DNA from: Cyanobacteria bacterium FACHB-DQ100
Lineage (GTDB): Bacteria > Cyanobacteriota > Cyanobacteriia > Leptolyngbyales > Leptolyngbyaceae
NCBI GenBank assembly: GCA_014695195.1
Contig: JACJNW010000028.1
Span: forward strand, 248,001 to 312,000
Direction: 5' to 3'
DNA length: 64,000 nucleotides
In this document: piece after piece, positions 1 to 64,000 of the stretch
Layout: every line of letters starts with the position of its first letter
How positions within the stretch are numbered: the first letter of the stretch is position 1
Notes under the pieces: generated by a model
The model's database searches: none
Told to the model about the DNA's origin: nothing
The model's input: the letters and a program-made list of their open reading frames with translations, nothing else
Made by a program: the position numbers and the translations under genes

Positions 1-235
1 TCACACCTGCACCAATCACATGACCTAAGCTCATTGTTCCAAGCAGTTCGGGAAATCCAAAGCCTTCAAATAAGGCGGGTGACTCTAACGGTAATTTCGG
101 ACCCACGCCGCGATTTTTGATCGCAAAGCGTCCGATCGCAACCGAAAACAAACAGCACAGCGTCATGACCAAGCCAACCGCAGGTGTCCATTCGACGGTT
201 CGGGGCATTGTGGCAAGTAGTGTTGAGTAAAGCAA
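1..235 (-). CDS. psaK: Photosystem I subunit PsaK, 3' end outside window
   Basis: The reading frame entering from the left edge encodes the first 78 residues of a PsaK-like protein, a small two-helix thylakoid subunit at the edge of photosystem I. The start is placed at a TTG (233-235) because AGGAG lies 7 nt upstream and the N-terminus then reads MLYSTLLATMPRTVEWTPAV, close to remembered PsaK starts; an in-frame ATG nine codons later is the alternative. One hydrophobic segment (about residues 17-35) is followed by a charged loop and the PELLGTMSLGHVIGAG stretch that begins the second helix. The C-terminal few residues are missing. The family call comes from pattern memory, not a search. Confidence 0.85.
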   Translation of the reverse strand, partial: MLYSTLLATMPRTVEWTPAVGLVMTLCCLFSVAIGRFAIKNRGVGPKLPLESPALFEGFGFPELLGTMSLGHVIGAGV

Positions 236-327
236 CGTTTTTCTCCTGAATCTTGCTAAATCGAAACAATTCACAAGATCCATAGATACCTGTTCGCTGA
301 ATTCTCTGATCAAGATTGTTGAAAGAG

Positions 328-1710
328 TTAACGATCGACGACCGGAGCCTCAACGATTCCCTTCGCCTCTAACTCTGCCGCAACCCGCAGCACTAGCGCT
401 TCTTGATATGGAGCCGCGATGATTTGGACACCGATCGGGAGTCCCGATCGCTTGACCGGAACCGAAACGATCGGCAACCCAATAAACGACAACGGCTGAG
501 TAAACATCCCCAAATTCGGACGCACTAACATTTCCTGCCCGTCTAAGGTCATCGTTTGCTGCCCGATGCGGGGTGCAACACAGGGAGTCGCCGGAGCCAA
601 AATAATATCCACTTCTTGAAAAATTTCGCGAACTTGATCGCGAAACCACTGCCGAAATCGCTGCGCTTGTACGTACCAGTGTCCCGGCACTAATGCCCCT
701 GCAAGCAGCCGATCGCGCACGGCAAAATCAAAATCCTGCGATCGGGTGCGTAGCTCCTCAAAATGTAAATTTGCTCCTTCCGTTGCCGTAATCACAAAGG
801 CTGCGGCTCGCGCTTGCCCTGGTGCGGGTAAGGTTATACGACGAGTCACGCCTAGCGCTTGTGCAACTTGTTCGACAGCAGCAAACACCTCTGGTTCGCC
901 GCCTCTGGCAAAATAGTCATCCGCGATCGCAATCCTCAATCCCTCACTACCTTTAGAAAGCTCCGGCAAGCAGAACTCCGGCGATCGCGCTGTACAAACC
1001 GGATCGCTCGGATCATGCCCCTGCATCACGTCAAACAAGAGGGCAAGATCTCGCACTGATCGGGCAAACGGGCCGACATGATCCAAGCTGCCCACAAACG
1101 GATAGGCTCCCGCTCTCGATAGCCGTCCATACGTTGGTTTCAGCCCAAAGATGCCACAAAACGACGCAGGAACCCGGATCGAACCGTTCGTATCAGACCC
1201 CAAGCTAAAGGGGACTAATCCGGCGGCGATCGCGGCGGCTGATCCTCCTGATGATCCGCCTGCGCTACGACCAAGATCGTGCGGATTGCGAGTTGCTCCG
1301 TAATGCGCGTTCTCGGTGGTGAAGCCGTAGGCAAATTCATCCATGTTGAGCGCTCCAACCAAGACGGCTCCCGCTTCCTTCAAGCGTTTGATTAACGCAG
1401 CATCTTGAGTGGCTGGAGGTTTCTCTGCATTAATTTTCGAGCCTGCGAAAGTTGGAATTCCGGCGACATCGAACAGATCTTTCACCGCAAAAGGAACACC
1501 TGCTAACGCACCTGGATCTTCTCCTGCGGCAATTTTTTGATCGATGCGATCGGCAGCTTCTAGCGCCGACTCGGATAAAACCGTCGTGAAGCAGTTGTAA
1601 GTTTGGTTGTGTTCTGCAATTTGAGCAAGGGCGGCGGCTGTCACCGATTTAGCGGCGACTTCTCGGTTGCGGACGACGATCGCGGTTTGAGTCGCGTCAG
1701 GAATGTTCAT
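328..1710 (-). CDS. AtzE-like amidase-signature hydrolase
   Basis: A 460-residue amidase-signature enzyme. The Ser-cisSer-Lys triad is visible as Lys77 (FAVKD), Ser153 in GGSSGGS and Ser177 in DTNGSIRVP, with spacing (76 and 24) as in the family. It resembles the AtzE branch, where AtzE with the small subunit AtzG deaminates 1-carboxybiuret, rather than the GatA subunit of the tRNA amidotransferase. The main support is context: its ATG overlaps the stop of a DUF4089/AtzG-like gene (ATGA overlap), and an allophanate-hydrolase C-terminal-like gene lies before that. Cytoplasmic. The true substrate is inferred; a general amidase or GatA-like role cannot be excluded from sequence alone. Confidence 0.8.
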
Positions 1711-1883
1711 GGTTCAAATACCGGGGCGGCTTCGATTTCTTCGGGTAACGGAAACTCTAGCACCAACTGCGCGACCGTGTGAATGCGTTCCATATTGGCA
1801 ACCACGCTCTCACGGTACTCCGCTGGAATCGGCAAACCAACCGCTTCAGCCATGATTTCGACAAATTCGTTTGCGTTGTTCAT
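1707..1883 (-). CDS. AtzG-like small subunit (DUF4089)
   Basis: A 58-residue acidic helical protein (MNNANEFVEIMAEAVGLPIP...) resembling DUF4089/AtzG, the short partner that binds and completes the AtzE amidase. It starts directly after the stop of the upstream gene with no spacer, and its TGA overlaps the ATG of the amidase by 4 bp, so the two should be translationally coupled and made in equal amounts. The motif-like centre EYRESVVANMERI and the following hydrophobic LVLEFPL segment match the remembered family layout. It is easily missed by gene callers because of its length. Assignment rests on family memory and on gene order. Confidence 0.75.
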   Translation of the reverse strand: MNNANEFVEIMAEAVGLPIPAEYRESVVANMERIHTVAQLVLEFPLPEEIEAAPVFEP

Positions 1884-2267
1884 TTACTGACTCTCGATAT
1901 ACGCTCTCCAACCACCGTACTGCGTGATTTCGACCTGACCTTCGCACAAAAACGGCTCACCCAAAACTCCTAAAACCTCTGTACCGTCTGCGAGCCGAAC
2001 TTTTCCAATACACAATCCAGGTGGCTCTTGCACCAATAAAGCTGCTAATCCACTTGCCGGAACCGCCCACACTTCAACCACGATCGCAACTCCGCCTTCT
2101 TTCACTTTCAGCATCGCCGGATGACGATCGTGAATCGACCAAATCCGATAGCTCGGTTCCGTCTGATCCTCACGCAAAAACTGGGCATTAAGCGCCAATA
2201 AATTCTGATTCAGTTCTAAGCCGCGCATCAATGTTCCATTGACCGCCAACTGTACCGCGCCTTCCAT
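1884..2267 (-). CDS. Allophanate hydrolase C-terminal-domain-like protein
   Basis: A 127-residue stand-alone protein that looks like the C-terminal domain of allophanate hydrolase (gamma-glutamylcyclotransferase-like fold), with the N-terminal LAVNGTLMRG strand-loop and a mostly beta body. In the full enzyme AtzF this domain follows the amidase domain and takes part in the second half of the reaction. Here it is detached and sits first in a tightly packed trio with the AtzG-like and AtzE-like genes (0-nt gap downstream, 10 nt after aroQ), implying a shared complex or pathway. No full-length allophanate hydrolase is in the window. The fold assignment is from memory; the enzymatic role is inferred. 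Confidence 0.65.
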   Translation of the reverse strand: MEGAVQLAVNGTLMRGLELNQNLLALNAQFLREDQTEPSYRIWSIHDRHPAMLKVKEGGVAIVVEVWAVPASGLAALLVQEPPGLCIGKVRLADGTEVLGVLGEPFLCEGQVEITQYGGWRAYIESQ

Positions 2268-2277
2268 AAAGTCATAA

Positions 2278-2718
2278 CTAAGCTTGTCTCAAATAGTGTA
2301 CAAGCGCATGTAACCCCAAACGGTAGCTATCGGCTCCAAATCCACAGATCTGTCCGATCGCAACGGGCGCAATATAAGAATGATGCCGAAATTCTTCCCG
2401 CTTATGAATATTGCTCAGGTGGATCTCAACCGTCGGAAGATCGACCGCAGCGATCGCATCCCGAATTGCCACGCTCGTATGAGTATACGCACCTGGATTG
2501 ATTAAAATTCCTTGGTGTTCTCCGAGTGCCGCTTGAATCGCGTCCACTAGAACACCTTCATGATTCGATTGCAGCGCTGTAAGTTCAACCTGGAGCGATC
2601 GCGCTTCTTGCTTCAGGCGCTGATTAATTTCTTCCAGCGTAACCACACCGTAAACCCCAGGCTCTCTTTTACCCAGGAGATTAAGGTTTGGTCCGTGGAG
2701 GACCAAAATACTGCTCAA
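2278..2718 (-). CDS. aroQ: Type II 3-dehydroquinate dehydratase
   Basis: A 146-residue type II dehydroquinase of the shikimate pathway, converting 3-dehydroquinate to 3-dehydroshikimate in the cytoplasm, normally a dodecamer. The N-terminal [20 protein letters not shown] contains the conserved Asn, Arg and catalytic Tyr; [12 protein letters not shown] and [17 protein letters not shown] carry the substrate-binding Asn, Ser and the catalytic His/Glu. Length is normal. The start is a TTG at 2716-2718; no ATG or GTG exists between it and the in-frame TAG that ends the 45-codon gene upstream, so aroQ and that gene share a frame and are separated by one stop plus nine codons. Likely cotranscribed with the genes either side. 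Confidence 0.93.
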
Positions 2719-2745
2719 GCTGTTTACCCCGTCATGGGTGTAGGA

Positions 2746-2883
2746 CTAACGGTGGCGATCGCGCACTGGAACTGGAATGGGAATAAGTTCCGCTTCTGGC
2801 TCTTCATCAGGACCCATCAGAGTCTCGATCACACGTCGCGCCCATTCTTTGAGCTTTTCCAATACCTTTTCAATATAATCCAT
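2746..2883 (-). CDS. Small conserved-looking protein upstream of aroQ
   Basis: A 45-residue protein: an amphipathic helix (MDYIEKVLEKLKEWARRVIE), an acidic GPDEEPEAE linker and a C-terminal LIPIPVPVRDRHR tail. AAGGAG stands 11 nt before the ATG, a proper ribosome-binding site. Short proteins of this build (amphipathic helix plus a PEPE-LIPIPV tail) are familiar in cyanobacteria but I know no function. It is the first gene of the aroQ run and lies in the same frame as aroQ, ended by a single TAG. No transmembrane segment. Membrane-surface or protein binding by the helix is speculation. Confidence 0.7.
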   Translation of the reverse strand: MDYIEKVLEKLKEWARRVIETLMGPDEEPEAELIPIPVPVRDRHR

Positions 2884-2914
2884 CGGTCAGACGGCTCCTT
2901 TGATTGGGTTTAAG

Positions 2915-2935
2915 GGTACTAAAGTCAGAAGTACC
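2915..2935. promoter_or_regulatory. Inverted repeat GGTACT-N9-AGTACC upstream of the aroQ run
   Basis: A perfect 6-bp inverted repeat with a 9-nt spacer sits 32 nt before the start codon of the 45-residue gene, in the presumed 5' leader or promoter. It could be an operator. It is not an NtcA site, because the GTA...TAC spacing is wrong. No regulator can be named. Confidence 0.3.
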
Positions 2936-3033
2936 TAAGCACTCTCTGATTTTAGCAAGGAGTTTTTCCAAACCATGACTCCCAAGTTAGGAGATCAGTA
3001 TTCATTCATCATACCGAAAGATAGATTAAAATC

Positions 3034-3058
3034 AAGCGGCAAAGCTTAAGCGCCGCTT
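3034..3058 (-). terminator. Hairpin at the end of cinA
   Basis: AAGCGGC (3034-3040) pairs with GCCGCTT (3052-3058) around an 11-nt loop that contains the cinA stop codon. On the minus strand the stem is followed by TTGATTTTAA, so it can act as a moderate intrinsic terminator for the wecA-like/cinA pair. Confidence 0.5.
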
Positions 3059-4293
3059 AATAGTATCCGTCGAAGCTGGTCGAGCGCACTGCAAGCACTG
3101 ACTTGACGCACCCAATCACGTCCACGATCGCCAAACAGATAGCGCTGACTGGTTGCGCCTTCTGAGTTCGCTAAGCCAATATAGACCAGTCCAACGGGTT
3201 TTTCGTCGCTGCCGCCTCCGGGCCCAGCCACCCCTGTAATGCTAATTCCCCAGGTTGTTTCCAAACGCGATCGCACTCCGGCTGCCATTTGTTCTGCCAC
3301 GATCGCGCTCACCGCTCCTTGAGTAGCGATCGCCTTTGGGTCAACGCCTAAAAGCCGTTCTTTGACTGAATTATCGTAGGAAACCACACCGCCCCAAAAG
3401 TAAGCAGAACTTCCAGAAACGCGGGTGAGCATTTGCCCTAAACCGCCTCCAGTACAAGATTCGGCGACGCTCAGAGTCGCTTGTCGCTCTTTTAGAAGTT
3501 CACCCACCACTGATGCCAGCGACTCTTCATCGGCTCCGTAACAATCAATGTCTGCAATCTGCCGCAGTTGCTGTTCAACAGGCGCAATTAACTCTTGAGC
3601 CACTTGCTCTGAGGCTGATTTGGCTGAAATTCGGAGCTTAACTTCGCCGTAGTTGGCGTAAGGTGCAACGGTCGGATTCTGCAAATCGAAAAATGTACCA
3701 ACTTTCTCAGCCAGAGCTGATTCTGAAATTCCCCAAAAGCGCAAAGTGCGGCTGACAATAATTTCTTTTCCACAGCCTTGCTGTCTGAGATACGGAACTG
3801 CAATTTCATGCCACATCCGCTTCATTTCAGTAGGCACACCCGGAAAAGTAAGGATCGTTAGATGCGATCGCGGCTGCCAAATCATACCGGGAGCGCTCCC
3901 GATCGGGTTGTGCAAAATTTCCGCACCTTCGGGAATCAGCGCTTGCTTGCGGTTGTTGTCGGTCATCATGCGACCACGCTGAGCGAATTTTGCGGCAATG
4001 TCTTCAACAATCTCGGCTTTTTCAATCAGCGGCGTTGAGAAGAAGTCTGCGATCGTTTCGGTCGTCAAATCGTCCGGGGTGGGACCTAATCCCCCTGTGA
4101 ACACTAGCAAATTGGCACGATCGCTGGCAATTTGAATCGCTTGCTTTAAGCGCTCCGGGTTATCCCCAACCACCGTTTGAAAATAATGAGGAATTCCGAG
4201 TTCAGCGAACTGTTGAGCGAGAAACTGAGCGTTTGAGTTGAGAATATTCCCTAACAGCAGTTCGGTGCCAACGCTGATAATTTCTGCATTCAT
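3046..4293 (-). CDS. cinA: CinA family nicotinamide-nucleotide amidohydrolase
   Basis: A 415-residue CinA protein. The N-terminal MoaB/MogA-like domain begins MNAEIISVGTELLLGNILNS and includes FTGGLGPTPDDLT; the C-terminal PncC-like domain contains SVAESCTGGGLGQMLT and GISITGVAGPGGG, the active-site region of nicotinamide mononucleotide deamidase. It recycles NMN to nicotinate mononucleotide for NAD salvage. The start at 4293 gives the family's N-terminus; upstream sequence in this frame is the end of the transferase gene, whose TGA overlaps the cinA ATG by 4 bp, so coupling is likely. In cyanobacteria cinA has been linked with recA and transformation; nothing in this context tests that. Confidence 0.92.
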   Translation of the reverse strand: MNAEIISVGTELLLGNILNSNAQFLAQQFAELGIPHYFQTVVGDNPERLKQAIQIASDRANLLVFTGGLGPTPDDLTTETIADFFSTPLIEKAEIVEDIAAKFAQRGRMMTDNNRKQALIPEGAEILHNPIGSAPGMIWQPRSHLTILTFPGVPTEMKRMWHEIAVPYLRQQGCGKEIIVSRTLRFWGISESALAEKVGTFFDLQNPTVAPYANYGEVKLRISAKSASEQVAQELIAPVEQQLRQIADIDCYGADEESLASVVGELLKERQATLSVAESCTGGGLGQMLTRVSGSSAYFWGGVVSYDNSVKERLLGVDPKAIATQGAVSAIVAEQMAAGVRSRLETTWGISITGVAGPGGGSDEKPVGLVYIGLANSEGATSQRYLFGDRGRDWVRQVSACSALDQLRRILLSGA

Positions 4294-5321
4294 CTTGCTG
4301 TCCGCCACACTTGCCAACTGGTTACGCTCAAGATGATGGTCGCGGCGATCGCATATCCAACTCCGCTCGGCATCCCGGAGACTGCCATCGCCAAACTTCC
4401 TGCCCATAGAGTCAGCGAATAGATAAACAGCACGGCTAAACGCTGAGACAATCCAGCTTTCAGCAATCGGTGATGCAGGTGACGTTTATCGGCAACAAAC
4501 GGGGATTTACCGCGACGAATGCGATCTAAAATTACGGCGGACATATCCAAAATGGGCACTGCCAAAATCACATACGGAAGCAGCACGGCAACGGTAGTGA
4601 CGCTCTTCACCAAGCCAATCACACCCACCCCCGCCAGCATAAAGCCGATAAAATACGCACCTCCATCACCCATGAAGATCTGAGCCGGATTGAAGTTGTA
4701 GCGCAAAAATCCGAAGGTCGCTCCTGCAAGTGCTGCCGCAAACAGCGCTGCTTGGGGCTGCTGCATAAATAAGCAAGTCCAGAACATTACAAAGGCGGCG
4801 ATTCCTGAAACGCCTGCTGCGAGTCCATCGAGTCCATCAATCCAGTTAATCGCATTTGCCATGCCGACGAGCCAGATGACGGTAATTGGCAAACTTGCCC
4901 ATTCTGGAAGTGAAACCAGCCCTGCGATCGGATTGGTTAAGAAATCAATCTGCACCCCCGACTCCCAAGCTAATCCCGCAACTACAACCTGCAAAATCAA
5001 CCGAGTTTTGGGAGACAGATTGAACAAATCATCCGCCAGCCCAATCAAAAAGAAGGCAATCCCGCCGATCGCCAAGCCCCAAACCTCTGATTCTTTCGTC
5101 GGTTTGAGCAGTCCAAAGCCACCTATCCACCAAACGATTAATAGAGCAATCACCACTCCCAGAAACATCGCCACGCCGCCGAGACGAACCATCGGTCGTT
5201 GATGAACTTTGCGGTGATTTGGCTGATCTACCAATCCTACGCGCTTACCAAAACGGTTAATGATTGGGGTTGCAACAAGAACAACCAGGAATGAAATCAG
5301 AAATGCGGCAAAAAACGGCAT
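4290..5321 (-). CDS. WecA/TagO-type GlcNAc-1-phosphate transferase
   Basis: A 343-residue, roughly eleven-helix membrane protein of the MraY/WecA superfamily, transferring a sugar-1-phosphate from a UDP-sugar to undecaprenyl phosphate at the inner face of the plasma membrane. Conserved polar loops are visible: GLADDLFNLSPKTRL (the Asp-Asp pair), NAINWIDGLDGLAAG, FMGDGGAYFIGF and DKRHLHHRLLKAG, the last typical of WecA/TagO rather than MraY. It therefore probably starts a surface polysaccharide or wall polymer rather than peptidoglycan. Overlaps cinA by 4 bp. The exact sugar substrate cannot be read from the sequence. Confidence 0.87.
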   Translation of the reverse strand: MPFFAAFLISFLVVLVATPIINRFGKRVGLVDQPNHRKVHQRPMVRLGGVAMFLGVVIALLIVWWIGGFGLLKPTKESEVWGLAIGGIAFFLIGLADDLFNLSPKTRLILQVVVAGLAWESGVQIDFLTNPIAGLVSLPEWASLPITVIWLVGMANAINWIDGLDGLAAGVSGIAAFVMFWTCLFMQQPQAALFAAALAGATFGFLRYNFNPAQIFMGDGGAYFIGFMLAGVGVIGLVKSVTTVAVLLPYVILAVPILDMSAVILDRIRRGKSPFVADKRHLHHRLLKAGLSQRLAVLFIYSLTLWAGSLAMAVSGMPSGVGYAIAATIILSVTSWQVWRTAR

Positions 5322-5473
5322 TAGAAATCGCAGGTAGGAAGGACAAAAGCTTCAGGCAGAGTTTACTACAGATTCGAGAATCCTTAGCAAAGAATTATGA
5401 ACTATATTTTCTGTTTCATTCAGAAATTTATTGTCAAAATCATCATCTGTCTGAAGTTAGTTCTATGTCATTC

Positions 5474-5506
5474 CCAAAAATAAAGGCATCCACTGATGGA
5501 TGCCCT
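5474..5506 (-). terminator. Intrinsic terminator after glyA
   Basis: GGCATCCA (5485-5492) and TGGATGCC (5497-5504) form an 8-bp stem with a 4-nt loop. On the minus strand the stem is followed by TTTATTTTTG. It lies about 50 nt beyond the glyA stop and before the wecA-like gene, separating the two units. Confidence 0.85.
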
Positions 5507-5556
5507 TACAGCAATAGTCTGTGCCTTGAAAACGAATCAGGGAAATTACCGAGGCT

Positions 5557-6834
5557 TTACACTAACGCCGGAACTTGAGCACTGAGATGGGGGTAAAGCG
5601 GGAAGCGATCGCATAGTGCGGCAACGCGACGACGACAATCTTGAGCAACGCTCTCGTCTTCAGGGCTAAGTAAGCGATCGGCGATGATATTCGCAATCTC
5701 CGTGAATTCTGCTGTACCCATGCCGCGTGTGGTCATCGCGGGCGAACCCAGTCTCAGACCGCTCGTGACAAACGGAGAAGCGGGATCAAAGGGAACGGTG
5801 TTCTTGTTCGCGGTAATGTTCACGCCACTGACGAGCTGATCTGCCACTTTTCCGGTCATGTTGATCGATCGCAAATCCACTAGCATCAAATGGTTGTCAG
5901 TACCATCAGAAACTAGCTTAAAGCCGCGATTTTGAAGCTGAGTTGCCATTGCTCTTGCGTTCTCAATCACTTGACCTGAATAGGTCTTAAATTCCGGCTT
6001 CAGTGCTTCTCCAAAGGCGGCTGCTTTACCCGCAATCACATGCTCCAAGGGGCCGCCTTGGCTACCGGGGAAGACCGCTTTATCTAACTGCTTACCGAGT
6101 TCGGCATCGCGGGTGAGAATCAATCCACCTCTAGGCCCGCGTAGGGTTTTATGCGTGGTGGTCGTGACGACATCACAGTAGGGGATTGGACTCGGATGAT
6201 GTCCCGTTGCGACTAATCCTGCAATATGAGCGATGTCGGCTAACAAGTAGGCTCCGACTTCATCGGCGATCGCTCTAAATTTCTCGAACTCGATCACACG
6301 CGGATACGCTGAATAGCCGCAAATCAGCAGTTTCGGGCGATGTTCCAGTGCCAGTTCTCGAATTTGGTCATAGTCTAAGCGCTCGGTGGTTTGACTCACG
6401 CCGTAATGTTTAACGTTAAACCACTTACCAGAGACATTTACAGGCGATCCGTGGGTCAGGTGTCCACCGTGCGACAAATCCATGCCCATGATCGTGTCTC
6501 CGGGCTGGAGTAGCGTCAGAAACACGGCAAAGTTTGCTTGTGCGCCGGAGTGGGGCTGCACGTTTGCGTGTGCGGCTCCGAACAGTTCTTTTGCCCGATC
6601 GATTGCGAGTTGTTCAGCGCGATCGACAAATTCACAGCCACCGTAATAGCGTTTTGAAGGGAGACCTTCGGCGTACTTATTGGTCAAGACTGATCCTTGA
6701 GCCTCCATCACCGCAGGAGAGGTGAAGTTTTCGCTGGCAATCAGTTCTAGGTGATCTCGCTGGCGTTGCAGTTCTTGTTGCAGCATTTCAGCAAGAGCGG
6801 GATCGGACTGAGCAAGAAAATTTGAATGCGTCAC
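5557..6834 (-). CDS. glyA: Serine hydroxymethyltransferase
   Basis: A 425-residue pyridoxal-phosphate enzyme interconverting serine and glycine with tetrahydrofolate, supplying one-carbon units and closing the photorespiratory glycine route together with the glycine cleavage genes at 29-34 kb. The PLP lysine is Lys229 in [29 protein letters not shown] and [13 protein letters not shown] are family signatures. The start is GTG (6832-6834), with AAAGGAA about 9 nt upstream. The leader before it carries a long interrupted inverted repeat (see 6869-6954). Downstream lies a good intrinsic terminator. Confidence 0.96.
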
Positions 6835-7175
6835 AGTGCTTGTTCCTTTAATTCGTCGATCGGAGTTTCGTAATTTTCAGTCGTGCGATTGAGCTAAAGA
6901 CGGAACCGCATGGCTAGGGTAGGGCAATCTGAGACGACTCAATCACGAATTACGAATGGGGTATCCGGGATTTTTGATCATAACGCTGTTCGATCGAGAC
7001 TTTGATTGAATCTCTGGATTTTTGGAGAAACTTTGAATTCCGACGCAGAGCCGAGGAAAAAAACCTAAAGCGATTATATGTATTCGATAAAGTGCTTCAG
7101 CAGATTCGATCGAGGGGTGAACGATGAAACCGACTCAAGGTATACTCCCTCTCGTATTGAGAGATTGAAAAACCT
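6835..7175. other. Divergent intergenic region glyA/glmU with structured glyA leader
   Basis: This 341-bp gap holds the promoters of glyA (-) and glmU (+). In the glyA leader CGTAATT (6869-6875) plus CGTGcGATTGAG (6882-6893) faces CTCAATCACGAATTACG (6938-6954), giving roughly 18 pairs with two bulges around a 44-nt interior. Upstream of glmU there is TTATAT (about 7074-7079) resembling a -10 element. No small reading frame or tRNA is evident. Confidence 0.45.
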
Positions 7176-8540
7176 ATGGTAGCGGTTGCAATTCTGGCGG
7201 CAGGTCGTGGAACGCGGATGAAATCGGATTTACCCAAGGTGTTGCACCGCTTGGGAAGTCGATCGCTCCTTGAGCGAGTTTTAGGCAGCGCAAGCGCGAT
7301 CGCGCCATCACGTCGATTGGTAATTGTGGGCTACCAATCAGGGTTAGTCCGTCAGTCGCTCACTGAGTATCCGGAGTCGATCGAGTTTGTTGAACAACCT
7401 GAGCAATTGGGAACAGGACACGCCATTCAACAGTTGATCCCATTTCTTGAGGGATTCGATGACGATTTGATTGTGTTAAACGGTGATTTGCCGCTATTGC
7501 GTTCTGAAACGCTGACCTTGCTGCTCGAAACTCATCGATCGAAAGGCAATGCCGCAACGCTTCTTGCCGCTCACGTTCCTGACCCAACAGGATATGGGCG
7601 CGTGTTTTGTGACGAGAATCAAATTCTGACTGAGATTATTGAAGATCGCGACTGCACGATCGAGCAAAAACAAAATCGCCGGATCAATGCGGGGGCTTAC
7701 TGTTTTCGCTGGAAAGATCTCGTTCAAGTGCTCCCGAAGCTGACCCCGAATAATCAGCAGAAGGAGTATTACATCACTGATGCCGTGAACCATTTCGATA
7801 AAGTTACAGTCGTCGATATCGCGGATTATCAGGAAGTTTTGGGAATTAACGATCGCGCTCAACTGGCTCAGGCTTACTCGATTCTGCAAACGCGGATTCG
7901 CGATCGCTGGATGAGGGAAGGCGTGACGATCATCGATCCAGCCAGCGTCACGATCGATGATACGGTCGAGCTTGAGGCGAATGTAACGATCGAGCCGCAA
8001 ACTCACCTACGTGGGAATACTGTGATCCGAGCAGGGAGCCAGATCGGCCCAGGTAGCTTAATCGAAGACAGCCAGATCGGGAAAAACGTTACCGTGTTGT
8101 TTTCCGTTGTTAGGGGCAGTGTGATTCACGCGAACGCCCAGATTGGCCCCTACTCGCATCTGCGATCGCCCGTTGAAATCGGTGAAGGCTGCCGAGTCGG
8201 AAATTTCGTTGAACTAAAAAACTCGAAACTAGGCGAACGAACGAATGCAGCGCATTTGTCGTATTTGGGCAATGCCACGATCGGCAAGCGCGTCAATATC
8301 GGAGCAGGCACGATTACCGTCAACTACGATGGCGTGAAAAAATACCCAACCACGATCGGCGATCGTACAAAAATTGGCTCCAACAATTGTTTGGTTGCCC
8401 CCATTACGATCGGTGAAGATGTCACCACTGCCGCAGGCTCAACCATCACCGAAGATTTACCGAACGATTGTCTGGCGATCGCTCGTGCCCGCCAAGTTGT
8501 CAAACCCGGATGGCGCAGAAAGGACACTCCAGATCAGTAA
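7176..8540 (+). CDS. glmU: Bifunctional GlcNAc-1-P uridyltransferase/glucosamine-1-P acetyltransferase
   Basis: A 454-residue GlmU that makes UDP-GlcNAc for peptidoglycan and lipopolysaccharide. The N-terminal nucleotidyltransferase domain begins [20 protein letters not shown] and contains LNGDLPLL; the C-terminal half is a left-handed beta-helix of hexapeptide repeats with [13 protein letters not shown] and [19 protein letters not shown], the acetyl-CoA/active-site region. The usual family length is 450-460. The start ATG follows an A-rich leader with no strong Shine-Dalgarno sequence. It is transcribed alone; a hairpin follows at 8571-8609. Confidence 0.96.
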
Positions 8541-8570
8541 CGTCAACCAGAGAGAGTTTAGCTAAGCAAA

Positions 8571-8609
8571 AGCGCTACGGTAGCAGGGTGTTTCTGCTGC
8601 TGTAGCGCT
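8571..8609. terminator. Hairpin between convergent glmU and response regulator
   Basis: AGCGCTA (8571-8577) pairs with TAGCGCT (8603-8609), extended by partial pairing of GTAGCAG with CTGCTG. No long T-run follows on either strand, so it is a weak or bidirectional terminator between two convergent genes. Confidence 0.5.
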
Positions 8610-8683
8610 TCAAATCGTTTGCTCGATCGCGAACTGTCTTATCTCAGTCCCCCAATCTGTAGCGAGTATTTAGAGATGTGGGA

Positions 8684-9229
8684 TTACTTCAACTTCTGCT
8701 TCACAAAGGTCAAGAGCTGACCCATCTGCTTCTTCAAGCCATCAATCTCAGCCTGCATTTTTGCAACTTTCTGATTCAGCGCTTCAATTTGAGCCGCTTC
8801 AGACGCGGTCGCAACTGGAGCCGCTTGCGGCGAAGGCAACGGCGCTGGACGGCGTTTCGCCTTTGCCATTGCAGCCTTGATTGCCTCAATCAGACCCTTC
8901 TGGTCAAACGGCTTCTGCACAAACTCAAAATACTCAAACGGCTCTTGTAGCTTCTCTGCTACTTCTTCTTTGCGCCCGGACATCAGCACCAAAGGAATTG
9001 TTTGCAGTTCAGCGGTACCCTGGATTTGCTGATAAACTTCCCAACCGCTCATTCGAGGGAGCAGGAAATCCAGCATGATCAGCGTCGGACGCTCCTGCCG
9101 AATTAAGTTAATTCCTTGCAAACCATCCTTGGCTTCCAACACTTCAAAGTTACCTTTCGGCAACATATCTCGCACCATGTTCCGAATCACGGCGCTATCA
9201 TCGATGACTATGACTTTGTGACTTGCCAC
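8684..9229 (-). CDS. Response regulator with C-terminal coiled coil
   Basis: A 181-residue protein. Residues 1-120 form a CheY-like receiver with acidic pocket Asp10/Asp11, phosphoacceptor Asp54 (MLDFLLP), Ser85 in LMSGRKEE and the Lys of FVQKPF. A proline/alanine linker (about 128-144) is followed by a helical, probably coiled-coil tail (IEALNQKVAKMQAEIDGLKK) likely used for dimerisation or partner binding. There is no DNA-binding output domain, so it should act through protein contacts, as in the PatA/PilG-type regulators of cyanobacterial motility or patterning. No kinase is adjacent, and the partner cannot be predicted. Confidence 0.88.
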   Translation of the reverse strand: MASHKVIVIDDSAVIRNMVRDMLPKGNFEVLEAKDGLQGINLIRQERPTLIMLDFLLPRMSGWEVYQQIQGTAELQTIPLVLMSGRKEEVAEKLQEPFEYFEFVQKPFDQKGLIEAIKAAMAKAKRRPAPLPSPQAAPVATASEAAQIEALNQKVAKMQAEIDGLKKQMGQLLTFVKQKLK

Positions 9230-9527
9230 AACTGAACTCCTCTAGGGTGATCTAGAAAATCGCAATTGAATCGGGGAAGATTCGCCGGAAAACGATGCAA
9301 TAGAAACCTCACTGCACTCCTAATCGAATCATTACGGAAAGAAGCAGGGTTGCAATCCTGCAAACTCCGTGCCAAATGTTACTCGATTTGGTGAAATACG
9401 GACGGCTTTAGTACCCGACTCCGCTGAATTGCTCCCTTATAATGGCGATAGGTCAAAAAACTTCATATTTTTTGCTGCTGGCTTGCGCCAACTTTAGAAC
9501 GAACTGACCCTTAGCATTCCCTTGTTT
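9230..9527. other. Divergent promoter region, response regulator/lipA
   Basis: About 300 bp without a gene. TATAAT at 9438-9443 on the plus strand is a consensus -10 element in a good place to drive lipA, but I do not see a matching -35. Nothing else is recognisable. Confidence 0.4.
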
Positions 9528-10454
9528 ATGTCACCCCAAACGAATCGATCTGCAATTTCTGAGCGTCGTGCGATCGTCTCTGCCCTGCCTGATTGGCTAC
9601 GCCGTTCGATCGGGAGTGCCAGTGAAATTTCGACGGTGCAGCAAATTATTAAACAGCGGCAGATTCACACGATTTGTGAGGAAGGGCGCTGCCCCAATCG
9701 GGGAGAATGCTATGCCCAAAAGACTGCCACGTTTTTACTGATGGGGCCTACCTGTACGCGATCGTGCGCGTTCTGCCAGGTGGATAAAGGACACACACCG
9801 ATGCCGCTCGACACGGAGGAACCCCGAAAAGTTGCGGAATCGGTACAACTTCTGGGATTGCGATATGTCGTGCTGACCTCAGTAGCGCGAGATGATTTAG
9901 CTGATCAAGGCGCGGGTTGGTTTGCGGAAACGATGCGGCAGATTCGCGTGCTCAATCCACAAACTCAAATCGAGGTCTTGACTCCGGATTTCTGGGGCGG
10001 ACGGCAAGACGGCACTTCACCTGAAGCCTTACAGCAGGAGCGAATCGCGACGATCGTGGCTGAAAAGCCCGCTTGCTACAATCACAACATCGAAACGATC
10101 AAGCGGCTACAGGCTCCGGTGCGACGTGGTGCTAAGTACGATCGCACTCTCCGAGTCTTGCAAACAGTGAAGGAACTCGATCCCACGATCCCGACAAAAT
10201 CTGGCTTGATGTTGGGACATGGAGAAATGGAAGCAGAAGTGATCGAAACGCTGCAAGATCTAAGAACGGTCGGCTGCGATCGCGTCACGATCGGGCAGTA
10301 TATGCGTCCATCGCTAGAGCATCTCCCAGTGCAGAAATATTGGCATCCTGACGAATTTGAGCGTTTAGGCAAGATTGCACAAGACATGGGGTTTTCTCAT
10401 GTGCGATCGGCTCCGTTAGTTCGCAGTTCATACCATGCTGGCGAGGAAGCCTAA
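9528..10454 (+). CDS. lipA: Lipoyl synthase
   Basis: A radical-SAM enzyme of about 308 residues that inserts two sulfurs into octanoyl groups on lipoyl domains; GcvH at 30.4 kb is one expected target. Both cysteine clusters are present: the auxiliary cluster [12 protein letters not shown] and the radical-SAM motif [16 protein letters not shown] near the C-terminus is the RSSY motif supplying the serine ligand of the auxiliary cluster. The ATG at 9528 gives a normal N-terminus; an in-frame TTG two codons earlier is possible, and no clear Shine-Dalgarno decides. Cyanobacteria often have two LipA copies; only one is in this window. Confidence 0.94.
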
Positions 10455-10991
10455 ACTGCTGATTAAACCCTAATGGATGCCTACCCTTCGATAGAGGTTA
10501 AGAGGGATGTATCAGTTCTAATTTAGGAAATCATCGGGACTCCAGTAAGCGCGGAAAATGCAGGGTGTAAAGATTAGCCGCGTGAGGAGTAATCAAATGC
10601 AGGATTGCTGATTAGCCGCATACTTCGACCAACATTTACAACAGCGGTGAAGCTGATCTAATCAGTTCGATTGCCGCTTACAGAGTTGGAGTGCTGCACA
10701 AAAGCAATTGGCTGCAATTAAAACGAATTGCATGGGTCAAATGGCCCATCTCTTTGACATGCCCAGCTCTATTTAGCTACTCAGATTGACTTGGATGTTT
10801 CTAGCGACATAATTCCCGCCAAAATTTCGCTCCTCCGCAAGGGTGATGCTGTTATTACACAAACGTTTTTACACTGAGCGGAAGTTAAAGTCGCGCTCCT
10901 CATGACTCCTTGGCAGATTTAGCTTGCAGCGAGAATTGCAGTGAGCGCTTCCAGGGCGTTAATCATAGTCCTTTCATAGAGTCAGCTTTAG
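10455..10991. other. 537-bp gap without a recognisable gene
   Basis: I find no convincing reading frame. Two direct copies of GATTAGCCGC begin near 10572 and 10610. An imperfect hairpin at 10730-10762 joins GCATG-gg-TCAAA to TTTGACATGC around a loop. The region presumably contains the promoter of the PEP-CTERM gene and could hide a small RNA, but no terminator with a T-run is visible. Confidence 0.35.
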
Positions 10992-12062
10992 ATGGTGTCA
11001 GAACAAAGTCCTACTTCAAGGCAGTGTGTGAGGAGGCAGCCTTTATTCCGCTGTACTCCACCTGAAAATCCGGATCGGCGTAGAAATCGTCTTACCACGA
11101 TCGCATTTACGCTCTCATTGGGATGGTTAACCAGCAGTTTAGTGCTGCCTGCACGGGCTGCGGATCTGTCGATCGGCAACCAAGGTATCCGAGTCAATCG
11201 AAATGCAACTTTAGAAACCGATTTTGTCGAGTCTCACGGCGCATATCAATCCACGTTCGGCGTGATCAACTTGACCACGAATGAGAAAACGCCCCTGCTG
11301 ATAGAAACCAAACCCTCGGATAATCCCGAAACAATTTTCCGACCGTCTACCAAAATTGATGATGTCGGCAGTCAGCAAGACTTCAGCGGAACTCCCGGAA
11401 ATGCAGTTCCCCAACCCAGAGGGAAGTACACATTCCAACCGAATAACGATTACGTTTTCTACCTAGAGTCTTCATTCAATGGCAGACCTACAGGTATTCT
11501 CTATTCCACCGATCGCTTAAATCCCAACGCCGAACAGCACGTTCGGTTCACAGGCAATATCACGGAGTTATGCCAAACTGGAGGAATGCAGATTGGATGG
11601 GATGATACGGGGTCAAGAATTGTGCGAAACCGTCCAGCACAAGACCGCGACTATGATGACTTTATTGTGAGGCTGCGAGATACTGCCTGTCCCGTTGGAG
11701 GGGGTGAACCCCCTCCTGTGGTATCAGGTGCTGGGACACCTCCGGTGGCTCAAATTCCCCCTGTTGCACCGATCGCTGGCGGCGGTGGCGGTGGATTCTT
11801 AACACCGCTCCTGATTGCAGGCGGAATTGCAGGATTAGCCCTTGGGCTGAGCGGCGATAGCGACAGCGGCGATTCCTCTCCCCCGATCGACATTGGCGGC
11901 GGCGGTACTGGCGGCGGCGGCGGTGGCGGTACTGGCGGCGGTGGGGGTGGCGGTCCCACAGAGCCAATTCCAGAGCCGATGACGATTCTTGGATCAGGGG
12001 CAGCGATCGGATTTGCAACCCTAATGCAGCGCCGCCGCGCTAAGAAAAAGAAAAAAGACTAA
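10992..12062 (+). CDS. Exported PEP-CTERM protein
   Basis: A 356-residue exported protein. A long basic N-region is followed by a hydrophobic signal core (about 35-53) and a likely cleavage after PARA. The body (about 57-240) is beta-rich and ends with DRDYDDFIVRLRD, reminiscent of DUF4114-type domains. A hydrophobic stretch near 265-285, a glycine-run linker and then PEPMTILGSGAAIGFATLMQ plus an Arg/Lys tail form a PEP-CTERM sorting signal, recognised by an exosortase that is not in this window. The long N-terminus makes the exact start uncertain. Function is unknown; cell-surface or matrix location is likely. Confidence 0.8.
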   Translation: MVSEQSPTSRQCVRRQPLFRCTPPENPDRRRNRLTTIAFTLSLGWLTSSLVLPARAADLSIGNQGIRVNRNATLETDFVESHGAYQSTFGVINLTTNEKTPLLIETKPSDNPETIFRPSTKIDDVGSQQDFSGTPGNAVPQPRGKYTFQPNNDYVFYLESSFNGRPTGILYSTDRLNPNAEQHVRFTGNITELCQTGGMQIGWDDTGSRIVRNRPAQDRDYDDFIVRLRDTACPVGGGEPPPVVSGAGTPPVAQIPPVAPIAGGGGGGFLTPLLIAGGIAGLALGLSGDSDSGDSSPPIDIGGGGTGGGGGGGTGGGGGGGPTEPIPEPMTILGSGAAIGFATLMQRRRAKKKKKD

Positions 12063-12081
12063 CAGTCAACTCAATGATAGA

Positions 12082-12108
12082 AGTCCCTTGCTGAAGGGGC
12101 TTTTTTTT
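12082..12108 (+). terminator. Intrinsic terminator after the PEP-CTERM gene
   Basis: An 8-bp stem AGTCCCTT/AAGGGGCT with a GCTG loop is followed immediately by eight Ts (12101-12108). A strong, classical terminator. Confidence 0.92.
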
Positions 12109-12231
12109 GCTTAAATTCAGCCATCGAGAAAGTGGCTTGTTTCCGTAAATATTCCCATACACGTTTGAAGCTTTCATCAAGAAAGGGGAATCCTACTCGA
12201 TCGCACGATCGTACTGTGCTAGAAATTAGCC

Positions 12232-12954
12232 ATGTCTTCAGCTAGGAAAGGTGCAATGTTTGGCTTAATAAGATTGTGCGCGATCATTAGTGGAATGTCT
12301 GGGATTGTTCTGAGTAGTGCGCTGTTTCCGATCGTCACTCAAGCAAAAGAAGATTGGCTGATCGCTCAAGCACCCCTTCCTGCACCGGAATCCCCTGCTG
12401 CACCTAGCTCGGTGATTGCGCCTCCGGCGGTTCCTCCCGTCCCGCTTCCCAGAAGACCTGTCATTCGGACTCCCAGAAGACCTGTTCGCCCAACTCAGAT
12501 CACGCCTGCTACCCGGACTCCCAGAGTTCCTGCTCGCCCGACTCGACGGATTCCGATCGAGCCATTCCCCATGCCGGGAGATTATCGCCGCCCACTTCCT
12601 GATTTACCTGCGCCTCCCGATATTCGCACCATGCCGCAATCAGGCGACACCATGTTGAGCGGAATTTCTGGCAGAGTTTCTTTCACACCGATTTGCTCAG
12701 TGACAGCTCCTGCAAGCACTTGCGCGACTCGTCCCTATACAGGAGCATTAAAAATTTCCACAACTTCTCGCGATCAATTCTTCCGCGTCACACCTGACGC
12801 ACAGGGCACTTTCCGCGCTCGTCTCGCACCTGGACTGTATGTGATTGAACCTGACGCGCCGAATTTCCCGATCGGCACTGGACAAACCTTTAGTGTGATT
12901 AGCAGTATTGTGCGTCAGGTGGAATTCAATTTCCAGGGAGTATTGCCCCGTTAA
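12232..12954 (+). CDS. Exported Pro/Arg-rich protein with C-terminal beta domain
   Basis: A 240-residue protein of unknown function. Residues 1-38 carry a signal peptide; residues about 45-135 are a proline- and arginine-rich linker with repeated RTPRRPVRPT-like units; residues about 140-240 form a compact domain (ISGRVSFTP...CSVTAPASTC...LAPGLYVIEP) that resembles carboxypeptidase-regulatory/CNA-B-like beta-sandwiches, with a probable disulfide between two nearby cysteines. It ends in a TTAA shared with the convergent flavoprotein gene. A periplasmic or surface-anchored role is inferred; a basic linker could bind acidic polysaccharide. Confidence 0.7.
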   Translation: MSSARKGAMFGLIRLCAIISGMSGIVLSSALFPIVTQAKEDWLIAQAPLPAPESPAAPSSVIAPPAVPPVPLPRRPVIRTPRRPVRPTQITPATRTPRVPARPTRRIPIEPFPMPGDYRRPLPDLPAPPDIRTMPQSGDTMLSGISGRVSFTPICSVTAPASTCATRPYTGALKISTTSRDQFFRVTPDAQGTFRARLAPGLYVIEPDAPNFPIGTGQTFSVISSIVRQVEFNFQGVLPR

Positions 12955-13529
12955 GGGTTGACTGCTTCAACAATCCAGTCTTCTGAGTTTAAGTGATACT
13001 GATAGCGATTCTGTGGATTGCCGCGTAATTCTAGATGATCCACATCAGTTGGATTCAGCAGAAGTAGACAAAACTGCTGGAGTGGATCACTTGGGCTGGG
13101 TGCAGGAGGGGAAAAGGTTTCGTCTCCTGCGCGGGGCTGTCCTGGATGCGCCCAAGCAAACTGAGTTCTAGCGCTATCTGATAGCTCTTGCCATATTTGT
13201 TGTCGTGCTGTTTGCAGTCGCTGGTCTGAATTTGTATGGTCGATTAGGCTCAGTTTTCCCGCAATGCGGAACTGTTCGCGAGTGTTTGGAAAGTACCAGC
13301 AGACCTCAGCCCAAGGGCAATGTTCGATGTGCTTTGGCTTTTCGCTGCGATCGTCGCTGACAAATTTAAGCTGATTTGTGTCATCCAGGAAGCCGCGAAA
13401 GACGATCGTACGATTTGCAGGTCTGCCATCGGGTCTAACCGTTGCAAGTTGGACATACCGAGCATAAGGCAGAGAGCGATTGCGATGAAGCGCACCCGCC
13501 AGAATAGAACGCCAAGGAGCTAAGGACAT
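12951..13529 (-). CDS. FMN-dependent PPOX-type flavoprotein
   Basis: A 192-residue member of the pyridoxamine-phosphate-oxidase-like split-barrel family (the cyanobacterial Npun_F5749/Alr4036 group). YVQLATVRPDGRPANRTIVFRG is the typical FMN-binding N-terminal hairpin; KPKHIEHCPWAEVCWYF and QFRIAGKL continue the barrel. It lacks the full C-terminal part of true PdxH, so vitamin B6 oxidation is not assured; a flavin or haem-related oxidoreductase role is possible. The stop overlaps that of the convergent exported-protein gene by 4 bp. Confidence 0.85.
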   Translation of the reverse strand: MSLAPWRSILAGALHRNRSLPYARYVQLATVRPDGRPANRTIVFRGFLDDTNQLKFVSDDRSEKPKHIEHCPWAEVCWYFPNTREQFRIAGKLSLIDHTNSDQRLQTARQQIWQELSDSARTQFAWAHPGQPRAGDETFSPPAPSPSDPLQQFCLLLLNPTDVDHLELRGNPQNRYQYHLNSEDWIVEAVNP

Positions 13530-13586
13530 AGGGGAATCAAATAAATGCTTTAAGATCCTACATGAAGCGTTTCTACTGATGAATTT

Positions 13587-14288
13587 ATGGCACTGCCGAC
13601 TGTGATTTTACCGGGGTATCTTGCGGGCGCAAACGATTACCGCGAGATGCAGCAAACGTTAATTGACCTCGGAATTTCAGCCGTGACGGTTCCCTTAGTA
13701 AAACGAGATTGGTTGCCAACCTTGGGCGGTCGATCGATACTGCCGATTCTAGAAGCGCTCGATCGTACCGTTCAACAAGTCCGGCAAACTTACGCCACCG
13801 AGAAAATCAATCTGGTTGGACACTCAGCAGGCGGGTGGATTTCGCGCATTTATCTGGGTGAGAACGCGTATGATGTGCATGGAATGAGCAGCGATCGCAC
13901 CTATGTCTGGCAAGCGCATCAGTTTGTTTCAACGCTGGTGACACTCGGTACACCGCAAACGAGTTATGAACGCTGGACGCTAAAGAATCTGAATTTCGTC
14001 AATTTTACTTATCCCGGTGCGTTTTATCCGCAAGTGAAATATGTCTGTGTCGCGGGTAAATCCATTTTTGGAGCGCGGCGGTTGGGTAGTTGGCTTGCCT
14101 ACAGCAGCTATCAACTCACTGGAGGACGGGGCGATACTTGGGGCGATGGCATTACGCCGATCGAAGCCGCTCATCTCGAAGGCGCGGAGAATTTGATTTA
14201 CGAAGGGGTGAGTCATTCACCGCGATCGCCCGGACGCTGGTATGGCTCTGCGGAAGTTGTCAAACAGTGGGCAACTCATCTCAATTGA
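13587..14288 (+). CDS. Lipase-like alpha/beta hydrolase
   Basis: A 233-residue alpha/beta hydrolase. The oxyanion strand PTVILPGYLAGANDYREM, the nucleophile elbow GHSAGGW and a late catalytic His in GVSHSPRSPGRWYG are visible, with a probable acid in GDGITP. No signal peptide, so cytoplasmic. It resembles cyanobacterial proteins annotated as triacylglycerol lipase or PGAP1-like esterase; the substrate is unknown but lipid esters are plausible. A bidirectional terminator follows. Confidence 0.82.
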   Translation: MALPTVILPGYLAGANDYREMQQTLIDLGISAVTVPLVKRDWLPTLGGRSILPILEALDRTVQQVRQTYATEKINLVGHSAGGWISRIYLGENAYDVHGMSSDRTYVWQAHQFVSTLVTLGTPQTSYERWTLKNLNFVNFTYPGAFYPQVKYVCVAGKSIFGARRLGSWLAYSSYQLTGGRGDTWGDGITPIEAAHLEGAENLIYEGVSHSPRSPGRWYGSAEVVKQWATHLN

Positions 14289-14294
14289 CGCAAA

Positions 14295-14322
14295 AAAGAG
14301 GGGTGTAATCGCACCCCTCTTT
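14295..14322. terminator. Bidirectional terminator between hydrolase and Ser/Thr-rich protein
   Basis: An 11-bp perfect stem, AAAGAGGGGTG (14295-14305) with CACCCCTCTTT (14312-14322) and a 6-nt loop. On the minus strand it is continued by further Ts (TTTTTTG), so it is strongest for the leftward gene at 14338-15000. Confidence 0.88.
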
Positions 14323-14337
14323 GAAGGCTATACCGCT

Positions 14338-15000
14338 CTACCAGAGTGCGCGAACACCGCCAGAGGTGCCGCTGCTTCCCGAATCACTCTCAGAGGGAGT
14401 AGAACTCGGAGTGGTGGATGAATCAGGAGTCGTGGTACTCGGTGCCGTTTGAGTCGAATCAGGAGTCGTGGTACTCGGTGTCGTTTGAGTCGAGTCAGGA
14501 GTCGGTGTCGGAGTGGTCTCCGTCGAGCCAGAGGGTGTAGTTGGTACGACTACATCACCAGAGGAACCTCCCGGAGTGGTGGTGGGTGAAGTTGGGCTAG
14601 TGGTTTCGGGAGCAGGTGCGACTTGACCCGGTCGGTTAGTCGGTGTGACGGTTGAAGGAGCTGTTTGAGAAGAGGAAGGCGTTGAACCCCCTGCTTCACT
14701 AGGACTCGCTTCCACGGGCACCGACGAAGGGTTCGATCGCGGTGAAACCGGTTGCTGTGTTGTCGAACCGCCCGAAGTCGAGCCACCTGTTGTTGAATTT
14801 TGTGTTGAATTTTGTGTTGAATTCTGTACTGTTGAGTTTTGGGTTGTCGTTGAAGACTGAGCCGCCCGATTGTAGGGGGCTTCGTTAAAAATACTGGGGT
14901 TCGGATTTAGCGGGGATTGCGCCATCACAGGCAGCGACATCAATGATCCAAAGCCAGCAATGCCGATCGTACTCGCTAATTTCTTGATCTTTCCGTTCAT
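14338..15000 (-). CDS. Exported Ser/Thr/Pro-rich low-complexity protein
   Basis: A 220-residue protein with a signal peptide (MNGKIKKLASTIGIAGFGSL, cleavage near VMAQS) followed almost entirely by Ser, Thr, Pro, Gln and Gly. Units NSTQ near residues 55-70 and TQTTPSTTTPDS near 170-195 are repeated; the latter come from a 36-bp DNA repeat. There is no recognisable domain; the C-terminus ends GTSGGVRALW. Such proteins may be glycosylated surface or matrix components. Composition suggests disorder. Function unknown. Confidence 0.65.
   Translation of the reverse strand: MNGKIKKLASTIGIAGFGSLMSLPVMAQSPLNPNPSIFNEAPYNRAAQSSTTTQNSTVQNSTQNSTQNSTTGGSTSGGSTTQQPVSPRSNPSSVPVEASPSEAGGSTPSSSQTAPSTVTPTNRPGQVAPAPETTSPTSPTTTPGGSSGDVVVPTTPSGSTETTPTPTPDSTQTTPSTTTPDSTQTAPSTTTPDSSTTPSSTPSESDSGSSGTSGGVRALW
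14421..14505. repeat. 36-bp tandem repeat inside the Ser/Thr-rich gene
   Basis: Two near-perfect 36-bp units (14421-14456 and 14457-14492) and part of a third encode the 12-residue repeats around TQTxPSTTTPDS. The units differ by only two or three bases, implying recent expansion. Confidence 0.85.
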
Positions 15001-15180
15001 CGGTACTCTCCCTTTTGCTTGATGTTGACAAGTTCGGTTGACTGATTGGAACTCACCGAATGGGCGGAAGCGAAATCCGAAGTTGGACTCACAACCATAG
15101 GTTGCAGTTTAGGCACTATGAGGGATCAAGGCTCTCTGCCTGTGGTTTGATTTATGCCTAGAAGAAATTTCATAAATTGC

Positions 15181-15693
15181 TTAGTTTTTGACGACTACCT
15201 CTGTCCCCAGACCGACTTTACCGAAGAGTTCTTCAACATCGCGGTTGTACATCCGAATACAGCCATGAGAAGCCGCAGTGCCGACGGATTCTGGATTGGG
15301 AGTCCCGTGAAATCCGATCCAGTTTTTTCCGTCTGTCCAAAATCCAATCCAGTATTGTCCGAGTGGATTTTCTGGATCGCCGCCCGGAACCTTTGAGCCA
15401 TTTAAGGGATGAATCCATTCGGGATTGCGGATTTTTTGCTTCACCGTATAGGTACCGATCGGGGTTTCCCATCCCGGACGACCGACGGCGATCGGGTAGG
15501 TTTTGACTCGACGATCGCCCTGATAAACATTCACCCGCCGTTGTTTCAGCCGAATTTCTAATCTCAAAGGTTGTGCGATCTGCTGTGATTCTGGAACGGG
15601 TTCAGTAACAGGTTTCGAGAAACTCGGTTGGGGACTTACTAGCGCTGCACAAGCAAGCAAAACTCCTACACACCACACTGTTTTTCGCTGCAT
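15181..15693 (-). CDS. L,D-transpeptidase (YkuD domain)
   Basis: A 170-residue exported L,D-transpeptidase, making 3-3 peptidoglycan cross-links or attaching proteins. A signal peptide covers about residues 1-26. The YkuD domain starts LRLEIRLKQRRVNVYQGD and holds the catalytic motif HGTP...SHGCIRM with His129 and Cys145. PIGTYTVKQK is also typical. The length is that of a minimal single-domain enzyme without LysM. It is monocistronic, upstream of the Ser/Thr-rich gene but with a 180-bp gap. Confidence 0.93.
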   Translation of the reverse strand: MQRKTVWCVGVLLACAALVSPQPSFSKPVTEPVPESQQIAQPLRLEIRLKQRRVNVYQGDRRVKTYPIAVGRPGWETPIGTYTVKQKIRNPEWIHPLNGSKVPGGDPENPLGQYWIGFWTDGKNWIGFHGTPNPESVGTAASHGCIRMYNRDVEELFGKVGLGTEVVVKN

Positions 15694-15864
15694 CGGTTGT
15701 TAGGACAGAACTACACCCAAGACGAAACCAGATTGCGAAACACCGATTCATCTGCCGAAGGCGTGAGATCGGCTTCGTAGAACCTGAAGAAAAGCCGCCT
15801 GCTAGCGAACAAGACTCCTCATTTCGCAGTACGGTATCATCGAATCAGTGCATAGGAGGGAGTT

Positions 15865-16158
15865 ATGTCTGAATCCGTCAGTGAAGCCTTTTCGCCTGCG
15901 GTGAGCGATCGCATTTGTAGCCACATGAATAAAGATCATGGCGATGCGGTGCTGGTTTACGCGCAATATTTTGGCAAGGTCAAGGATGCAACGACTGCTG
16001 AAATGAAGTCGATTGATGAAAAAGGCATGGATCTTTTGGCACAGGTAAACGAAGAAACGGTTCCGGTGCGCGTGACGTTCGATCGCACTCTAAAAGACGC
16101 AAAAGAAGCGCACATTATTCTGGTAGAAATGCTGAAGCGCGTTCGACCGAGCGACTAG
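15865..16158 (+). CDS. DUF2470 protein
   Basis: A 97-residue stand-alone DUF2470 domain (HMNKDHGDAVLVYAQYFG near the N-terminus is the signature). This domain also occurs at the C-terminus of PPOX/HugZ-type haem oxygenases and in plant chloroplast proteins linked to haem and tetrapyrrole regulation, so a tetrapyrrole-related role is plausible but unproved. AGGAGG stands 6 nt before the ATG. The next gene begins about 80 nt later, with a terminator-like hairpin at its very beginning. Confidence 0.85.
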   Translation: MSESVSEAFSPAVSDRICSHMNKDHGDAVLVYAQYFGKVKDATTAEMKSIDEKGMDLLAQVNEETVPVRVTFDRTLKDAKEAHIILVEMLKRVRPSD

Positions 16159-16238
16159 AGGACGCACAGAAACTTCTTTAGTTCCTGAAATTGTGTGATC
16201 ACGCTCACGATTTGGGCATTTAAAGGAAGGGTAATCTG

Positions 16239-17390
16239 ATGCTCTTCTGGGCGGACTGCGGTTCGCCCTTTTTCCTGCTTATGCCCCAGAATCATGTTTT
16301 TGTTTTTCTCGAAATCTTCTCTTGCGAAGGCGGAATTCAGTCTTATGTCAAAGATATTCTGCGAACCTATTCGCAAATCGATACGCTGAGCGCTGATATC
16401 TTTCTTCTACGAGATCGCGCATCCGTCGGAAATCCGTTTGCATCAGAGCGATCGCGGTTTCATTACTGCAAAGATCGATCGCCCAGGTTGGGACGAATGA
16501 AGTTAGCGATCGCTCTATTCACGCATCTTTTAAAGCACCGTCCGGACCGAGTTTTTTGCGGTCACATTCTCCTTGCTCCTTTAATTCAAACGCTCTGTAA
16601 ACCGTTGGGAATTCCTTATACTGTGTTGACCTACGGGAAGGAAGTTTGGGAACCGTTACCGAGTAGAAAACAACGCGCTTTGCAGAATGCCGATCGCGTT
16701 TGGGCAATTAGTCGGTATTCGTGCGATCGAGCTTGTGCAGCGAATGGAATTGAGCCTAATAAAGTTGATTTCCTCTTTTGTGCGGTGGATGGTTCCGTGT
16801 TTCAACCTCAAGCAAAAGACTCAGAATTGTTGCGGAAATACCAGCTTGAGAATTGCAAGGTTTTAATGACTGTTGCCCGCTTGTGGTCGGGCGATCCCTA
16901 TAAGGGTGTAGATGTCACAATTCGCGCTTTGCCACAAATTCTCCGAGTGTTTCCCAATGTGAAATATTTGGTGATTGGGCGAGGAGACGATCAGCCACGA
17001 TTAGCAAAACTGGCGGAAGACTTGGGCGTGAGCGATCACGTTGTGTTTGCCGGATTCGTTGCCGCTGAGGAACTTCCGAAACATTATTGTCTTGCAGATG
17101 CGTATGTGATGCCGTCTCAAGAAGGCTTTGGCATTGTGTATTTGGAAGCATTGGCGTGCGGCGTACCTGTGCTTTCAGGGGATGCAGATGGATCGGCAGA
17201 TCCATTGCAAGATGGGCGTTTAGGGTGGCGAGTTCCGCATCGTGACCCGGATAAAGTGGCGATCGCCTGCATCGAAATGCTCAAAGGCGAGGATCAGCGC
17301 TGTGCGGCAGAGTGGTTACGCCAAGAAAGCCTTGCAGCGTTTGGTAAACCTGCGTTTGTTCAGCGCTTAAAGGAACTGACAGGTCTCTAA
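16239..17390 (+). CDS. Glycosyltransferase family 4
   Basis: A GT-B fold glycosyltransferase of 383 residues from the first ATG. GGIQSYVKDIL is the N-terminal glycine loop; VARLWSGDPYKGVDVTIRAL and SQEGFGIVYLEALACGVPV are the GT4 donor-binding signatures with the EGFGxxxxE acid pair. It should transfer a nucleotide-activated sugar for exopolysaccharide or glycolipid synthesis; the substrate is unknown. Two starts compete: ATG 16239 has AAAGGAAGG 8 nt upstream, whereas ATG 16281 gives the more natural N-terminus MPQNHVFVFLEI but has no Shine-Dalgarno and lies just after an intrinsic-terminator-like hairpin (16249-16273). Confidence 0.85.
   Translation: MLFWADCGSPFFLLMPQNHVFVFLEIFSCEGGIQSYVKDILRTYSQIDTLSADIFLLRDRASVGNPFASERSRFHYCKDRSPRLGRMKLAIALFTHLLKHRPDRVFCGHILLAPLIQTLCKPLGIPYTVLTYGKEVWEPLPSRKQRALQNADRVWAISRYSCDRACAANGIEPNKVDFLFCAVDGSVFQPQAKDSELLRKYQLENCKVLMTVARLWSGDPYKGVDVTIRALPQILRVFPNVKYLVIGRGDDQPRLAKLAEDLGVSDHVVFAGFVAAEELPKHYCLADAYVMPSQEGFGIVYLEALACGVPVLSGDADGSADPLQDGRLGWRVPHRDPDKVAIACIEMLKGEDQRCAAEWLRQESLAAFGKPAFVQRLKELTGL
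16249..16273 (+). terminator. Terminator-like hairpin at the glycosyltransferase start
   Basis: GGGCGGAC (16249-16256) pairs with GTTCGCCC (16261-16268) around TGCG, followed by five Ts. It would terminate the DUF2470 transcript, but it lies between two candidate starts of the glycosyltransferase, so it may instead act as an attenuator. Confidence 0.65.
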
Positions 17391-17392
17391 CC

Positions 17393-17462
17393 GTATCGTA
17401 AGGCACGAATTGCCCTCAGAAAAGTGTGATAAAGCTGACACACAAACAATCTTGAGGGCAGG
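17393..17462 (+). promoter_or_regulatory. Structured leader before formamidase
   Basis: In the 72-nt gap before formamidase TGCCCTCA (17411-17418) can pair with TGAGGGCA (17453-17460), and GTGTG with CACAC inside it. The 3' arm adjoins the AGGATG that should serve as ribosome-binding site. GTATCGTAAGGCAC (17393-17406) is an NtcA-like GTA-N8-TAC site with one mismatch. Both readings are tentative. Confidence 0.4.
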
Positions 17463-18488
17463 ATGATGAGTGGACTAGGTGGCTTAAACAAGACTCCAAA
17501 CGGTGTGGTTTTGGGGTTGGTGCAGTTGCAGCTTCCGAACGTGGTAACACCCGATGATCTGGCGACACAGACCGATCTCATTTGCCAAATGGTCGGCAAA
17601 GCGCGACGAAATATGCCGACTATGGATCTGGTGGTCTTCCCTGAATACTCGCTGCATGGCTTGTCGATGGACACCAATCCAGAAATCATGTGCCGCTTAG
17701 ACGGAAAAGAAGTCCAAGCGTTTCAGAAAGCTTGCCGGGACAATCACATCTGGGGATGCTTTTCGATCATGGAATACAACCCCCACGGCAATCCCTATAA
17801 CAGCGGTATCATCATCGACGACACCGGAGAACTGAAACTGTATTACCGCAAGCTGCATCCTTGGGTTCCAGTCGAACCGTGGGAGCCTGGAAACTTGGGA
17901 ATTCCTGTGTGTGAAGGCCCGAACGGCAGCACGATCGCGCTCATCATTTGTCACGATGGGATGTTCCCGGAAATGGCGCGTGAATGTGCCTACAAAGGTG
18001 CAGAAATCATAATTCGTACCGCAGGCTACACCGCTCCAATCCGTCACTCCTGGCAAGTCACCAATCAAGCGAACGCGTTTTGCAATCTGATGTACACTGC
18101 CTCGGTGTGTATGTGCGGCACCGATGGCACGTTTGACTCGATGGGTGAAGGTATGTTTGTGAACTTCGACGGCGCGCCGCTGGTGATGGGTAGCCATCGC
18201 CCAGATGAGATCATCACCGCAGAGTTACGCCCGGATCTGGTGCGTGAAGCCCGGAAGCATTGGAGCGTTGAAAATAATATCTATCAGTTCGGGCATCGCG
18301 GCTACGTGGCGGTAAAAGGTGGAGCGCAAGACTGTCCTTACACTTATATGCAAGATTTAGTCAATGGCAGTTATCGCTTGCCTTGGGAAGACGAAGTGAT
18401 TTACACCGACGGAACCTCTTGCGGATTCGCGACTCCGACACGATCGTACCGTGGCGAAGAACTCCCGACCTCTGTGACCGGAGGTTAA
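17463..18488 (+). CDS. Formamidase (nitrilase superfamily)
   Basis: A 341-residue C-N hydrolase closely matching the formamidase AmiF layout: formamide to formate and ammonia, cytoplasmic, homo-oligomeric. The catalytic triad is Glu61 (FPEYS), Lys130 (YYRKLHPW) and Cys163 (ICHDGM), almost the same numbering as in characterised Ami[35 protein letters not shown] and [17 protein letters not shown] are family-specific stretches. It is followed 2 nt later by the biuret-hydrolase gene and then a BMP-type binding protein, so the cluster probably recovers ammonia from small amides. Aliphatic amidase is the alternative, but formamidase fits better. Confidence 0.9.
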
Positions 18489-18490
18489 GC

Positions 18491-19177
18491 ATGATGTTCG
18501 TCGAGGCTGATCCGTATCCCTATCCGTTTAATGGCGATCTGCGTCCTGAAAACACGGCGCTGATTGTGATTGATATGCAGACGGACTTCTGTGGCAAGGG
18601 CGGGTATGTTGACAAAATGGGCTATGATTTGTCGCTGACCCGCGCTCCGATCGAACCGATCCGCAATCTGTTGACGATCCTGCGATCGCTCAACTACACG
18701 ATTATTCACACCCGCGAAGGACACCGCCCGGATTTGTCAGATCTACCGGAGAATAAACGCTGGCGATCGCAGCAGATCGGCGCTGGTATTGGTGATCCAG
18801 GGCCTTGTGGAAGAATTCTGGTGCGGGGCGAACCTGGATGGGAAATCATTCCTGAACTGGCACCCTTGCCCGGAGAAGTGATCATCGACAAACCCGGAAA
18901 AGGATCGTTTTATGCAACCGATCTGGATTTGATTCTGAAACGCAAGAACATTCAGAATTTGATTCTCACCGGAATTACAACCGATGTCTGTGTACACACC
19001 ACGATGAGAGATGCCAACGATCGCGGCTACGAATGCTTGCTGCTGTCTGATTGTACTGGCGCAACCGATTATGGAAACTACCTTGCAGCGCTCAAGATGA
19101 TCAAAATGCAGGGCGGCGTCTTTGGGGCAGTCTCTGACTCGATCGCGCTCATCACCGCCCTAAAAGCAGGATTGTGA
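18491..19177 (+). CDS. biuH: Biuret hydrolase-like cysteine hydrolase
   Basis: A 228-residue isochorismatase-fold cysteine hydrolase. Asp28 (VIDMQTDF), Lys134 (IDKPGKGSF) and Cys167 (TTDVC) match the Asp-Lys-Cys triad of characterised biuret hydrolase BiuH with a constant offset of eight residues, and long stretches such as [16 protein letters not shown] and [18 protein letters not shown] agree with my memory of the rhizobial enzyme. The product would be allophanate plus ammonia. The start is the first of two ATGs, with GGAGG about 7 nt upstream overlapping the formamidase end. Other ureide hydrolases of this fold remain possible. Cotranscription with formamidase is nearly certain. Confidence 0.8.
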
Positions 19178-19252
19178 CAGATTATACAATTTGATCAAAG
19201 GAAACAGACTTCAATCGATCGCGTTTATTAGTATCCGAAAAAGGAATCAACG

Positions 19253-20452
19253 ATGAGCAAGAATGATGAGCGTCATTCACGAGTTTCCCGCCGTCAGGTT
19301 GTGCGGGGGCTCTTGGCGACCGGAGCCTTTGGCGCAACCTCGAAACTCTGGACAGGATGTACGCCGGCTAACAATACAAACACCGCAACAACGACGACAG
19401 GTACAAGTCCAGCGGCAGGAAAAGAGCTTGCCATGGGGTTCATCTACGTCGGACCTAAAGATGACTTCGGCTATAATCAGGCGCACTCTCAGGGCAAAGA
19501 AGGGTTGAAAGCCCTGAATGTTAAAACGGTCGATCAAGCCAGCGTTCCTGAAACTACCGAAGTCCAAGAAGCCATGCGGAACATGATCGAGCAAGATAAA
19601 GCTACGGTCTTGTTTCCAACGTCATTTGGCTACTTCGATCCGCATATTCTCAAACTTGCCGCCGATTACCCTGAAGTGCAGTTCTTCCACTGTGGCGGAC
19701 TCTATGATGCCAATAAACACCCAAAAAATGTGGGAAGCTACTTCGGCTACATCGACGAAGCCCAATACGTTGCGGGCGTAGTCGCTGGGCACATGAGCAA
19801 AACAGGCAAGCTCGGTTTTGTGGCAGCAAAACCGATTCCACAAGTGCTTCGCAACATCAACAGCTTTACGTTAGGCGCACGTAGCATCAAGCCGAACATT
19901 ACAACTCAGGTGATTTTCACGGGGGATTGGTCGCTGCCGGTCAAAGAAGCTGAAGCCACAAACAGCTTGGTTGACCAAGGCGCAGATGTGATTACCTGCC
20001 ATGTGGACAGTCCAAAAGTAGTGATGGAAACCGCAGAAAAACGGGGCGTGTTTACGTCGGGCTATCACGCCAACCAGGCATCGCTGGCACCGAAGGGCTA
20101 TCTGACGGGTGCGGAGTGGGATTGGACAAAGGTGTATAGCGAATACACCAAGATGATTCAAGAAGGTAAGACGCTGATGAATGGTGGGATTCCGCATTTG
20201 CTTAGAGGCGGATACAAGGATGGATTCGTGAAGATCTCATCCTTTGGTTCTGCGGTGTCTGATGTTGCGAAAAAAGATGCAGATGCAGCGATCGCGAAAA
20301 TGCAGTCGGGTTCACTGGTGATTTATAAAGGTGGACTGAAAGATAACACCGGAAAAACAGTCGTTCCAGCAGGTAAAGATTACGGCGCAACTGCGATCGA
20401 GCTTGAATCGATGAACTGGCTGGTTGAAGGTGTAGTCGGCAAAACCGCCTAG
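19253..20452 (+). CDS. BMP-family solute-binding lipoprotein, Tat-exported
   Basis: A 399-residue periplasmic binding protein of the BMP/PnrA (Med) family. The N-terminus has a twin-arginine motif (SRRQVVRG, Arg13-Arg14), a hydrophobic stretch and a lipobox ending at Cys36 (LWTGC), so it should be exported folded by Tat and lipid-anchored. A Thr-rich linker leads to the binding domain (LAMGFIYVGPKDDFGYNQAH). BMP proteins usually bind nucleosides, but next to formamidase and biuret hydrolase a small amide or ureide ligand is likely. No permease or ATPase gene follows. AAGGA precedes the ATG. Confidence 0.88.
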   Translation: MSKNDERHSRVSRRQVVRGLLATGAFGATSKLWTGCTPANNTNTATTTTGTSPAAGKELAMGFIYVGPKDDFGYNQAHSQGKEGLKALNVKTVDQASVPETTEVQEAMRNMIEQDKATVLFPTSFGYFDPHILKLAADYPEVQFFHCGGLYDANKHPKNVGSYFGYIDEAQYVAGVVAGHMSKTGKLGFVAAKPIPQVLRNINSFTLGARSIKPNITTQVIFTGDWSLPVKEAEATNSLVDQGADVITCHVDSPKVVMETAEKRGVFTSGYHANQASLAPKGYLTGAEWDWTKVYSEYTKMIQEGKTLMNGGIPHLLRGGYKDGFVKISSFGSAVSDVAKKDADAAIAKMQSGSLVIYKGGLKDNTGKTVVPAGKDYGATAIELESMNWLVEGVVGKTA

Positions 20453-20460
20453 AAATTCAC

Positions 20461-20498
20461 TGCCACCGCTAAACTCGTAGACGGGATTAGCGGTGGCA
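20461..20498 (+). terminator. 12-bp hairpin between BMP and kinase-like genes
   Basis: TGCCACCGCTAA (20461-20472) and TTAGCGGTGGCA (20487-20498) form a perfect 12-bp stem with a 14-nt loop. There is no T-run; the 3' arm contains the GTG that could start the next gene. It could protect the upstream mRNA or control the downstream start. Confidence 0.55.
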
Positions 20499-20501
20499 AG
20501 C

Positions 20502-21314
20502 ATGAACTGGATTTATTTAATTGCAGGATTGAGCCTCGGTTTTGTCGGTGGATGGTTGGCCCGAAAGGCTCCTCAGAATAATCAGGAGCTTGAACTAGCG
20601 TATCGATCGCTGCTCGAACTCAGCCAATTCAAAGCGGGATTTCTGGCGCGAACGTCTCATGAATTGCGATCGCCCCTCAACGGCATGATCGGCGCACATC
20701 AGCTCATTCTTGCGGACTTGTGTGAATCACCTGAAGAAGAACGCGAATTTATTGCCCAGGCAAATGAGTCTGCACTCAAGCTAGTCAAGCTACTCGATGA
20801 GGTTATTCATATTTCTAAAACTGAATACGGAACAGGCAAATTAGACCTACAACCTGTTTCTATTTCTGATGTGTTGGATAATGTATATTCTTTAACGCAT
20901 CTATTATCGGAAAATCGGAATCTACCCTTTTATTTAGCCTCACCTGATCCTGACCTCAAGGCTATTGCCGATCGCAAATCGCTTTTGCAAGTGTTAACCA
21001 GTTTGATTAGCAGCGCGATCGCGACGATGCAGGAAGGCTCGATTAAACTTTCGGCACACGCAGATGCGAATTTTGTGTATATCGATTTGGAAGACGAACG
21101 CCCGATTGAGGTTTGGCAAGAAGCGATCGACTTGCTCAAACGAGAAGCGCCACTCGATTTGGAACCGCCCTCGTTAGGATTTAGTCTATTGCTGAATCAG
21201 AATCTCATGGAGTTTATGAAGGGTCGGTTAGAATTGGTCAAGCTGCCAATGAACTCAGCAGAAACTATCACTCAACTCCGATGCACTCTGCCTCGAAATG
21301 CGGTTCAATCATAA
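20502..21314 (+). CDS. Histidine-kinase-like protein with degenerate ATP site
   Basis: About 270 residues. An N-terminal hydrophobic helix (about 3-20) anchors it. The dimerisation/H-box FLARTSHELRSPLNGMIG with His53 is intact. The ATPase part is not: the N-box position reads QVLTSLISSAIAT without the usual asparagines, the G1 box is replaced by YIDLEDERPIEVW, and no GxGL loop is seen. It is probably unable to autophosphorylate and may instead act as a phosphoacceptor or scaffold. The start could also be GTG 20493. The next gene is a Ser/Thr kinase 21 nt away, so the pair may be cotranscribed. Confidence 0.75.
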   Translation: MNWIYLIAGLSLGFVGGWLARKAPQNNQELELAYRSLLELSQFKAGFLARTSHELRSPLNGMIGAHQLILADLCESPEEEREFIAQANESALKLVKLLDEVIHISKTEYGTGKLDLQPVSISDVLDNVYSLTHLLSENRNLPFYLASPDPDLKAIADRKSLLQVLTSLISSAIATMQEGSIKLSAHADANFVYIDLEDERPIEVWQEAIDLLKREAPLDLEPPSLGFSLLLNQNLMEFMKGRLELVKLPMNSAETITQLRCTLPRNAVQS

Positions 21315-21335
21315 AGCGGTCAGGCTTGATTTGGC

Positions 21336-22973
21336 ATGGATTCTCTCGTTGGTACAACGCTCTCAAATGGTAAATACACCCTGCAAGCGATTATTGGTCA
21401 GGGTGGATTCGGCGTGACTTATAAAGCAATTCATCACTTTTTGCATCAAACTGTAGTGATCAAAACGCTGAATGAGTCCCTAAGATTCGAGCGAAATTTT
21501 GCCGATTTCGAGCGCAAATTCCAGGATGAAGCGCGGCGGTTGGCGCTGTGTGTGCATCCGAATATTGTGCGCGTGAGTGATTTTTTCATCGAAAGCGATC
21601 GCTCGTACATGGTGATGGATTACATTCCCGGCAAAACACTGGAAGAGATCGTTTTTCCGAATCGACCGCTATCGGAAGCGATCGCAATTCACTACATCCG
21701 GCAAATCGGCTCAGCGCTGCAAGTGGTTCACCGCAACGGATTGCTGCATCGAGATATCAAACCTGAAAACATTATTATTCGTGAAGGTACCCAAGAAGCC
21801 ATTCTGATCGATTTTGGCATTGCACGGGAATTCACACCGAATTCAACGCAAACGCATACCCAAATGATGTCGGTCGGATATGCACCGATCGAGCAATATT
21901 TCGCTCAGCAAAAACGCAGTCCTGCAAGCGATGTTTACGGCTTAGCTGCAACACTCTACGCATTAGTTACAGCAACCGTTCCGATCGCAGCGATTCTACG
22001 AGATCACGAACGAATGCCCGAACCGCGAGAACTCCAACCCTCGGTTAGTCCGGGTGTGAACCAGGCAATTCTGCGGGGGATGGCAATGAACGCCGCCATG
22101 CGCTCTGCCAGCGTTGAAGAATGGTTATCCCTTCTGCCACAGGATGCTGTCACGCCGTCACAAACCTTCACTGCTCCTGTAACGCAGGCTTCAAAAGTTT
22201 CGACTGCAACTGCCGCAACGATCGCGTATGCCCCAAGAACCGAAGAACCGATCGCAACGACAAATCCAAAATTGCGCCTAGCTTGGCTGCTTGCCGCTTT
22301 AACCGGACTCACCTTAACTGGAGTGGCGATCGCACTGCTCTCGCCGCGATCGCGCCAAACATCTGAACCCGCCGTAACGCTGAATTCTCCGAGTCCACTC
22401 CCTTCGATTTCGCCTACGCCGTCTGAAGCCCCGAGTCCGTCTCCCGTCCAAATCGACCCGCCCCAACCCAAACCTAGCGCTTCGATTCCGCCATCTCCCA
22501 GCCCTGAAGCAACTCCGATCGCGCCGTCTACCCCAGAACCTTCTCAAACAAAAACTCAATCAACGGGTCGTGTTCCTGGTTTCGCAGTTGGCACGTCGGA
22601 ACAGGAAGTGCGAGCAATTCTGGGAGAGCCTGCACAAACAGGGCGCGGCTATTGGCAAAATACTCGCAGCGCTTTGTATGAAGTTGTACCCGATCAGATT
22701 ACGCTTGCCTATCTGTACGACCGATCGACAAACCAAATTCGGCAAACTGAGGCATCATTTGCTCAATCGGTTGATGATTTAACGCTGCAAGTGACCGTCA
22801 ATGGAATGCTAGGTAGCCGTGCCACATCGGAAGTCATCAACGGGTTGAAGCAAGTTTATCGACGAGAACGCAATCGCTATCGATTTCAACAAGGCAATCT
22901 CAAAGGTGTCATTGAGCGGAACGAGCGCGATCGGATTTATGTCGGGGTTTGGGACTCAAATTTACATGATTAG
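21336..22973 (+). CDS. Membrane Ser/Thr protein kinase with extracytoplasmic domain
   Basis: A 545-residue Hanks-type kinase. The kinase domain (about 14-270) has [11 protein letters not shown], the ATP-binding Lys43, the catalytic HRDIKPEN (Asp140) and DFG Asp159, so it should be active. A single transmembrane helix lies at about 313-336, followed by a Pro/Ser-rich linker. The C-terminal domain (about 410-545), with [17 protein letters not shown], resembles an SmpA/OmlA-like fold and may be a periplasmic sensor. The preceding kinase-like gene may work with it. Substrates are unknown. Confidence 0.9.
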
Positions 22974-23097
22974 ACCTTAAGCGGGTGGTATTTCATTCTA
23001 CTGTCCGAGCTTCTTGCACTTCAGAAACTACGGCAAAATTAAAGAAGCATTATTTACGATCGCTCCTCATACCGAATTAAACATAGAATGCCATACT

Positions 23098-23129
23098 CAA
23101 AGTCCCCCATTCTGGGGGATTTAGGGGGC
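23098..23129 (-). repeat. Interspersed palindromic repeat, copy 1
   Basis: On the minus strand this reads GCCCCCTAAATCCCCCA, a 4-nt loop, TGGGGGACTTTG-like. It is nearly identical to 40752-40784 inside cbiD. It sits 70-100 bp before the decayed antitoxin gene. This element type is scattered in many cyanobacterial genomes. Confidence 0.8.
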
Positions 23130-23200
23130 GAGAATCTGTCGCATCCACAAATCAATCTGGTATCAGGACTGAACTGAAACTCATCTCTCAGTATCCCAAT

Positions 23201-23452
23201 TTGCGATCGCTGATTGAAGCTGTGATCGCCGAATCACTTTCGTCGGTTGAAGCTGGAATTCAACGAACTCAAACACGACTTGAAGCTTTTGAAACTCAAT
23301 ACCAACTCTCAACCGAAGAGTTTCTGAGGCGTTACGAAAATGATGAGCTTCAAGAAACACTTGAGCTTGATGAATGGATCGGTGAATCGCGAATGCTCAA
23401 GCGATTACAAGAAAAAGCGACCCGATTAAAAGAGGTTGAATTTGCAGATTGA
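23201..23452 (+). CDS. Antitoxin-like protein, 5' end uncertain
   Basis: At least 83 residues, helical and acidic (EAVIAESLSSVEAGIQRTQT, FLRRYENDELQETLELDEW). From memory this resembles the antitoxin of TumE/DUF6516 toxin pairs in cyanobacteria. The open frame continues upstream as ELKLISQYPNLRS, which fits the family, but no ATG, GTG or TTG exists there before the frame runs into the interspersed repeat; TTG 23201 is the first usable codon and would drop conserved residues. The gene may therefore be 5'-truncated or start at CTG 23174. Its end overlaps the start of a truncated toxin. Confidence 0.5.
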   Translation: MRSLIEAVIAESLSSVEAGIQRTQTRLEAFETQYQLSTEEFLRRYENDELQETLELDEWIGESRMLKRLQEKATRLKEVEFAD

Positions 23453-23573
23453 GCTTTATTTTCAGCAAATTCAAGAAATAATTTCCGTTGATGTAGTATT
23501 AAACACCAATAAACGGCATGAAAGGCTTCTCTGCTTCCATGCCGTTAAGCTTTTGAGTTGTCTAACCGATTAG
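23442..23573 (+). pseudogene. Truncated TumE/DUF6516-like toxin remnant
   Basis: A TTG at 23442, overlapping the antitoxin-like gene's end and preceded by GAGG, opens a frame beginning LQIELYFQQIQEIIS, which resembles the first 15 residues of TumE-family toxins (about 110 aa). After that the sequence is unrelated, runs through a terminator hairpin and stops at 23573 after 43 codons. The family match comes from memory. The remnant explains the orphan antitoxin-like gene. Confidence 0.45.
23512..23546 (-). terminator. Terminator-like hairpin after the WGxxGxxG gene
   Basis: AACGGCATG (23512-23520) pairs perfectly with CATGCCGTT (23538-23546) with a 17-nt loop. On the minus strand the stem is followed by TATTGGTGTTT, a modest T-rich tail. 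Confidence 0.6.
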
Positions 23574-23869
23574 TAGCGATCGCGGGTTCCCGATACATCT
23601 GCCGGATCACGATATGCAGTTGCACCCGTCGAAGAATGCTCATCGCGGCTGCTCTTGCGTCCCATCAAACCGAACAATCCGAGCAAGCCCAACAGACCCC
23701 AGTAACCGTTGCGTCCTTCTTGGTGATAACCTGCATCTTGAGTAGTCGTGCCGGTTCCAGTCCCGGTTCCAGTTCCGGTTCCAGTTCCGGTTTGGCTCAT
23801 TGCAGGCAGCGACATCGGAGCCAAAATCAAAGCAGAAGCTAATGCGAGTTTTGCAGCAAATTTAGTCAT
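23570..23869 (-). CDS. Small exported WGxxGxxG-type protein
   Basis: A 99-residue exported protein. A signal peptide (MTKFAAKLALASALILAPMS) precedes a Thr-Gly repeat (TGTGTGTGTGTG), a short linker and a hydrophobic GYWGLLGLLGLFGLMGRK segment, the WGxxGxxG C-terminal motif, then a polar tail ending TRDRY. AAGGA lies before the ATG at 23869. The TG repeat is encoded by a 12-bp tandem DNA repeat and should vary between strains. The hydrophobic motif probably anchors the protein in a membrane. Function unknown. Confidence 0.72.
   Translation of the reverse strand: MTKFAAKLALASALILAPMSLPAMSQTGTGTGTGTGTGTGTTTQDAGYHQEGRNGYWGLLGLLGLFGLMGRKSSRDEHSSTGATAYRDPADVSGTRDRY
23751..23792. repeat. 12-bp tandem repeat encoding Thr-Gly
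   Basis: Three and a half copies of CCGGTTCCAGTT (first copy one base different) lie within the small exported protein gene and encode its TG run. Confidence 0.85.
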
Positions 23870-24114
23870 TGTTTTTATCCTTTTATCAACTTTGAACAGC
23901 TTCAGAATATAAACTTCAAACTCCAAATTAATCTGACTAAAGCTTGAGAAGTGACTCTGTTGTTAGAGCTATTTCGTGGTTACAAACATCGGCCGTTCGA
24001 GCGATGGAATATTTCAAAACCGTTACATTCATTGGGATTGCGGCTATACCAGATCCCCTCCAGTGATAGGCTAAGAAACGTAGAAAACAAAAGGTTTTAT
24101 CAAGAGGCTTCTGC

Positions 24115-25179
24115 ATGACGGGTTCTTCGCAACTTCCACTTTTGTTACGGGCAGCACGGGGCGAAGTGTTAGATCGTCCCCCAGTTTGGATGATGCGACA
24201 GGCTGGTCGCTACATGAAAGCCTATCGAGATCTGCGCGATCGCTATCCGTCGTTCCGCGAACGCTCTGAAATTCCAGAGGTCGCGATCGAGGTGTCGCTG
24301 CAACCTTGGAGAGCTTTCAAGCCCGATGGCGTGATTCTGTTTTCCGACATTGTGACTCCGCTTCCCGGTCTCGGAATCGAGATGGACATCGCTGAGGGAA
24401 AAGGCCCGATCATTGCTGATCCGATTCGCACTCAAGCACAGATCGATCGACTGCATCCGCTCGTTCCCGAAGAAACGATGCCGTTTATCAAAACGATTTT
24501 GAAGTCTCTGCGCGAAGAAGTCAAAAATGAAGCAACGGTTCTGGGATTTGTCGGTGCGCCTTGGACATTAGCGGCTTACGCCGTCGAAGGCAAAGGATCG
24601 AAGACCTATTCGATCATCAAAAACATGGCATTTTCTGATCCGGCGATTCTGCATCAATTGTTGTCGAAGCTGGCAGATGCGATCGCGACTTACGCTTGCT
24701 ATCAAATCGACTGTGGTGCACAAGTGATCCAAATGTTCGATTCTTGGGCAGGACAACTTAGCCCTCAAGATTACGATACGTTTGCGTTGCCGTATCAACA
24801 GCAGGTGTTCCGCAAGATTAAACAGGTGCATCCGGACACGCCGCTCATTCTGTTGGTGACAGGAAGCGCTGGACTCCTAGAACGCATGGCAAAAGCGGGA
24901 GCGGATATCTTGACGATCGATTGGACGGTCGATATGGCGGATGCTCGCGCTCGACTCGGTAAAGAGATGAAGGTGCAAGGCAACCTTGATCCGGGTGTGT
25001 TGTTTGGATCGAAGGAATTTATCCGCGATCGCATTCTCGACACGATTCGCAAAGCAGGCAACCGTGGTCACATTTTGAACCTCGGACACGGCATTCTCCC
25101 CAATACCCCGGAGGAAAATGCAGCCTACTTCTTTGAGACGGCGAAGCAAGTGGATCAGCTTCTTGCTGCTGCACGTTGA
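24115..25179 (+). CDS. hemE: Uroporphyrinogen decarboxylase
   Basis: A 354-residue HemE, decarboxylating uroporphyrinogen III to coproporphyrinogen III for haem and chlorophyll. [16 protein letters not shown] contains the substrate-binding arginines; [12 protein letters not shown] carries the catalytic Asp; [12 protein letters not shown] and [13 protein letters not shown] are family motifs; [14 protein letters not shown] is the C-terminal signature. AGAGG is positioned before the ATG. Normal length, monocistronic in appearance. Confidence 0.97.
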
Positions 25180-25298
25180 TGAAATTTCGACGATGAAAGG
25201 CATTGAGCGGATCAGAATTGGGCAGAACCGTTTATTCTGTTAATTCATAGGGTTTCCTCCTGCACTTTGTCTTTCATCATTCATCCCTGAATTCCTCA

Positions 25299-26240
25299 AT
25301 GAGCAAGCGAATCTTCGTGACAGGTGCAAGTGGTTGCATTGGTCACTATCTTGTCGAAGCCCTGATTCAAAACACTCGACATGAACTGTTTCTGCTCGTT
25401 CGTGATGCTAGCAAGATCAAGATTGATCTGACGGCGCGATCGGGCATTACTGTAATTGAGTCAGATTTGCGTGAGATTGAGCAACATCGAGAACTTCTAA
25501 GCACGATCGATTGTGTGATACTAGCGGCGACAGCTTGGGGCGGAGAAGGGATTCAAGAAGTCAATGTGCAAAGCAATCTGCAATTGCTCTCGATGCTTGA
25601 TCCAGAGCGCGTCGAGCAAGTGATCTATTTTTCGACCGCTAGTATTCTCGATCGCAACAATCAACTGCTGCCTGAAGCATTTACGATCGGCAACGATTAT
25701 CTGAAATCCAAGTATACCTGTTACGAGAAGTTAGCCGGGTTGGCGATCGCACCTAAAATTACCAAGCTGTTCCCGACCTTAGTGATCGGCGGTGGAGAGT
25801 GTTATCCTTACTCGGCGGTGACAACTGGAATTCCAGAGGTGGCAAGGTGGGCGAAGCTGATTCGCTTTTTCCGTGCTGATGGCAGTTTTCACTTTATTCA
25901 CGCTCATGATATTGCTCAAGTGGTGCGGCATTTTGTGGATCACCCGCCGAAGGAAAAGAGTTTTGTAGTGGGCAATCAGAAAATTACGGTCAATCAGGTA
26001 TTTGATGAGCTTTGTTTCTACCGGGGCCTCAAGCCGATGCTGGGCTTTCCGTTGCTTCTACTTGCGGATCTGGTGATTTTTCTGTTTCGGATTCAGATGG
26101 GCGAGTGGGATCGGTTTGCGTTGCGCTACCGTCACTTTATCCACCAAAATCCGATTAGTCCCGCTACGTTTGGTATGGAGAACTATTGCTCAACGATCGA
26201 AGATGTGTTGAAGCTGAGCGGCGTTCGCAGAAAGCGATGA
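25299..26240 (+). CDS. NAD-dependent epimerase/dehydratase family protein
   Basis: A 313-residue extended short-chain dehydrogenase. The Rossmann motif is GASGCIGHYLVE at residues 9-20. The active-site tyrosine is probably in YLKSKYTCYEKL, a modified YxxxK, with Ser in FSTAS. Cyanobacterial relatives are often labelled sugar epimerase, but the substrate is unknown. A C-terminal hydrophobic segment (LLLADLVIFLFRI) may associate with a membrane. It follows hemE by 119 bp. Confidence 0.83.
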   Translation: MSKRIFVTGASGCIGHYLVEALIQNTRHELFLLVRDASKIKIDLTARSGITVIESDLREIEQHRELLSTIDCVILAATAWGGEGIQEVNVQSNLQLLSMLDPERVEQVIYFSTASILDRNNQLLPEAFTIGNDYLKSKYTCYEKLAGLAIAPKITKLFPTLVIGGGECYPYSAVTTGIPEVARWAKLIRFFRADGSFHFIHAHDIAQVVRHFVDHPPKEKSFVVGNQKITVNQVFDELCFYRGLKPMLGFPLLLLADLVIFLFRIQMGEWDRFALRYRHFIHQNPISPATFGMENYCSTIEDVLKLSGVRRKR

Positions 26241-26356
26241 ATTTTGGCTGTTGGAATGAATGTGCTTTGAAATTTGATTTGATCAACTTAAATCAGAACG
26301 CTGTATGATGACCCAAATGTTAGGGTAGCGATTTTGACGCATCATCGGAGGCGAGC

Positions 26357-27298
26357 ATGACATATACGATCGCGATGACGAACATGAAAGGCGGAGTCGG
26401 TAAAACAACTCTATCCGTCAACTTGGCAGCTTGTTTGGCAAAGTATCACCAAAAGCGAGTTCTTCTAGTCGATCTGGACACTCAAATCAGCGCAACTCTG
26501 AGCTTGATGCCGCCCGCAGACTTCGCGAGACTGCGTAACGATAAGCGCACCTTAAGACACCTGATTCAAAGCGCAATCACTTCAGACCCAAAACTGCCGC
26601 AAGTCGTTCCAGATGCGATTCACAAATATGTGTGTCAGCTAAAAGGCTTTGATCTGCTGCCAGGTGATATTGATTTATATGATGAATTTCTGGTTTCCCA
26701 GATGCTGCACAAAACAGCGCTACAAAAGCAGGAAACCGATTTTGAGCACGTTTGGAATGTGTTTGAAAAGAACCTGATTCAGAAAGTTCTTGCGCCGATC
26801 GCGAACGATTACGACCTGATTTTGCTCGATTGTGCTCCAGGATATAACCTGATTACTCGGAGTGCCTTACTTGCGAGTCGTTTCTACTTAATTCCCGCAA
26901 GACCTGAGCCACTTTCGCTCATCGGAATTCAGCTTCTAGAGCGCCGAATTAACAAGCTGAAAGAGATGCACAAAACAGATTTAACTCAGGTCGATTTAGA
27001 TCTACTTGGAATTGCCTTCTCGCTGTCTGGAAATATCTTGACCAGCCGCTATTATGGGCAAGTGATGAAGCGGTTGAACGAAGATTTTAGCGAAGCGAAG
27101 TTATTCAAAACGCGCATTCCGTCGGATGTAAATGTTTCAAAAGCGATCGATAGTTTTTCACCTGTGGTACTGACCAATCCCGGAACTGCGGGATCGAAGG
27201 CGTTTGTGATGCTGGCTCAAGAAGTGCTGCAAAAATTATCGACGTTGACGCGCAGTCAAGCCTTAGAGAAGAAAATGTCGCTGTCGTCTCTGAATTGA
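26357..27298 (+). CDS. Orphan ParA-family ATPase
   Basis: A 313-residue deviant Walker ATPase: MKGGVGKTTLSVNLAA is the Walker A with signature lysine, LVDLDTQIS the switch I region and LILLDCAPG the Walker B. ParA proteins position DNA or protein cargo (chromosome, plasmids, carboxysomes, chemotaxis arrays) by dynamic binding to the nucleoid. No ParB or McdB-like partner is adjacent, so the cargo is unknown. GGAGG precedes the ATG. The 3' end overlaps the convergent kinase gene by 43 bp. Confidence 0.9.
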   Translation: MTYTIAMTNMKGGVGKTTLSVNLAACLAKYHQKRVLLVDLDTQISATLSLMPPADFARLRNDKRTLRHLIQSAITSDPKLPQVVPDAIHKYVCQLKGFDLLPGDIDLYDEFLVSQMLHKTALQKQETDFEHVWNVFEKNLIQKVLAPIANDYDLILLDCAPGYNLITRSALLASRFYLIPARPEPLSLIGIQLLERRINKLKEMHKTDLTQVDLDLLGIAFSLSGNILTSRYYGQVMKRLNEDFSEAKLFKTRIPSDVNVSKAIDSFSPVVLTNPGTAGSKAFVMLAQEVLQKLSTLTRSQALEKKMSLSSLN

Positions 27299-27756
27299 GC
27301 CGATTCAAGCAGGATGAGTTCATCAAGCCCCTCGTCGAGTGCGGGGGGCGCGCCGTATAATCGACGCGCCATTCGATGAATCACTGCATCGGGAACTTGG
27401 CGATCGCGCATTCGATTGCGCTCTAAGCAGACCTCGATCGGTGGATTAATCCAAACTCCAGTGATATGAGTGAAGCCGGATTTTCGAGCAAGCGCGATCG
27501 CGGCTCGTCTCTGTTTTCTCACGGCATTCGTGGCATCGTAGATGGCGAACTCAATTTCACCGGATCGAATCGCGCTGACGGCTTGCTGAAACTGCGATCG
27601 CACCTTTAGCCAAATTTTGAGCCAACTTCCCTGAACGGCTTCGTCTCCGAACAGTTGAGCGCGGATAGTATCGGTTGAAATCATGCACGAACGCAGGGAG
27701 CGGGCGTAAGTTGATTTCCCGCTCCCTGGTAAGCCAATGAGTAGAATTAAGCGAAC
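27256..27756 (-). CDS. P-loop kinase without a standard start codon
   Basis: The frame encodes a zeta-toxin/polynucleotide-kinase-like P-loop protein. VRLILLIGLPGSGKSTYARS holds the Walker A; MISTDTIRAQLFGD and YDATNAVRKQRR follow in family order. The only ATG (27684) lies after the Walker A, and upstream of it the frame has no ATG, GTG or TTG back to a TGA inside glgC. A GTT (27756) stands where family members start. Either a non-standard start is used, possibly by coupling with glgC whose TAG ends one base before, or the gene has lost its start. About 166 residues from GTT. The annotation as one gene is therefore provisional. Confidence 0.6.
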   Translation of the reverse strand, partial: VRLILLIGLPGSGKSTYARSLRSCMISTDTIRAQLFGDEAVQGSWLKIWLKVRSQFQQAVSAIRSGEIEFAIYDATNAVRKQRRAAIALARKSGFTHITGVWINPPIEVCLERNRMRDRQVPDAVIHRMARRLYGAPPALDEGLDELILLESAQFRDDSDIFFSKA

Positions 27757-27757
27757 C

Positions 27758-29053
27758 CTAGATGATGGTTCCGTCGGGAATCACCGCACCTTTTAATGTC
27801 ACAACAATTCCACTGCGAATGTAGAAACCGAGATTCTCGCGATCGGCTTCTTGAACTCGATCTTTATTCACGATCTGCACATTGCAGCCGATGTGAGCGT
27901 TTTTGTCGATAATCGCTCGACGGATAATCGTGTCCGATCCAATCCCAAGTGGGACTCCGGGACTGCTGCAATCGAGTCCCGACTGGCGCTCAGCCTGACC
28001 TTCATAGAAGTCAGCCCCCATAATTAACGAGTCCTCGATTACCGAATTGGCTTCGATTCTCGATCGCACTCCCAATACCGAATGATGCACCCGACAGTTC
28101 TTTAAGATGCAGCCCTCACCGATGATCGATTCGGTGACGTGCGAATCGAGAAACTTGCTCGGCGGTAAAAAGCGCTGACGAGTGTAGATCGGTGCGGTTT
28201 CGTCGTAGAAGCTAAAGGGTGGGCGGGGTTGCTGCGTGAGTGCCAAATTGGACTCATAGAACGCTTCGATCGTCCCAATGTCTTCCCAGTAGTCGTTAAA
28301 CAGATAGGCTTGAACGTTGTAGTTCTGAGCAGAACTCGGAATAATCTCTTTGCCAAAGTCTGTTTGGCTGGGAGCTTCTTTCAGCAGTTGTTCGAGCACT
28401 TCTCTCTTGAAAACGTAGATCCCCATTGAAGCAATGTAGGGGCTTTGACGAGCTTCTTCGGGCGTTAGACCCAGCACTGTTGTATCCACCTGCATTGCTT
28501 TGAGAGCATCGCCTTTGGGCTTTTCGCTAAAGTCGATCACTCGTCCATTCTGATCAATCTTCATCAAGCCAAAGTCCGAGGCGCGAGCTTCATCGATCGG
28601 CACAACCGACAGGGTAATATCTGCACCCGTATCGCGATGGCGCTGCACGAATTCGCGGTAATCCATTCGGTACAAATGATCACCAGAAAGGATCAAATAT
28701 TCTTCGATATCCCATTCTTGAAACAGCCAAATATACTGGCGTACAGCATCAGCAGTCCCCTGGAACCAGTTCGGGTTTTCGGCAGTTTGTTGAGCAGCAA
28801 GAACCTCAACAAATCCTTCGCTAAAGCTAGAGAAGTTATAGGCGCGGCTCAAGTGGCGATTAAGAGAAGCGGAATTGAATTGAGTCAGAACGTAGATCTT
28901 AAAAATTTCGGAATTGATACAGTTACTAACGGGAATATCAATTAATCGATACTTTCCGGCTAATGGGACGGCTGGTTTTGCCCGTTGTTTGGTCAACGGA
29001 TATAAACGGGTTCCAGCACCCCCTCCCAGGATAATTGCTAATACCTTCTTCAC
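27758..29053 (-). CDS. glgC: Glucose-1-phosphate adenylyltransferase
   Basis: A 431-residue ADP-glucose pyrophosphorylase, the committed step of glycogen synthesis, activated by 3-phosphoglycerate and inhibited by phosphate in cyanobacteria. [20 protein letters not shown] is the N-terminal nucleotide site; [13 protein letters not shown] and [20 protein letters not shown] are catalytic-region signatures; the C-terminal beta-helix ends in DGTII, typical of cyanobacterial and plant enzymes. The P-loop kinase frame follows almost without a gap. Confidence 0.97.
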
Positions 29054-29258
29054 AGATTAACCTCGCAGTTCCACTTCGACTCCCATCCTTAGTGTCTGTC
29101 TGGATGGCAAAGTTGACAAGGGGTTTCGGTCAGAGAATTGCAATTGGGGATCGATCGAGGAAAATTTTTTATCGGTTTGCAATCTGCGATACATCCGCTA
29201 ATCGAAAATTGAGAGAAATGGTAACTTTAGAGTGATGTAAAGTTCTGCGAGACCTCCC

Positions 29259-30341
29259 TTGAATTCTCTGCGCCGCACCCCTTTGTATGAGTTAGCGATC
29301 GAGCTAAATGCCCGCATGACCGGATTTTCGGGTTGGGAAATGCCTGTGCAATTTAGCGGAATTACCCAGGAGCATCATGCGGTGCGATCGAATGCGGGAA
29401 TGTTCGACATTTCGCACATGGGCAAGTTCACGCTCACGGGTAAAAGTGTGCTGCCCCAAATTCAGAAGCTTGTTCCCTCGGATTTAAGCCGCCTACAGCC
29501 GGGGCAAGCCCAATACACGGTGCTGCTGAATCCACAGGGCGGAATTATCGATGATCTGATTTTTTATTTTCAAGGGGACGATCGCTGGGTTGTAATTGTG
29601 AATGCGGCAACCACTCAGAAAGATCGCGATTGGTTGTTAGCGAATCTAACCGATGTTGAGTTTCAGGATCTTTCCGATGCTCAAGCGCTGATTGCGGTGC
29701 AAGGAAAGAAAGCGGTTGAGCATTTGAACGCGATCGTGGATCAAGATCTCTCGCACATCAAACCGTTTGGACATCTAGAAACATCCATTCTGGGTCATCG
29801 TGCCTTTATTGCACGAACCGGATATACCGGAGAAGATGGATTTGAAGTCATGCTTGATCCGCAGGGTGCGATCGATCTCTGGCGATCGCTGCTGGAAACG
29901 GGTGTCACGCCTTGCGGATTGGGAGCGCGGGATACGTTGCGATTAGAAGCAGCAATGGCGCTTTACGGGCAGGATATCAACGATTCGACGACTCCACTCG
30001 AAGCGGGGTTGGGATGGCTGGTACATTTTGATACGAAGGGCGATTTTATTGGGCGATCGATCCTCGAAGACCAAAAGCAAAACGGGGTCAAAAAACGGCT
30101 CGTCGGCTTACAAATGCAAGGGCGAAATATTGCCCGTCACGATTACCCGATTTTTTCAGACGGAGAAGCCGTGGGAATCGTCACCAGTGGAACCTTAGCG
30201 CCGACCGTCGGACAAGCGATCGCCCTGGGTTACGTCCCGACTGAATTATCAAAACCAGGACAACTGCTCGAAATCGGCATTCGCGGGAAAAACTATGGCG
30301 CGATCGTCGTCAAGCGTCCGTTCTACCGCGCAACGAAATAG
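29259..30341 (+). CDS. gcvT: Glycine cleavage T protein
   Basis: A 360-residue aminomethyltransferase that passes the glycine methylene group from lipoyl-GcvH to tetrahydrofolate. [29 protein letters not shown] and [11 protein letters not shown] are conserved folate-site stretches; [11 protein letters not shown] is also typical. The start is TTG (29259), giving the normal N-terminus [11 protein letters not shown]; no obvious Shine-Dalgarno precedes it. It is 32 bp upstream of gcvH and in the same unit as gcvP, 0.2 kb on. No glycine riboswitch was recognised in the leader. Confidence 0.95.
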
Positions 30342-30373
30342 AATAAGAAGTGCAATTTGACCCCTGATCGCTC

Positions 30374-30763
30374 ATGGCATTTGAATATCCTGACACTCTG
30401 AAATACACCGACTCCCACGAATACGCCAAAGTTGACGACTACACCGTTACGATCGGGATTACGGCGTTCGCGATCGATGAGCTTGGCGATATTGTGTTTC
30501 TGGAATTGCCGGAACCAGGGGACACGGTTGAAAAAGGCGAAAGATTCGGCACGATCGAATCCGTCAAAGCGGTAGAAGATTTGAAAGCTCCGGTAAGCGG
30601 TACGGTGCTGGAAGTCAACACCGAGATGATGGACGCACCGGAGAAATTAGTTGATGATCCCTACGAGGCAGGTTGGCTGATCAAAGTGAGTGCAAGCGAT
30701 GTTTCGGAGCTAGAAGATGCGCTGTCTGCCGATGAATATCGCAGTATGGTCGAGGGAAGCTGA
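30374..30763 (+). CDS. gcvH: Glycine cleavage H protein
   Basis: A 129-residue lipoyl carrier. The lipoylated residue is Lys65 in [19 protein letters not shown]. The N-terminal [12 protein letters not shown] is the usual start. It shuttles aminomethyl groups between GcvP, GcvT and lipoamide dehydrogenase; LipA (9.5 kb) is the likely source of its cofactor. It is followed by a hairpin and then gcvP. Confidence 0.97.
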
Positions 30764-30815
30764 GATTCTCTCCGTAATTTCCGAAATCTACTCCGTAAAT
30801 TCACGATAGCTTTAC

Positions 30816-30838
30816 ACCCGCTAGTTTCGCTAGCGGGT
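30816..30838 (+). terminator. Hairpin between gcvH and gcvP
   Basis: ACCCGCTAG (30816-30824) and CTAGCGGGT (30830-30838) form a perfect 9-bp stem with a 5-nt loop. The following TAATTATT is only weakly T-rich, so it may reduce rather than stop read-through into gcvP or mark a processing site. Confidence 0.55.
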
Positions 30839-30966
30839 TAATTATTGCAGAATGTTTCTAACTAATTTTGATATCTTTAACGTTCATGGTATTGACGCTC
30901 CACGTTTTTAGTTTCAAAGCCGAATTCTAGAAGCTCCACTTTGTCACCCTAAACCGCTCACCCTCT

Positions 30967-33900
30967 ATGTCTGAACCCACAGTGACTGCGCCTTTTGACT
31001 ATGATCGCGCTTCTTTCGATCTCGATGCTTCTGAATCTTCCGATCGCACTCCCGCACAAACTGAATTAACTTACACCGATCAATTTGTCGATCGCCATAT
31101 CGGGGTGCGGGGTGCGGAAATTCAAGCGATGCTTCAGGTGTTGGGCTTGAACTCGATCTCAGATCTAATCGATAAAGCTGTTCCTCAAAGCATTAGGATC
31201 AAGCGTCCGCTCCAGATCGAATCGGGACGAAGCGAGTATGAAATGCTGAAAGAACTCAAAGCGATCGCCGTCAAAAATCAGGTGATGCGATCGTTTATCG
31301 GCATGGGCTACTCGAATTGCATTACACCTCCGGTGATTCAGCGCAACATTTTAGAGAATCCCGGCTGGTACACGCAGTACACGCCCTATCAGCCCGAAAT
31401 CGCTCAAGGTCGTCTCGAAGCGCTGCTCAACTTTCAGACGATGGTGATGGATTTGACTGGACTGGAAATCGCTAATGCCTCGTTGCTGGATGAAGGAACG
31501 GCAGCCGCCGAAGCGATGGCAATGAGTTTTGGACTGGTCAAAAACAGTGCAAAAACTTTCTGGGTGTCGAGCGCGTGTCATCCGCAAACGATCGAAGTCA
31601 TTCAAACTCGCGCGATTCCGCTTGGGATTCAGGTGATTGTGGGAGACCACCGCACGTTTGAATTTGATACGCCAATCTTCGGGGCATTGCTGCAATATCC
31701 AGCGACCGATGGCGCAATTTATGACTATTCCGAGTTTGTCGATCGCGCTCATCAAGCGGGTGCATTGGTCACGGTTGCTGCGGATTTGCTTAGTTTGACG
31801 CTGCTAAAACCACCTGGAGAATTTGGCGCGGATATTGCGATCGGAAATACTCAGCGTTTCGGTGTTCCTCTGGGTTACGGAGGCCCTCATGCTGCTTACT
31901 TTGCGACCAGAGAAGCTTACAAGCGCCAGCTCCCCGGAAGATTAGTCGGAGTGTCAAAAGATCGAAATGGTCAACCTGCATTAAGACTGGCGCTGCAAAC
32001 TCGCGAACAACATATCCGACGCGACAAAGCGACGAGCAATATTTGTACCGCGCAAGTTTTACTAGCAGTGATTGCGGGAATGTATGCCGTTTATCATGGC
32101 GCGTCTGGATTGAAACAGATCGCTGATCGCGTTCACCGCCTGACCGTACAGTTGGCGATCGCCCTTCAACAAGCTGGCTTCAAACTCGGAACTGAGCCTT
32201 ACTTTGATACCTTGCGCATCGAAGTTCCGGGTAAGGCGGATCAGGTCTTGGCGCAGGCTTTGAAGCAAGGCATTAACTTACGCAAGATCGACGCAGATAC
32301 GATCGGAGTTTCGATCGATGAAACCGTTTCGCAAACCGATTTGATCAATATTCTGAGGAGTTTTAGCGATCGCGCAACCCTGCGCGAAATTCCCGCCGCT
32401 CGGATTCCCACTCAATTCGTGCGAGGCTCAGACTATCTGACCCATCCGACGTTTTCGGCTTATCGATCGGAAACCGAATTGCTCCGCTATATGTATCGCT
32501 TGCAGTCGCGAGATTTATCACTCACTTCTGCGATGATTCCGCTTGGTTCTTGTACGATGAAACTGAATGCGACGGCGGAAATGGTGCCCATTACCTGGGC
32601 AGAATTCGGACAACTGCATCCGTTTGCACCGATCGACCAAACGCAGGGTTATCAGGAACTCTTCAAACAGCTTGAATCCTGGCTGTCTGAAATCACCGGA
32701 TTTGCAGGAATCTCACTGCAACCGAATGCGGGATCTCAAGGTGAATATGCTGGACTCTTGGTAATTCGGCAATATCATCAAAGTCGTGGGGATACGCATC
32801 GCAATATCTGTCTGATTCCACAATCGGCACATGGAACGAATCCGGCGAGTGCAGTTATGGCGGGCATGAAAGTAGTGGCGATCGCCTGTGACAGCGAAGG
32901 CAATATCGATTTAGACGATCTCAGAACCAAAGCCGAACAGCATCGCGAAAACCTTGCCGCCTTGATGGTGACGTATCCTTCAACGCATGGTGTGTTTGAA
33001 GAAGGCATTCGGGAGATTTGTACAATCGTGCATGAAAACGGCGGACAAGTTTATATGGACGGCGCAAACATGAATGCACAGGTGGGATTATGCCGTCCTG
33101 GTGATTTTGGTGCGGATGTCTGTCATTTGAATCTGCATAAAACCTTCTGCATTCCGCATGGGGGCGGCGGGCCGGGAGTGGGGCCGATCGGCGTTGCTTC
33201 CCATCTTGTGCCCTTCTTGCCGAATCACTCGATCGTTCCCACCAGCACAGACCAAGGAATCGGAGCGGTATCGGCGGCTCCTTGGGGCAGTGCGAGTATT
33301 CTGCCAATTTCGTGGATGTACATTGCGATGATGGGCGGGCGCGGCTTGACCGAAGCCACCGAGATTGCGATTCTCAACGCCAACTATATTGCCAAACGCC
33401 TCGAAGGACATTATCCGGTGTTGTACAAAGGCAAAAATGGCTTAGTGGCGCATGAGTGCATTCTCGATCTGCGGGAGTTCAAAAAGAGCGCAGAAATCGA
33501 AGTCGATGACATTGCCAAACGGCTAATCGATTACGGATTCCATCCGCCGACCGTCTCTTGGCCCGTTGCTGGAACCGTCATGGTCGAACCCACCGAGAGC
33601 GAATCTCAAGCAGAACTCGATCGCTTCTGTGATGCCATGATTGCGATTCGCGAAGAGATCCGAGAGATCGAAACCGGAAAGGTCGATCGCGATAATAATC
33701 TCCTCAAGAATGCACCGCACACCGTTGCCGATTTAACGGCTGAAACTTGGGATCGTCCCTACTCCCGCTCTGAAGCCATTTTCCCAACGGCTTGGACTCG
33801 TGCGAACAAGTTCTATCCCGCCGTAGGCAGAATTGACAATGCGTATGGTGATCGCAATCTAGTCTGTTCCTGCTTACCGATGGACGCTTACGAAAGCTAG
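30967..33900 (+). CDS. gcvP: Glycine dehydrogenase (decarboxylating), P protein
   Basis: A 977-residue fused P protein (alpha and beta halves in one chain), decarboxylating glycine and loading the aminomethyl group onto Gcv[18 protein letters not shown] begins the N-terminal half; the pyridoxal lysine lies in [34 protein letters not shown] is a conserved block. With gcvT and gcvH immediately upstream it completes the photorespiratory glycine decarboxylase apart from the L protein, which is elsewhere. Confidence 0.97.
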
Positions 33901-33910
33901 ATCACTCAAA

Positions 33911-33938
33911 AACCTCCGAGTTTGACGATTCGGAGGTT
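33911..33938. terminator. Terminator between gcvP and the SRPBCC gene
   Basis: AACCTCCGA (33911-33919) pairs with TCGGAGGTT (33930-33938), loop 10 nt. On the minus strand the stem runs into TTTTTGAG, so it is best suited to the leftward gene, but it lies at the end of both. Confidence 0.82.
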
Positions 33939-33957
33939 CAATCTTTAAATCTGAGGC

Positions 33958-34473
33958 TTACCGCCCTGCACAAATCACCGATCGCATCCGTCTCAAATTC
34001 ACAGGCAGATCCAACCGGATTGCCTGCTCGATCAAAAAACTTGGAACTGGAATCGTCGGAGTCGCCTGCACTGCATAAGTCAGAATCGTTCCTTCCGCAT
34101 ATGACTGTAGCTGCAAATCGGCAGTAAAATCGCTGAAACTTCCAGATTCCAAGAAGAACTGAACTCGCTGCTGATGAGTTTCGAGAACATTCAGTGTGAT
34201 TTCAACTTGAGCCGTAAAGATCAAAAACGCTTTACTTGCGGCTTGATAAATTCGCTTGGTGCGCTGTGAAATCACTTGCCGCACTTCGCTGCGCGTCACC
34301 TCTGGAAAATACTGCGTCCAGCGCGGATAATCCGTCACCTGCTCCCAAACTAGAGTCGGCGCGATCGGTAAATACATCTGTGCAGTAACAGCCCCTCCCC
34401 AAGCAGAATGCGGCTTTGTTTTCAGCAAAATCTCACCTTGCATCAAAGCAGACTCGCGTACCAAGGTCATCAT
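33958..34473 (-). CDS. SRPBCC/START-like protein
   Basis: A protein of about 171 residues with a START/polyketide-cyclase-like fold: MYLPIAPTLVWEQVTDYPRW is the typical N-terminal strand and helix, followed by beta-rich sequence and a C-terminal helix (LIEQAIRLDLPVNLRRMR). Such proteins bind hydrophobic ligands; cyanobacterial members are annotated as cyclase/dehydrase without proven function. GAGGAG inside the sequence supports the ATG at 34473 rather than the one seven codons upstream at 34494. Confidence 0.75.
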   Translation of the reverse strand: MMTLVRESALMQGEILLKTKPHSAWGGAVTAQMYLPIAPTLVWEQVTDYPRWTQYFPEVTRSEVRQVISQRTKRIYQAASKAFLIFTAQVEITLNVLETHQQRVQFFLESGSFSDFTADLQLQSYAEGTILTYAVQATPTIPVPSFLIEQAIRLDLPVNLRRMRSVICAGR

Positions 34474-34615
34474 GTCTAAACACTCCTCATTCACACGATC
34501 TGATCAACCGACACAATAGCAAGCATTCCGTAAAACAATTGTATTCAACTGATGAAGATCTGAGAAAGTCTGCCTATAGTGATAGAGACTAATTGAGAGA
34601 AGCATCGATTACCTT

Positions 34616-34795
34616 ATGAATCAACCCAGCAATTCCAGAGCAATTGTTTATATTGTTGTCCTCGCCCTCACCGCGATCGTGTGGATTTTGCGCGGTGTCG
34701 GATTGCTTACATTTTTGCCTGGTTTTATCTTATGGATATTGATTGGTTTATCGATTGTACTCACGATCGTCAATGGCTTAATTGAAGTGCGTTAA
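34616..34795 (+). CDS. Small two-helix membrane protein
   Basis: A 59-residue protein of unknown function with two hydrophobic helices (about 10-26 and 31-54) and short polar ends (MNQPSNSRA..., ...GLIEVR). The codon pattern and a clean start and stop in an otherwise empty 440-bp stretch support it. Such small hydrophobic proteins may be subunits or regulators of membrane complexes. No Shine-Dalgarno is clear. Confidence 0.6.
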   Translation: MNQPSNSRAIVYIVVLALTAIVWILRGVGLLTFLPGFILWILIGLSIVLTIVNGLIEVR

Positions 34796-34938
34796 TCATA
34801 AAAATGTTACTTCCGTTACGCTGAGAACAATGCAGGAGAAAACCTTTCTCTAGGGAGATTGGTCACAGAATCAAGACCGCAATAATAACCGTATCTGAAA
34901 TCCTATGACCGGACTTGATTCTTAATTAATTTACTATT

Positions 34939-35358
34939 ATGACCTCTACTGCTTTACCGACCCGTGGACAACTGGAGCGGACACTTTCGCAGCGCGTACA
35001 AGCCTTTTATCGGACTCAACTCGGACACCAACCGAGTCGCGTCAGTTGCCATATCGCAGACGGCAAAGTGATTATCGTGCTAGAAGACGCAATTACTAAG
35101 CCTGAAAGATTACTACTTGAAACGGGACAAGAAGAACTTGCAGAGAAGGTGCATGACGATCTAGACAAAGCGCTGCACCCACAATTGACAGTCCTGATCG
35201 AAGAAGTCGTCGATGTCAAGGTGATTGATATTCTCAGCGATGCTACGTTTGACACGGGACGCAGCGGGACGATCGTAGTGCTGGAAAAAGCCCCCCAAGT
35301 GCGCGAATCTCACTCCCGTCGCCTTAGAGACGACAACACTGAGGTAGATGACGATTAA
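34939..35358 (+). CDS. DUF2294 family protein
   Basis: A 139-residue protein matching the DUF2294 pattern: TRGQLERTLSQRVQAFYRTQLGHQPSRVSC and VIIVLEDAITKPERLLLETG, with a helical start and a beta-alpha body. DUF2294 has been linked in the literature with Na+-translocation-related or bicarbonate-associated genes, but no activity is established. The acidic tail (DDNTEVDDD) is unusual. Its last 35 bp overlap the convergent response regulator gene. Confidence 0.8.
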   Translation: MTSTALPTRGQLERTLSQRVQAFYRTQLGHQPSRVSCHIADGKVIIVLEDAITKPERLLLETGQEELAEKVHDDLDKALHPQLTVLIEEVVDVKVIDILSDATFDTGRSGTIVVLEKAPQVRESHSRRLRDDNTEVDDD

Positions 35359-35887
35359 CCACGGCTTGTAGCTCATCTAAATCGTAGGGTTTAGCCAGAT
35401 AATCATCGCAGCCAGAGTCAAGAATGCGATCGCGGTCTTCGGTTCTGGCAAGTGCAGTGAGAGCAACGATCGGAATTCCAGCCGTACTGGGAGCTTGCCT
35501 CAATCGCTGAATCACCTCAATTCCATTGATGTCAGGCAGCAATATATCTAGCAGAATTAAGCTTGGCTGGTTGTGTTGTGCAAGGTGAACCGCAGCTTCG
35601 CCTGTTTCAGCGGTGACGACAGCACACTCGGTCAGGCTGGTAAGCTGATACTCTAACAAAACGAGGTTATCAACACTATCATCCACTACAAGCACGATCG
35701 GTCTACTTAAGGAAGTGCGTAAATCCATATCTAATGAGTTCATATTAAGGCTATGTCCGATCCGTTCTACAACTTCCAACTCACTACGAGAAGGTAAAGC
35801 ATTTTCAAGAGCGGCAGACATCGCTCTTAATTTGATCCGTGTTGACAATTGGGCTAATGTAATTGGGCTAATGTAGGCGACTTTCAT
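35324..35887 (-). CDS. Single-domain response regulator
   Basis: A 187-residue frame with a CheY-like receiver at about residues 62-183. The acidic pair is in VLVVDDSVDN, the phosphoacceptor in LILLDILLPD, and the Lys in YLAKPYD. There is no output domain. The first 48 residues are not obviously conserved, and Met49 (35743) would give a normal stand-alone receiver; no convincing Shine-Dalgarno decides between them. No cognate kinase is near. Convergent overlap of 35 bp with the DUF2294 gene. Confidence 0.85.
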   Translation of the reverse strand: MKVAYISPITLAQLSTRIKLRAMSAALENALPSRSELEVVERIGHSLNMNSLDMDLRTSLSRPIVLVVDDSVDNLVLLEYQLTSLTECAVVTAETGEAAVHLAQHNQPSLILLDILLPDINGIEVIQRLRQAPSTAGIPIVALTALARTEDRDRILDSGCDDYLAKPYDLDELQAVVNRHLPQCCRL

Positions 35888-36297
35888 CCTAGCGGACGAC
35901 TTCTCTGGCTAGTTGCGAATGCAAGAGATGCGGCTCAATTGCTACCATATGTTGCTTCGGTCGCGTACCTCTTATGATATAGCAAGCATTTTTTGTATCT
36001 GAGCTTACCGAAAAAACTTAACCTTTCTGAAATATTTGCCGATCTCGTCATCAGGGTTAATCTTTCTCTACAGCTTGAGCAGCACGTTAATACTTTAACG
36101 ATCGCGAACAATTGCAAATTTAATCATAGTTTACTGATCGTTTTACACAATTGTTGGGAGAATTGTAATAGAGATATTTGCTAAAACAAAGTAGCGATCT
36201 ACACGGTTTAGACTCTAATTATAAAGAAATGATTAACTTAAGCTTCAATCCGTGCGATCGCATTCTGTAGATTCCTAAAAATTAGGGAGGAAGGGCT
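35888..36297. other. AT-rich intergenic region before the TCA-bypass genes
   Basis: About 410 bp, clearly more AT-rich than its surroundings, with no supportable gene. ACAATTGTTGGGAGAATTGT and CCTAAAAATTAGG are small inverted repeats; the latter directly precedes the GGAGGAAGG ribosome-binding site of the dehydrogenase. It probably contains that gene's promoter. Confidence 0.4.
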
Positions 36298-37665
36298 ATG
36301 GCGATCGCAACCGTAAACCCCACAACCGGAGAAGTGGTAAAAACGTTTGAAGCGCTCTCGACTGTAGAAATTCAGCAGAAAATCGAGGCGGCGCACTCCC
36401 GGTTTTTGCAGTATCGTTCTGTTCCGCTGGATCAGCGTGCACGCTGGCTTTCCGAAGCAGCAAATATTTTGGAAAGAGAGCGAGATCGCTTCGGTGAATT
36501 AATCACTCTAGAAATGGGTAAGCCGCTGAAAGCCGCGATCGCAGAAGTCGAGAAATCTGCGTCGGTTTGTCGGTTTTATGCAGAACAGGCTGCCGAATTT
36601 CTAGCCGATGTGCCGATTCAAACTCAAGCTGCGTCTAGTTTTGTGCGCTATCAACCGCTGGGCGTGATTTTAGCGGTGATGCCGTGGAATTTTCCGTTTT
36701 GGCAAGTGTTTCGATTTGCGGCTCCGGCTTTGATGGCGGGAAATGTGGGACTGCTCAAACACGCCTCGAATGTGCCGCAATGTGCCGTTGCGATCGAGGA
36801 AGTGTTCGTTCGCGCTGGCTTTCCGGCTGGCGCATTCCAAACGTTACTGGTGGGTGCGGATAAAGTGGCGATGATTGTCGAAGACGATCGCGTTAAAGCA
36901 GCAACCCTAACTGGAAGTGAACCCGCTGGAGCGAGTCTTGCGGCGATCGCGGGCAAGCACATCAAAAAAGTCGTTCTAGAGCTTGGCGGCAGTGATCCGT
37001 TTATTGTGATGCCGAGCGCAGATTTAGACCAAGCAGTCAAAACGGCGGTCGCGGCTCGAATGCTCAACAGTGGGCAATCTTGCATCGCAGCAAAGCGCTT
37101 TATCGTGGCCGACGCGATCGCCGATCAATTCCTCGATCGTTTAGTTGAGCAGTACAAAGCGCTGAAAGTCGGCGATCCAATGTTGCCGGAAACCGAAATT
37201 GGCCCCTTAGCAACCCCAGACATTCTGCAAGATCTCGATCAGCAAGTTCAGACCTCGATTCAGCAGGGCGCAAAAGTGCTAATCGGTGGGGAACCGTTGC
37301 GTGATCGACCCGGAAACTTCTATGCCCCCACGATTCTGACTGACATTCCCAAAGGCTGTATTGCAGAGTATGACGAGTTTTTTGGGCCGGTTGCGCTGGT
37401 GTTTCGGGTGCCAGATTTAGACAGTGCGATCGCTCGTGCAAATGATTCACCGTTTGGATTAGGGGCAAGTGCTTGGACGCAAGACGAAACGGAGCGCGAA
37501 CGGTTAATCGAAGAAATTGAATCTGGCTCAGTGTTTATCAATGCGATGGTGAAATCCGATGTGAAGCTACCATTTGGTGGCATCAAGCGATCGGGGTTTG
37601 GGCGGGAACTAGGGCGCGAAGGCATCCACGAGTTTGTCAACATCAAAACTATCTGGGTGCAATAG
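36298..37665 (+). CDS. gabD: Succinate-semialdehyde dehydrogenase
   Basis: A 455-residue aldehyde dehydrogenase oxidising succinate semialdehyde to succinate. The catalytic Cys262 is in MLNSGQSCIAAKR, the general base Glu228 in VVLELGGSDPF. It ends in the family EFVNIKTIWVQ. It lies 80 bp upstream of the decarboxylase homologue, the arrangement of the proven bypass genes in Synechococcus sp. PCC 7002, which together replace 2-oxoglutarate dehydrogenase. GGAGGAAGG precedes the ATG. Confidence 0.92.
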   Translation: MAIATVNPTTGEVVKTFEALSTVEIQQKIEAAHSRFLQYRSVPLDQRARWLSEAANILERERDRFGELITLEMGKPLKAAIAEVEKSASVCRFYAEQAAEFLADVPIQTQAASSFVRYQPLGVILAVMPWNFPFWQVFRFAAPALMAGNVGLLKHASNVPQCAVAIEEVFVRAGFPAGAFQTLLVGADKVAMIVEDDRVKAATLTGSEPAGASLAAIAGKHIKKVVLELGGSDPFIVMPSADLDQAVKTAVAARMLNSGQSCIAAKRFIVADAIADQFLDRLVEQYKALKVGDPMLPETEIGPLATPDILQDLDQQVQTSIQQGAKVLIGGEPLRDRPGNFYAPTILTDIPKGCIAEYDEFFGPVALVFRVPDLDSAIARANDSPFGLGASAWTQDETERERLIEEIESGSVFINAMVKSDVKLPFGGIKRSGFGRELGREGIHEFVNIKTIWVQ

Positions 37666-37745
37666 ATAGAAAGTCTTTTAGATCATTAAATCTGGGCTAT
37701 CACTATACGAAGCGAATCCCTAGCCCTTTACTTTGGAGGACGAGC

Positions 37746-39383
37746 ATGAACACGGCAGAACTATTAGTCCGGTGTTTGGAAGCAGAAGGCGTTGAGTATA
37801 TCTTCGGTCTACCCGGAGAAGAAAATCTTCATGTGCTAGAAGCGCTGCAAAACTCATCAATCCGGTTTATCACCACGCGACATGAGCAAGGTGCAGCATT
37901 TATGGCAGATGTCTACGGGCGGCTCACCGGAAGGGCGGGGGTTTGTCTTTCCACGTTAGGGCCTGGGGCCACGAATTTGATGACCGGCGTGGCAGATGCG
38001 AACCTCGATCGCGCTCCGTTAGTTGCAATCACGGGGCAGGTGGGCACCGATCGAATGCACATCGAATCGCATCAATACCTCGATTTAGTGGCCATGTTTG
38101 CGCCTGTTACCAAGTGGAACACACAAATCGTGCGACCCAGTAACACGGCTGAGATTGTTCGCAAAGCCTTCAAGATTGCTCAAACTGAAAAGCCCGGAGC
38201 GGTTCACATCGACTTACCGGAAAACATTGCAGCGATGCCTGTAGATGGAAGGCCGCTCACCTCTGACAACATTGAGAAGACCTTTGCTTCGTTCCGCAGT
38301 ATCGAGAAAGCTGCTAACGCCATCAATGATGCAGCCAATCCATTAATTCTGGTAGGAAATGGGGCAATTCGCAGCAATGCAAGTGAAATGCTGACTAAGT
38401 TTGCGACTCGATTAAACATTCCGGTTGCAAATACGTTTATGGGCAAAGGAGTCATTCCTTACCCGCATCCGTTGGCGCTTTGGGCGGTGGGGTTACAACA
38501 GCGAGATTATATTAGCTGCGGATTTGATCAAGCCGATTTAGTCATCGCGATCGGCTATGACTTAGTAGAATACTCGCCGAAAAAGTGGAACCCAGGCGGC
38601 AGAATTCCGGTGATTCACATTGGCAGTACGCCTGCTGAAGTCGATAGTAGCTATATGCCGATCGCAGAAGTTGTCGGTGACATTTCCGATTCGCTGCAAG
38701 AGATTTTGTATCGTTGCGATCGCGATGGCAAACCCGACCCACAAGCGCTCGGCTTACGTCCTGAGATTCGCAGCGATTATGCTCAATATGCGAATGATGA
38801 TGGCTTTCCGATCAAGCCGCAGAAGCTCATTTACGATTTACGGCAAGTGATGGGCACAGATGACATTGTGATCTCGGATGTGGGCGCTCATAAGATGTGG
38901 ATGGCGCGGCATTATCACTGTCATCGCCCGAATACCTGCATTATCTCGAATGGATTTGCGGCAATGGGAATTGCGATTCCGGGCGCGATCGCGGCGAAGT
39001 TAGTGCATCCCGATCGTAAAGTGGTTGCAGTCACCGGAGATGGTGGTTTTATGATGAACTGTCAGGAGCTTGAAACGGCGCTGAGAGTTGGAACTGCCTT
39101 TGTGACGATTATCTTTAACGATGGCGGCTATGGCTTGATCGAGTGGAAGCAAGAGAACCAGTTTGGACACTCATCGTTTATCAAGTTCGGCAATCCAGAT
39201 TTCGTCAAATTTGCCGAAAGTATGGGGCTGAAAGGCTATCGGGTTGAATCGGTGGCGGATTTGATTCCAACTCTTAAAGAAGCGCTCGAACAAGACGTTC
39301 CCGCAGTGATTGACTGTCCAGTAGACTATCGAGAGAATCTACGATTTACACAGAAAGCAGGCGATCTGAGCTGCCCAATTTAG
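37746..39383 (+). CDS. 2-oxoglutarate decarboxylase (acetolactate synthase homologue)
   Basis: A 545-residue thiamine-diphosphate enzyme of the acetolactate-synthase superfamily. Glu47 (TTRHEQGAAFMA) activates the cofactor; AVTGDGGFMMNCQELETA is the ThDP/Mg2+ motif. Because succinate-semialdehyde dehydrogenase is directly upstream, the likely reaction is decarboxylation of 2-oxoglutarate to succinate semialdehyde, as shown for the PCC 7002 homologue, rather than branched-chain amino acid synthesis. GGAGG is 6 nt before the ATG. Ends in a 4-bp overlap with the convergent lipoprotein gene. Confidence 0.88.
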   Translation: MNTAELLVRCLEAEGVEYIFGLPGEENLHVLEALQNSSIRFITTRHEQGAAFMADVYGRLTGRAGVCLSTLGPGATNLMTGVADANLDRAPLVAITGQVGTDRMHIESHQYLDLVAMFAPVTKWNTQIVRPSNTAEIVRKAFKIAQTEKPGAVHIDLPENIAAMPVDGRPLTSDNIEKTFASFRSIEKAANAINDAANPLILVGNGAIRSNASEMLTKFATRLNIPVANTFMGKGVIPYPHPLALWAVGLQQRDYISCGFDQADLVIAIGYDLVEYSPKKWNPGGRIPVIHIGSTPAEVDSSYMPIAEVVGDISDSLQEILYRCDRDGKPDPQALGLRPEIRSDYAQYANDDGFPIKPQKLIYDLRQVMGTDDIVISDVGAHKMWMARHYHCHRPNTCIISNGFAAMGIAIPGAIAAKLVHPDRKVVAVTGDGGFMMNCQELETALRVGTAFVTIIFNDGGYGLIEWKQENQFGHSSFIKFGNPDFVKFAESMGLKGYRVESVADLIPTLKEALEQDVPAVIDCPVDYRENLRFTQKAGDLSCPI

Positions 39384-39808
39384 CCACGCTTCCGAGTGGG
39401 GTCGATCGCGGTTAGGTTCCATTCGTCTCCGCTCTGTTGGGCTAATCGCCAAGTTTGAGTTTTTCCTTCGATTTGACGCTGCAGATACAGATCGAAGATG
39501 TTATCCACTTGCTTGTCCTGGCGCTTCGACTGCTTCAGGGTGAAATCATACTCGCCTTTAACGTGATACCCATCAAATCCTTCGATTTTGAGCGGAGTTT
39601 GATCCGTGATTTTGACGCGATCGATCGTCACTTTCGGAGCGGAAGTGAGTTTAAGCTGCTGACTAATTTCTTGTTGGGTGCGATCGACTGTAATTGCGAT
39701 CGCTTTTTTCAACACTGCACCCGGAACCGAGTAGCGCCCACCGCAGGCAGTCAAGCCAACTGCAAGGACAATCGCTAGGATAATTTGTATCGCTCGTTTC
39801 ACGGTCAT
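39380..39808 (-). CDS. Small lipoprotein
   Basis: A 142-residue protein with a lipoprotein signal (AIQIILAIVLAVGLTACGG, lipid Cys22). The mature part is a basic, beta-rich single domain with a DRTQQEISQQL helix and repeated KxTxDxVKIxDQTPL-like strands; I do not recognise a family. It is divergent from the methyltransferase (7 bp between starts) and convergent with the decarboxylase gene. Confidence 0.75.
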   Translation of the reverse strand: MTVKRAIQIILAIVLAVGLTACGGRYSVPGAVLKKAIAITVDRTQQEISQQLKLTSAPKVTIDRVKITDQTPLKIEGFDGYHVKGEYDFTLKQSKRQDKQVDNIFDLYLQRQIEGKTQTWRLAQQSGDEWNLTAIDPTRKRG

Positions 39809-39815
39809 AGCTCCT

Positions 39816-40475
39816 ATGTTTAAGCAGGCGTTTGGTGTCGATGAGTCTCTCTACCGCTATATTCTCTCAAACTCGCTGCAAGAATCAGACATTCTCGCGC
39901 AACTTCGCGAAGAAACTGCACAACTGCCTCAAGCCCGAATGCAGATTTCACCCGATCAAGGTCAACTCATGGCGCTGCTGGTGCGATCGATCCAAGCGAA
40001 AAAAGCTCTAGAAGTCGGAGTCTTTACCGGATACAGTTCGCTTTGTGTGGCAATGGCACTTCCCCCCAATGGAAAACTGATTGCTTGTGATGTGAGTGAG
40101 CAATATACGACAATCGCCCGCCGCTATTGGGCAATGGCAAATGTTTCAGACAAAATCGAATTGCACCTCGCACCCGCGATCGACACGCTCGATCGCCTGC
40201 TTCAAGATCAAACAGAAACTTTCGATTTTGCCTTTATTGATGCGGATAAAGGCAACTATGCAAACTACTACGATCGAGCGATTCAACTGGTGCGCCCTGG
40301 CGGATTAATTGCGATCGATAATGTGTTGTGGTCGGGTCGTGTGGCAGACGAAACCGATCACGATAAGATTACCAACACCATTCGCGCCTTTAATGCCAAA
40401 GTGGCGCAAGACGATCGCGTCTGGATCAGTCTATTGCCAATCGCCGATGGATTAACGTTAGCCCTGAAGAAATGA
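39816..40475 (+). CDS. SAM-dependent O-methyltransferase
   Basis: A 219-residue class I methyltransferase of the caffeoyl-CoA/catechol O-methyltransferase type. KALEVGVFTGYSSLCVAMAL is the SAM-binding motif I; DFAFIDADKGNY and GGLIAIDNVLWSGRV carry the metal-binding Asp/Asn residues. It acts on small catechol-like molecules; the natural substrate in cyanobacteria is unknown. Its TGA overlaps the ATG of cbiD by 4 bp, so the two are made together although no link to cobalamin is known. Confidence 0.88.
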   Translation: MFKQAFGVDESLYRYILSNSLQESDILAQLREETAQLPQARMQISPDQGQLMALLVRSIQAKKALEVGVFTGYSSLCVAMALPPNGKLIACDVSEQYTTIARRYWAMANVSDKIELHLAPAIDTLDRLLQDQTETFDFAFIDADKGNYANYYDRAIQLVRPGGLIAIDNVLWSGRVADETDHDKITNTIRAFNAKVAQDDRVWISLLPIADGLTLALKK

Positions 40476-41617
40476 AATCTGGATATACCTTACCTGTTTT
40501 TGCTTGTGCCTCTGCGATCGCTGCTCTGCACCACCTTCGACACGGAATCGCGATCGATCAGGTTGAGCTTGATTTAATTAATCCGGCTCAAATTGTTCAG
40601 ATCGCGATCGATCAGGTTGCGAAATTAAGTAAAAATTCTGCGTTAGCAATCACTCGCAGCGATCCGGGTGACAATCTCGACCTCACCCGCAATACGCCTG
40701 TTTGGGCAATGGTGGAATTAGAGACAAGTGCTGCGATTGGAGATCTCGGAGGCCCCCTAAATCCCCCACGAGTGGGGGACTTTGATGTTTCCGATAATGT
40801 AGAGAGAATTACGATCGTCGGCGGTGAAGGCGTTGGACAGCGATCGGATCAACAAGCTGCCATCTACGCTTACGCTCAACAGCTAATTCTCACCAACTTA
40901 AATCGGTTGCTTCATGCTGGAGAATCGCTGCGCGTCACCTTAATCTTGCCTGAAGGTCGGCAACTGGCAAAACGCACCTCAAACGAAGCGTTCGGAGTCG
41001 TTGAAGGCTTATCGCTGCTTGGAACTTCGGGCATTGCTCAACCGCTCAGCGCTCCCGACCAGCTCGAACAATTTCGCGCAGAACTTCAGGAAAAATCAAA
41101 GCGATTTGACACCCTCGTTTTTTGCATTGGAGAGAATGGTTTGGATCTTGCCGCAAAATTGGGCATCGATCGCGATCGCACCCTCAAAACTGCGAATTGG
41201 ATCGGGTCTCTCTTAGTCGAGGCGGGAATTCAGCAAGTGAAATCAATCCTCCTATTTGGCTATCACGGTAAATTAATGAAACTTGCAGGTGGCATCTTTC
41301 ATACCCATCATCATGTTGCCGATGCTCGACAAGAAATTCTCACCGCTCATGCTGCAAAAGTGGGAATCGATCCAGCAGATTTGCAAGCCATTCTTGCCAG
41401 CGCTACGGCTGAAGACGGATTGAAATACTTAAGAAATTTAGGAAAAGAAATCGAAGTTTATACCTCGATCGCCCAAACGATCGACGATCGTGCCCAGCAT
41501 TACATCTTTACCCACAGTGAGGCAACCGTTGAGGTCGGTAGTATTTTGTTCGATCGTGCTCGGCAGATTTTGGTAAAAAGCAGAAAAGCAACCCAACTGC
41601 TTGAGTCCGTTTGCTAA
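40472..41617 (+). CDS. cbiD: Cobalt-precorrin-5B (C1)-methyltransferase with repeat-derived insert
   Basis: A 381-residue CbiD of the anaerobic cobalamin pathway, methylating C1 of the corrin ring. [60 protein letters not shown] and [20 protein letters not shown] are conserved. Between residues 86 and 113 it is longer than remembered homologues by some 16-20 residues; residues 94-105 ([12 protein letters not shown]) are encoded by an interspersed palindromic repeat at 40752-40784. The frame stays open, so the enzyme is probably functional with a surface loop added. Confidence 0.92.
40752..40784 (+). repeat. Interspersed palindromic repeat, copy 2 (inside cbiD)
   Basis: GCCCCCTAAATCCCCCA, a 5-nt loop and TGGGGGACTTTG: the same element as 23098-23129 in opposite orientation, differing only in the loop. 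It lies in frame in cbiD. Confidence 0.85.
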
Positions 41618-41723
41618 TGTGATTAGAATAGCCAGAATATCTAAAACGATTCATTTTTTACCGCTCTTCAAAACGCCCGTTTATCGTCGGTTTGACTCTC
41701 GTTCATTTCATCAGGAAACTCCC

Positions 41724-43349
41724 GTGACTCCACACACTGACCCGTCTGTTCTGGATACCCCGATCGTATCTACTTCAGATTTGGATGCGCTCGATCGTCA
41801 AATGATCGTGATTCTCGATTTTGGGTCGCAATATTCAGAACTGATTGCCCGCCGCATTCGCGAAACCCAAGTCTATTCTGAAGTTCTGTCGTATCGCACC
41901 ACGATCGAACAGTTGCGCCAACTCAACCCCAAGGGCATTATCCTATCCGGTGGCCCAAATTCGGTTTATGACAATGGCGCACCGCATTGTGATGCGGGAA
42001 TTTGGCAGCTTGGCATTCCCGTTCTGGGAGTCTGCTACGGAATGCAACTGATGGTGCAACAGCTTGGCGGCAATGTCGAACGCAGCGATCGCGGCGAATA
42101 CGGCAAAGCAAATCTCGCGATCGATGATCCGACCGATTTGCTTACCAATGTCGAAGATGGCTCGATCATGTGGATGAGCCATGGTGACTCAGTGACGCAA
42201 CTTCCATCTGGATTTGAGATCCTCGCTCACACGGCGAATACGCCTTGTGCTGCCATTGCCGAACACGATCGTAAACTCTACGGCGTACAGTTCCACCCGG
42301 AAGTGGTGCATTCTCAATACGGACAAGCTTTAATCCGTAACTTTGTCTACCACATCTGCGAATGTGAGCCGACCTGGACAACCGATGCGTTTGTCGAAGA
42401 AGCGATTCGCGAAATTCGTGCCAAAGTTGGGGATAAGCGAGTGCTGTTAGCGCTGTCTGGCGGCGTGGATTCCTCAACGCTGGCATTCCTGCTGCATCGA
42501 GCGATCGGCGATCAACTCACCTGTATGTTTATCGACCAAGGCTTCATGCGAAAGCTAGAGCCAGAACGCTTAGTGAAGCTGTTTCATGAGCAGTTTCATA
42601 TCGATGTTGCCTATGTGAACGCTCGCGATCGTTTCTTGGCAGCGGTCGAGGGTATCACCGATCCTGAAGAAAAACGCAAACGCATCGGGCACGAATTCAT
42701 CCGCGTGTTTGAAGCAGAATCGAAGCGGTTAGGGCCGTTCGATTATCTCGCTCAAGGGACGCTTTACCCGGACGTGATTGAATCTGCAGATACTAACGTT
42801 GATCCAAAAACCGGAGAACGAGTCGCAGTCAAAATCAAGAGCCATCACAATGTCGGTGGACTGCCAAAAGATCTGCAATTCAAGCTGATCGAACCGTTGC
42901 GGAAACTGTTCAAAGACGAAGTACGAAAGGTTGGTCGATCGATCGGTCTGCCTGAAGAGATCGTCAATCGTCAGCCCTTCCCTGGCCCCGGTCTAGCGAT
43001 TCGGATTTTGGGCGAAGTGAACGAAGAAAAGCTGAACATTCTGCGGGATGCCGATCTAATCGTGCGTCAGGAAATCAATCGCGCAGGCATTTACCACGAT
43101 GTATGGCAAGCTTTTGCCGTCTTGCTGCCTGTGCGAAGCGTCGGAGTGATGGGAGATCAACGCACTTATGCTTATCCGATCGTGCTGCGCTGCGTCAAGA
43201 GCGAAGACGGCATGACCGCAGACTGGGCGCGAATTCCCTACGATCTGCTTGAAACCATTTCCAACCGCATTGTGAACGAAGTCAAGGGTGTGAACCGTGT
43301 GGTTTACGACATCACCTCGAAGCCACCGGGAACGATCGAGTGGGAATAA
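41724..43349 (+). CDS. guaA: GMP synthase (glutamine-hydrolysing)
   Basis: A 541-residue GuaA converting XMP to GMP. The glutamine amidotransferase domain has [14 protein letters not shown] with the catalytic Cys and [10 protein letters not shown]; the synthetase domain has the P-loop [10 protein letters not shown]; the C-terminus is [17 protein letters not shown]. The start is taken as GTG (41724), with AGGAAA upstream; an open frame back to 41601 overlaps cbiD and adds a non-conserved extension. Confidence 0.95.
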
Positions 43350-43361
43350 GTAGAAACGGCA

Positions 43362-43391
43362 CGATCGCCCTCAATTAATCAAGGGCGATCG
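43362..43391. terminator. Hairpin after guaA
   Basis: CGATCGCCCT (43362-43371) and AGGGCGATCG (43382-43391) form a 10-bp stem with a 10-nt AT-rich loop, 12 nt beyond the guaA stop. There is no T-run. Confidence 0.55.
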
Positions 43392-43427
43392 GACGGTTGC
43401 ACACGACTGATCATTGCAGAATTTCTC

Positions 43428-43455
43428 GTAGTGACGCGATTAATCGCGTCACTAC
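43428..43455. repeat. 28-bp perfect palindrome
   Basis: GTAGTGACGCGATT followed directly by its reverse complement. It lies between guaA and the cation efflux gene, 40 bp before the latter's start. Elements of this type (GTAGnGACGCGATTAATCGC...) occur widely in cyanobacterial genomes. The DNA could form a cruciform; the RNA a hairpin. Confidence 0.88.
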
Positions 43456-43494
43456 AATCTGAACCTAGAATTGAGAAGCTGCATTCGACTCGAT

Positions 43495-44424
43495 ATGGCA
43501 CCCCACCACAGGCATCCCCCCGGTCACGGTCATACCCACCGGACTAATTCTTACAATCGCGCTTTTATTGTCAGTGTCACGCTGAATGCTGGTTTTGTCG
43601 TTGCTGAAGTGGTGTATGGACTTTTAGCTAACTCTCTAGCGCTGCTTGCGGATGCAGGACACAATCTCAGCGACGTTTTAGGATTATTACTGGCTTGGGG
43701 GGCGAGTATTTTAGCGCGTCGTCAACCGACTCCCCGACGCACGTTTGGATTTCGCCGATCGTCAATCTTAGCCGCTTTGCTCAATGCAACGTTTCTCCTC
43801 ATTGCCTGTGGTGGCATTGGCTTAGAAGCGATCCAACGATTTCACACTCCAGCACCCGTTGAAGGTGGAACGATTATTTTGGTAGCAGCGATCGGGATTG
43901 CGGTGAATACGATCAGTGCGCTGATGTTCGTGTCGGGACGCAGCTCTGATCTGAATATTCGCGGCGCATTTTTGCATTTAGCCGCCGATGCGCTGGTTTC
44001 GCTGGGCGTGGTGCTAACTGGGATTGCAATTCTGATGACTGGATGGCAGTGGCTTGATCCGATCGTCAGTTTGGCAATTACGATCGTGATTGTGATCGGG
44101 ACATGGCAACTGTTTCAAGAATCGTTTAATCTCATGCTGGATGCAGTTCCAGAAGAGATTGAACCGCTTGCGGTGCGAACGTACCTTGCAGAGCGTCCTG
44201 GTGTCGCTCAGGTGCATGATTTGCACATTTGGGCGATGAGTACAACCGAGGTGGCGCTAACGGCTCATTTGATCACCCCGGCTGGGCATCCGGGAGATGC
44301 CTTCTTAGCTGAACTCTGCCGCGAGTTGCATGATCATTTCGGCATCGAACACGCCACAATTCAAATCGAGCTTGGTGATCCAAGTACAGCTTGTGCTGTA
44401 GCTTGTGAAGATGCCATCCAATAA
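43495..44424 (+). CDS. Cation diffusion facilitator (CzcD-like)
   Basis: A metal/proton antiporter of about 309 residues with six transmembrane helices. The metal-site pattern in helix 2 is ALLADAGHNLSDVLG, the HxxxD partner in helix 5 is FLHLAADALVSLG, and a His-rich N-terminus (HHRHPPGHGHTH) can collect metal. It exports Zn2+ or related ions from the cytoplasm. The ATG at 43495 is preferred over an upstream TTG (43471), which adds a non-conserved eight residues. A hairpin follows. Confidence 0.9.
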   Translation: MAPHHRHPPGHGHTHRTNSYNRAFIVSVTLNAGFVVAEVVYGLLANSLALLADAGHNLSDVLGLLLAWGASILARRQPTPRRTFGFRRSSILAALLNATFLLIACGGIGLEAIQRFHTPAPVEGGTIILVAAIGIAVNTISALMFVSGRSSDLNIRGAFLHLAADALVSLGVVLTGIAILMTGWQWLDPIVSLAITIVIVIGTWQLFQESFNLMLDAVPEEIEPLAVRTYLAERPGVAQVHDLHIWAMSTTEVALTAHLITPAGHPGDAFLAELCRELHDHFGIEHATIQIELGDPSTACAVACEDAIQ

Positions 44425-44427
44425 ATA

Positions 44428-44454
44428 GAGGGATGCCCCGGTGGAACATCCCTC
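44428..44454. terminator. Terminator between efflux gene and ftsH
   Basis: GAGGGATG (44428-44435) pairs with CATCCCTC (44447-44454), loop 11 nt. The minus strand continues TATTTATT; the plus strand continues AAAAAG. It separates two convergent genes. Confidence 0.68.
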
Positions 44455-44497
44455 AAAAAGATTCTATTGGGTTAGAAACTAGGCGAGTATTCAGCGC

Positions 44498-46339
44498 TTA
44501 CGCGATCGCTGCAATCTTCACATCACTGGTGCTGAGCAATTCTTGCAGTTCGTCTGAATCCACCGTTTCTTTCTCAACTAGCATTTCAGCCAGTTTGTCG
44601 AGAACCGGACGATTTTGAACCAGAACCGCTTTAGCGCGACGATACGCTTGCTCGACCAAGTTCCGCACTTCGTCATCGATCGCGGCTGCGGTTTCTTCCG
44701 AGAAGTCGCGTTCTGCGGCAATGTCCCGACCGAGAAACATATTGCCTTGCTGACGACCAAGCGCTACCGGGCCTAAACGATCGCTCATTCCAAAGCGTGT
44801 CACCATCTGCTTCGCCACTCGTGCCACTTGCTGAAGGTCATTCGATGCGCCTGTGGTCACTTCTTCTTCACCAAAGACGATCTCTTCAGCAATCCGACCA
44901 CCGAGTGCAACTGCCATCTGGTTTTGCAGGTAGGAGCGGGAGTATAAGCCCGAATCCATCCGGTCTTCGCTCGGTGTGAACCAAGTTAAACCACCTGCAC
45001 GACCGCGAGGAATGATGCTGATTTTTTGAACTGGATCGTAATCGGGCATTAACGCACCGACTAATGCATGACCTGCTTCGTGGTAAGCGACTAGCTCTTT
45101 ACGCTTTTCGCTCATGACGCGATCTTTCTTCTCAGGTCCAGCGAGGACGCGATCGATGGCATCGTTAATTTCGTCCATCGAAACTTCGGTCAGATTGCGA
45201 CGAGCCGCCAGAATCGCGGCTTCGTTCAGCAAGTTCGACAAGTCTGCTCCGGTAAATCCAGGAGTCCGACGGGCGATCTTTTCAAGATCAACATCTTTCG
45301 ACAGGGTTTTGCCGCGAGCGTGGACGTTGAGCACTTCCAAACGACCTGCGTAATCAGGACGATCGACCACCACTTGACGGTCAAACCGACCCGGACGCAA
45401 GAGCGCAGCATCCAGCACATCAGGGCGGTTCGTTGCCGCGATGATGATGATTCCGGTGTTGCCTTCAAACCCGTCCATCTCGGTAAGAAGTTGGTTCAGG
45501 GTTTGCTCCCGTTCATCGTTTCCGCCACCGAGACCTGCGCCCCGTTGACGACCAACCGCATCAATTTCATCAATAAAGACGATACAAGGTGCGTTGGTTT
45601 TTGCTTGCTCAAACAGATCGCGGACGCGGGAAGCTCCCACACCGACGAACATCTCAACGAACTCAGAACCCGAAATTGAGAAGAACGGTACACCTGCTTC
45701 ACCTGCAACTGCTTTTGCCAGCAAGGTTTTACCGGTTCCGGGAGGGCCGACAAGCAGGACACCCTTGGGAATTTTTGCGCCAATTGCGGTAAAGCGATCG
45801 GCATTCTTCAAGAAGTCCACGACTTCATTGAGTTCGAGTTTTGCCTGGTCAATCCCTGCCACATCATTAAATGTGACTTGGGTTTGAGGTTCCATTTGAA
45901 CTCTAGCTTTGGATTTGCCGAAGTTCATGGCTTGGCTACCCGGCCCGTTTTGAGCACGGCGCAACAGGAAGAATAGACCCACAAGCAGCAAGATCGGGAA
46001 GAACAGGCTGCTGACGGCGCGGAGCCAGAAGTCGTTGCCATCGGTTGCAGGCAGGACAGAAATATCAACGTTGTTGCGGGTCAGAATGCTAATGAGTTCG
46101 GGGTCGCTGGGTAGATTAACTAGAATCCGGCTACCGTCTTGGGACTGCACCAAGGCGCGCGAGCGATCGGAACTCAAACTTACTTTATTGACGTTATTTT
46201 TTTCAACTTCTTGAATAAACTGGCTGTAGCGCCAAGTTTCACGTGTTTGGGGTTGCTTATCAAAGACCGCCGTTGCTAAGGCAATCACGACGATCGCTAA
46301 AAGCGCATATAGCCCTGCATTTCTCCACCGCTTGTTCAC
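44498..46339 (-). CDS. ftsH: ATP-dependent zinc metalloprotease FtsH
   Basis: A 613-residue membrane AAA protease. Two transmembrane helices (about 8-24 and 108-127) flank a lumenal or periplasmic domain; Walker A GPPGTGKT at 198-205, Walker [10 protein letters not shown], second region of homology [17 protein letters not shown], and the zinc site HEAGH at 420-424. Cyanobacteria have four FtsH; their hexamers degrade photodamaged D1 and other membrane proteins. Which of the four this is cannot be said with certainty. Monocistronic. Confidence 0.95.
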
Positions 46340-46515
46340 CGGGGTGTATCCTCCTGAAAATAGGAATGAAAAGGGATCTCAGATTTGTATTGTTAATTTA
46401 TATTACTGCTTATTAAGGCAGCTTGCATGGATCTGCAAGAAATCTGAGAATCACTGGTTTATCCAATTTAACGTAATGATTTGATAATGGACTTCGATTT
46501 CTGGGGCAAATTGCG

Positions 46516-47700
46516 ATGCAGCTAAGCTTTTGTATCATTGTCAAAAATGAAGAGCAGAATTTGCCGCAATGCTTGAGGAGTGTGCAGGATTGGGTCGATG
46601 AAATGATTGTGTTAGATACGGGATCGAGCGATCGTACCGTTGAAATTGCTCGATCGTTTGGGGCACAAGTTCACTCTTTTGATTGGTGTAATGATTTCTC
46701 AGCAGCGCGGAATGAGTGCTTGAAGTATGCTCAGGACGATTGGGTATTAGTGCTGGATGCAGATGAAACTTTAGTGCCTGAAGTTGCGCCGATTTTGCGA
46801 AGCGCGATCGAGCAGGAGGAGTATTTAGTCTTTAATTTAGTCCGGAGGGAAGTTGGAGCCGCACAATCGCCGTACTCGCTAGTTTCTCGATTGTTTCGGC
46901 GGCATCCTGAACTTTGGTTTTCTCGTCCCTATCACGAGATGATTGATGATCAGGTGTTGTTGTTGTTGCAGCACGAACCGCACTGGAAAATTGGAGCAGT
47001 TTCAGAAGTTGCAATTCTGCATGAAGGCTATCAGGCGGACGTGATCGCGGGGCGCGACAAGGTGAATAGAGCACGATCGACCATGGAAGCCTTCCTCGCT
47101 GCTCATCCGAATGATCCTTATGTTTGTAGCAAGCTGGGTGCGCTCTATGTTGGAGTGGGTGAAACTGCAAAAGGAATCGAGCTTTTAGAGCGGGGATTAT
47201 CGGCGGTCGAAGATGCTTCGACAAAATACGAACTGCATTATCATCTGGGTGTTGTGTATTCAGAGCTAAATGAGATAGAGAAAGCGGCACAACAGTATCA
47301 GGAAGCGATTCGGCAGGCAGTTCTACCAAAACTTAAGCTAGGAGCAATCAATAACTTTGCAAGCCTGCTGAAGGACTGTGGTGATCTGCAAAATGCAGCG
47401 CTTCTTTATCAACAAGCTTTAGACATTGATCCAACTTTCGCGATCGCATATTGCAATTTAGGTGCAACGCTCAAAGCAATGGGACAGTTCACCACCGCGA
47501 TCGACCATTATCATCAAGCCATTGCACTCAATCCGAACTATGCAGAAGCTTATCAAAATCTCGGTGTGGTGTTGCTGAACCTGGGTCGAGTTCCTCAAAG
47601 CTTAGAGGCATTCCGAACTGCGATCGCGCTACATCAACAACAAAATCCTTCTGAAGCTGAAAGACTCAAGCTTGGTTTAAGAGAGATGGGACTATGGTGA
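46516..47700 (+). CDS. Glycosyltransferase family 2 with TPR repeats
   Basis: A 394-residue cytoplasmic protein. Residues 1-about 190 form a GT2 domain: LSFCIIVKNEEQNLPQCLRS, LDTGSSDRTVEIA and LVLDADETL (DxD). Residues about 200-380 hold four to five tetratricopeptide repeats (for example FAIAYCNLGATLKAMGQFTT and YAEAYQNLGVVLLNLGR). This combination is typical of SPBc2/SunS-like and surface-glycan transferases, where the TPR may bind a protein acceptor. The substrate is unknown. It overlaps the next gene by 7 bp. Confidence 0.88.
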   Translation: MQLSFCIIVKNEEQNLPQCLRSVQDWVDEMIVLDTGSSDRTVEIARSFGAQVHSFDWCNDFSAARNECLKYAQDDWVLVLDADETLVPEVAPILRSAIEQEEYLVFNLVRREVGAAQSPYSLVSRLFRRHPELWFSRPYHEMIDDQVLLLLQHEPHWKIGAVSEVAILHEGYQADVIAGRDKVNRARSTMEAFLAAHPNDPYVCSKLGALYVGVGETAKGIELLERGLSAVEDASTKYELHYHLGVVYSELNEIEKAAQQYQEAIRQAVLPKLKLGAINNFASLLKDCGDLQNAALLYQQALDIDPTFAIAYCNLGATLKAMGQFTTAIDHYHQAIALNPNYAEAYQNLGVVLLNLGRVPQSLEAFRTAIALHQQQNPSEAERLKLGLREMGLW

Positions 47701-48488
47701 AACATTGGTACAACGGCAGCGCGATCGAGGGCGACCAAATTCAACTCTCAATCAATGATCCAGGCTTAATTTATGGTGCAACGACGTTTACAACATTGCG
47801 AGTGTATCAATCCCTGGATCACGCTTTAACTCAGTGGGATGAACATTGTGAGCGATTGAAGACCACGATCGCAGCCTTTCACTGGCAAGATCCAAACTGG
47901 AACAACATTCGCTCTGGTGCAGAATGGATGGCGCTTCACTATCCAACGCTGAGAGTTGTTGTGTTTCCAGATGGGCGAGAATGGATTACGGGTCGATTGC
48001 TCCCTTCTGATTTAGCTCAGCGTCAACAGCAAGGCATTACTGCTTGGGTAGCAGAATCAGAACTGAGTCGATCGCTGCCTCAACATAAAACCGGGAACTA
48101 TCTCGCGCCTTGGCTTGCACTGCAAACCGCGCAGCAATTGAATGCTCAAGAAGCAATTTTGATTGATCAGCATGGAAACTGGCTCGAATCAAGCACGGGG
48201 ACGCTTTGGGGCTGGAAAGACGATCGCTGGTGGACACCACCTTTAAGCACGGGCATCTTACCCGGATTATTGCGCTCGCGCTTAGTTCCAGAACTATCAC
48301 CGATCGAGGAAGCTTGGACGGCTGAAGTGGTGAAGGGATTTGAAGCGATCGCCTATACGAACTGTGTGATGGAACTGATTCCGATTCATACGGTGATCGA
48401 TCGCGACCAAAAGTATCACTACAATTCGGCTCATACAAAATTTCAGCAAATCAGAAATCTCTTTCTGACCAACTCTACCGACTTGTAG
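47694..48488 (+). CDS. Aminotransferase class IV, 4-amino-4-deoxychorismate lyase-like
   Basis: A 264-residue fold-type IV PLP enzyme. The N-terminal WYNGSAIEGDQIQLSINDPG and GLIYGATTFTTLR are typical; the Schiff-base Lys is in LPQHKTGNYLAPW; EAILIDQHGNWLESSTGTLW is the cofactor-phosphate region. The cyanobacterial members closest in form are annotated PabC-like (making p-aminobenzoate for folate); D- or branched-chain aminotransferase is less likely. It overlaps the GT2 gene by 7 bp, so they are coupled without an obvious functional link. Confidence 0.8.
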   Translation: MVKHWYNGSAIEGDQIQLSINDPGLIYGATTFTTLRVYQSLDHALTQWDEHCERLKTTIAAFHWQDPNWNNIRSGAEWMALHYPTLRVVVFPDGREWITGRLLPSDLAQRQQQGITAWVAESELSRSLPQHKTGNYLAPWLALQTAQQLNAQEAILIDQHGNWLESSTGTLWGWKDDRWWTPPLSTGILPGLLRSRLVPELSPIEEAWTAEVVKGFEAIAYTNCVMELIPIHTVIDRDQKYHYNSAHTKFQQIRNLFLTNSTDL

Positions 48489-48541
48489 GAAGGCGCGGGA
48501 TGTTGCACAGTTAAGGAAGAATAGCGCGTTATCTAAATTCT

Positions 48542-49408
48542 ATGTTTTACCGGATTTTAATCTGTACTGACTTCAACGATGGACTCCAACGACTGGTACA
48601 TTTTGTCCCTCAGTTTGCCGCCAGCGGAATGCAGCAAATTGTATTTCTTCATGTCGTGCCGCTCTCAGAAGATCTCGGAGTGCCTAAGGCCAATGCCGAA
48701 AAAGTCGCTCGTGCTCAAAAACGGCTTGCTTCTGCACTAGAACAAATTCCCGCAGGAGTCGAAGTCAAAGTCGAAGTACAACCCGGACGCGCTGTAGATG
48801 TGATTCCCCGCATCGCCAAAACCTATCAATCCGATGTGATTTTGATGGGAACCCAAAGCCGTAACCTTTTCACCGAAACTCTATTTGGTAGCACCACCGC
48901 AGAACTTTCGCAGCGATCGCCCACTCCCCTCATGACAGTGCGCCCTCAACTGATCTCAGCCCTCACCACCGAAGAACTGACCCTGCGCTGTCAGCATCTA
49001 TTCCGGGGACTGCTGATTCCCTACGACGACAGCAATGCTTCAAAGCACACGATCGCTCAAATTGTTCAACATGCCCAACCTGAAATCCCTCAGACTTGCT
49101 ACCTTTGTCGCGTCATTGAAGAAGGCGGCAGATTTGCTCCCTCGCCTGCGGAAGAACAACGTTTAATCTCAGAAACCTTAGCGCCTGCTCAAGCCCAACT
49201 GCAAGCCGCAGGTATCAAAGCCGAACTCGAACTGCGTCGAGGAAACGCGATCGCTCAAATCCTACAGGCTGCTCAGGATAAAGATGTCAGCGCGATCGCA
49301 ATCTCCTCTAACAGCAGCAATCGTGGCTTCTACTCTGTTCCTAGCTTTGCAGCAGAACTCTTACGACGAAGTTTGCATCCCGTTTTATTTTTTCCGGCTC
49401 CGCGTTAA
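48542..49408 (+). CDS. Tandem universal stress protein
   Basis: A 288-residue protein with two Usp domains (about 1-140 and 150-287). The first ends with VILMGTQSRNLFTETLFGSTTAEL, the G-2x-G-9x-G(S/T) region that binds ATP; the second (GLLIPYDDSNASKHTIAQI) has a less complete motif, VSAIAISSNSSNRGFYS. Usp proteins respond to starvation and stress; no specific role can be assigned. The stop overlaps that of the convergent kinase gene by 4 bp. Confidence 0.88.
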   Translation: MFYRILICTDFNDGLQRLVHFVPQFAASGMQQIVFLHVVPLSEDLGVPKANAEKVARAQKRLASALEQIPAGVEVKVEVQPGRAVDVIPRIAKTYQSDVILMGTQSRNLFTETLFGSTTAELSQRSPTPLMTVRPQLISALTTEELTLRCQHLFRGLLIPYDDSNASKHTIAQIVQHAQPEIPQTCYLCRVIEEGGRFAPSPAEEQRLISETLAPAQAQLQAAGIKAELELRRGNAIAQILQAAQDKDVSAIAISSNSSNRGFYSVPSFAAELLRRSLHPVLFFPAPR

Positions 49409-50952
49409 GCCGTACTTCTGTCGGAATGAACCTGGGTTAAATCCGACAAAATTTTCGGCTTCATCCGCTCAAATTCAGCTTTGAGCAAATCTTTACTGAC
49501 GGCTGCTTTGCCCACAGATGCCCAGGCTTGGCTGGCAAGCATCCACTCGCGAATTTGCGATCGTTGGGTAGCTGTGGTCTGTACGGGTATCACATAGGCG
49601 CAGTGGTGCGGATCTTCGATCGCGAAAAACAGAATGTAATAACTTTCCTTTTCGATCAGGAGACGAGTTAGTTTTTGACCTTGTTCGGTTTTCAAATCCA
49701 GAAAACACTTTAACCAGCGCGGGTTGCCGTCTTTATGCTGAATCTGATTGTAAAGCGCTGTCACCCAGAGAACCACAGGATGCGGCGATTGAATGCACAG
49801 AAACGTTTTGAAAAACTGATTGTATAGCCGACCGATTTGAATGTTCTCAATTTCCTGCTGAGGTAGCATCACCCATATCGTTGCTGAAGTGTCCTGCTTG
49901 GTTTCGAGAACGTGGGGAAAGACAATTTGCGCGATCGGCTTATCTTTGGGCCAAGCGGTGAGTTGGCAAGCATCATCCGCAGAGAGGCGATGTGTACTGC
50001 GAGTTAGTGTTGTAACGGGTCGTTTCAGCAACGCCTCACCAATGCGATGACTAATTTGGCGATTGGCATCGTAGCGCTGTTCGAGCGGCTCTAAAGCTTT
50101 GAGAATTTCTTCGACCGTTTGAGGACGATCTTGTGGCAGTTTGGCTAAACACCGCATGACCAGGGCTTCTAGTACCTTCGGAACTCTTGTGGAGGGATTT
50201 GCCTCGGCAAAACTTTTTGGTTGCTGAAAATGATGCGTTTTGTACCAACCGCCAAACGAATGGGTATCCGCTTGCAGCGGCATTCGTCCGGTTAGCATTT
50301 CATAAAACATCACCCCCAAACTGTAGATATCCGATCGCGAATCGAGTTCGCGTCCTTCCATTTGCTCTGGGGAAGAATACGCCAAAGTTCCCATGTAGGA
50401 ACTGGTTTGACTGCTGTCGGCTTGCATCAATTTGGAAATCCCGAAGTCGAGAACTTTGAGCAATTCTCCGAAACCCGTGTCCTGTGTTACGAGGATGTTG
50501 CTAGGCTTGATATCTCGGTGAATGATTGGACAAAGAGCACCCTCGATCGCAATGCCCTGATGAGCGCAGTGTAATCCCGCACAAAGCTGACGCGCCAAAC
50601 TGAGAAAGCGAGGAAGCGGTAGATTTTGAGCGCTAATCATTTCGCTCAAGCTATTGCCCTCTAAGTATTCCATTACGTAGTAGGGCACTTCTTGGTCATC
50701 GACTCCGTAATCCATCACGCGGACGATGTGCATACTTTTGGTGCTGAGGAGCGCACAAGTCCGGGCTTCACTCCGAAAGCGATCGCGCATTTTCCGCGTT
50801 AACAGCGTTTGCGACAGAAACTTGACTGCGACGATCACGCCGCCGAGTAGGACATCTTCCGCTTTGTATACCTGCCCCATCGCACCACGTCCGATCAGCT
50901 CGATCAGTTGATAGCGATTGGAGAGCAATTGTCCGATTCGAGGGTCAGTCAT
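49405..50952 (-). CDS. Soluble Ser/Thr protein kinase
   Basis: A 515-residue Hanks-type kinase. Residues about 14-290: GRGAMGQVYKA loop, ATP-binding Lys44, HRDIKPSNIL with the catalytic Asp, DFGISK and the APE-like SPEQMEGRELDSRSD. Unlike the kinase at 21.3 kb it has no transmembrane helix or proline-rich linker. The C-terminal 220 residues (IAQIVFPHVLETKQDTSATI onward) form an unrecognised domain. It may sense or bind a partner protein. Probably active from its motifs. Convergent 4-bp overlap with the stress-protein gene. Confidence 0.9.
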   Translation of the reverse strand: MTDPRIGQLLSNRYQLIELIGRGAMGQVYKAEDVLLGGVIVAVKFLSQTLLTRKMRDRFRSEARTCALLSTKSMHIVRVMDYGVDDQEVPYYVMEYLEGNSLSEMISAQNLPLPRFLSLARQLCAGLHCAHQGIAIEGALCPIIHRDIKPSNILVTQDTGFGELLKVLDFGISKLMQADSSQTSSYMGTLAYSSPEQMEGRELDSRSDIYSLGVMFYEMLTGRMPLQADTHSFGGWYKTHHFQQPKSFAEANPSTRVPKVLEALVMRCLAKLPQDRPQTVEEILKALEPLEQRYDANRQISHRIGEALLKRPVTTLTRSTHRLSADDACQLTAWPKDKPIAQIVFPHVLETKQDTSATIWVMLPQQEIENIQIGRLYNQFFKTFLCIQSPHPVVLWVTALYNQIQHKDGNPRWLKCFLDLKTEQGQKLTRLLIEKESYYILFFAIEDPHHCAYVIPVQTTATQRSQIREWMLASQAWASVGKAAVSKDLLKAEFERMKPKILSDLTQVHSDRSTA

Positions 50953-51031
50953 GCGGCGAGAGATTCAAGCAACGGATAACTTCAGTATGGACACTTGCGT
51001 CTTTGAAATAACTTGATGAAGCGGGGGCTGC

Positions 51032-51490
51032 CTACGTAAGTGGAGCAGCTTGTCGCTCTAGGGTGGCTTCCATCATGTTGGTCAGCGCGTGTCCAGTAAG
51101 CATCGTGCTGGCAAGGTAATAGCGATCGTCGCTCAGGCGGTAGAGTGTTTCAAATCCGCTGCGTCGCTGGCGATCGCCCAAAACCCAGTGCCGTTGAACG
51201 AGCGATTCAGGCGCAACCCACCCTTCGCCTTCGATGCGTCCCAGAATACTGTGCTGCAACACAAAGGTATAGCGGCGATCGCCCTGGTCAAGCCGTCCTC
51301 GATAGTGCAGGGTCATGTCTTCGCGATCGGGTGCTTGAGGAAACGTGAGTTTGGTAATCAGAGTGAACCAGTCATCACGGCTCCAAGCGACGATGAGTTT
51401 TCCTTTCATAGCGATCGGGAGTCCGTCACGCTCTAGCCAATTTCCCTGGAGCGTCCAGCGTCCTGGCTCCATTAAAAACGTGTGGTTCAC
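51032..51490 (-). CDS. Hypothetical beta-barrel-like protein
   Basis: A 152-residue protein rich in tryptophan and alternating hydrophobic strands (RWTLQGNWLERDG, KLIVAWSRDDWFTLITKLTF, LHYRGRLDQGDRRYTFVL, GEGWVAPESLVQRHWVLGD). The pattern suggests a lipocalin/calycin-like barrel. I do not recognise the family; similar proteins are common hypotheticals in cyanobacteria. No signal peptide. It stands 45 bp downstream of anmK on the same strand and may be cotranscribed. Confidence 0.72.
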   Translation of the reverse strand: MNHTFLMEPGRWTLQGNWLERDGLPIAMKGKLIVAWSRDDWFTLITKLTFPQAPDREDMTLHYRGRLDQGDRRYTFVLQHSILGRIEGEGWVAPESLVQRHWVLGDRQRRSGFETLYRLSDDRYYLASTMLTGHALTNMMEATLERQAAPLT

Positions 51491-51535
51491 GGCGGTTCTA
51501 GGCTAAGTGGCTCCCCATGCTACCATGCAGCGCTC

Positions 51536-52651
51536 TTAGGCTACGTGGTAGATTTCCCCTAAAAGTACGGGTTGCGGTGCGCCTGTGACCTCCGGGAGAT
51601 TACCGGGAATTCCGCGATAGCGCCAATATGCCAGGATTGCAAATGCGATCGCTTCTTTAAAGTCGGCGTTCAGTCCAGCTTCGTCGGTTGTGGTAATAAT
51701 GCTGTCGGGCAGGAAGGCTTGGAGGCGAGCTTTGAGGTAAGTGTTATGACTGCCACCCCCGCAGACTAGGACGCGATCGGGCAGTTGCGGCAGGAATGTT
51801 TTGTAGCTGTGGGCGATCGAGGCAGCGGTGAATTCGGTCAGGGTTGCCAAAATGTCAGCCTGACTTAGACCTGCGGCATCGGCTAAACAAGCGTTGAGAT
51901 AGTCTTGTCCAAAGTGTTCTCGTCCGGTAGATTTGGGCGGCGGCTGCTGAAAAAAGTCTTGCTGTAACCAGCGATCGACGAGTTCTTGATTTGGGGTGCC
52001 GCTAGCCGCCCAAGCGCCATCGCGATCGTAAGTTTGATCGGAGAACTGTTGGACTGCCAGGTCGATCAGCATATTTCCGGCTCCCGTGTCCCAACCCCGA
52101 ATCGGTAGTCCTGATTTTACTGGAGGTAAAAAGGTGACATTGCCAATGCCGCCGATGTTTTGCACACAGCGATATTCGATCGGGTGTCTGAGTAAAGCGG
52201 CATCGATCGCGGGAACGAGGGGTGCGCCTTGTCCGCCGATCGCGATGTCTGCTGTGCGGAAGTTGCTGATTGTGGCGATTTTTGTTTGATGCGCGATCGT
52301 GGCTCCGCGTCCAAGTTGCAGGCTGTAGCCTAAGCGATTGGATGGGGGACGATGAAAAACGGTTTGACCGTGCGAACCGATCAGAACGGCTGGCGTTTGG
52401 TTGGTCTGAATTCGCAGGGCGGCTTGGGCGAATTGATCAGCAATTTCGTCATCGAGTTCGGCAAGTTCCGCCATTGATAAAGCGGCTCCACTGCAAACCG
52501 ATAGAATGAGATCGCGTAACTGTGCTGGATAGGGATAGGTTTCACCTGCGATTAGAGTTGCTTGCAAGTCATCTGTAGAGCCAGAGATCTCAACTAGAGC
52601 GGCATCAATGCCATCGACGGATGTACCACTCATCAAGCCAGTTATACGCAT
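51536..52651 (-). CDS. anmK: Anhydro-N-acetylmuramic acid kinase
   Basis: A 371-residue sugar kinase of the ASKHA fold that phosphorylates and opens 1,6-anhydro-MurNAc for peptidoglycan recycling. [17 protein letters not shown] is the phosphate-1 loop with catalytic Asp; [24 protein letters not shown] and [11 protein letters not shown] are family signatures. Length as expected. Upstream, in the divergent region to the PepSY-like gene, is a 15-bp tandem repeat. Confidence 0.94.
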
Positions 52652-52741
52652 GGGGTTTGCTGCTTAAAGGTCAGGATTTATTGTGGAGTTGAATGGTTGA
52701 AACCGCAATCATTTGCAGAATTGATTCCAGTTTGAAACACA

Positions 52742-52816
52742 AATTCCGAAATGCTCAATTCCGAAATGCTCAATTCCGAAATGCTCAATTCCGAAATGCT
52801 CAATTCCGAAATGCTC
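52742..52816. repeat. Five tandem copies of a 15-bp unit
   Basis: Five exact, uninterrupted copies of AATTCCGAAATGCTC (52742-52756, 52757-52771, 52772-52786, 52787-52801, 52802-52816), followed by AATT. The array lies between divergent anmK and the PepSY-like lipoprotein gene, about 90 bp from each. A chance frame within it (52751-52822) reads as MLNSE repeated. Not a CRISPR: no spacers. Confidence 0.95.
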
Positions 52817-52893
52817 AATTAATGTGAACGTCCACAAATCAAATTGAGATTAGCGCCTGGGCAGACTAATTTAGAAATCACCTGCCATTCATT

Positions 52894-53349
52894 ATGCTAT
52901 TCAACTTTTCCACAGTGCGCCGATCGCATAGACACCCAATTCTGATCGCATCTTTAGCGCTTGCTGGTTGTAGCTCCAGTTATGCAGTGCCAAGTTCTGT
53001 TCAGCAAGCTTTCAATCTGAAGTATCCCGGCATAAATGCAAGGTGGGAAGAAAAGCCTTACGGTTATGAAGCAGTTTTTGTAAAGGATGGCAGGGAGTAT
53101 GAGGCGGAGTTTTCTCGATCGGGGCAGTGGCTCGAAACGGAATACGAAGTGGGAGCCGATCAGTTTTCTGCGATCGTGCTAGAGCGGGTGAGACAGCAAT
53201 ATCCGGGGTATGCGGTGACAAAGCACGAAATTGAACTGACTCCGAGCGGCACATTTTATGAGGTCGAAATTGAGCGCGGTAATGAAGAAATAGAGCTTTA
53301 TTTTGACGAGCGCGGTAATTCGATCAGCAATGCCAACGAGGATGCTTAG
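52894..53349 (+). CDS. PepSY-like lipoprotein
   Basis: A 151-residue protein with a signal ending in a lipobox (IASLALAGCSS, Cys26). The mature part contains two PepSY-like repeats: VQQAFNLKYPGINARWEEK...YEAVFVKDGREYEAEFS and VRQQYPGYAVTKHEIELTPS...YEVEIERGNEEIELYFD. This tandem arrangement is that of the BLIP-like/PepSY-like (DUF2874) family. Periplasmic, possibly a protease or enzyme inhibitor; function unknown. Confidence 0.8.
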   Translation: MLFNFSTVRRSHRHPILIASLALAGCSSSYAVPSSVQQAFNLKYPGINARWEEKPYGYEAVFVKDGREYEAEFSRSGQWLETEYEVGADQFSAIVLERVRQQYPGYAVTKHEIELTPSGTFYEVEIERGNEEIELYFDERGNSISNANEDA

Positions 53350-53409
53350 GATACGAGAGCGATCGTATGAAGGACGATCGCTCTTTACAGGAGCAGTAAT
53401 TTGAATGCT

Positions 53410-54666
53410 CTAAGTTGTATACTCTGCGTTGATTTTCACATAGTCATAACTTAGATCGCAGCCCCAAGCTTTTCCACTGCCTGAACCGTTACCAATGCTT
53501 ACAGAGATAATCACCGGATGATCTAACGATTGTCGATCGCCTTCTGTACTTCTTGCAGCTTGTTGCTTCAAATATCCACTCGCTGCTGCACGATCGAACG
53601 GTTGTGGTTGTCCGTTCTGCATCATCAAAAATTCACCCAGCTTAATTTGCAAGCCTGCTTGATCGAAGGTGACATCCGCTCGTCCGGCTGCACCCGCAAT
53701 TCTGCCCCAGTTCGGATCGCGTCCAAAAATCGCCGATTTTACCAGCGACGACCCTGCGATCGTTCGCGCCACTCTCCGCGCCGATGCGTCATCGGCTGCA
53801 CCCGAAACCTGCACTTCAATCAGACAGGTTGCTCCTTCGCCGTCTCGTGCGATCGCTTTTGCCAAATACATACAAACTTCTGTCAGCATCGCTTCGAGCT
53901 TTTCTGCTTCGGCTCCCGCTTCGGTAATGGCAGGTGTTCTCGATTGTCCATTTGCTAAAGCAATCAAACAATCATTCGTACTGGTATCGCCATCGACTGT
54001 GATTTGGTTAAAACTACGATCGGCTGCCCGACTTAACATTTGCTGCCATAGAGGAGGAGAAACCGCCGCATCGCAAGTGACAAACGCTAACATTGTCGCC
54101 ATATTGGGGTGAATCATGCCTGAACCTTTAGCAATGCCACCGATGCGAACCGGACGATCGCCGATCGTCGTTTCGAGCGCAATCGATTTGGGGACTAAAT
54201 CTGTGGTTGTGATCGCTTTGGCTGCGGCATCGTTTCCGGTTTCGCTCAGGCTTGTGACGAGAGTTGGCACTGCTGATCGCAACGCATCCATTTTGATGCG
54301 CTGACCGATGACTCCGGTGGAAGCGAGCAGAATTGTATCTGAAGCTAGATTGAGCGCCTGGGAAATCAGTTGGGCGCTTTCGAGCGCATCAATCATGCCT
54401 TGTGCGCCTGTTGCGGCATTCGCTTGTCCTGCGTTGCAGAGAATGGCGCGACAATTTGATTTCGTTTGCAGGCGTTCGCGGCAGTAATCGACCGGAGCAG
54501 CGCGGACTTGAGACGTGGTGAAGACTCCAGCTGCGATCGCATCGACTTCGGAGACAATCAGGGCGAGATCTGGTAAGCCAGAGGGCTTGAGTCCAGCCGT
54601 GATTCCTGCTGCTTTGTAGCCTTTCGGGGCTGTAATGCCGCCTGCGATTTGCTGCCAGTCTGCCAT
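53410..54666 (-). CDS. argJ: Bifunctional ornithine acetyltransferase/N-acetylglutamate synthase
   Basis: A 418-residue ArgJ, recycling the acetyl group between acetylornithine and glutamate in arginine synthesis. The precursor cleaves itself before Thr191 in HPNMATMLAF, making two chains; GYKAAGITAGLKPSGLPDLA and QITVDGDTSTNDC are conserved. The C-terminus NAEYTT is the family end. Normal length and start, followed by nothing cotranscribed. Synthesised arginine and its precursor cyanophycin tie it to nitrogen storage. Confidence 0.95.
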   Translation of the reverse strand: MADWQQIAGGITAPKGYKAAGITAGLKPSGLPDLALIVSEVDAIAAGVFTTSQVRAAPVDYCRERLQTKSNCRAILCNAGQANAATGAQGMIDALESAQLISQALNLASDTILLASTGVIGQRIKMDALRSAVPTLVTSLSETGNDAAAKAITTTDLVPKSIALETTIGDRPVRIGGIAKGSGMIHPNMATMLAFVTCDAAVSPPLWQQMLSRAADRSFNQITVDGDTSTNDCLIALANGQSRTPAITEAGAEAEKLEAMLTEVCMYLAKAIARDGEGATCLIEVQVSGAADDASARRVARTIAGSSLVKSAIFGRDPNWGRIAGAAGRADVTFDQAGLQIKLGEFLMMQNGQPQPFDRAAASGYLKQQAARSTEGDRQSLDHPVIISVSIGNGSGSGKAWGCDLSYDYVKINAEYTT

Positions 54667-54736
54667 GATATCTCACCTATGTTCCTGAATCGCGATTATA
54701 TCGGCAGTCGGGATGAGGGGCTAGAGGTTTAAACAA

Positions 54737-54770
54737 GAAAAAAGGAGGGTCGCAGTTCGCGAGTCCCCCC
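54737..54770 (-). terminator. Intrinsic terminator of the acnB transcript
   Basis: On the minus strand GGGGGGACTCGCG pairs with the GCGACCCTCC arm (54744-54770), followed by six Ts (54738-54743). It lies 245-275 nt beyond the acnB stop, leaving a long structured 3' region. Confidence 0.75.
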
Positions 54771-54908
54771 ATCATCAGGGTGCATCTACTTATCACAGTA
54801 TGACATTGACAGGGTGAGGGGTGAAACCCCTTCAGTGCAACTTCGTAAAATTTACACCTTATTTTGAAGCAGCTTCACAAAGATCAGTAATCTTACGCTG
54901 GGAAAAGC

Positions 54909-54999
54909 GGTGTCTATAAACTTGTAGGAAAACTCCATTTTTCCAGCAGTTCAGTCGAAAAGCAGATGCCATCGCCTTTTGAGCAAGATCGTAGACACC
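54909..54999 (-). ncRNA. Candidate structured RNA in the acnB 3' region
   Basis: On the minus strand GGTGTCTA (54999-54992) can pair with TAGACACC (54916-54909), closing a 91-nt domain with two inner hairpins (54958-54980, AAAAG/CTTTT; and 54927-54944, GGAAAA/TTTTCC). A further hairpin AGGGGT/ACCCCT is at 54817-54831, and the transcript ends at the terminator 54737-54770. This could be a 3'-derived small RNA or an mRNA stabiliser. No known family is recognised. Confidence 0.35.
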
Positions 55000-55013
55000 C
55001 TCTTCCCCCCTAG

Positions 55014-57605
55014 CTAGCTCACACTAGCGATGAGTTTTGCTTCTTCTTCTTTCGATAGCACTCGTCCTTCATCCTCGAAACCGGAAATCCGATCGAAGTT
55101 CAAATACTGATACAAGTCTGACGCAAACGGGTCAATTTTCTCCTGTACCACGCTCATGTACTCCTTGATCGTCGGAATTTTGCCCAACAGCGCACAGACT
55201 GCCGCCAGTTCCGCAGAGCCAAGATAAACCTGCGCCCCTTTACCCATGCGGTTGTTGAAGTTACGGGTCGAGGTCGAGAACACGGTTACGCCATCCTCGA
55301 CTCGCGCTTGATTGCCCATGCAGAGCGAGCATCCCGGCATTTCTGTTCGCGCTCCGGTCGCCTGGAAGATTTCGTAGACTCCTTCAGCGCGTAGCTGTTG
55401 TTCGTCCATGCGGGTTGGCGGGGCGATCCAAAGCTTGGCTTTGGCGACTCCGGCTCCTTCGAGAATTTTCGCAGCAGCGCGGTAATGTCCGATGTTGGTC
55501 ATGCAAGAACCGATAAAGACCTCGTGAATCGGATCGCCTGCACATTCGGACATCAGCTTGATGTTGTCGGGATCATTGGGAGCAGCAACGATCGGCTCTT
55601 TAATCTGATCGAGATCAACTTCGATAATGTCTGCGTATTCAGCATCTGGATCAGCTTGTAATAAATGCGGATCAGCTAACCATTCTTCCATGTTGCGGAC
55701 GCGGCGGAGAATGGTACGAGCATCACCGTAACCTCGTGCCACCATATTTTTGAGTAGGGCGGTATTGGAGCGTAAGTATTCAGAAACGGTTTCAACCGAG
55801 AGCGCGATCGTGCAGCCTGCTGCCGATCGTTCAGCCGTGGCATCTGTGAGTTCAAACGCTTGCTCTAGCTGCAAATCGGGCAATCCTTCCATCTCGATAA
55901 TTTTGCCAGAGTAAACGTTCTTTTTGTTTTCTTTGGCAACCGTGAGCTTACCTTGCTGCATCGCGACGTATGGAATCGCGTTTACCACATCGCGTAGGGT
56001 GACTCCGGGCTGTAGTTTGCCTTTGAATCGAACTAGTACCGATTCAGGCATATCGAGCGGCATTGCACCGAGCGCAGCGGCAAATGCAACCAAACCTGAG
56101 CCAGCCGGGAAAGAGATGCCAAGCGGGAAACGAGTGTGTGAATCGCCGCCTGTGCCAACGGTATCAGGAAGCAGCATCCGATTCAGCCAGGAGTGAATGA
56201 TGCCATCTCCTGGGCGCAGAGAAACGCCGCCGCGAGAATTAATGAAATCAGGCAGCTCGTGATGGGTTTTGATGTCTACAGGTTTCGGATAGGCTGCTGT
56301 GTGGCAGAAGCTTTGCATCACCAGATCTGCGCTGAATCCGAGACAGGCGAGTTCTTTCAGTTCGTCGCGGGTCATGGGCCCTGTGGTATCTTGCGATCCA
56401 ACCGTGGTCATGATGGGTTCACAAGAGGTTCCGGGACGAACACCGGGAAGCCCACAAGCTTTACCCACCATTTTTTGAGCCAGTGTAAAACCTTTTCCGG
56501 TATCGGCTGGCATTTGCGGACGCACGAACAGATCGGAAATCGGTAATCCCATTGCCGATCGAATCTTGTCGGTTAGCGTCCGACCGATCAGCAAGGGAAT
56601 CCGTCCCCCAGCTCGGACTTCATCCAAGATCGTGTCCGGTTTCAGCGTGAAAGTTGAAATAACTTCACCGGATTCGTTGGTGATTTCACCTTTATAGGGA
56701 TAAATCGTGATCACATCGCCTGTATTGAACTGCGTGACATCACATTCGATCGGCAATGCTCCCGAATCTTCTGCTGTGTTGAAGAAGATTGGCGCAATTT
56801 TCCCACCGAGAATGTAACCGCTCGATCGCTTGTTCGGCACAAACGGAATATCCTCGCCAATGTGCCACAGCACCGAGTTGATCGCTGATTTCCGCGATGA
56901 TCCGGTTCCGACCACATCGCCCACATAAGCAAGCGGATGCCCTTTTTGTTTGAGTTCGACGATCGTTTCCAGCGATCCAGGTTGGCGCGTTTCCAACATT
57001 GCCAGCGCGTGAAGCGGAATGTCTGGGCGCGTGGTGGCGTGAGTTGCAGGTGATAAATCGTCAGTATTGGTTTCGCCCGGAACCTTGAACACCGTCACCG
57101 TAATTGCTTCTGGCAAAGGAGCGCGATTGGTAAACCATTCTGCCTCTGCCCAAGACTTCAACACGCGCTGAGCGTAGGCGTTCCCGCTCTCCGCCAGTTC
57201 TTGCACATCATGAAACGCATCGTAAACCAGCAGCGTTTTACTCAGAGCCGCTGTCGCTGTTTCTGCAATCTCAGGATTCGGTGACTTGAGCAATTCGATT
57301 AGCGAATGCACATTGTAGCCCCCCATCATCGTGCCCAACAGTTCAACCGCTTCTTTCGGTGAGACAAGTGGACTGGTGATTTCTTCTTTCGCGATCGCGC
57401 TCAAAAATCCTGCCTTAACGTAAGCCGCTTGATCGACTCCCGGCGGAATACGATCGCGTAACAACGAAAGCAGAAACGCTTCTTCACCTGCAGGTGGAGC
57501 CTTGAGCAATTCACACAGGTCTGAAGTTTGCTGCGGGCTGAGAGGGAGGGGTGGAATTCCTAAAGCCGCCCGCTCAGCGAGGTGTTGACGGTAAGATTCA
57601 AGCAT
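55014..57605 (-). CDS. acnB: Aconitate hydratase B
   Basis: An 863-residue AcnB-type aconitase/2-methylisocitrate dehydratase with a 4Fe-4S cluster. The N-terminal HEAT-like domain (about 1-160) is specific to AcnB; VGDVVGTGSSRKSAINSVLW is the swivel-domain motif; CGLPGVRPGTSCEP, GTGGDSHTRFPLGISFPAG and GCSLCMGNQARV carry cluster and active-site residues. It provides isocitrate and 2-oxoglutarate, the carbon skeleton and signal for ammonia assimilation. It is divergent from ntcB, and its 3' region is long and structured. Confidence 0.96.
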   Translation of the reverse strand: MLESYRQHLAERAALGIPPLPLSPQQTSDLCELLKAPPAGEEAFLLSLLRDRIPPGVDQAAYVKAGFLSAIAKEEITSPLVSPKEAVELLGTMMGGYNVHSLIELLKSPNPEIAETATAALSKTLLVYDAFHDVQELAESGNAYAQRVLKSWAEAEWFTNRAPLPEAITVTVFKVPGETNTDDLSPATHATTRPDIPLHALAMLETRQPGSLETIVELKQKGHPLAYVGDVVGTGSSRKSAINSVLWHIGEDIPFVPNKRSSGYILGGKIAPIFFNTAEDSGALPIECDVTQFNTGDVITIYPYKGEITNESGEVISTFTLKPDTILDEVRAGGRIPLLIGRTLTDKIRSAMGLPISDLFVRPQMPADTGKGFTLAQKMVGKACGLPGVRPGTSCEPIMTTVGSQDTTGPMTRDELKELACLGFSADLVMQSFCHTAAYPKPVDIKTHHELPDFINSRGGVSLRPGDGIIHSWLNRMLLPDTVGTGGDSHTRFPLGISFPAGSGLVAFAAALGAMPLDMPESVLVRFKGKLQPGVTLRDVVNAIPYVAMQQGKLTVAKENKKNVYSGKIIEMEGLPDLQLEQAFELTDATAERSAAGCTIALSVETVSEYLRSNTALLKNMVARGYGDARTILRRVRNMEEWLADPHLLQADPDAEYADIIEVDLDQIKEPIVAAPNDPDNIKLMSECAGDPIHEVFIGSCMTNIGHYRAAAKILEGAGVAKAKLWIAPPTRMDEQQLRAEGVYEIFQATGARTEMPGCSLCMGNQARVEDGVTVFSTSTRNFNNRMGKGAQVYLGSAELAAVCALLGKIPTIKEYMSVVQEKIDPFASDLYQYLNFDRISGFEDEGRVLSKEEEAKLIASVS

Positions 57606-57734
57606 ATTCGGGTTGATTCGGTGTAGATCAGCAGCGTTATCACTCTATCGCGAACTTCTAGTCTAAAACTTCAGAGGAAGGATGCGGTAGAATGACTGCA
57701 CTTCAAATCCTTTTCTGAACCTAAATTTTCTCCT

Positions 57735-57776
57735 GTATCAGCCCTTACGAAAGTTCTTTCGCAAATCCGTTAAGGT
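57735..57776 (+). promoter_or_regulatory. Class II NtcA-activated promoter of ntcB
   Basis: GTATCAGCCCTTAC (57735-57748) is a perfect GTA-N8-TAC NtcA box. Exactly 22 nt later TAAGGT (57771-57776) matches the -10 form TAN3T. This is the canonical geometry for genes activated by NtcA with 2-oxoglutarate, and it sits 28 bp before the ntcB start codon. Confidence 0.88.
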
Positions 57777-57790
57777 CACAAGAATGTGAC
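57775..57790. promoter_or_regulatory. Inverted repeat GTCACA-N4-TGTGAC at the ntcB start region
   Basis: A perfect 6-bp inverted repeat with a 4-nt spacer covers the expected transcription start of ntcB. It may be a second operator (perhaps autoregulation) or a short leader hairpin. The half-site order is not that of a cAMP-receptor site. Confidence 0.4.
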
Positions 57791-57804
57791 TCAGGTTACA
57801 CCTT

Positions 57805-58731
57805 ATGCGTCTAGAGCAGCTACAGGCATTTTTAGCGATCGCAGAAACCGGAAGTTTTCAGCAAGCCGCCCGCAAGTGTGATGTGACGCAATCGACGATC
57901 AGCCGCCAGCTTCAGTCGCTGGAGGCTGATTTGGGAATGTCTTTGCTGCATCGGACGGCTCAGGCAAAATTGACCGTTGCAGGTGAGCGATTTTTGCCTC
58001 GCGCTCGCAGGATCTGTCAAGAATGGCGGAACGCGATCGCTGAGCTTGAAGAACTCCGGCTTGGTAAACAACCTGAACTTTGTATTGCCGCAATTCATTC
58101 GGTCTGTGCCTTTCATTTGCCGCCTGTGCTGCAACGCTTCTGTCAAGACTTCCCTGACGTACAGCTGCGGGTCACTTCGCTAGGGAGCGATCGCGCCTTG
58201 AAAGTCTTGAAAGATGGATTGGTAGATCTAGCGATCGTCATGAACAACCGCTTTCTCACGGCAAGTCCAGAAATGGTGGTGGATGTGCTTTACGATGAGC
58301 CTGTACGGGTGTTAATGGCAGCAGATCACCCTTTGGCGCAGTATCAAATGGTGCCGTGGTCGGAGCTAGTTCACTATCCACAAGTCGTGTTCAAAGATGG
58401 GTATGGGATGCAGCGCTTGGTGCAAGAACAATTCCAGCGCCAAGGTGCAACGCTCAAAGCGGCTTTAGAACTGAATACTCTGGATGCGTTTCGAGGCGTG
58501 GTCAGGCAGGGAGAATTGATTGCGCTCTTACCTCAAAGCGCCATTCAAGACATTCATCTCGATCCAACGCTGGCAGTACGATCGACCACTGACCCAACGC
58601 TCATTCGACAAGTCGTTTTGGTGACGACGCACGATCGACTTCAAATCCCGCCCATTCAGCGATTTCGGGCACTGGTTCAAGAACTCATGCAGCCGTCGTT
58701 GTTGGTACAGCTTCCAAAAGCGCTCGTCTGA
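57805..58731 (+). CDS. ntcB: LysR-type nitrogen assimilation activator NtcB
   Basis: A 308-residue LysR-type regulator. The winged helix-turn-helix lies in residues 1-60 (GSFQQAARKCDVTQSTISRQ as recognition helices); the effector domain contains stretches I remember as specific to NtcB: QPELCIAAIHSVCA, GSDRALKVLKDGLVDLAIVMNNRFLTAS, PQVVFKDGYGMQRL and ELNTLDAFRGVVRQGEL. NtcB activates nitrate/nitrite assimilation genes, nitrite being the effector. It is under an NtcA promoter and followed by cnaT, as in Anabaena. The nir operon itself is not in the window. Confidence 0.92.
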   Translation: MRLEQLQAFLAIAETGSFQQAARKCDVTQSTISRQLQSLEADLGMSLLHRTAQAKLTVAGERFLPRARRICQEWRNAIAELEELRLGKQPELCIAAIHSVCAFHLPPVLQRFCQDFPDVQLRVTSLGSDRALKVLKDGLVDLAIVMNNRFLTASPEMVVDVLYDEPVRVLMAADHPLAQYQMVPWSELVHYPQVVFKDGYGMQRLVQEQFQRQGATLKAALELNTLDAFRGVVRQGELIALLPQSAIQDIHLDPTLAVRSTTDPTLIRQVVLVTTHDRLQIPPIQRFRALVQELMQPSLLVQLPKALV

Positions 58732-58782
58732 TATGATGTAACACCTTGCAATGTGCAGCCATTCATTTCTTGGGTAGAAGCT

Positions 58783-59853
58783 ATGAGCTATGAGTTTCGG
58801 GACTTGCTAAAAAAGGTCGGCAGTGGAACCCACACAAACGAGAACTTGACTCGTCAAGAAGCAGAAACCGCAACTCGACTGATGCTGCTGCAAGAAGCAA
58901 CTCCCGCCCAGATTGGCGCGTTTATGATTTCGCACCGGATCAAGCGCCCCACCGGAGAAGAACTGGCTGGAATGCTGGATGCCTATGATGCTCTAAGCGA
59001 TCGGTTGCCTGCGATCGCATCCAAGATTCCCGTTACGGTGATGTGCAATCCTTACGATGGTCGATCGCGCACTGCTCCATTAAGTCCGTTGATTGCGCTG
59101 GTTTTAGCGGCGGCAGGCGTTCCGGTGGTGCTACACGGGGGCGATCGAATGCCGACGAAAGAAGGTGTTCCCCTGATTGAACTCTGGGATGGATTAGGCG
59201 TGAATTGGAAGCCCTTGTCGATAGCTCAAGTGCATCAAGTTCTAGAAAATACAGGCTTAGGATTTGTCTATTTGCCGACGCATTTTCCCTTAGCTCATGG
59301 TTTGGTTCCGTATCGAGAGCAGATTGGCAAACGTCCGCCGTTTTCGACGCTGGAATTGATGTGGAACCCTTATGCGGGTGAATCGCATTTAGTTTGCGGC
59401 TATGTCCATCCACCAACTGAAGGAATGTTCCGGGATGCGTTTGCAATGCGGGGAACGACGAACTTTACAACAGTGAAAGGACTAGAAGGCAGCTGCGATT
59501 TACCTCGCGATCGTACCGCGATCATCGGCATTGGTATGGGCGAAAAGTTTGAGCGCCTAACTCTAGTGCCGCGTGATTATGGATTTGCCGCAAGAGAGTT
59601 ACCCCTCACCCCGCTCGATGAACTTTTCACTGAGATGCAGGCAACTCTTAAAGGCGAATTCTCTGAACTGTCGCAAGCGGTGATTTGGAATAGTGGGTTT
59701 TATTTGTGGCGATCGCACATCTGCACCAGTCTAGAAGCGGGATTTGCTCAAGCAAAAGCGATTTTAGAACTAGGGCAAGCTGAGCGGAAGTTGCAGCAAT
59801 TGATTGGAGCGATCGCGAACCTGCGATCGCCCGCCTCGGTCAATTCGATCTAG
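58783..59853 (+). CDS. cnaT: CnaT, anthranilate phosphoribosyltransferase-like nitrate regulator
   Basis: A 356-residue protein resembling anthranilate phosphoribosyltransferase/glycosyltransferase family 3. GTHTNENLTRQEAETATRLM and ATPAQIGAFMISHRIKRPTGEE are the N-terminal helical domain, and VVLHGGDRMPTKEG is the degenerate phosphoribose loop. In Anabaena sp. PCC 7120 the gene next to ntcB with this similarity, cnaT, is required for expression of the nir operon. Here it lies 51 bp after ntcB and is probably cotranscribed. True TrpD activity is unlikely. The ATG at 58783 is preferred over one ten codons earlier. Confidence 0.85.
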   Translation: MSYEFRDLLKKVGSGTHTNENLTRQEAETATRLMLLQEATPAQIGAFMISHRIKRPTGEELAGMLDAYDALSDRLPAIASKIPVTVMCNPYDGRSRTAPLSPLIALVLAAAGVPVVLHGGDRMPTKEGVPLIELWDGLGVNWKPLSIAQVHQVLENTGLGFVYLPTHFPLAHGLVPYREQIGKRPPFSTLELMWNPYAGESHLVCGYVHPPTEGMFRDAFAMRGTTNFTTVKGLEGSCDLPRDRTAIIGIGMGEKFERLTLVPRDYGFAARELPLTPLDELFTEMQATLKGEFSELSQAVIWNSGFYLWRSHICTSLEAGFAQAKAILELGQAERKLQQLIGAIANLRSPASVNSI

Positions 59854-61175
59854 AGTGCGCCTGCTGCGGTCTTATCCAAAACGCCACCTAGATGAGTTGT
59901 GATATTCATTGCCATCAACAAAGGAGTTGCATCGGCTCCTTTGACGTAATCGATCACGCTCACCGCACCGTTTCCTTGCTTAAAATTCCAAAAAGCAGCC
60001 GGAGTTAAGCCTGCAACGTAGCAGAGAATCGCTTTGTTAATGGCATCGTGAGCCACAACGAGAATCGTTTCTCCGGGTTGAGCCGACTCAACGATCGCAT
60101 TCCATCCCGTAACGGCACGATCCCAAACCTGCTGTAAATTCTCACCTTCAGGCATCTGTACCGTTTCCGGTTTACTTTGCCATTGATGCAGCAATCCTGG
60201 ATAACCTGCTTCAATCTCGGATTCAAATTTGCCTTCCCAAAGTCCGTGACTAATCTCGCGCAGATCATCGCGCAGCTGCAGTTCAACTTCAGGATGGTAT
60301 TTGAGAATAATTTCTGCGGTTTCTTTTGGACGCGCCATTGAGCTACTGACGGCAGAATCGATTTGCACAGATTTGAGAAATTCTGCGGCTTGACTCGCTT
60401 GAACTCGTCCGTTGTCGTTGAGCGGTACATCAATTTGACCCTGAAATCGTCCCTGTCGATTCCACTCAGTTTCGCCGTGTCTCACAAGCAACAGACGAGC
60501 GCCTTTGTGATTCGGTCTCGTTTTAGGAATCGTTTCACCCAGATGTGAGGTGACGTTGAGCGATTCGATTTGAACTTGATCCCCCAATTCACCAGAGAAA
60601 TTGAGAACGCTGATTCCACAGTTAGAAATATGGAAGCGCTGATAATCTGCGGGTTGAAGCCCGATCGCAGTATTAATCAAAGCCCGATTGATGCCACTAT
60701 GCGCGACGATCAGAATCGTTTGATTCTGGTGTTGGGGAATGATCGATCGCCAAAATCGCTCTGCCTGCTCATATAAATCCAAAACAGGAGAAAGTTCAGC
60801 CCCATCCGGTAGCGGCATTCTGACCTTGTGCGGTTCCGAGTGCCAATGAGCATACATTTCCGGGTATTTCTCTGCAATTTCCGTAAACAGCAAGCCTTCC
60901 CAAATCTGAATATTAATCTCTTTGAGATCATCAGTCGTTTGAAGCGGAGGCGGATTGTCAAGACCTGCAAGAACAATTTCAGCCGTGCGTTTAGCGCGTT
61001 GTAAGGGACTGCTGTAAATCGCATCGAACTTCAAATCTTTCAGGGCGGTTGCAACTTGGGTTGCCATCTTTTCGCCCTTCTCGGTCAGCGTGGAGAGATC
61101 ACAATGCCCCTGCGCTCTTTTTTCCACGTTATAGCTGCTTTCACCGTGGCGCACGAGAATTACACGAGTCGTCAT
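59850..61175 (-). CDS. Double-domain histidine phosphatase
   Basis: A 441-residue protein with two phosphoglycerate-mutase-like histidine phosphatase domains. RHG motifs: LVRHGESSYN at residues 7-16 and LLLVRHGETEWN near 225-236; both halves also have YSSPLQRAKRTAE-like and VVAHxxINKA/VAHSGINRA second-histidine stretches, so both look catalytic. Cyanobacterial proteins of this family are annotated as phosphoglycerate mutase; the related slr1124 product of Synechocystis is a phosphoserine phosphatase, so that role is possible. Convergent 4-bp overlap with cnaT. Confidence 0.87.
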   Translation of the reverse strand: MTTRVILVRHGESSYNVEKRAQGHCDLSTLTEKGEKMATQVATALKDLKFDAIYSSPLQRAKRTAEIVLAGLDNPPPLQTTDDLKEINIQIWEGLLFTEIAEKYPEMYAHWHSEPHKVRMPLPDGAELSPVLDLYEQAERFWRSIIPQHQNQTILIVAHSGINRALINTAIGLQPADYQRFHISNCGISVLNFSGELGDQVQIESLNVTSHLGETIPKTRPNHKGARLLLVRHGETEWNRQGRFQGQIDVPLNDNGRVQASQAAEFLKSVQIDSAVSSSMARPKETAEIILKYHPEVELQLRDDLREISHGLWEGKFESEIEAGYPGLLHQWQSKPETVQMPEGENLQQVWDRAVTGWNAIVESAQPGETILVVAHDAINKAILCYVAGLTPAAFWNFKQGNGAVSVIDYVKGADATPLLMAMNITTHLGGVLDKTAAGAL

Positions 61176-61302
61176 AGAAGTTGTTTAGGGCAAAAAGTCA
61201 GCCTGATTTTATCGTGTTCGGGTAGCGAAAGTACGATCGTGATTCAGCGCGATCGCGCTCTGAGTTCCCTAGAATAACGGGAAGACACTTTAAGGGACTG
61301 GC

Positions 61303-62808
61303 ATGACACCGAAGCGGATTTTATTGTGGGGTTTGACTTTAGTCGCAGTCGCGGCGATCGCGCTTGACCTAATTGGCAGTTGGAATCAACCTCAATTCCA
61401 AAGTCGATTAGAACTTTCTCAGACCGATTTGCTTCTGCAAGCGGCGCAGTACCAAGGCGATTCAAATACAGCCGCCCTCACCGATCGCAACCCCCAGAAA
61501 ACCGCGCTGGAAGCGTATCAAAAAACGCGATCGTCCGTCGAAAAAGGAATTTCCACGGCTCAAACCCAAATTGAATCAGATTCCGATTCTGCTAAAGCCT
61601 TAACGACGGAACTTGCAAAACAAGTGACATTGCGCGATGAGCTTGATGTCAGAATTGGCATCCTCCAGGCTCAACAAAATCAAGTTGATGCGGCACTCAA
61701 AAGCTGGGCGAATCTTACCGCTCCGCAGACTCAAAAAAGCCGCAATCTCAAAATAACGGCGGATACCCTAACTGCACTGTGGCAGAATACATTGCCACCC
61801 AGAGCCGAATCCATTCTGAAGCAAAATCTGACAGGCTGGTTCCGCAACCGATCGCTCGAAAAACTCTACACTCTAGAACAGCGATCGGATGCCTTAACTG
61901 ACCTTCGCAATGCAGAACAGCAAACCTCTCAACAGGCTTTAGTGAAGTGGGTCAGCGCTAATGCGGTTCCAGCGATCGCGCTAATTGTCGGCTTTGGGGT
62001 GCTGCTCATTCTAGGGGGACAATGGCTTTTCAAGCGCAATCAATCCTTACTCAAAGGAACGAATTCAGTGCGATGGGCAGTGCCTTGGGATTTTGAGATT
62101 ACTTGGCAGGTGTTAGTTGTTGGATTCTTCGCTGTTGGGCAACTGTTAATCGGACAGGTGATTGTCCCGCTCGGATTGTTGGCGGCAAGAACAGCATTTC
62201 AGCTTGATCCGACGACCTTTACTGTGCGCGATCGAGCGTTTCTCGCTTTTTTCACTTATCTATTGCTGGCAGCAGGTGGACTTAGCGTTCTGTACTTCTC
62301 GATTCGGAAGTTTTTGCCGCTTGAGAACAACTGGTTTCGCTTCAGCCTAAAGGGTCGCTGGTTACTTTGGGGAGTGGGCGGATATGCCGCAGCTTACCCG
62401 CTAGTTGCAGGAATCTCCTGGATCAATGACAAAATTTGGCAGGGTCGCGGCGGCAGTAATCCGCTCTTGTCGATCGCGCTTGAAGGCCGAGATTCGATCG
62501 CGCTTGTTCTATTTTTTGTCACGGCAGCGATCGCGGCTCCGTTGTTTGAGGAAACGTTTTTCCGGGGATTTCTCTTGCCTTCATTGACGAAGTATTTCAC
62601 GACTTGGCAAGCGATTTTGATCAGTGGCTTGATCTTTGCGATCGTGCATCTCAGCTTATCCGAAGTCCTACCTCTAACTGTGTTGGGCGTGATCTTAGGA
62701 TTTGTCTACACGCGGACGCAAAATCTGATGGCATCGGTGCTACTTCATGCTTTATGGAATAGCGGCACCCTATTAGCATTGTTCCTACTTGGTAGTGCAG
62801 CAACCTAA
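61303..62808 (+). CDS. CPBP-family intramembrane glutamic endopeptidase
   Basis: A 501-residue membrane protein. Residues 1-25 form a first membrane helix, followed by a long soluble helical or coiled-coil region (about 40-215), a second transmembrane helix (about 218-240) and the C-terminal CPBP (CAAX protease and bacteriocin-processing) domain with EETFFRGFLLPSL (EExxxR), FAIVHLSLSEVL (FxxxH) and HALWNSG (HxxxN/D). These are the glutamate protease residues. Substrates are unknown. It overlaps the next convergent gene by 4 bp. Confidence 0.88.
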   Translation: MTPKRILLWGLTLVAVAAIALDLIGSWNQPQFQSRLELSQTDLLLQAAQYQGDSNTAALTDRNPQKTALEAYQKTRSSVEKGISTAQTQIESDSDSAKALTTELAKQVTLRDELDVRIGILQAQQNQVDAALKSWANLTAPQTQKSRNLKITADTLTALWQNTLPPRAESILKQNLTGWFRNRSLEKLYTLEQRSDALTDLRNAEQQTSQQALVKWVSANAVPAIALIVGFGVLLILGGQWLFKRNQSLLKGTNSVRWAVPWDFEITWQVLVVGFFAVGQLLIGQVIVPLGLLAARTAFQLDPTTFTVRDRAFLAFFTYLLLAAGGLSVLYFSIRKFLPLENNWFRFSLKGRWLLWGVGGYAAAYPLVAGISWINDKIWQGRGGSNPLLSIALEGRDSIALVLFFVTAAIAAPLFEETFFRGFLLPSLTKYFTTWQAILISGLIFAIVHLSLSEVLPLTVLGVILGFVYTRTQNLMASVLLHALWNSGTLLALFLLGSAAT

Positions 62809-63191
62809 CCTCGCTTCCACCTCAGCTTGATTATCGCGATCGCCCCTAAAAACATTGCACAAAGGGCGATCGCGACGATCGTTTCTTCGATTCTGGGTGA
62901 CAGAACCACAATGAAATTTTGTCCCTTTGTTACCGCTGCAAAACTCGAAACACAGAACGGCATCAGATACAGCCTGAACGCTTGCCAACGATCGCGCCTG
63001 TTTTGAGGAGAAACGCTGAGGAGCAACCCTGTTCCAATCACGGCGCTAATACCGATCGAGTTGATCCAGAGTTTAGGTGACGGATCGAAGTAAAAGTAAA
63101 CCGTAACCAGATACCAAATGAGGTAGCACCAGAGAACCGCTTTACCGGGTTTGATTTTATAAAGATATTGAATCAATCCTTTCATTGACAC
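62805..63191 (-). CDS. Hypothetical four-helix membrane protein
   Basis: A 128-residue protein with about four hydrophobic helices (AVLWCYLIWYLVTVYF, INSIGISAVIGTGLLLSV, a central LYLMPFCVSSFAAV and a C-terminal ETIVAIALCAMFLGAIAII), positive N- and C-termini. I do not recognise the family. The interlocked stop codons with the protease gene suggest a real coding end. Confidence 0.68.
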   Translation of the reverse strand: MSMKGLIQYLYKIKPGKAVLWCYLIWYLVTVYFYFDPSPKLWINSIGISAVIGTGLLLSVSPQNRRDRWQAFRLYLMPFCVSSFAAVTKGQNFIVVLSPRIEETIVAIALCAMFLGAIAIIKLRWKRG

Positions 63192-63369
63192 ATCTTGGTG
63201 GGCAAGCGTCGGCGATCGATGTGGATAAATTGTCGCATTAATCCTGCACCGTAAAATGCTTAAGTACTACACCGTGATATTACGGATACATTTGTAAAAA
63301 TTTATGTAAGTAATTGATAAGCTTGGGGTACACTGCCAGCAGAAGACATGAGCCTCAAAAGGAGAAAGT

Positions 63370-63633
63370 ATGACGAGTGGAACCTCTGGTGATGCAAGCA
63401 AGAAAATTGCAGCAGGCATCTGCGGTATTTTGCTAGGAAGCCTTGGCGTACACAAATTTGTTTTGGGTTACACAACCGAGGGGCTAATTATCTTAGCTGC
63501 AACCTTTCTAACCTGCGGAGTTGGTGCAATGGTGACATCAATTATCGGAATCGTAGAAGGCATCATTTACCTTACCAAGAGCGATGATGAATTTGTCAGC
63601 ACCTACATCGCCAGCAAAAAAGGCTGGTTTTAA
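63370..63633 (+). CDS. TM2 domain protein
   Basis: An 87-residue membrane protein with a TM2 domain: KIAAGICGILLGSLGVHKF-VLGYTTEGLIILAA, the typical G-x-F/H-x-FYLG-like turn between two helices. TM2 proteins are widespread; no molecular role is certain. AAAAGGAG stands 6 nt before the ATG. An AT-rich 180-bp promoter region precedes it. Confidence 0.88.
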   Translation: MTSGTSGDASKKIAAGICGILLGSLGVHKFVLGYTTEGLIILAATFLTCGVGAMVTSIIGIVEGIIYLTKSDDEFVSTYIASKKGWF

Positions 63634-63738
63634 CAGTTGGTTCTAACAAAGGTAGCTTTAACACAAGGGTAGCTTAGTAATGCAGTCTAGTTTTGACGAT
63701 CGACATTAGGCTGCATTTGATTCTCTTTGGTCTTAACA

Positions 63739-63921
63739 ATGCAGAAGCTTTCAAAATCCTCGCTGCTGTTCTTCTACGGTGTTCTGGGAATGGGCTATTT
63801 CAATGCCTTTTCCTCACTCGACATTAATCCAATTCTCAGAAATTACCTCATTCTCGTCCCGGTTCAGATTGGGCTAGTCGTCTATTTTCTCTGGTTCCGT
63901 CGCGACACTTTGAAAGACTAA
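63739..63921 (+). CDS. Small two-helix membrane protein
   Basis: A 60-residue protein with two hydrophobic helices (about 7-24 and 37-53) and a basic end (WFRRDTLKD). The ATG at 63739 is chosen; a TTG at 63727 would add four residues. No family recognised. It follows the TM2 gene at 105 bp on the same strand. Confidence 0.6.
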   Translation: MQKLSKSSLLFFYGVLGMGYFNAFSSLDINPILRNYLILVPVQIGLVVYFLWFRRDTLKD

Positions 63922-63944
63922 ACCCTAACGAGATTCAAAAAAAA

Positions 63945-64000
63945 ATGACCAATCCGGCAAAACATCTTCTACGCTCAAGAAAGGAGATGTCTTTGATCGG
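63945..64000 (+). CDS. Possible gene start at the right edge
   Basis: ATG 63945 opens a frame that runs out of the window after 18 codons (MTNPAKHLLRSRKEMSLI). AAGGAG near 63980-63985 could instead serve a start just beyond (TTG 63992). Too little sequence to identify. Confidence 0.25.
   Translation, partial: MTNPAKHLLRSRKEMSLI

Follow-up and report, generated by a model that had tools for sequence, protein, structure and literature searches.

A unit of three co-oriented genes in a cyanobacterium, encoding a formamidase, a biuret hydrolase (BiuH) and an exported solute-binding protein (SBP), raises the question of which compounds such a unit serves and what becomes of their products. A preliminary description of the window (by which we mean the whole 64,000-nucleotide stretch of DNA that was analyzed) had read the unit as a dedicated ammonia-salvage route from formamide and biuret. 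The open reading frames lie where it had placed them, with 2 nt between the formamidase and BiuH genes and 75 nt between the BiuH and SBP genes, and both of the catalytic triads that it named are present:

17463..18488, plus strand: formamidase (AmiF family), 341 aa, matching NF009803 and 5g3o, with the triad Glu61-Lys130-Cys163
18491..19177, plus strand: biuret amidohydrolase BiuH, 228 aa, matching NF050097 and 6azo, with the triad Asp28-Lys134-Cys167
19253..20452, plus strand: SBP of the BMP/PnrA family and relative of AtzT, 399 aa, matching PF02608 and 6pi5, with twin arginines and a cysteine near the N terminus

All three genes are under constraint: when each was compared with its counterparts in six congeners, dN/dS was 0.012–0.065 in all 16 cases for which a value was obtained, one SBP comparison yielding no value and one congener having no formamidase. 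Synonymous change was near saturation in most of these comparisons. The folds of the three proteins follow from their sequence matches to solved structures. We consider it highly probable that the unit is part of a cyanobacterial, dispersed form of the ureide-utilization operon characterized by BiuH and the triuret hydrolase TrtA. In this pathway, the exported SBP would capture a small, planar molecule, either a ureide or a heterocycle resembling one, and hand it to a BMP-type ABC importer with two permeases and one ATPase, encoded on another contig (C23). A TrtA-like hydrolase encoded on a third contig (C34) would convert triuret to 1-carboxybiuret, which would decarboxylate to biuret, and BiuH would convert biuret to allophanate and ammonia. 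The allophanate would then be finished by a second unit of the window, AH_C–AtzG–AtzE, or by way of urea and urease, or both.

The SBP matched PF02608 with 136.9 bits, and its sole NCBIfam match was to a B6 transporter model, at 39.8 of the 400 bits required. Its closest solved relative was AtzT of Pseudomonas sp. ADP (6pi5, E=2e-58), with which it shares the SBP family, a Tat signal and a Tyr/Trp sandwich in the binding pocket. The Tat- and lipoprotein-type N terminus proposed earlier was seen, with twin arginines at 13–14 and a cysteine at 36. Among 16 aligned cyanobacterial relatives (two of which seem to be one genome), all had the cysteine and, by eye, an RRQ; a stricter Tat pattern fitted 12/16 here and 59/65 rows overall. 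Because a cysteine followed the twin arginines in 16/16 cyanobacterial rows but in 0/49 others, the lipid anchor looks to be a trait of the cyanobacterial versions of this SBP.

The pocket of the SBP could be compared with that of AtzT residue by residue, as a single numbering offset fitted all nine named residues. The window SBP has Y-S-F-Q-Q-N-W-H-D where AtzT has Y-S-F-T-E-N-W-N-N, and thus differs at four of the nine positions (T139Q, E165Q, N218H and N220D); the AtzT contacts Glu165, Asn218 and Asn220 are absent, their places being taken by Gln197, His250 and Asp252, and the aromatic sandwich is kept as Tyr74 and Trp226. Among 66 BiuH-linked SBPs, the window SBP included, S97, F98, N169, W194, H218 and D220 (AtzT numbering) were invariant and Gln replaced Glu165 in 62, in a set that apparently holds one genome twice and some close relatives. 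The two other BMP-family SBPs of the genome each differ from the window SBP at 6/9 pocket positions, and the TrtA-linked SBPs of Leptolyngbyaceae have W-S-F-Q-P-N-W-H-D (7/7). Because the BiuH-linked SBPs share this changed pocket, their ligand is probably common to several phyla and may well differ from the guanine of AtzT.

The strongest alternative to the ureide reading is that the SBP binds a purine base as AtzT does, with the enzymes clearing products of purine oxidation (triuret, biuret and perhaps formamide). AtzT, the nearest solved relative, binds guanine (at about 110 nM) and 2-hydroxyatrazine according to extracts of PMC6834077, and triuret and cyanuric acid can both arise from the oxidation of uric acid according to extracts of PMC7948467. 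We nonetheless regard this alternative as rather unlikely, given that the guanine contacts are among the pocket positions that differ and that the changes are common to nearly all BiuH-linked SBPs. The ligands of AtzT do make a planar heterocycle no less possible as the cargo than an open-chain ureide, and the existence of two pocket types, YSFQQNWHD and WSFQPNWHD, makes the cargo of these BMP-family importers testable.

The genome encodes three BMP-family SBPs, of which the other two adjoin an ATPase and one or two permeases, whereas the window SBP does not. Two paired permeases and an ATPase lie on contig C23 with no SBP nearby; both permeases match BPD_transp_2, the ATPase has two ABC_tran stretches, and the genes are 65–78% identical to importers of BiuH operons as opposed to 26–41% identical to the other BMP-type genes of the genome. 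A BMP/PnrA-type importer is complete at the genome level, with the SBP (on contig C28) located away from the permeases (on C23). Because the two do not adjoin, we pair the window SBP with the C23 importer by exclusion, and the contigs of a draft assembly give no true distance between them.

The gene on contig C34 encodes a protein that matched TrtA better than biuret hydrolase (4.9e-85 for 6xix versus 1.3e-57 for 6xjm) and that has the TrtA residue at 6/6 positions separating the two enzymes (Phe35, Asn41, Ala134, Glu160, Tyr187 and Ile205). We refer to it as TrtA-like and predict that it is a triuret hydrolase. Across 42 genomes of Leptolyngbyaceae, 27 had BiuH over the cut-off and 31 had a TrtA-like gene (defined in this survey as a match of about 237–261 bits to the BiuH model), which was present in 26 of the 27 genomes with BiuH. 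Within the genus, 6/7 other genomes searched had BiuH, in the order formamidase–BiuH–SBP in five and BiuH–SBP in the sixth, and TrtA stood with no other marker genes alongside in 5/5 loci examined. In other genera of the family, eight of nine TrtA loci had the order SBP–permease–permease–ATPase–TrtA (one SBP being in two pieces) and the ninth had no SBP, these loci having been picked after BMP hits near TrtA were seen.

Outside the cyanobacteria, the same genes stand together. On the annotated Rhizobium johnstonii plasmid pRlX3, a BMP SBP, two successive permeases, formamidase, BiuH, AtzD, an ATPase, a cysteine hydrolase and a cupin follow one another, and on plasmid pRL10 of Rhizobium 3841 a tblastn search found SBP–permease–permease–formamidase–BiuH–AtzD–ATPase–TrtA–cupin in one row, a locus that is partly characterized (AtzD and BiuH; extracts of PMC5806882). 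The pRL10 locus resembles ours in its BMP SBP, two permeases, formamidase directly before BiuH, ATPase and TrtA-like hydrolase; it differs in that a search of our genome found no AtzD, that our importer and TrtA-like genes lie on contigs other than that of the window, and that our SBP follows BiuH and has a lipoprotein-type cysteine. Loci with BiuH and a BMP importer have also been noted for nitrifiers (biuH-bmpA-nupABC contigs; extracts of PMC12625717). On an annotated Pantoea plasmid, BiuH is instead accompanied by a cytosine permease and an amidase. We scanned the loci of the best 80 of at least 561 BiuH relatives, counting marker genes in those flanked by roughly 9 kb on either side and leaving out 32 shorter loci. 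Among the best 80, the 37 non-cyanobacterial loci counted had SBP in 35, both permeases in 35, ATPase in 35, TrtA in 33, formamidase in 18, AtzF in 18 and AtzD in 9. The 11 cyanobacterial loci had TrtA in 10, ATPase in 9, SBP in 6, permeases in 6, formamidase in 2, and AtzF and AtzD in none; absences in cyanobacterial loci carry little weight because 14/25 of them among the best 80 were incomplete.

The 341-aa protein scored 577.6 bits against the formamidase equivalog NF009803 (cut-off 406) and 235 bits against the aliphatic amidase model, below its cut-off of 427, and its top solved match was formamidase 5g3o (E=2e-107), all of which bears out the formamidase call. In a phylum-wide sample of 292 cyanobacterial genomes, ten were over the BiuH cut-off, seven over the formamidase cut-off and four over both, such that formamidase occurred in 4/10 BiuH genomes versus 3/282 others. 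In one of the four (G170) the two genes are on different contigs, and in a fifth formamidase genome (G215) BiuH is interrupted. Where a locus among the best 80 of at least 561 had formamidase, the gene immediately preceded BiuH, in the same orientation, in 18/21 non-cyanobacterial and 4/4 cyanobacterial cases. Formamidase is a conserved partner of BiuH that, judging by its family, may convert formamide to formate and ammonia. Literature that we searched on cyanuric acid, formamidase and BiuH yielded no mention of formamidase, making it an unexplained regular partner in a locus for which the core enzymes have been solved.

These observations bear on whether the unit could serve formamide and biuret alone, with an SBP that binds a small amide. 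In favor of that route, formamidase preceded BiuH in 16/20 further Leptolyngbyaceae loci that we fetched (of 26 such genomes besides that of the window), with no importer permease seen there, and it was enriched among the BiuH genomes of the phylum sample. Against it, the near-constant company of a TrtA-like gene in Leptolyngbyaceae BiuH genomes and the position of AtzD between BiuH and the ATPase in Rhizobium suggest that the gene set handles more than two compounds, and the retained aromatic sandwich of the SBP argues against a reading limited to formamide and biuret. We therefore consider the narrower route improbable. The gene calls of the preliminary description stand, but its framing of a self-contained two-compound route is not supported, because these genes form part of a known, larger type of locus that has a BMP ABC importer, TrtA and, in many cases, AtzD or AtzF.

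A pathway that starts from cyanuric acid was rejected for this genome: no protein matched PF09663, so AtzD/TrzD is absent and the known enzyme cannot provide an entry from that compound. Among 14 genomes, AtzD was found as two open copies in G005, as one in G193 and as one in two pieces in G170, and G008 has an AtzD remnant about 5 kb from BiuH. Because AtzD occurs in some cyanobacteria, those may start from cyanuric acid.

The central step of the proposed pathway depends on the identity of the 228-aa protein, which the preliminary description had called BiuH-like. The protein scored 419.7 bits against NF050097, the NCBI biuret hydrolase equivalog (cut-off 370), its top solved-structure match was BiuH (6azo, E=3.9e-124), and it is 78% identical to two Rhizobium johnstonii sequences, including the BiuH of strain 3841. 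An alignment showed the BiuH residue at 17/17 active-site positions checked, among them (in 3841 numbering, which is window + 8) Asp36, Lys142 and Cys175, the substrate contacts Lys145, Thr171 and Gln215, and the neighbors Tyr47, Tyr53 and Val218; the roles of these residues are taken from extracts of PMC5806882 and PMC7948467. Six positions distinguish TrtA from BiuH (also from extracts of PMC7948467), and at these the 228-aa protein has Tyr, Tyr, Ser, Asp, Thr and Val, the BiuH residue at 6/6. In a 93-row tree it fell within a set of 34 cyanobacterial and six other rows (five Verrucomicrobiota and one SAR324) with support 100/86, apart from 50 proteobacterial rows and from three TrtA rows on long branches, in a tree whose inner branch order is poorly resolved, whose outgroup branches are long and whose bootstrap is unsettled. 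The prediction that this protein is a biuret hydrolase is thus strongly supported.

The Asp-Lys-Cys triad is family-wide among isochorismatase-like hydrolases and would also suit RutB, TrtA or carbamoylsarcosine amidase, but we regard a wrong BiuH name as very improbable, because the closer similarity to RutB or N-carbamoylsarcosine enzymes that we looked for was not there (117.2 bits against a RutB cut-off of 378, and E about 1e-9 to 1e-7 for N-carbamoylsarcosine amidohydrolases) and the six separating residues and the tree set the protein apart from TrtA. The triad is documented for some members of the family in extracts of PMC5806882.

With the protein taken as BiuH, the product to be accounted for is allophanate. 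No AtzF in the genome was over the cut-off (the best TIGR02713 score was 238.5 bits versus 511), and AtzF was over the cut-off in 2/14 genomes tested (G060 and G185). Some 15 kb from the three-gene unit, the window contains a second unit:

1884..2267, minus strand: stand-alone allophanate hydrolase C-terminal domain (AH_C), PF21986 at 140.2 bits (cut-off 27)
1707..1883, minus strand: AtzG-like small subunit, PF13318 at 74.5 bits (cut-off 24)
328..1710, minus strand: AtzE-family amidase, NF006631 at 748.1 (cut-off 461) and TIGR02715 at 718.6 (cut-off 425.75)

The preliminary description had overlooked this unit (328-2267, minus strand) as well as the genes for the importer and the TrtA-like protein on other contigs. 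The AtzG start lies directly behind the AH_C stop, and the AtzE start overlaps the atzG stop by 4 nt; the neighboring frame at 2278-2718 is presumably AroQ. The AtzG-like protein reached 25.5 of 70 bits against HpxX (NF033624), and AtzE reached 214.2 of 511 bits against allophanate hydrolase (TIGR02713).

We defined an AH_C class as matches of at least 125 bits, a line drawn after the scores were seen. The class was present in 32/32 Leptolyngbyaceae genomes with BiuH or a TrtA-like gene versus 3/10 without (Fisher 4e-6, with the p-values of this association merely indicative because related genomes are not independent) and, in the phylum sample, in 10/10 BiuH genomes versus 5/282 others. The order AH_C–AtzG–AtzE recurred in 20/20 further Leptolyngbyaceae loci of the class, which were fetched from 35 class genomes with their neighbors unknown beforehand (ten loci lie outside the count); the window and G319, in which AtzE and AH_C were seen, add two AH_C loci. 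Exceptions are G289, in which AH_C is within the BiuH operon, G060, in which it is beside AtzF, and G185, in which it is fused to AtzF. AtzE as a strict partner of BiuH was rejected, since it was over the cut-off in 37/282 sampled genomes without BiuH and missing from 3/10 with BiuH, which do have the AH_C class.

A tentative proposal, which we hold to be less likely than not, is that AH_C–AtzG–AtzE forms a three-subunit split allophanate hydrolase, in which AtzE with AtzG would deaminate allophanate and AH_C would decarboxylate the product, together replacing AtzF. The known reaction of AtzE is on 1-carboxybiuret (extracts of PMC6219798), which is the product of TrtA (extracts of PMC7948467), so AH_C could instead be the decarboxylase of that branch. 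Because urease alpha was present in 16/16 genomes tested, allophanate could also end as urea. The unit is a candidate, open to testing, for the allophanate hydrolase that is missing.

Two further systems invite comparison. The triuret pathway of Herbaspirillum sp. BH-1 (TrtA, TrtB, BiuH and AtzF; extracts of PMC7948467) resembles ours in its TrtA-like/BiuH pair with the separating residues and differs in having AtzF. The nitrifier contigs resemble ours in BiuH and the BMP ABC importer and, for most archaeal ones, in having a GatA-like amidase and no collocated AtzF; they differ in that here AtzG–AtzE occurs with a stand-alone AH_C, and extracts of PMC12625717 set the GatA-like protein apart from AtzE. 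The cyanobacterial locus would be of a known ureide kind, here dispersed and without AtzD and AtzF, and the second unit may supply the final step. The literature that we searched for biuret, triuret or biuret hydrolase in cyanobacteria held nothing on the topic, although PMC6952224, on the taxonomy of biuret degradation, might mention them. With this pathway, primary producers would join the soil proteobacteria and nitrifiers for which the use of biuret and triuret has been described, and it suggests how these cyanobacteria could use urea-fertilizer impurities or oxidized-purine debris as nitrogen.

Finally, two elements lie upstream of the formamidase gene:

17393..17406, plus strand: GTAN8CAC element, weakly NtcA-like, conserved at the genus level
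17412..17459, plus strand: inverted repeat GCCCTCA-N34-TGAGGGC around a GATAAA -10-like hexamer, with its right arm near the formamidase start

We take GTAN8TAC to be the NtcA consensus, or 'NtcA box'. A GTAN8[T/C]AC was at about the same place in 6/6 genus members with formamidase, the window included (exactly GTAN8TAC in 2/6), and in 0/9 formamidase heads of other Leptolyngbyaceae genera. Exact GTAN8TAC occurred within 250 nt upstream of 4/22 SBP-first operons (a 23rd could not be placed), with one of the four matches inside the gene and about 0.03 expected per region. General NtcA control was rejected on these counts, which leave a genus-level hint. Riboswitch control was also rejected: no Rfam family reached threshold in the whole window, and the match near the leader was at chance level. 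Both arms of the inverted repeat occurred together in 0/14 formamidase heads outside the genus; the repeat had one match in the window versus none in 100 shuffles, and it aligned in six genus members with its arms kept and small changes.

Ahead of the formamidase, and again behind the gene for the BMP-family solute-binding protein (SBP), the window holds a further element, and a third feature lies on another contig (C23) of the same genome:

17412-17459, inverted repeat with 7-nt arms, covering the promoter-like region and reaching the formamidase start
20493-21314, HisKA protein, 40 nt past the SBP end
C23:167588-167950, second, more divergent paralogue of the stand-alone allophanate hydrolase C-terminal domain (AH_C), 96.5 bits

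The inverted repeat is kept across the genus with slightly altered arms, and may act as an operator or as an RNA hairpin. A Pfam search found no ATPase domain in the HisKA protein, a homologue of which follows the SBP in five of the six congeners with BiuH-SBP loci. The class to which the C23 paralogue belongs occurs also in genomes without biuret hydrolase (BiuH).

Elsewhere, a Cupin_7-type protein sits between the ATPase and the triuret hydrolase (TrtA) at three loci (L048, 9583-9969; L050, 1520-1870; L055, 9885-10238), of which the Pfam scan for this protein covered L048. At L057 (6614-8275) a 2OG-Fe(II) oxygenase adjoins a TrtA-like gene; a profile search of that genome, G177, found no BiuH above the cut-off (NF050097, 370 bits). 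At L052 (8613-10151) an MFS transporter (PF13347) lies immediately 5′ of BiuH, and neither the SBP nor the permease of the ABC importer was seen within the fetched stretch. Finally, at L058 (9230-12244, genome G215) BiuH and AH_C are each interrupted while the formamidase is still open, and we read this operon as decaying.
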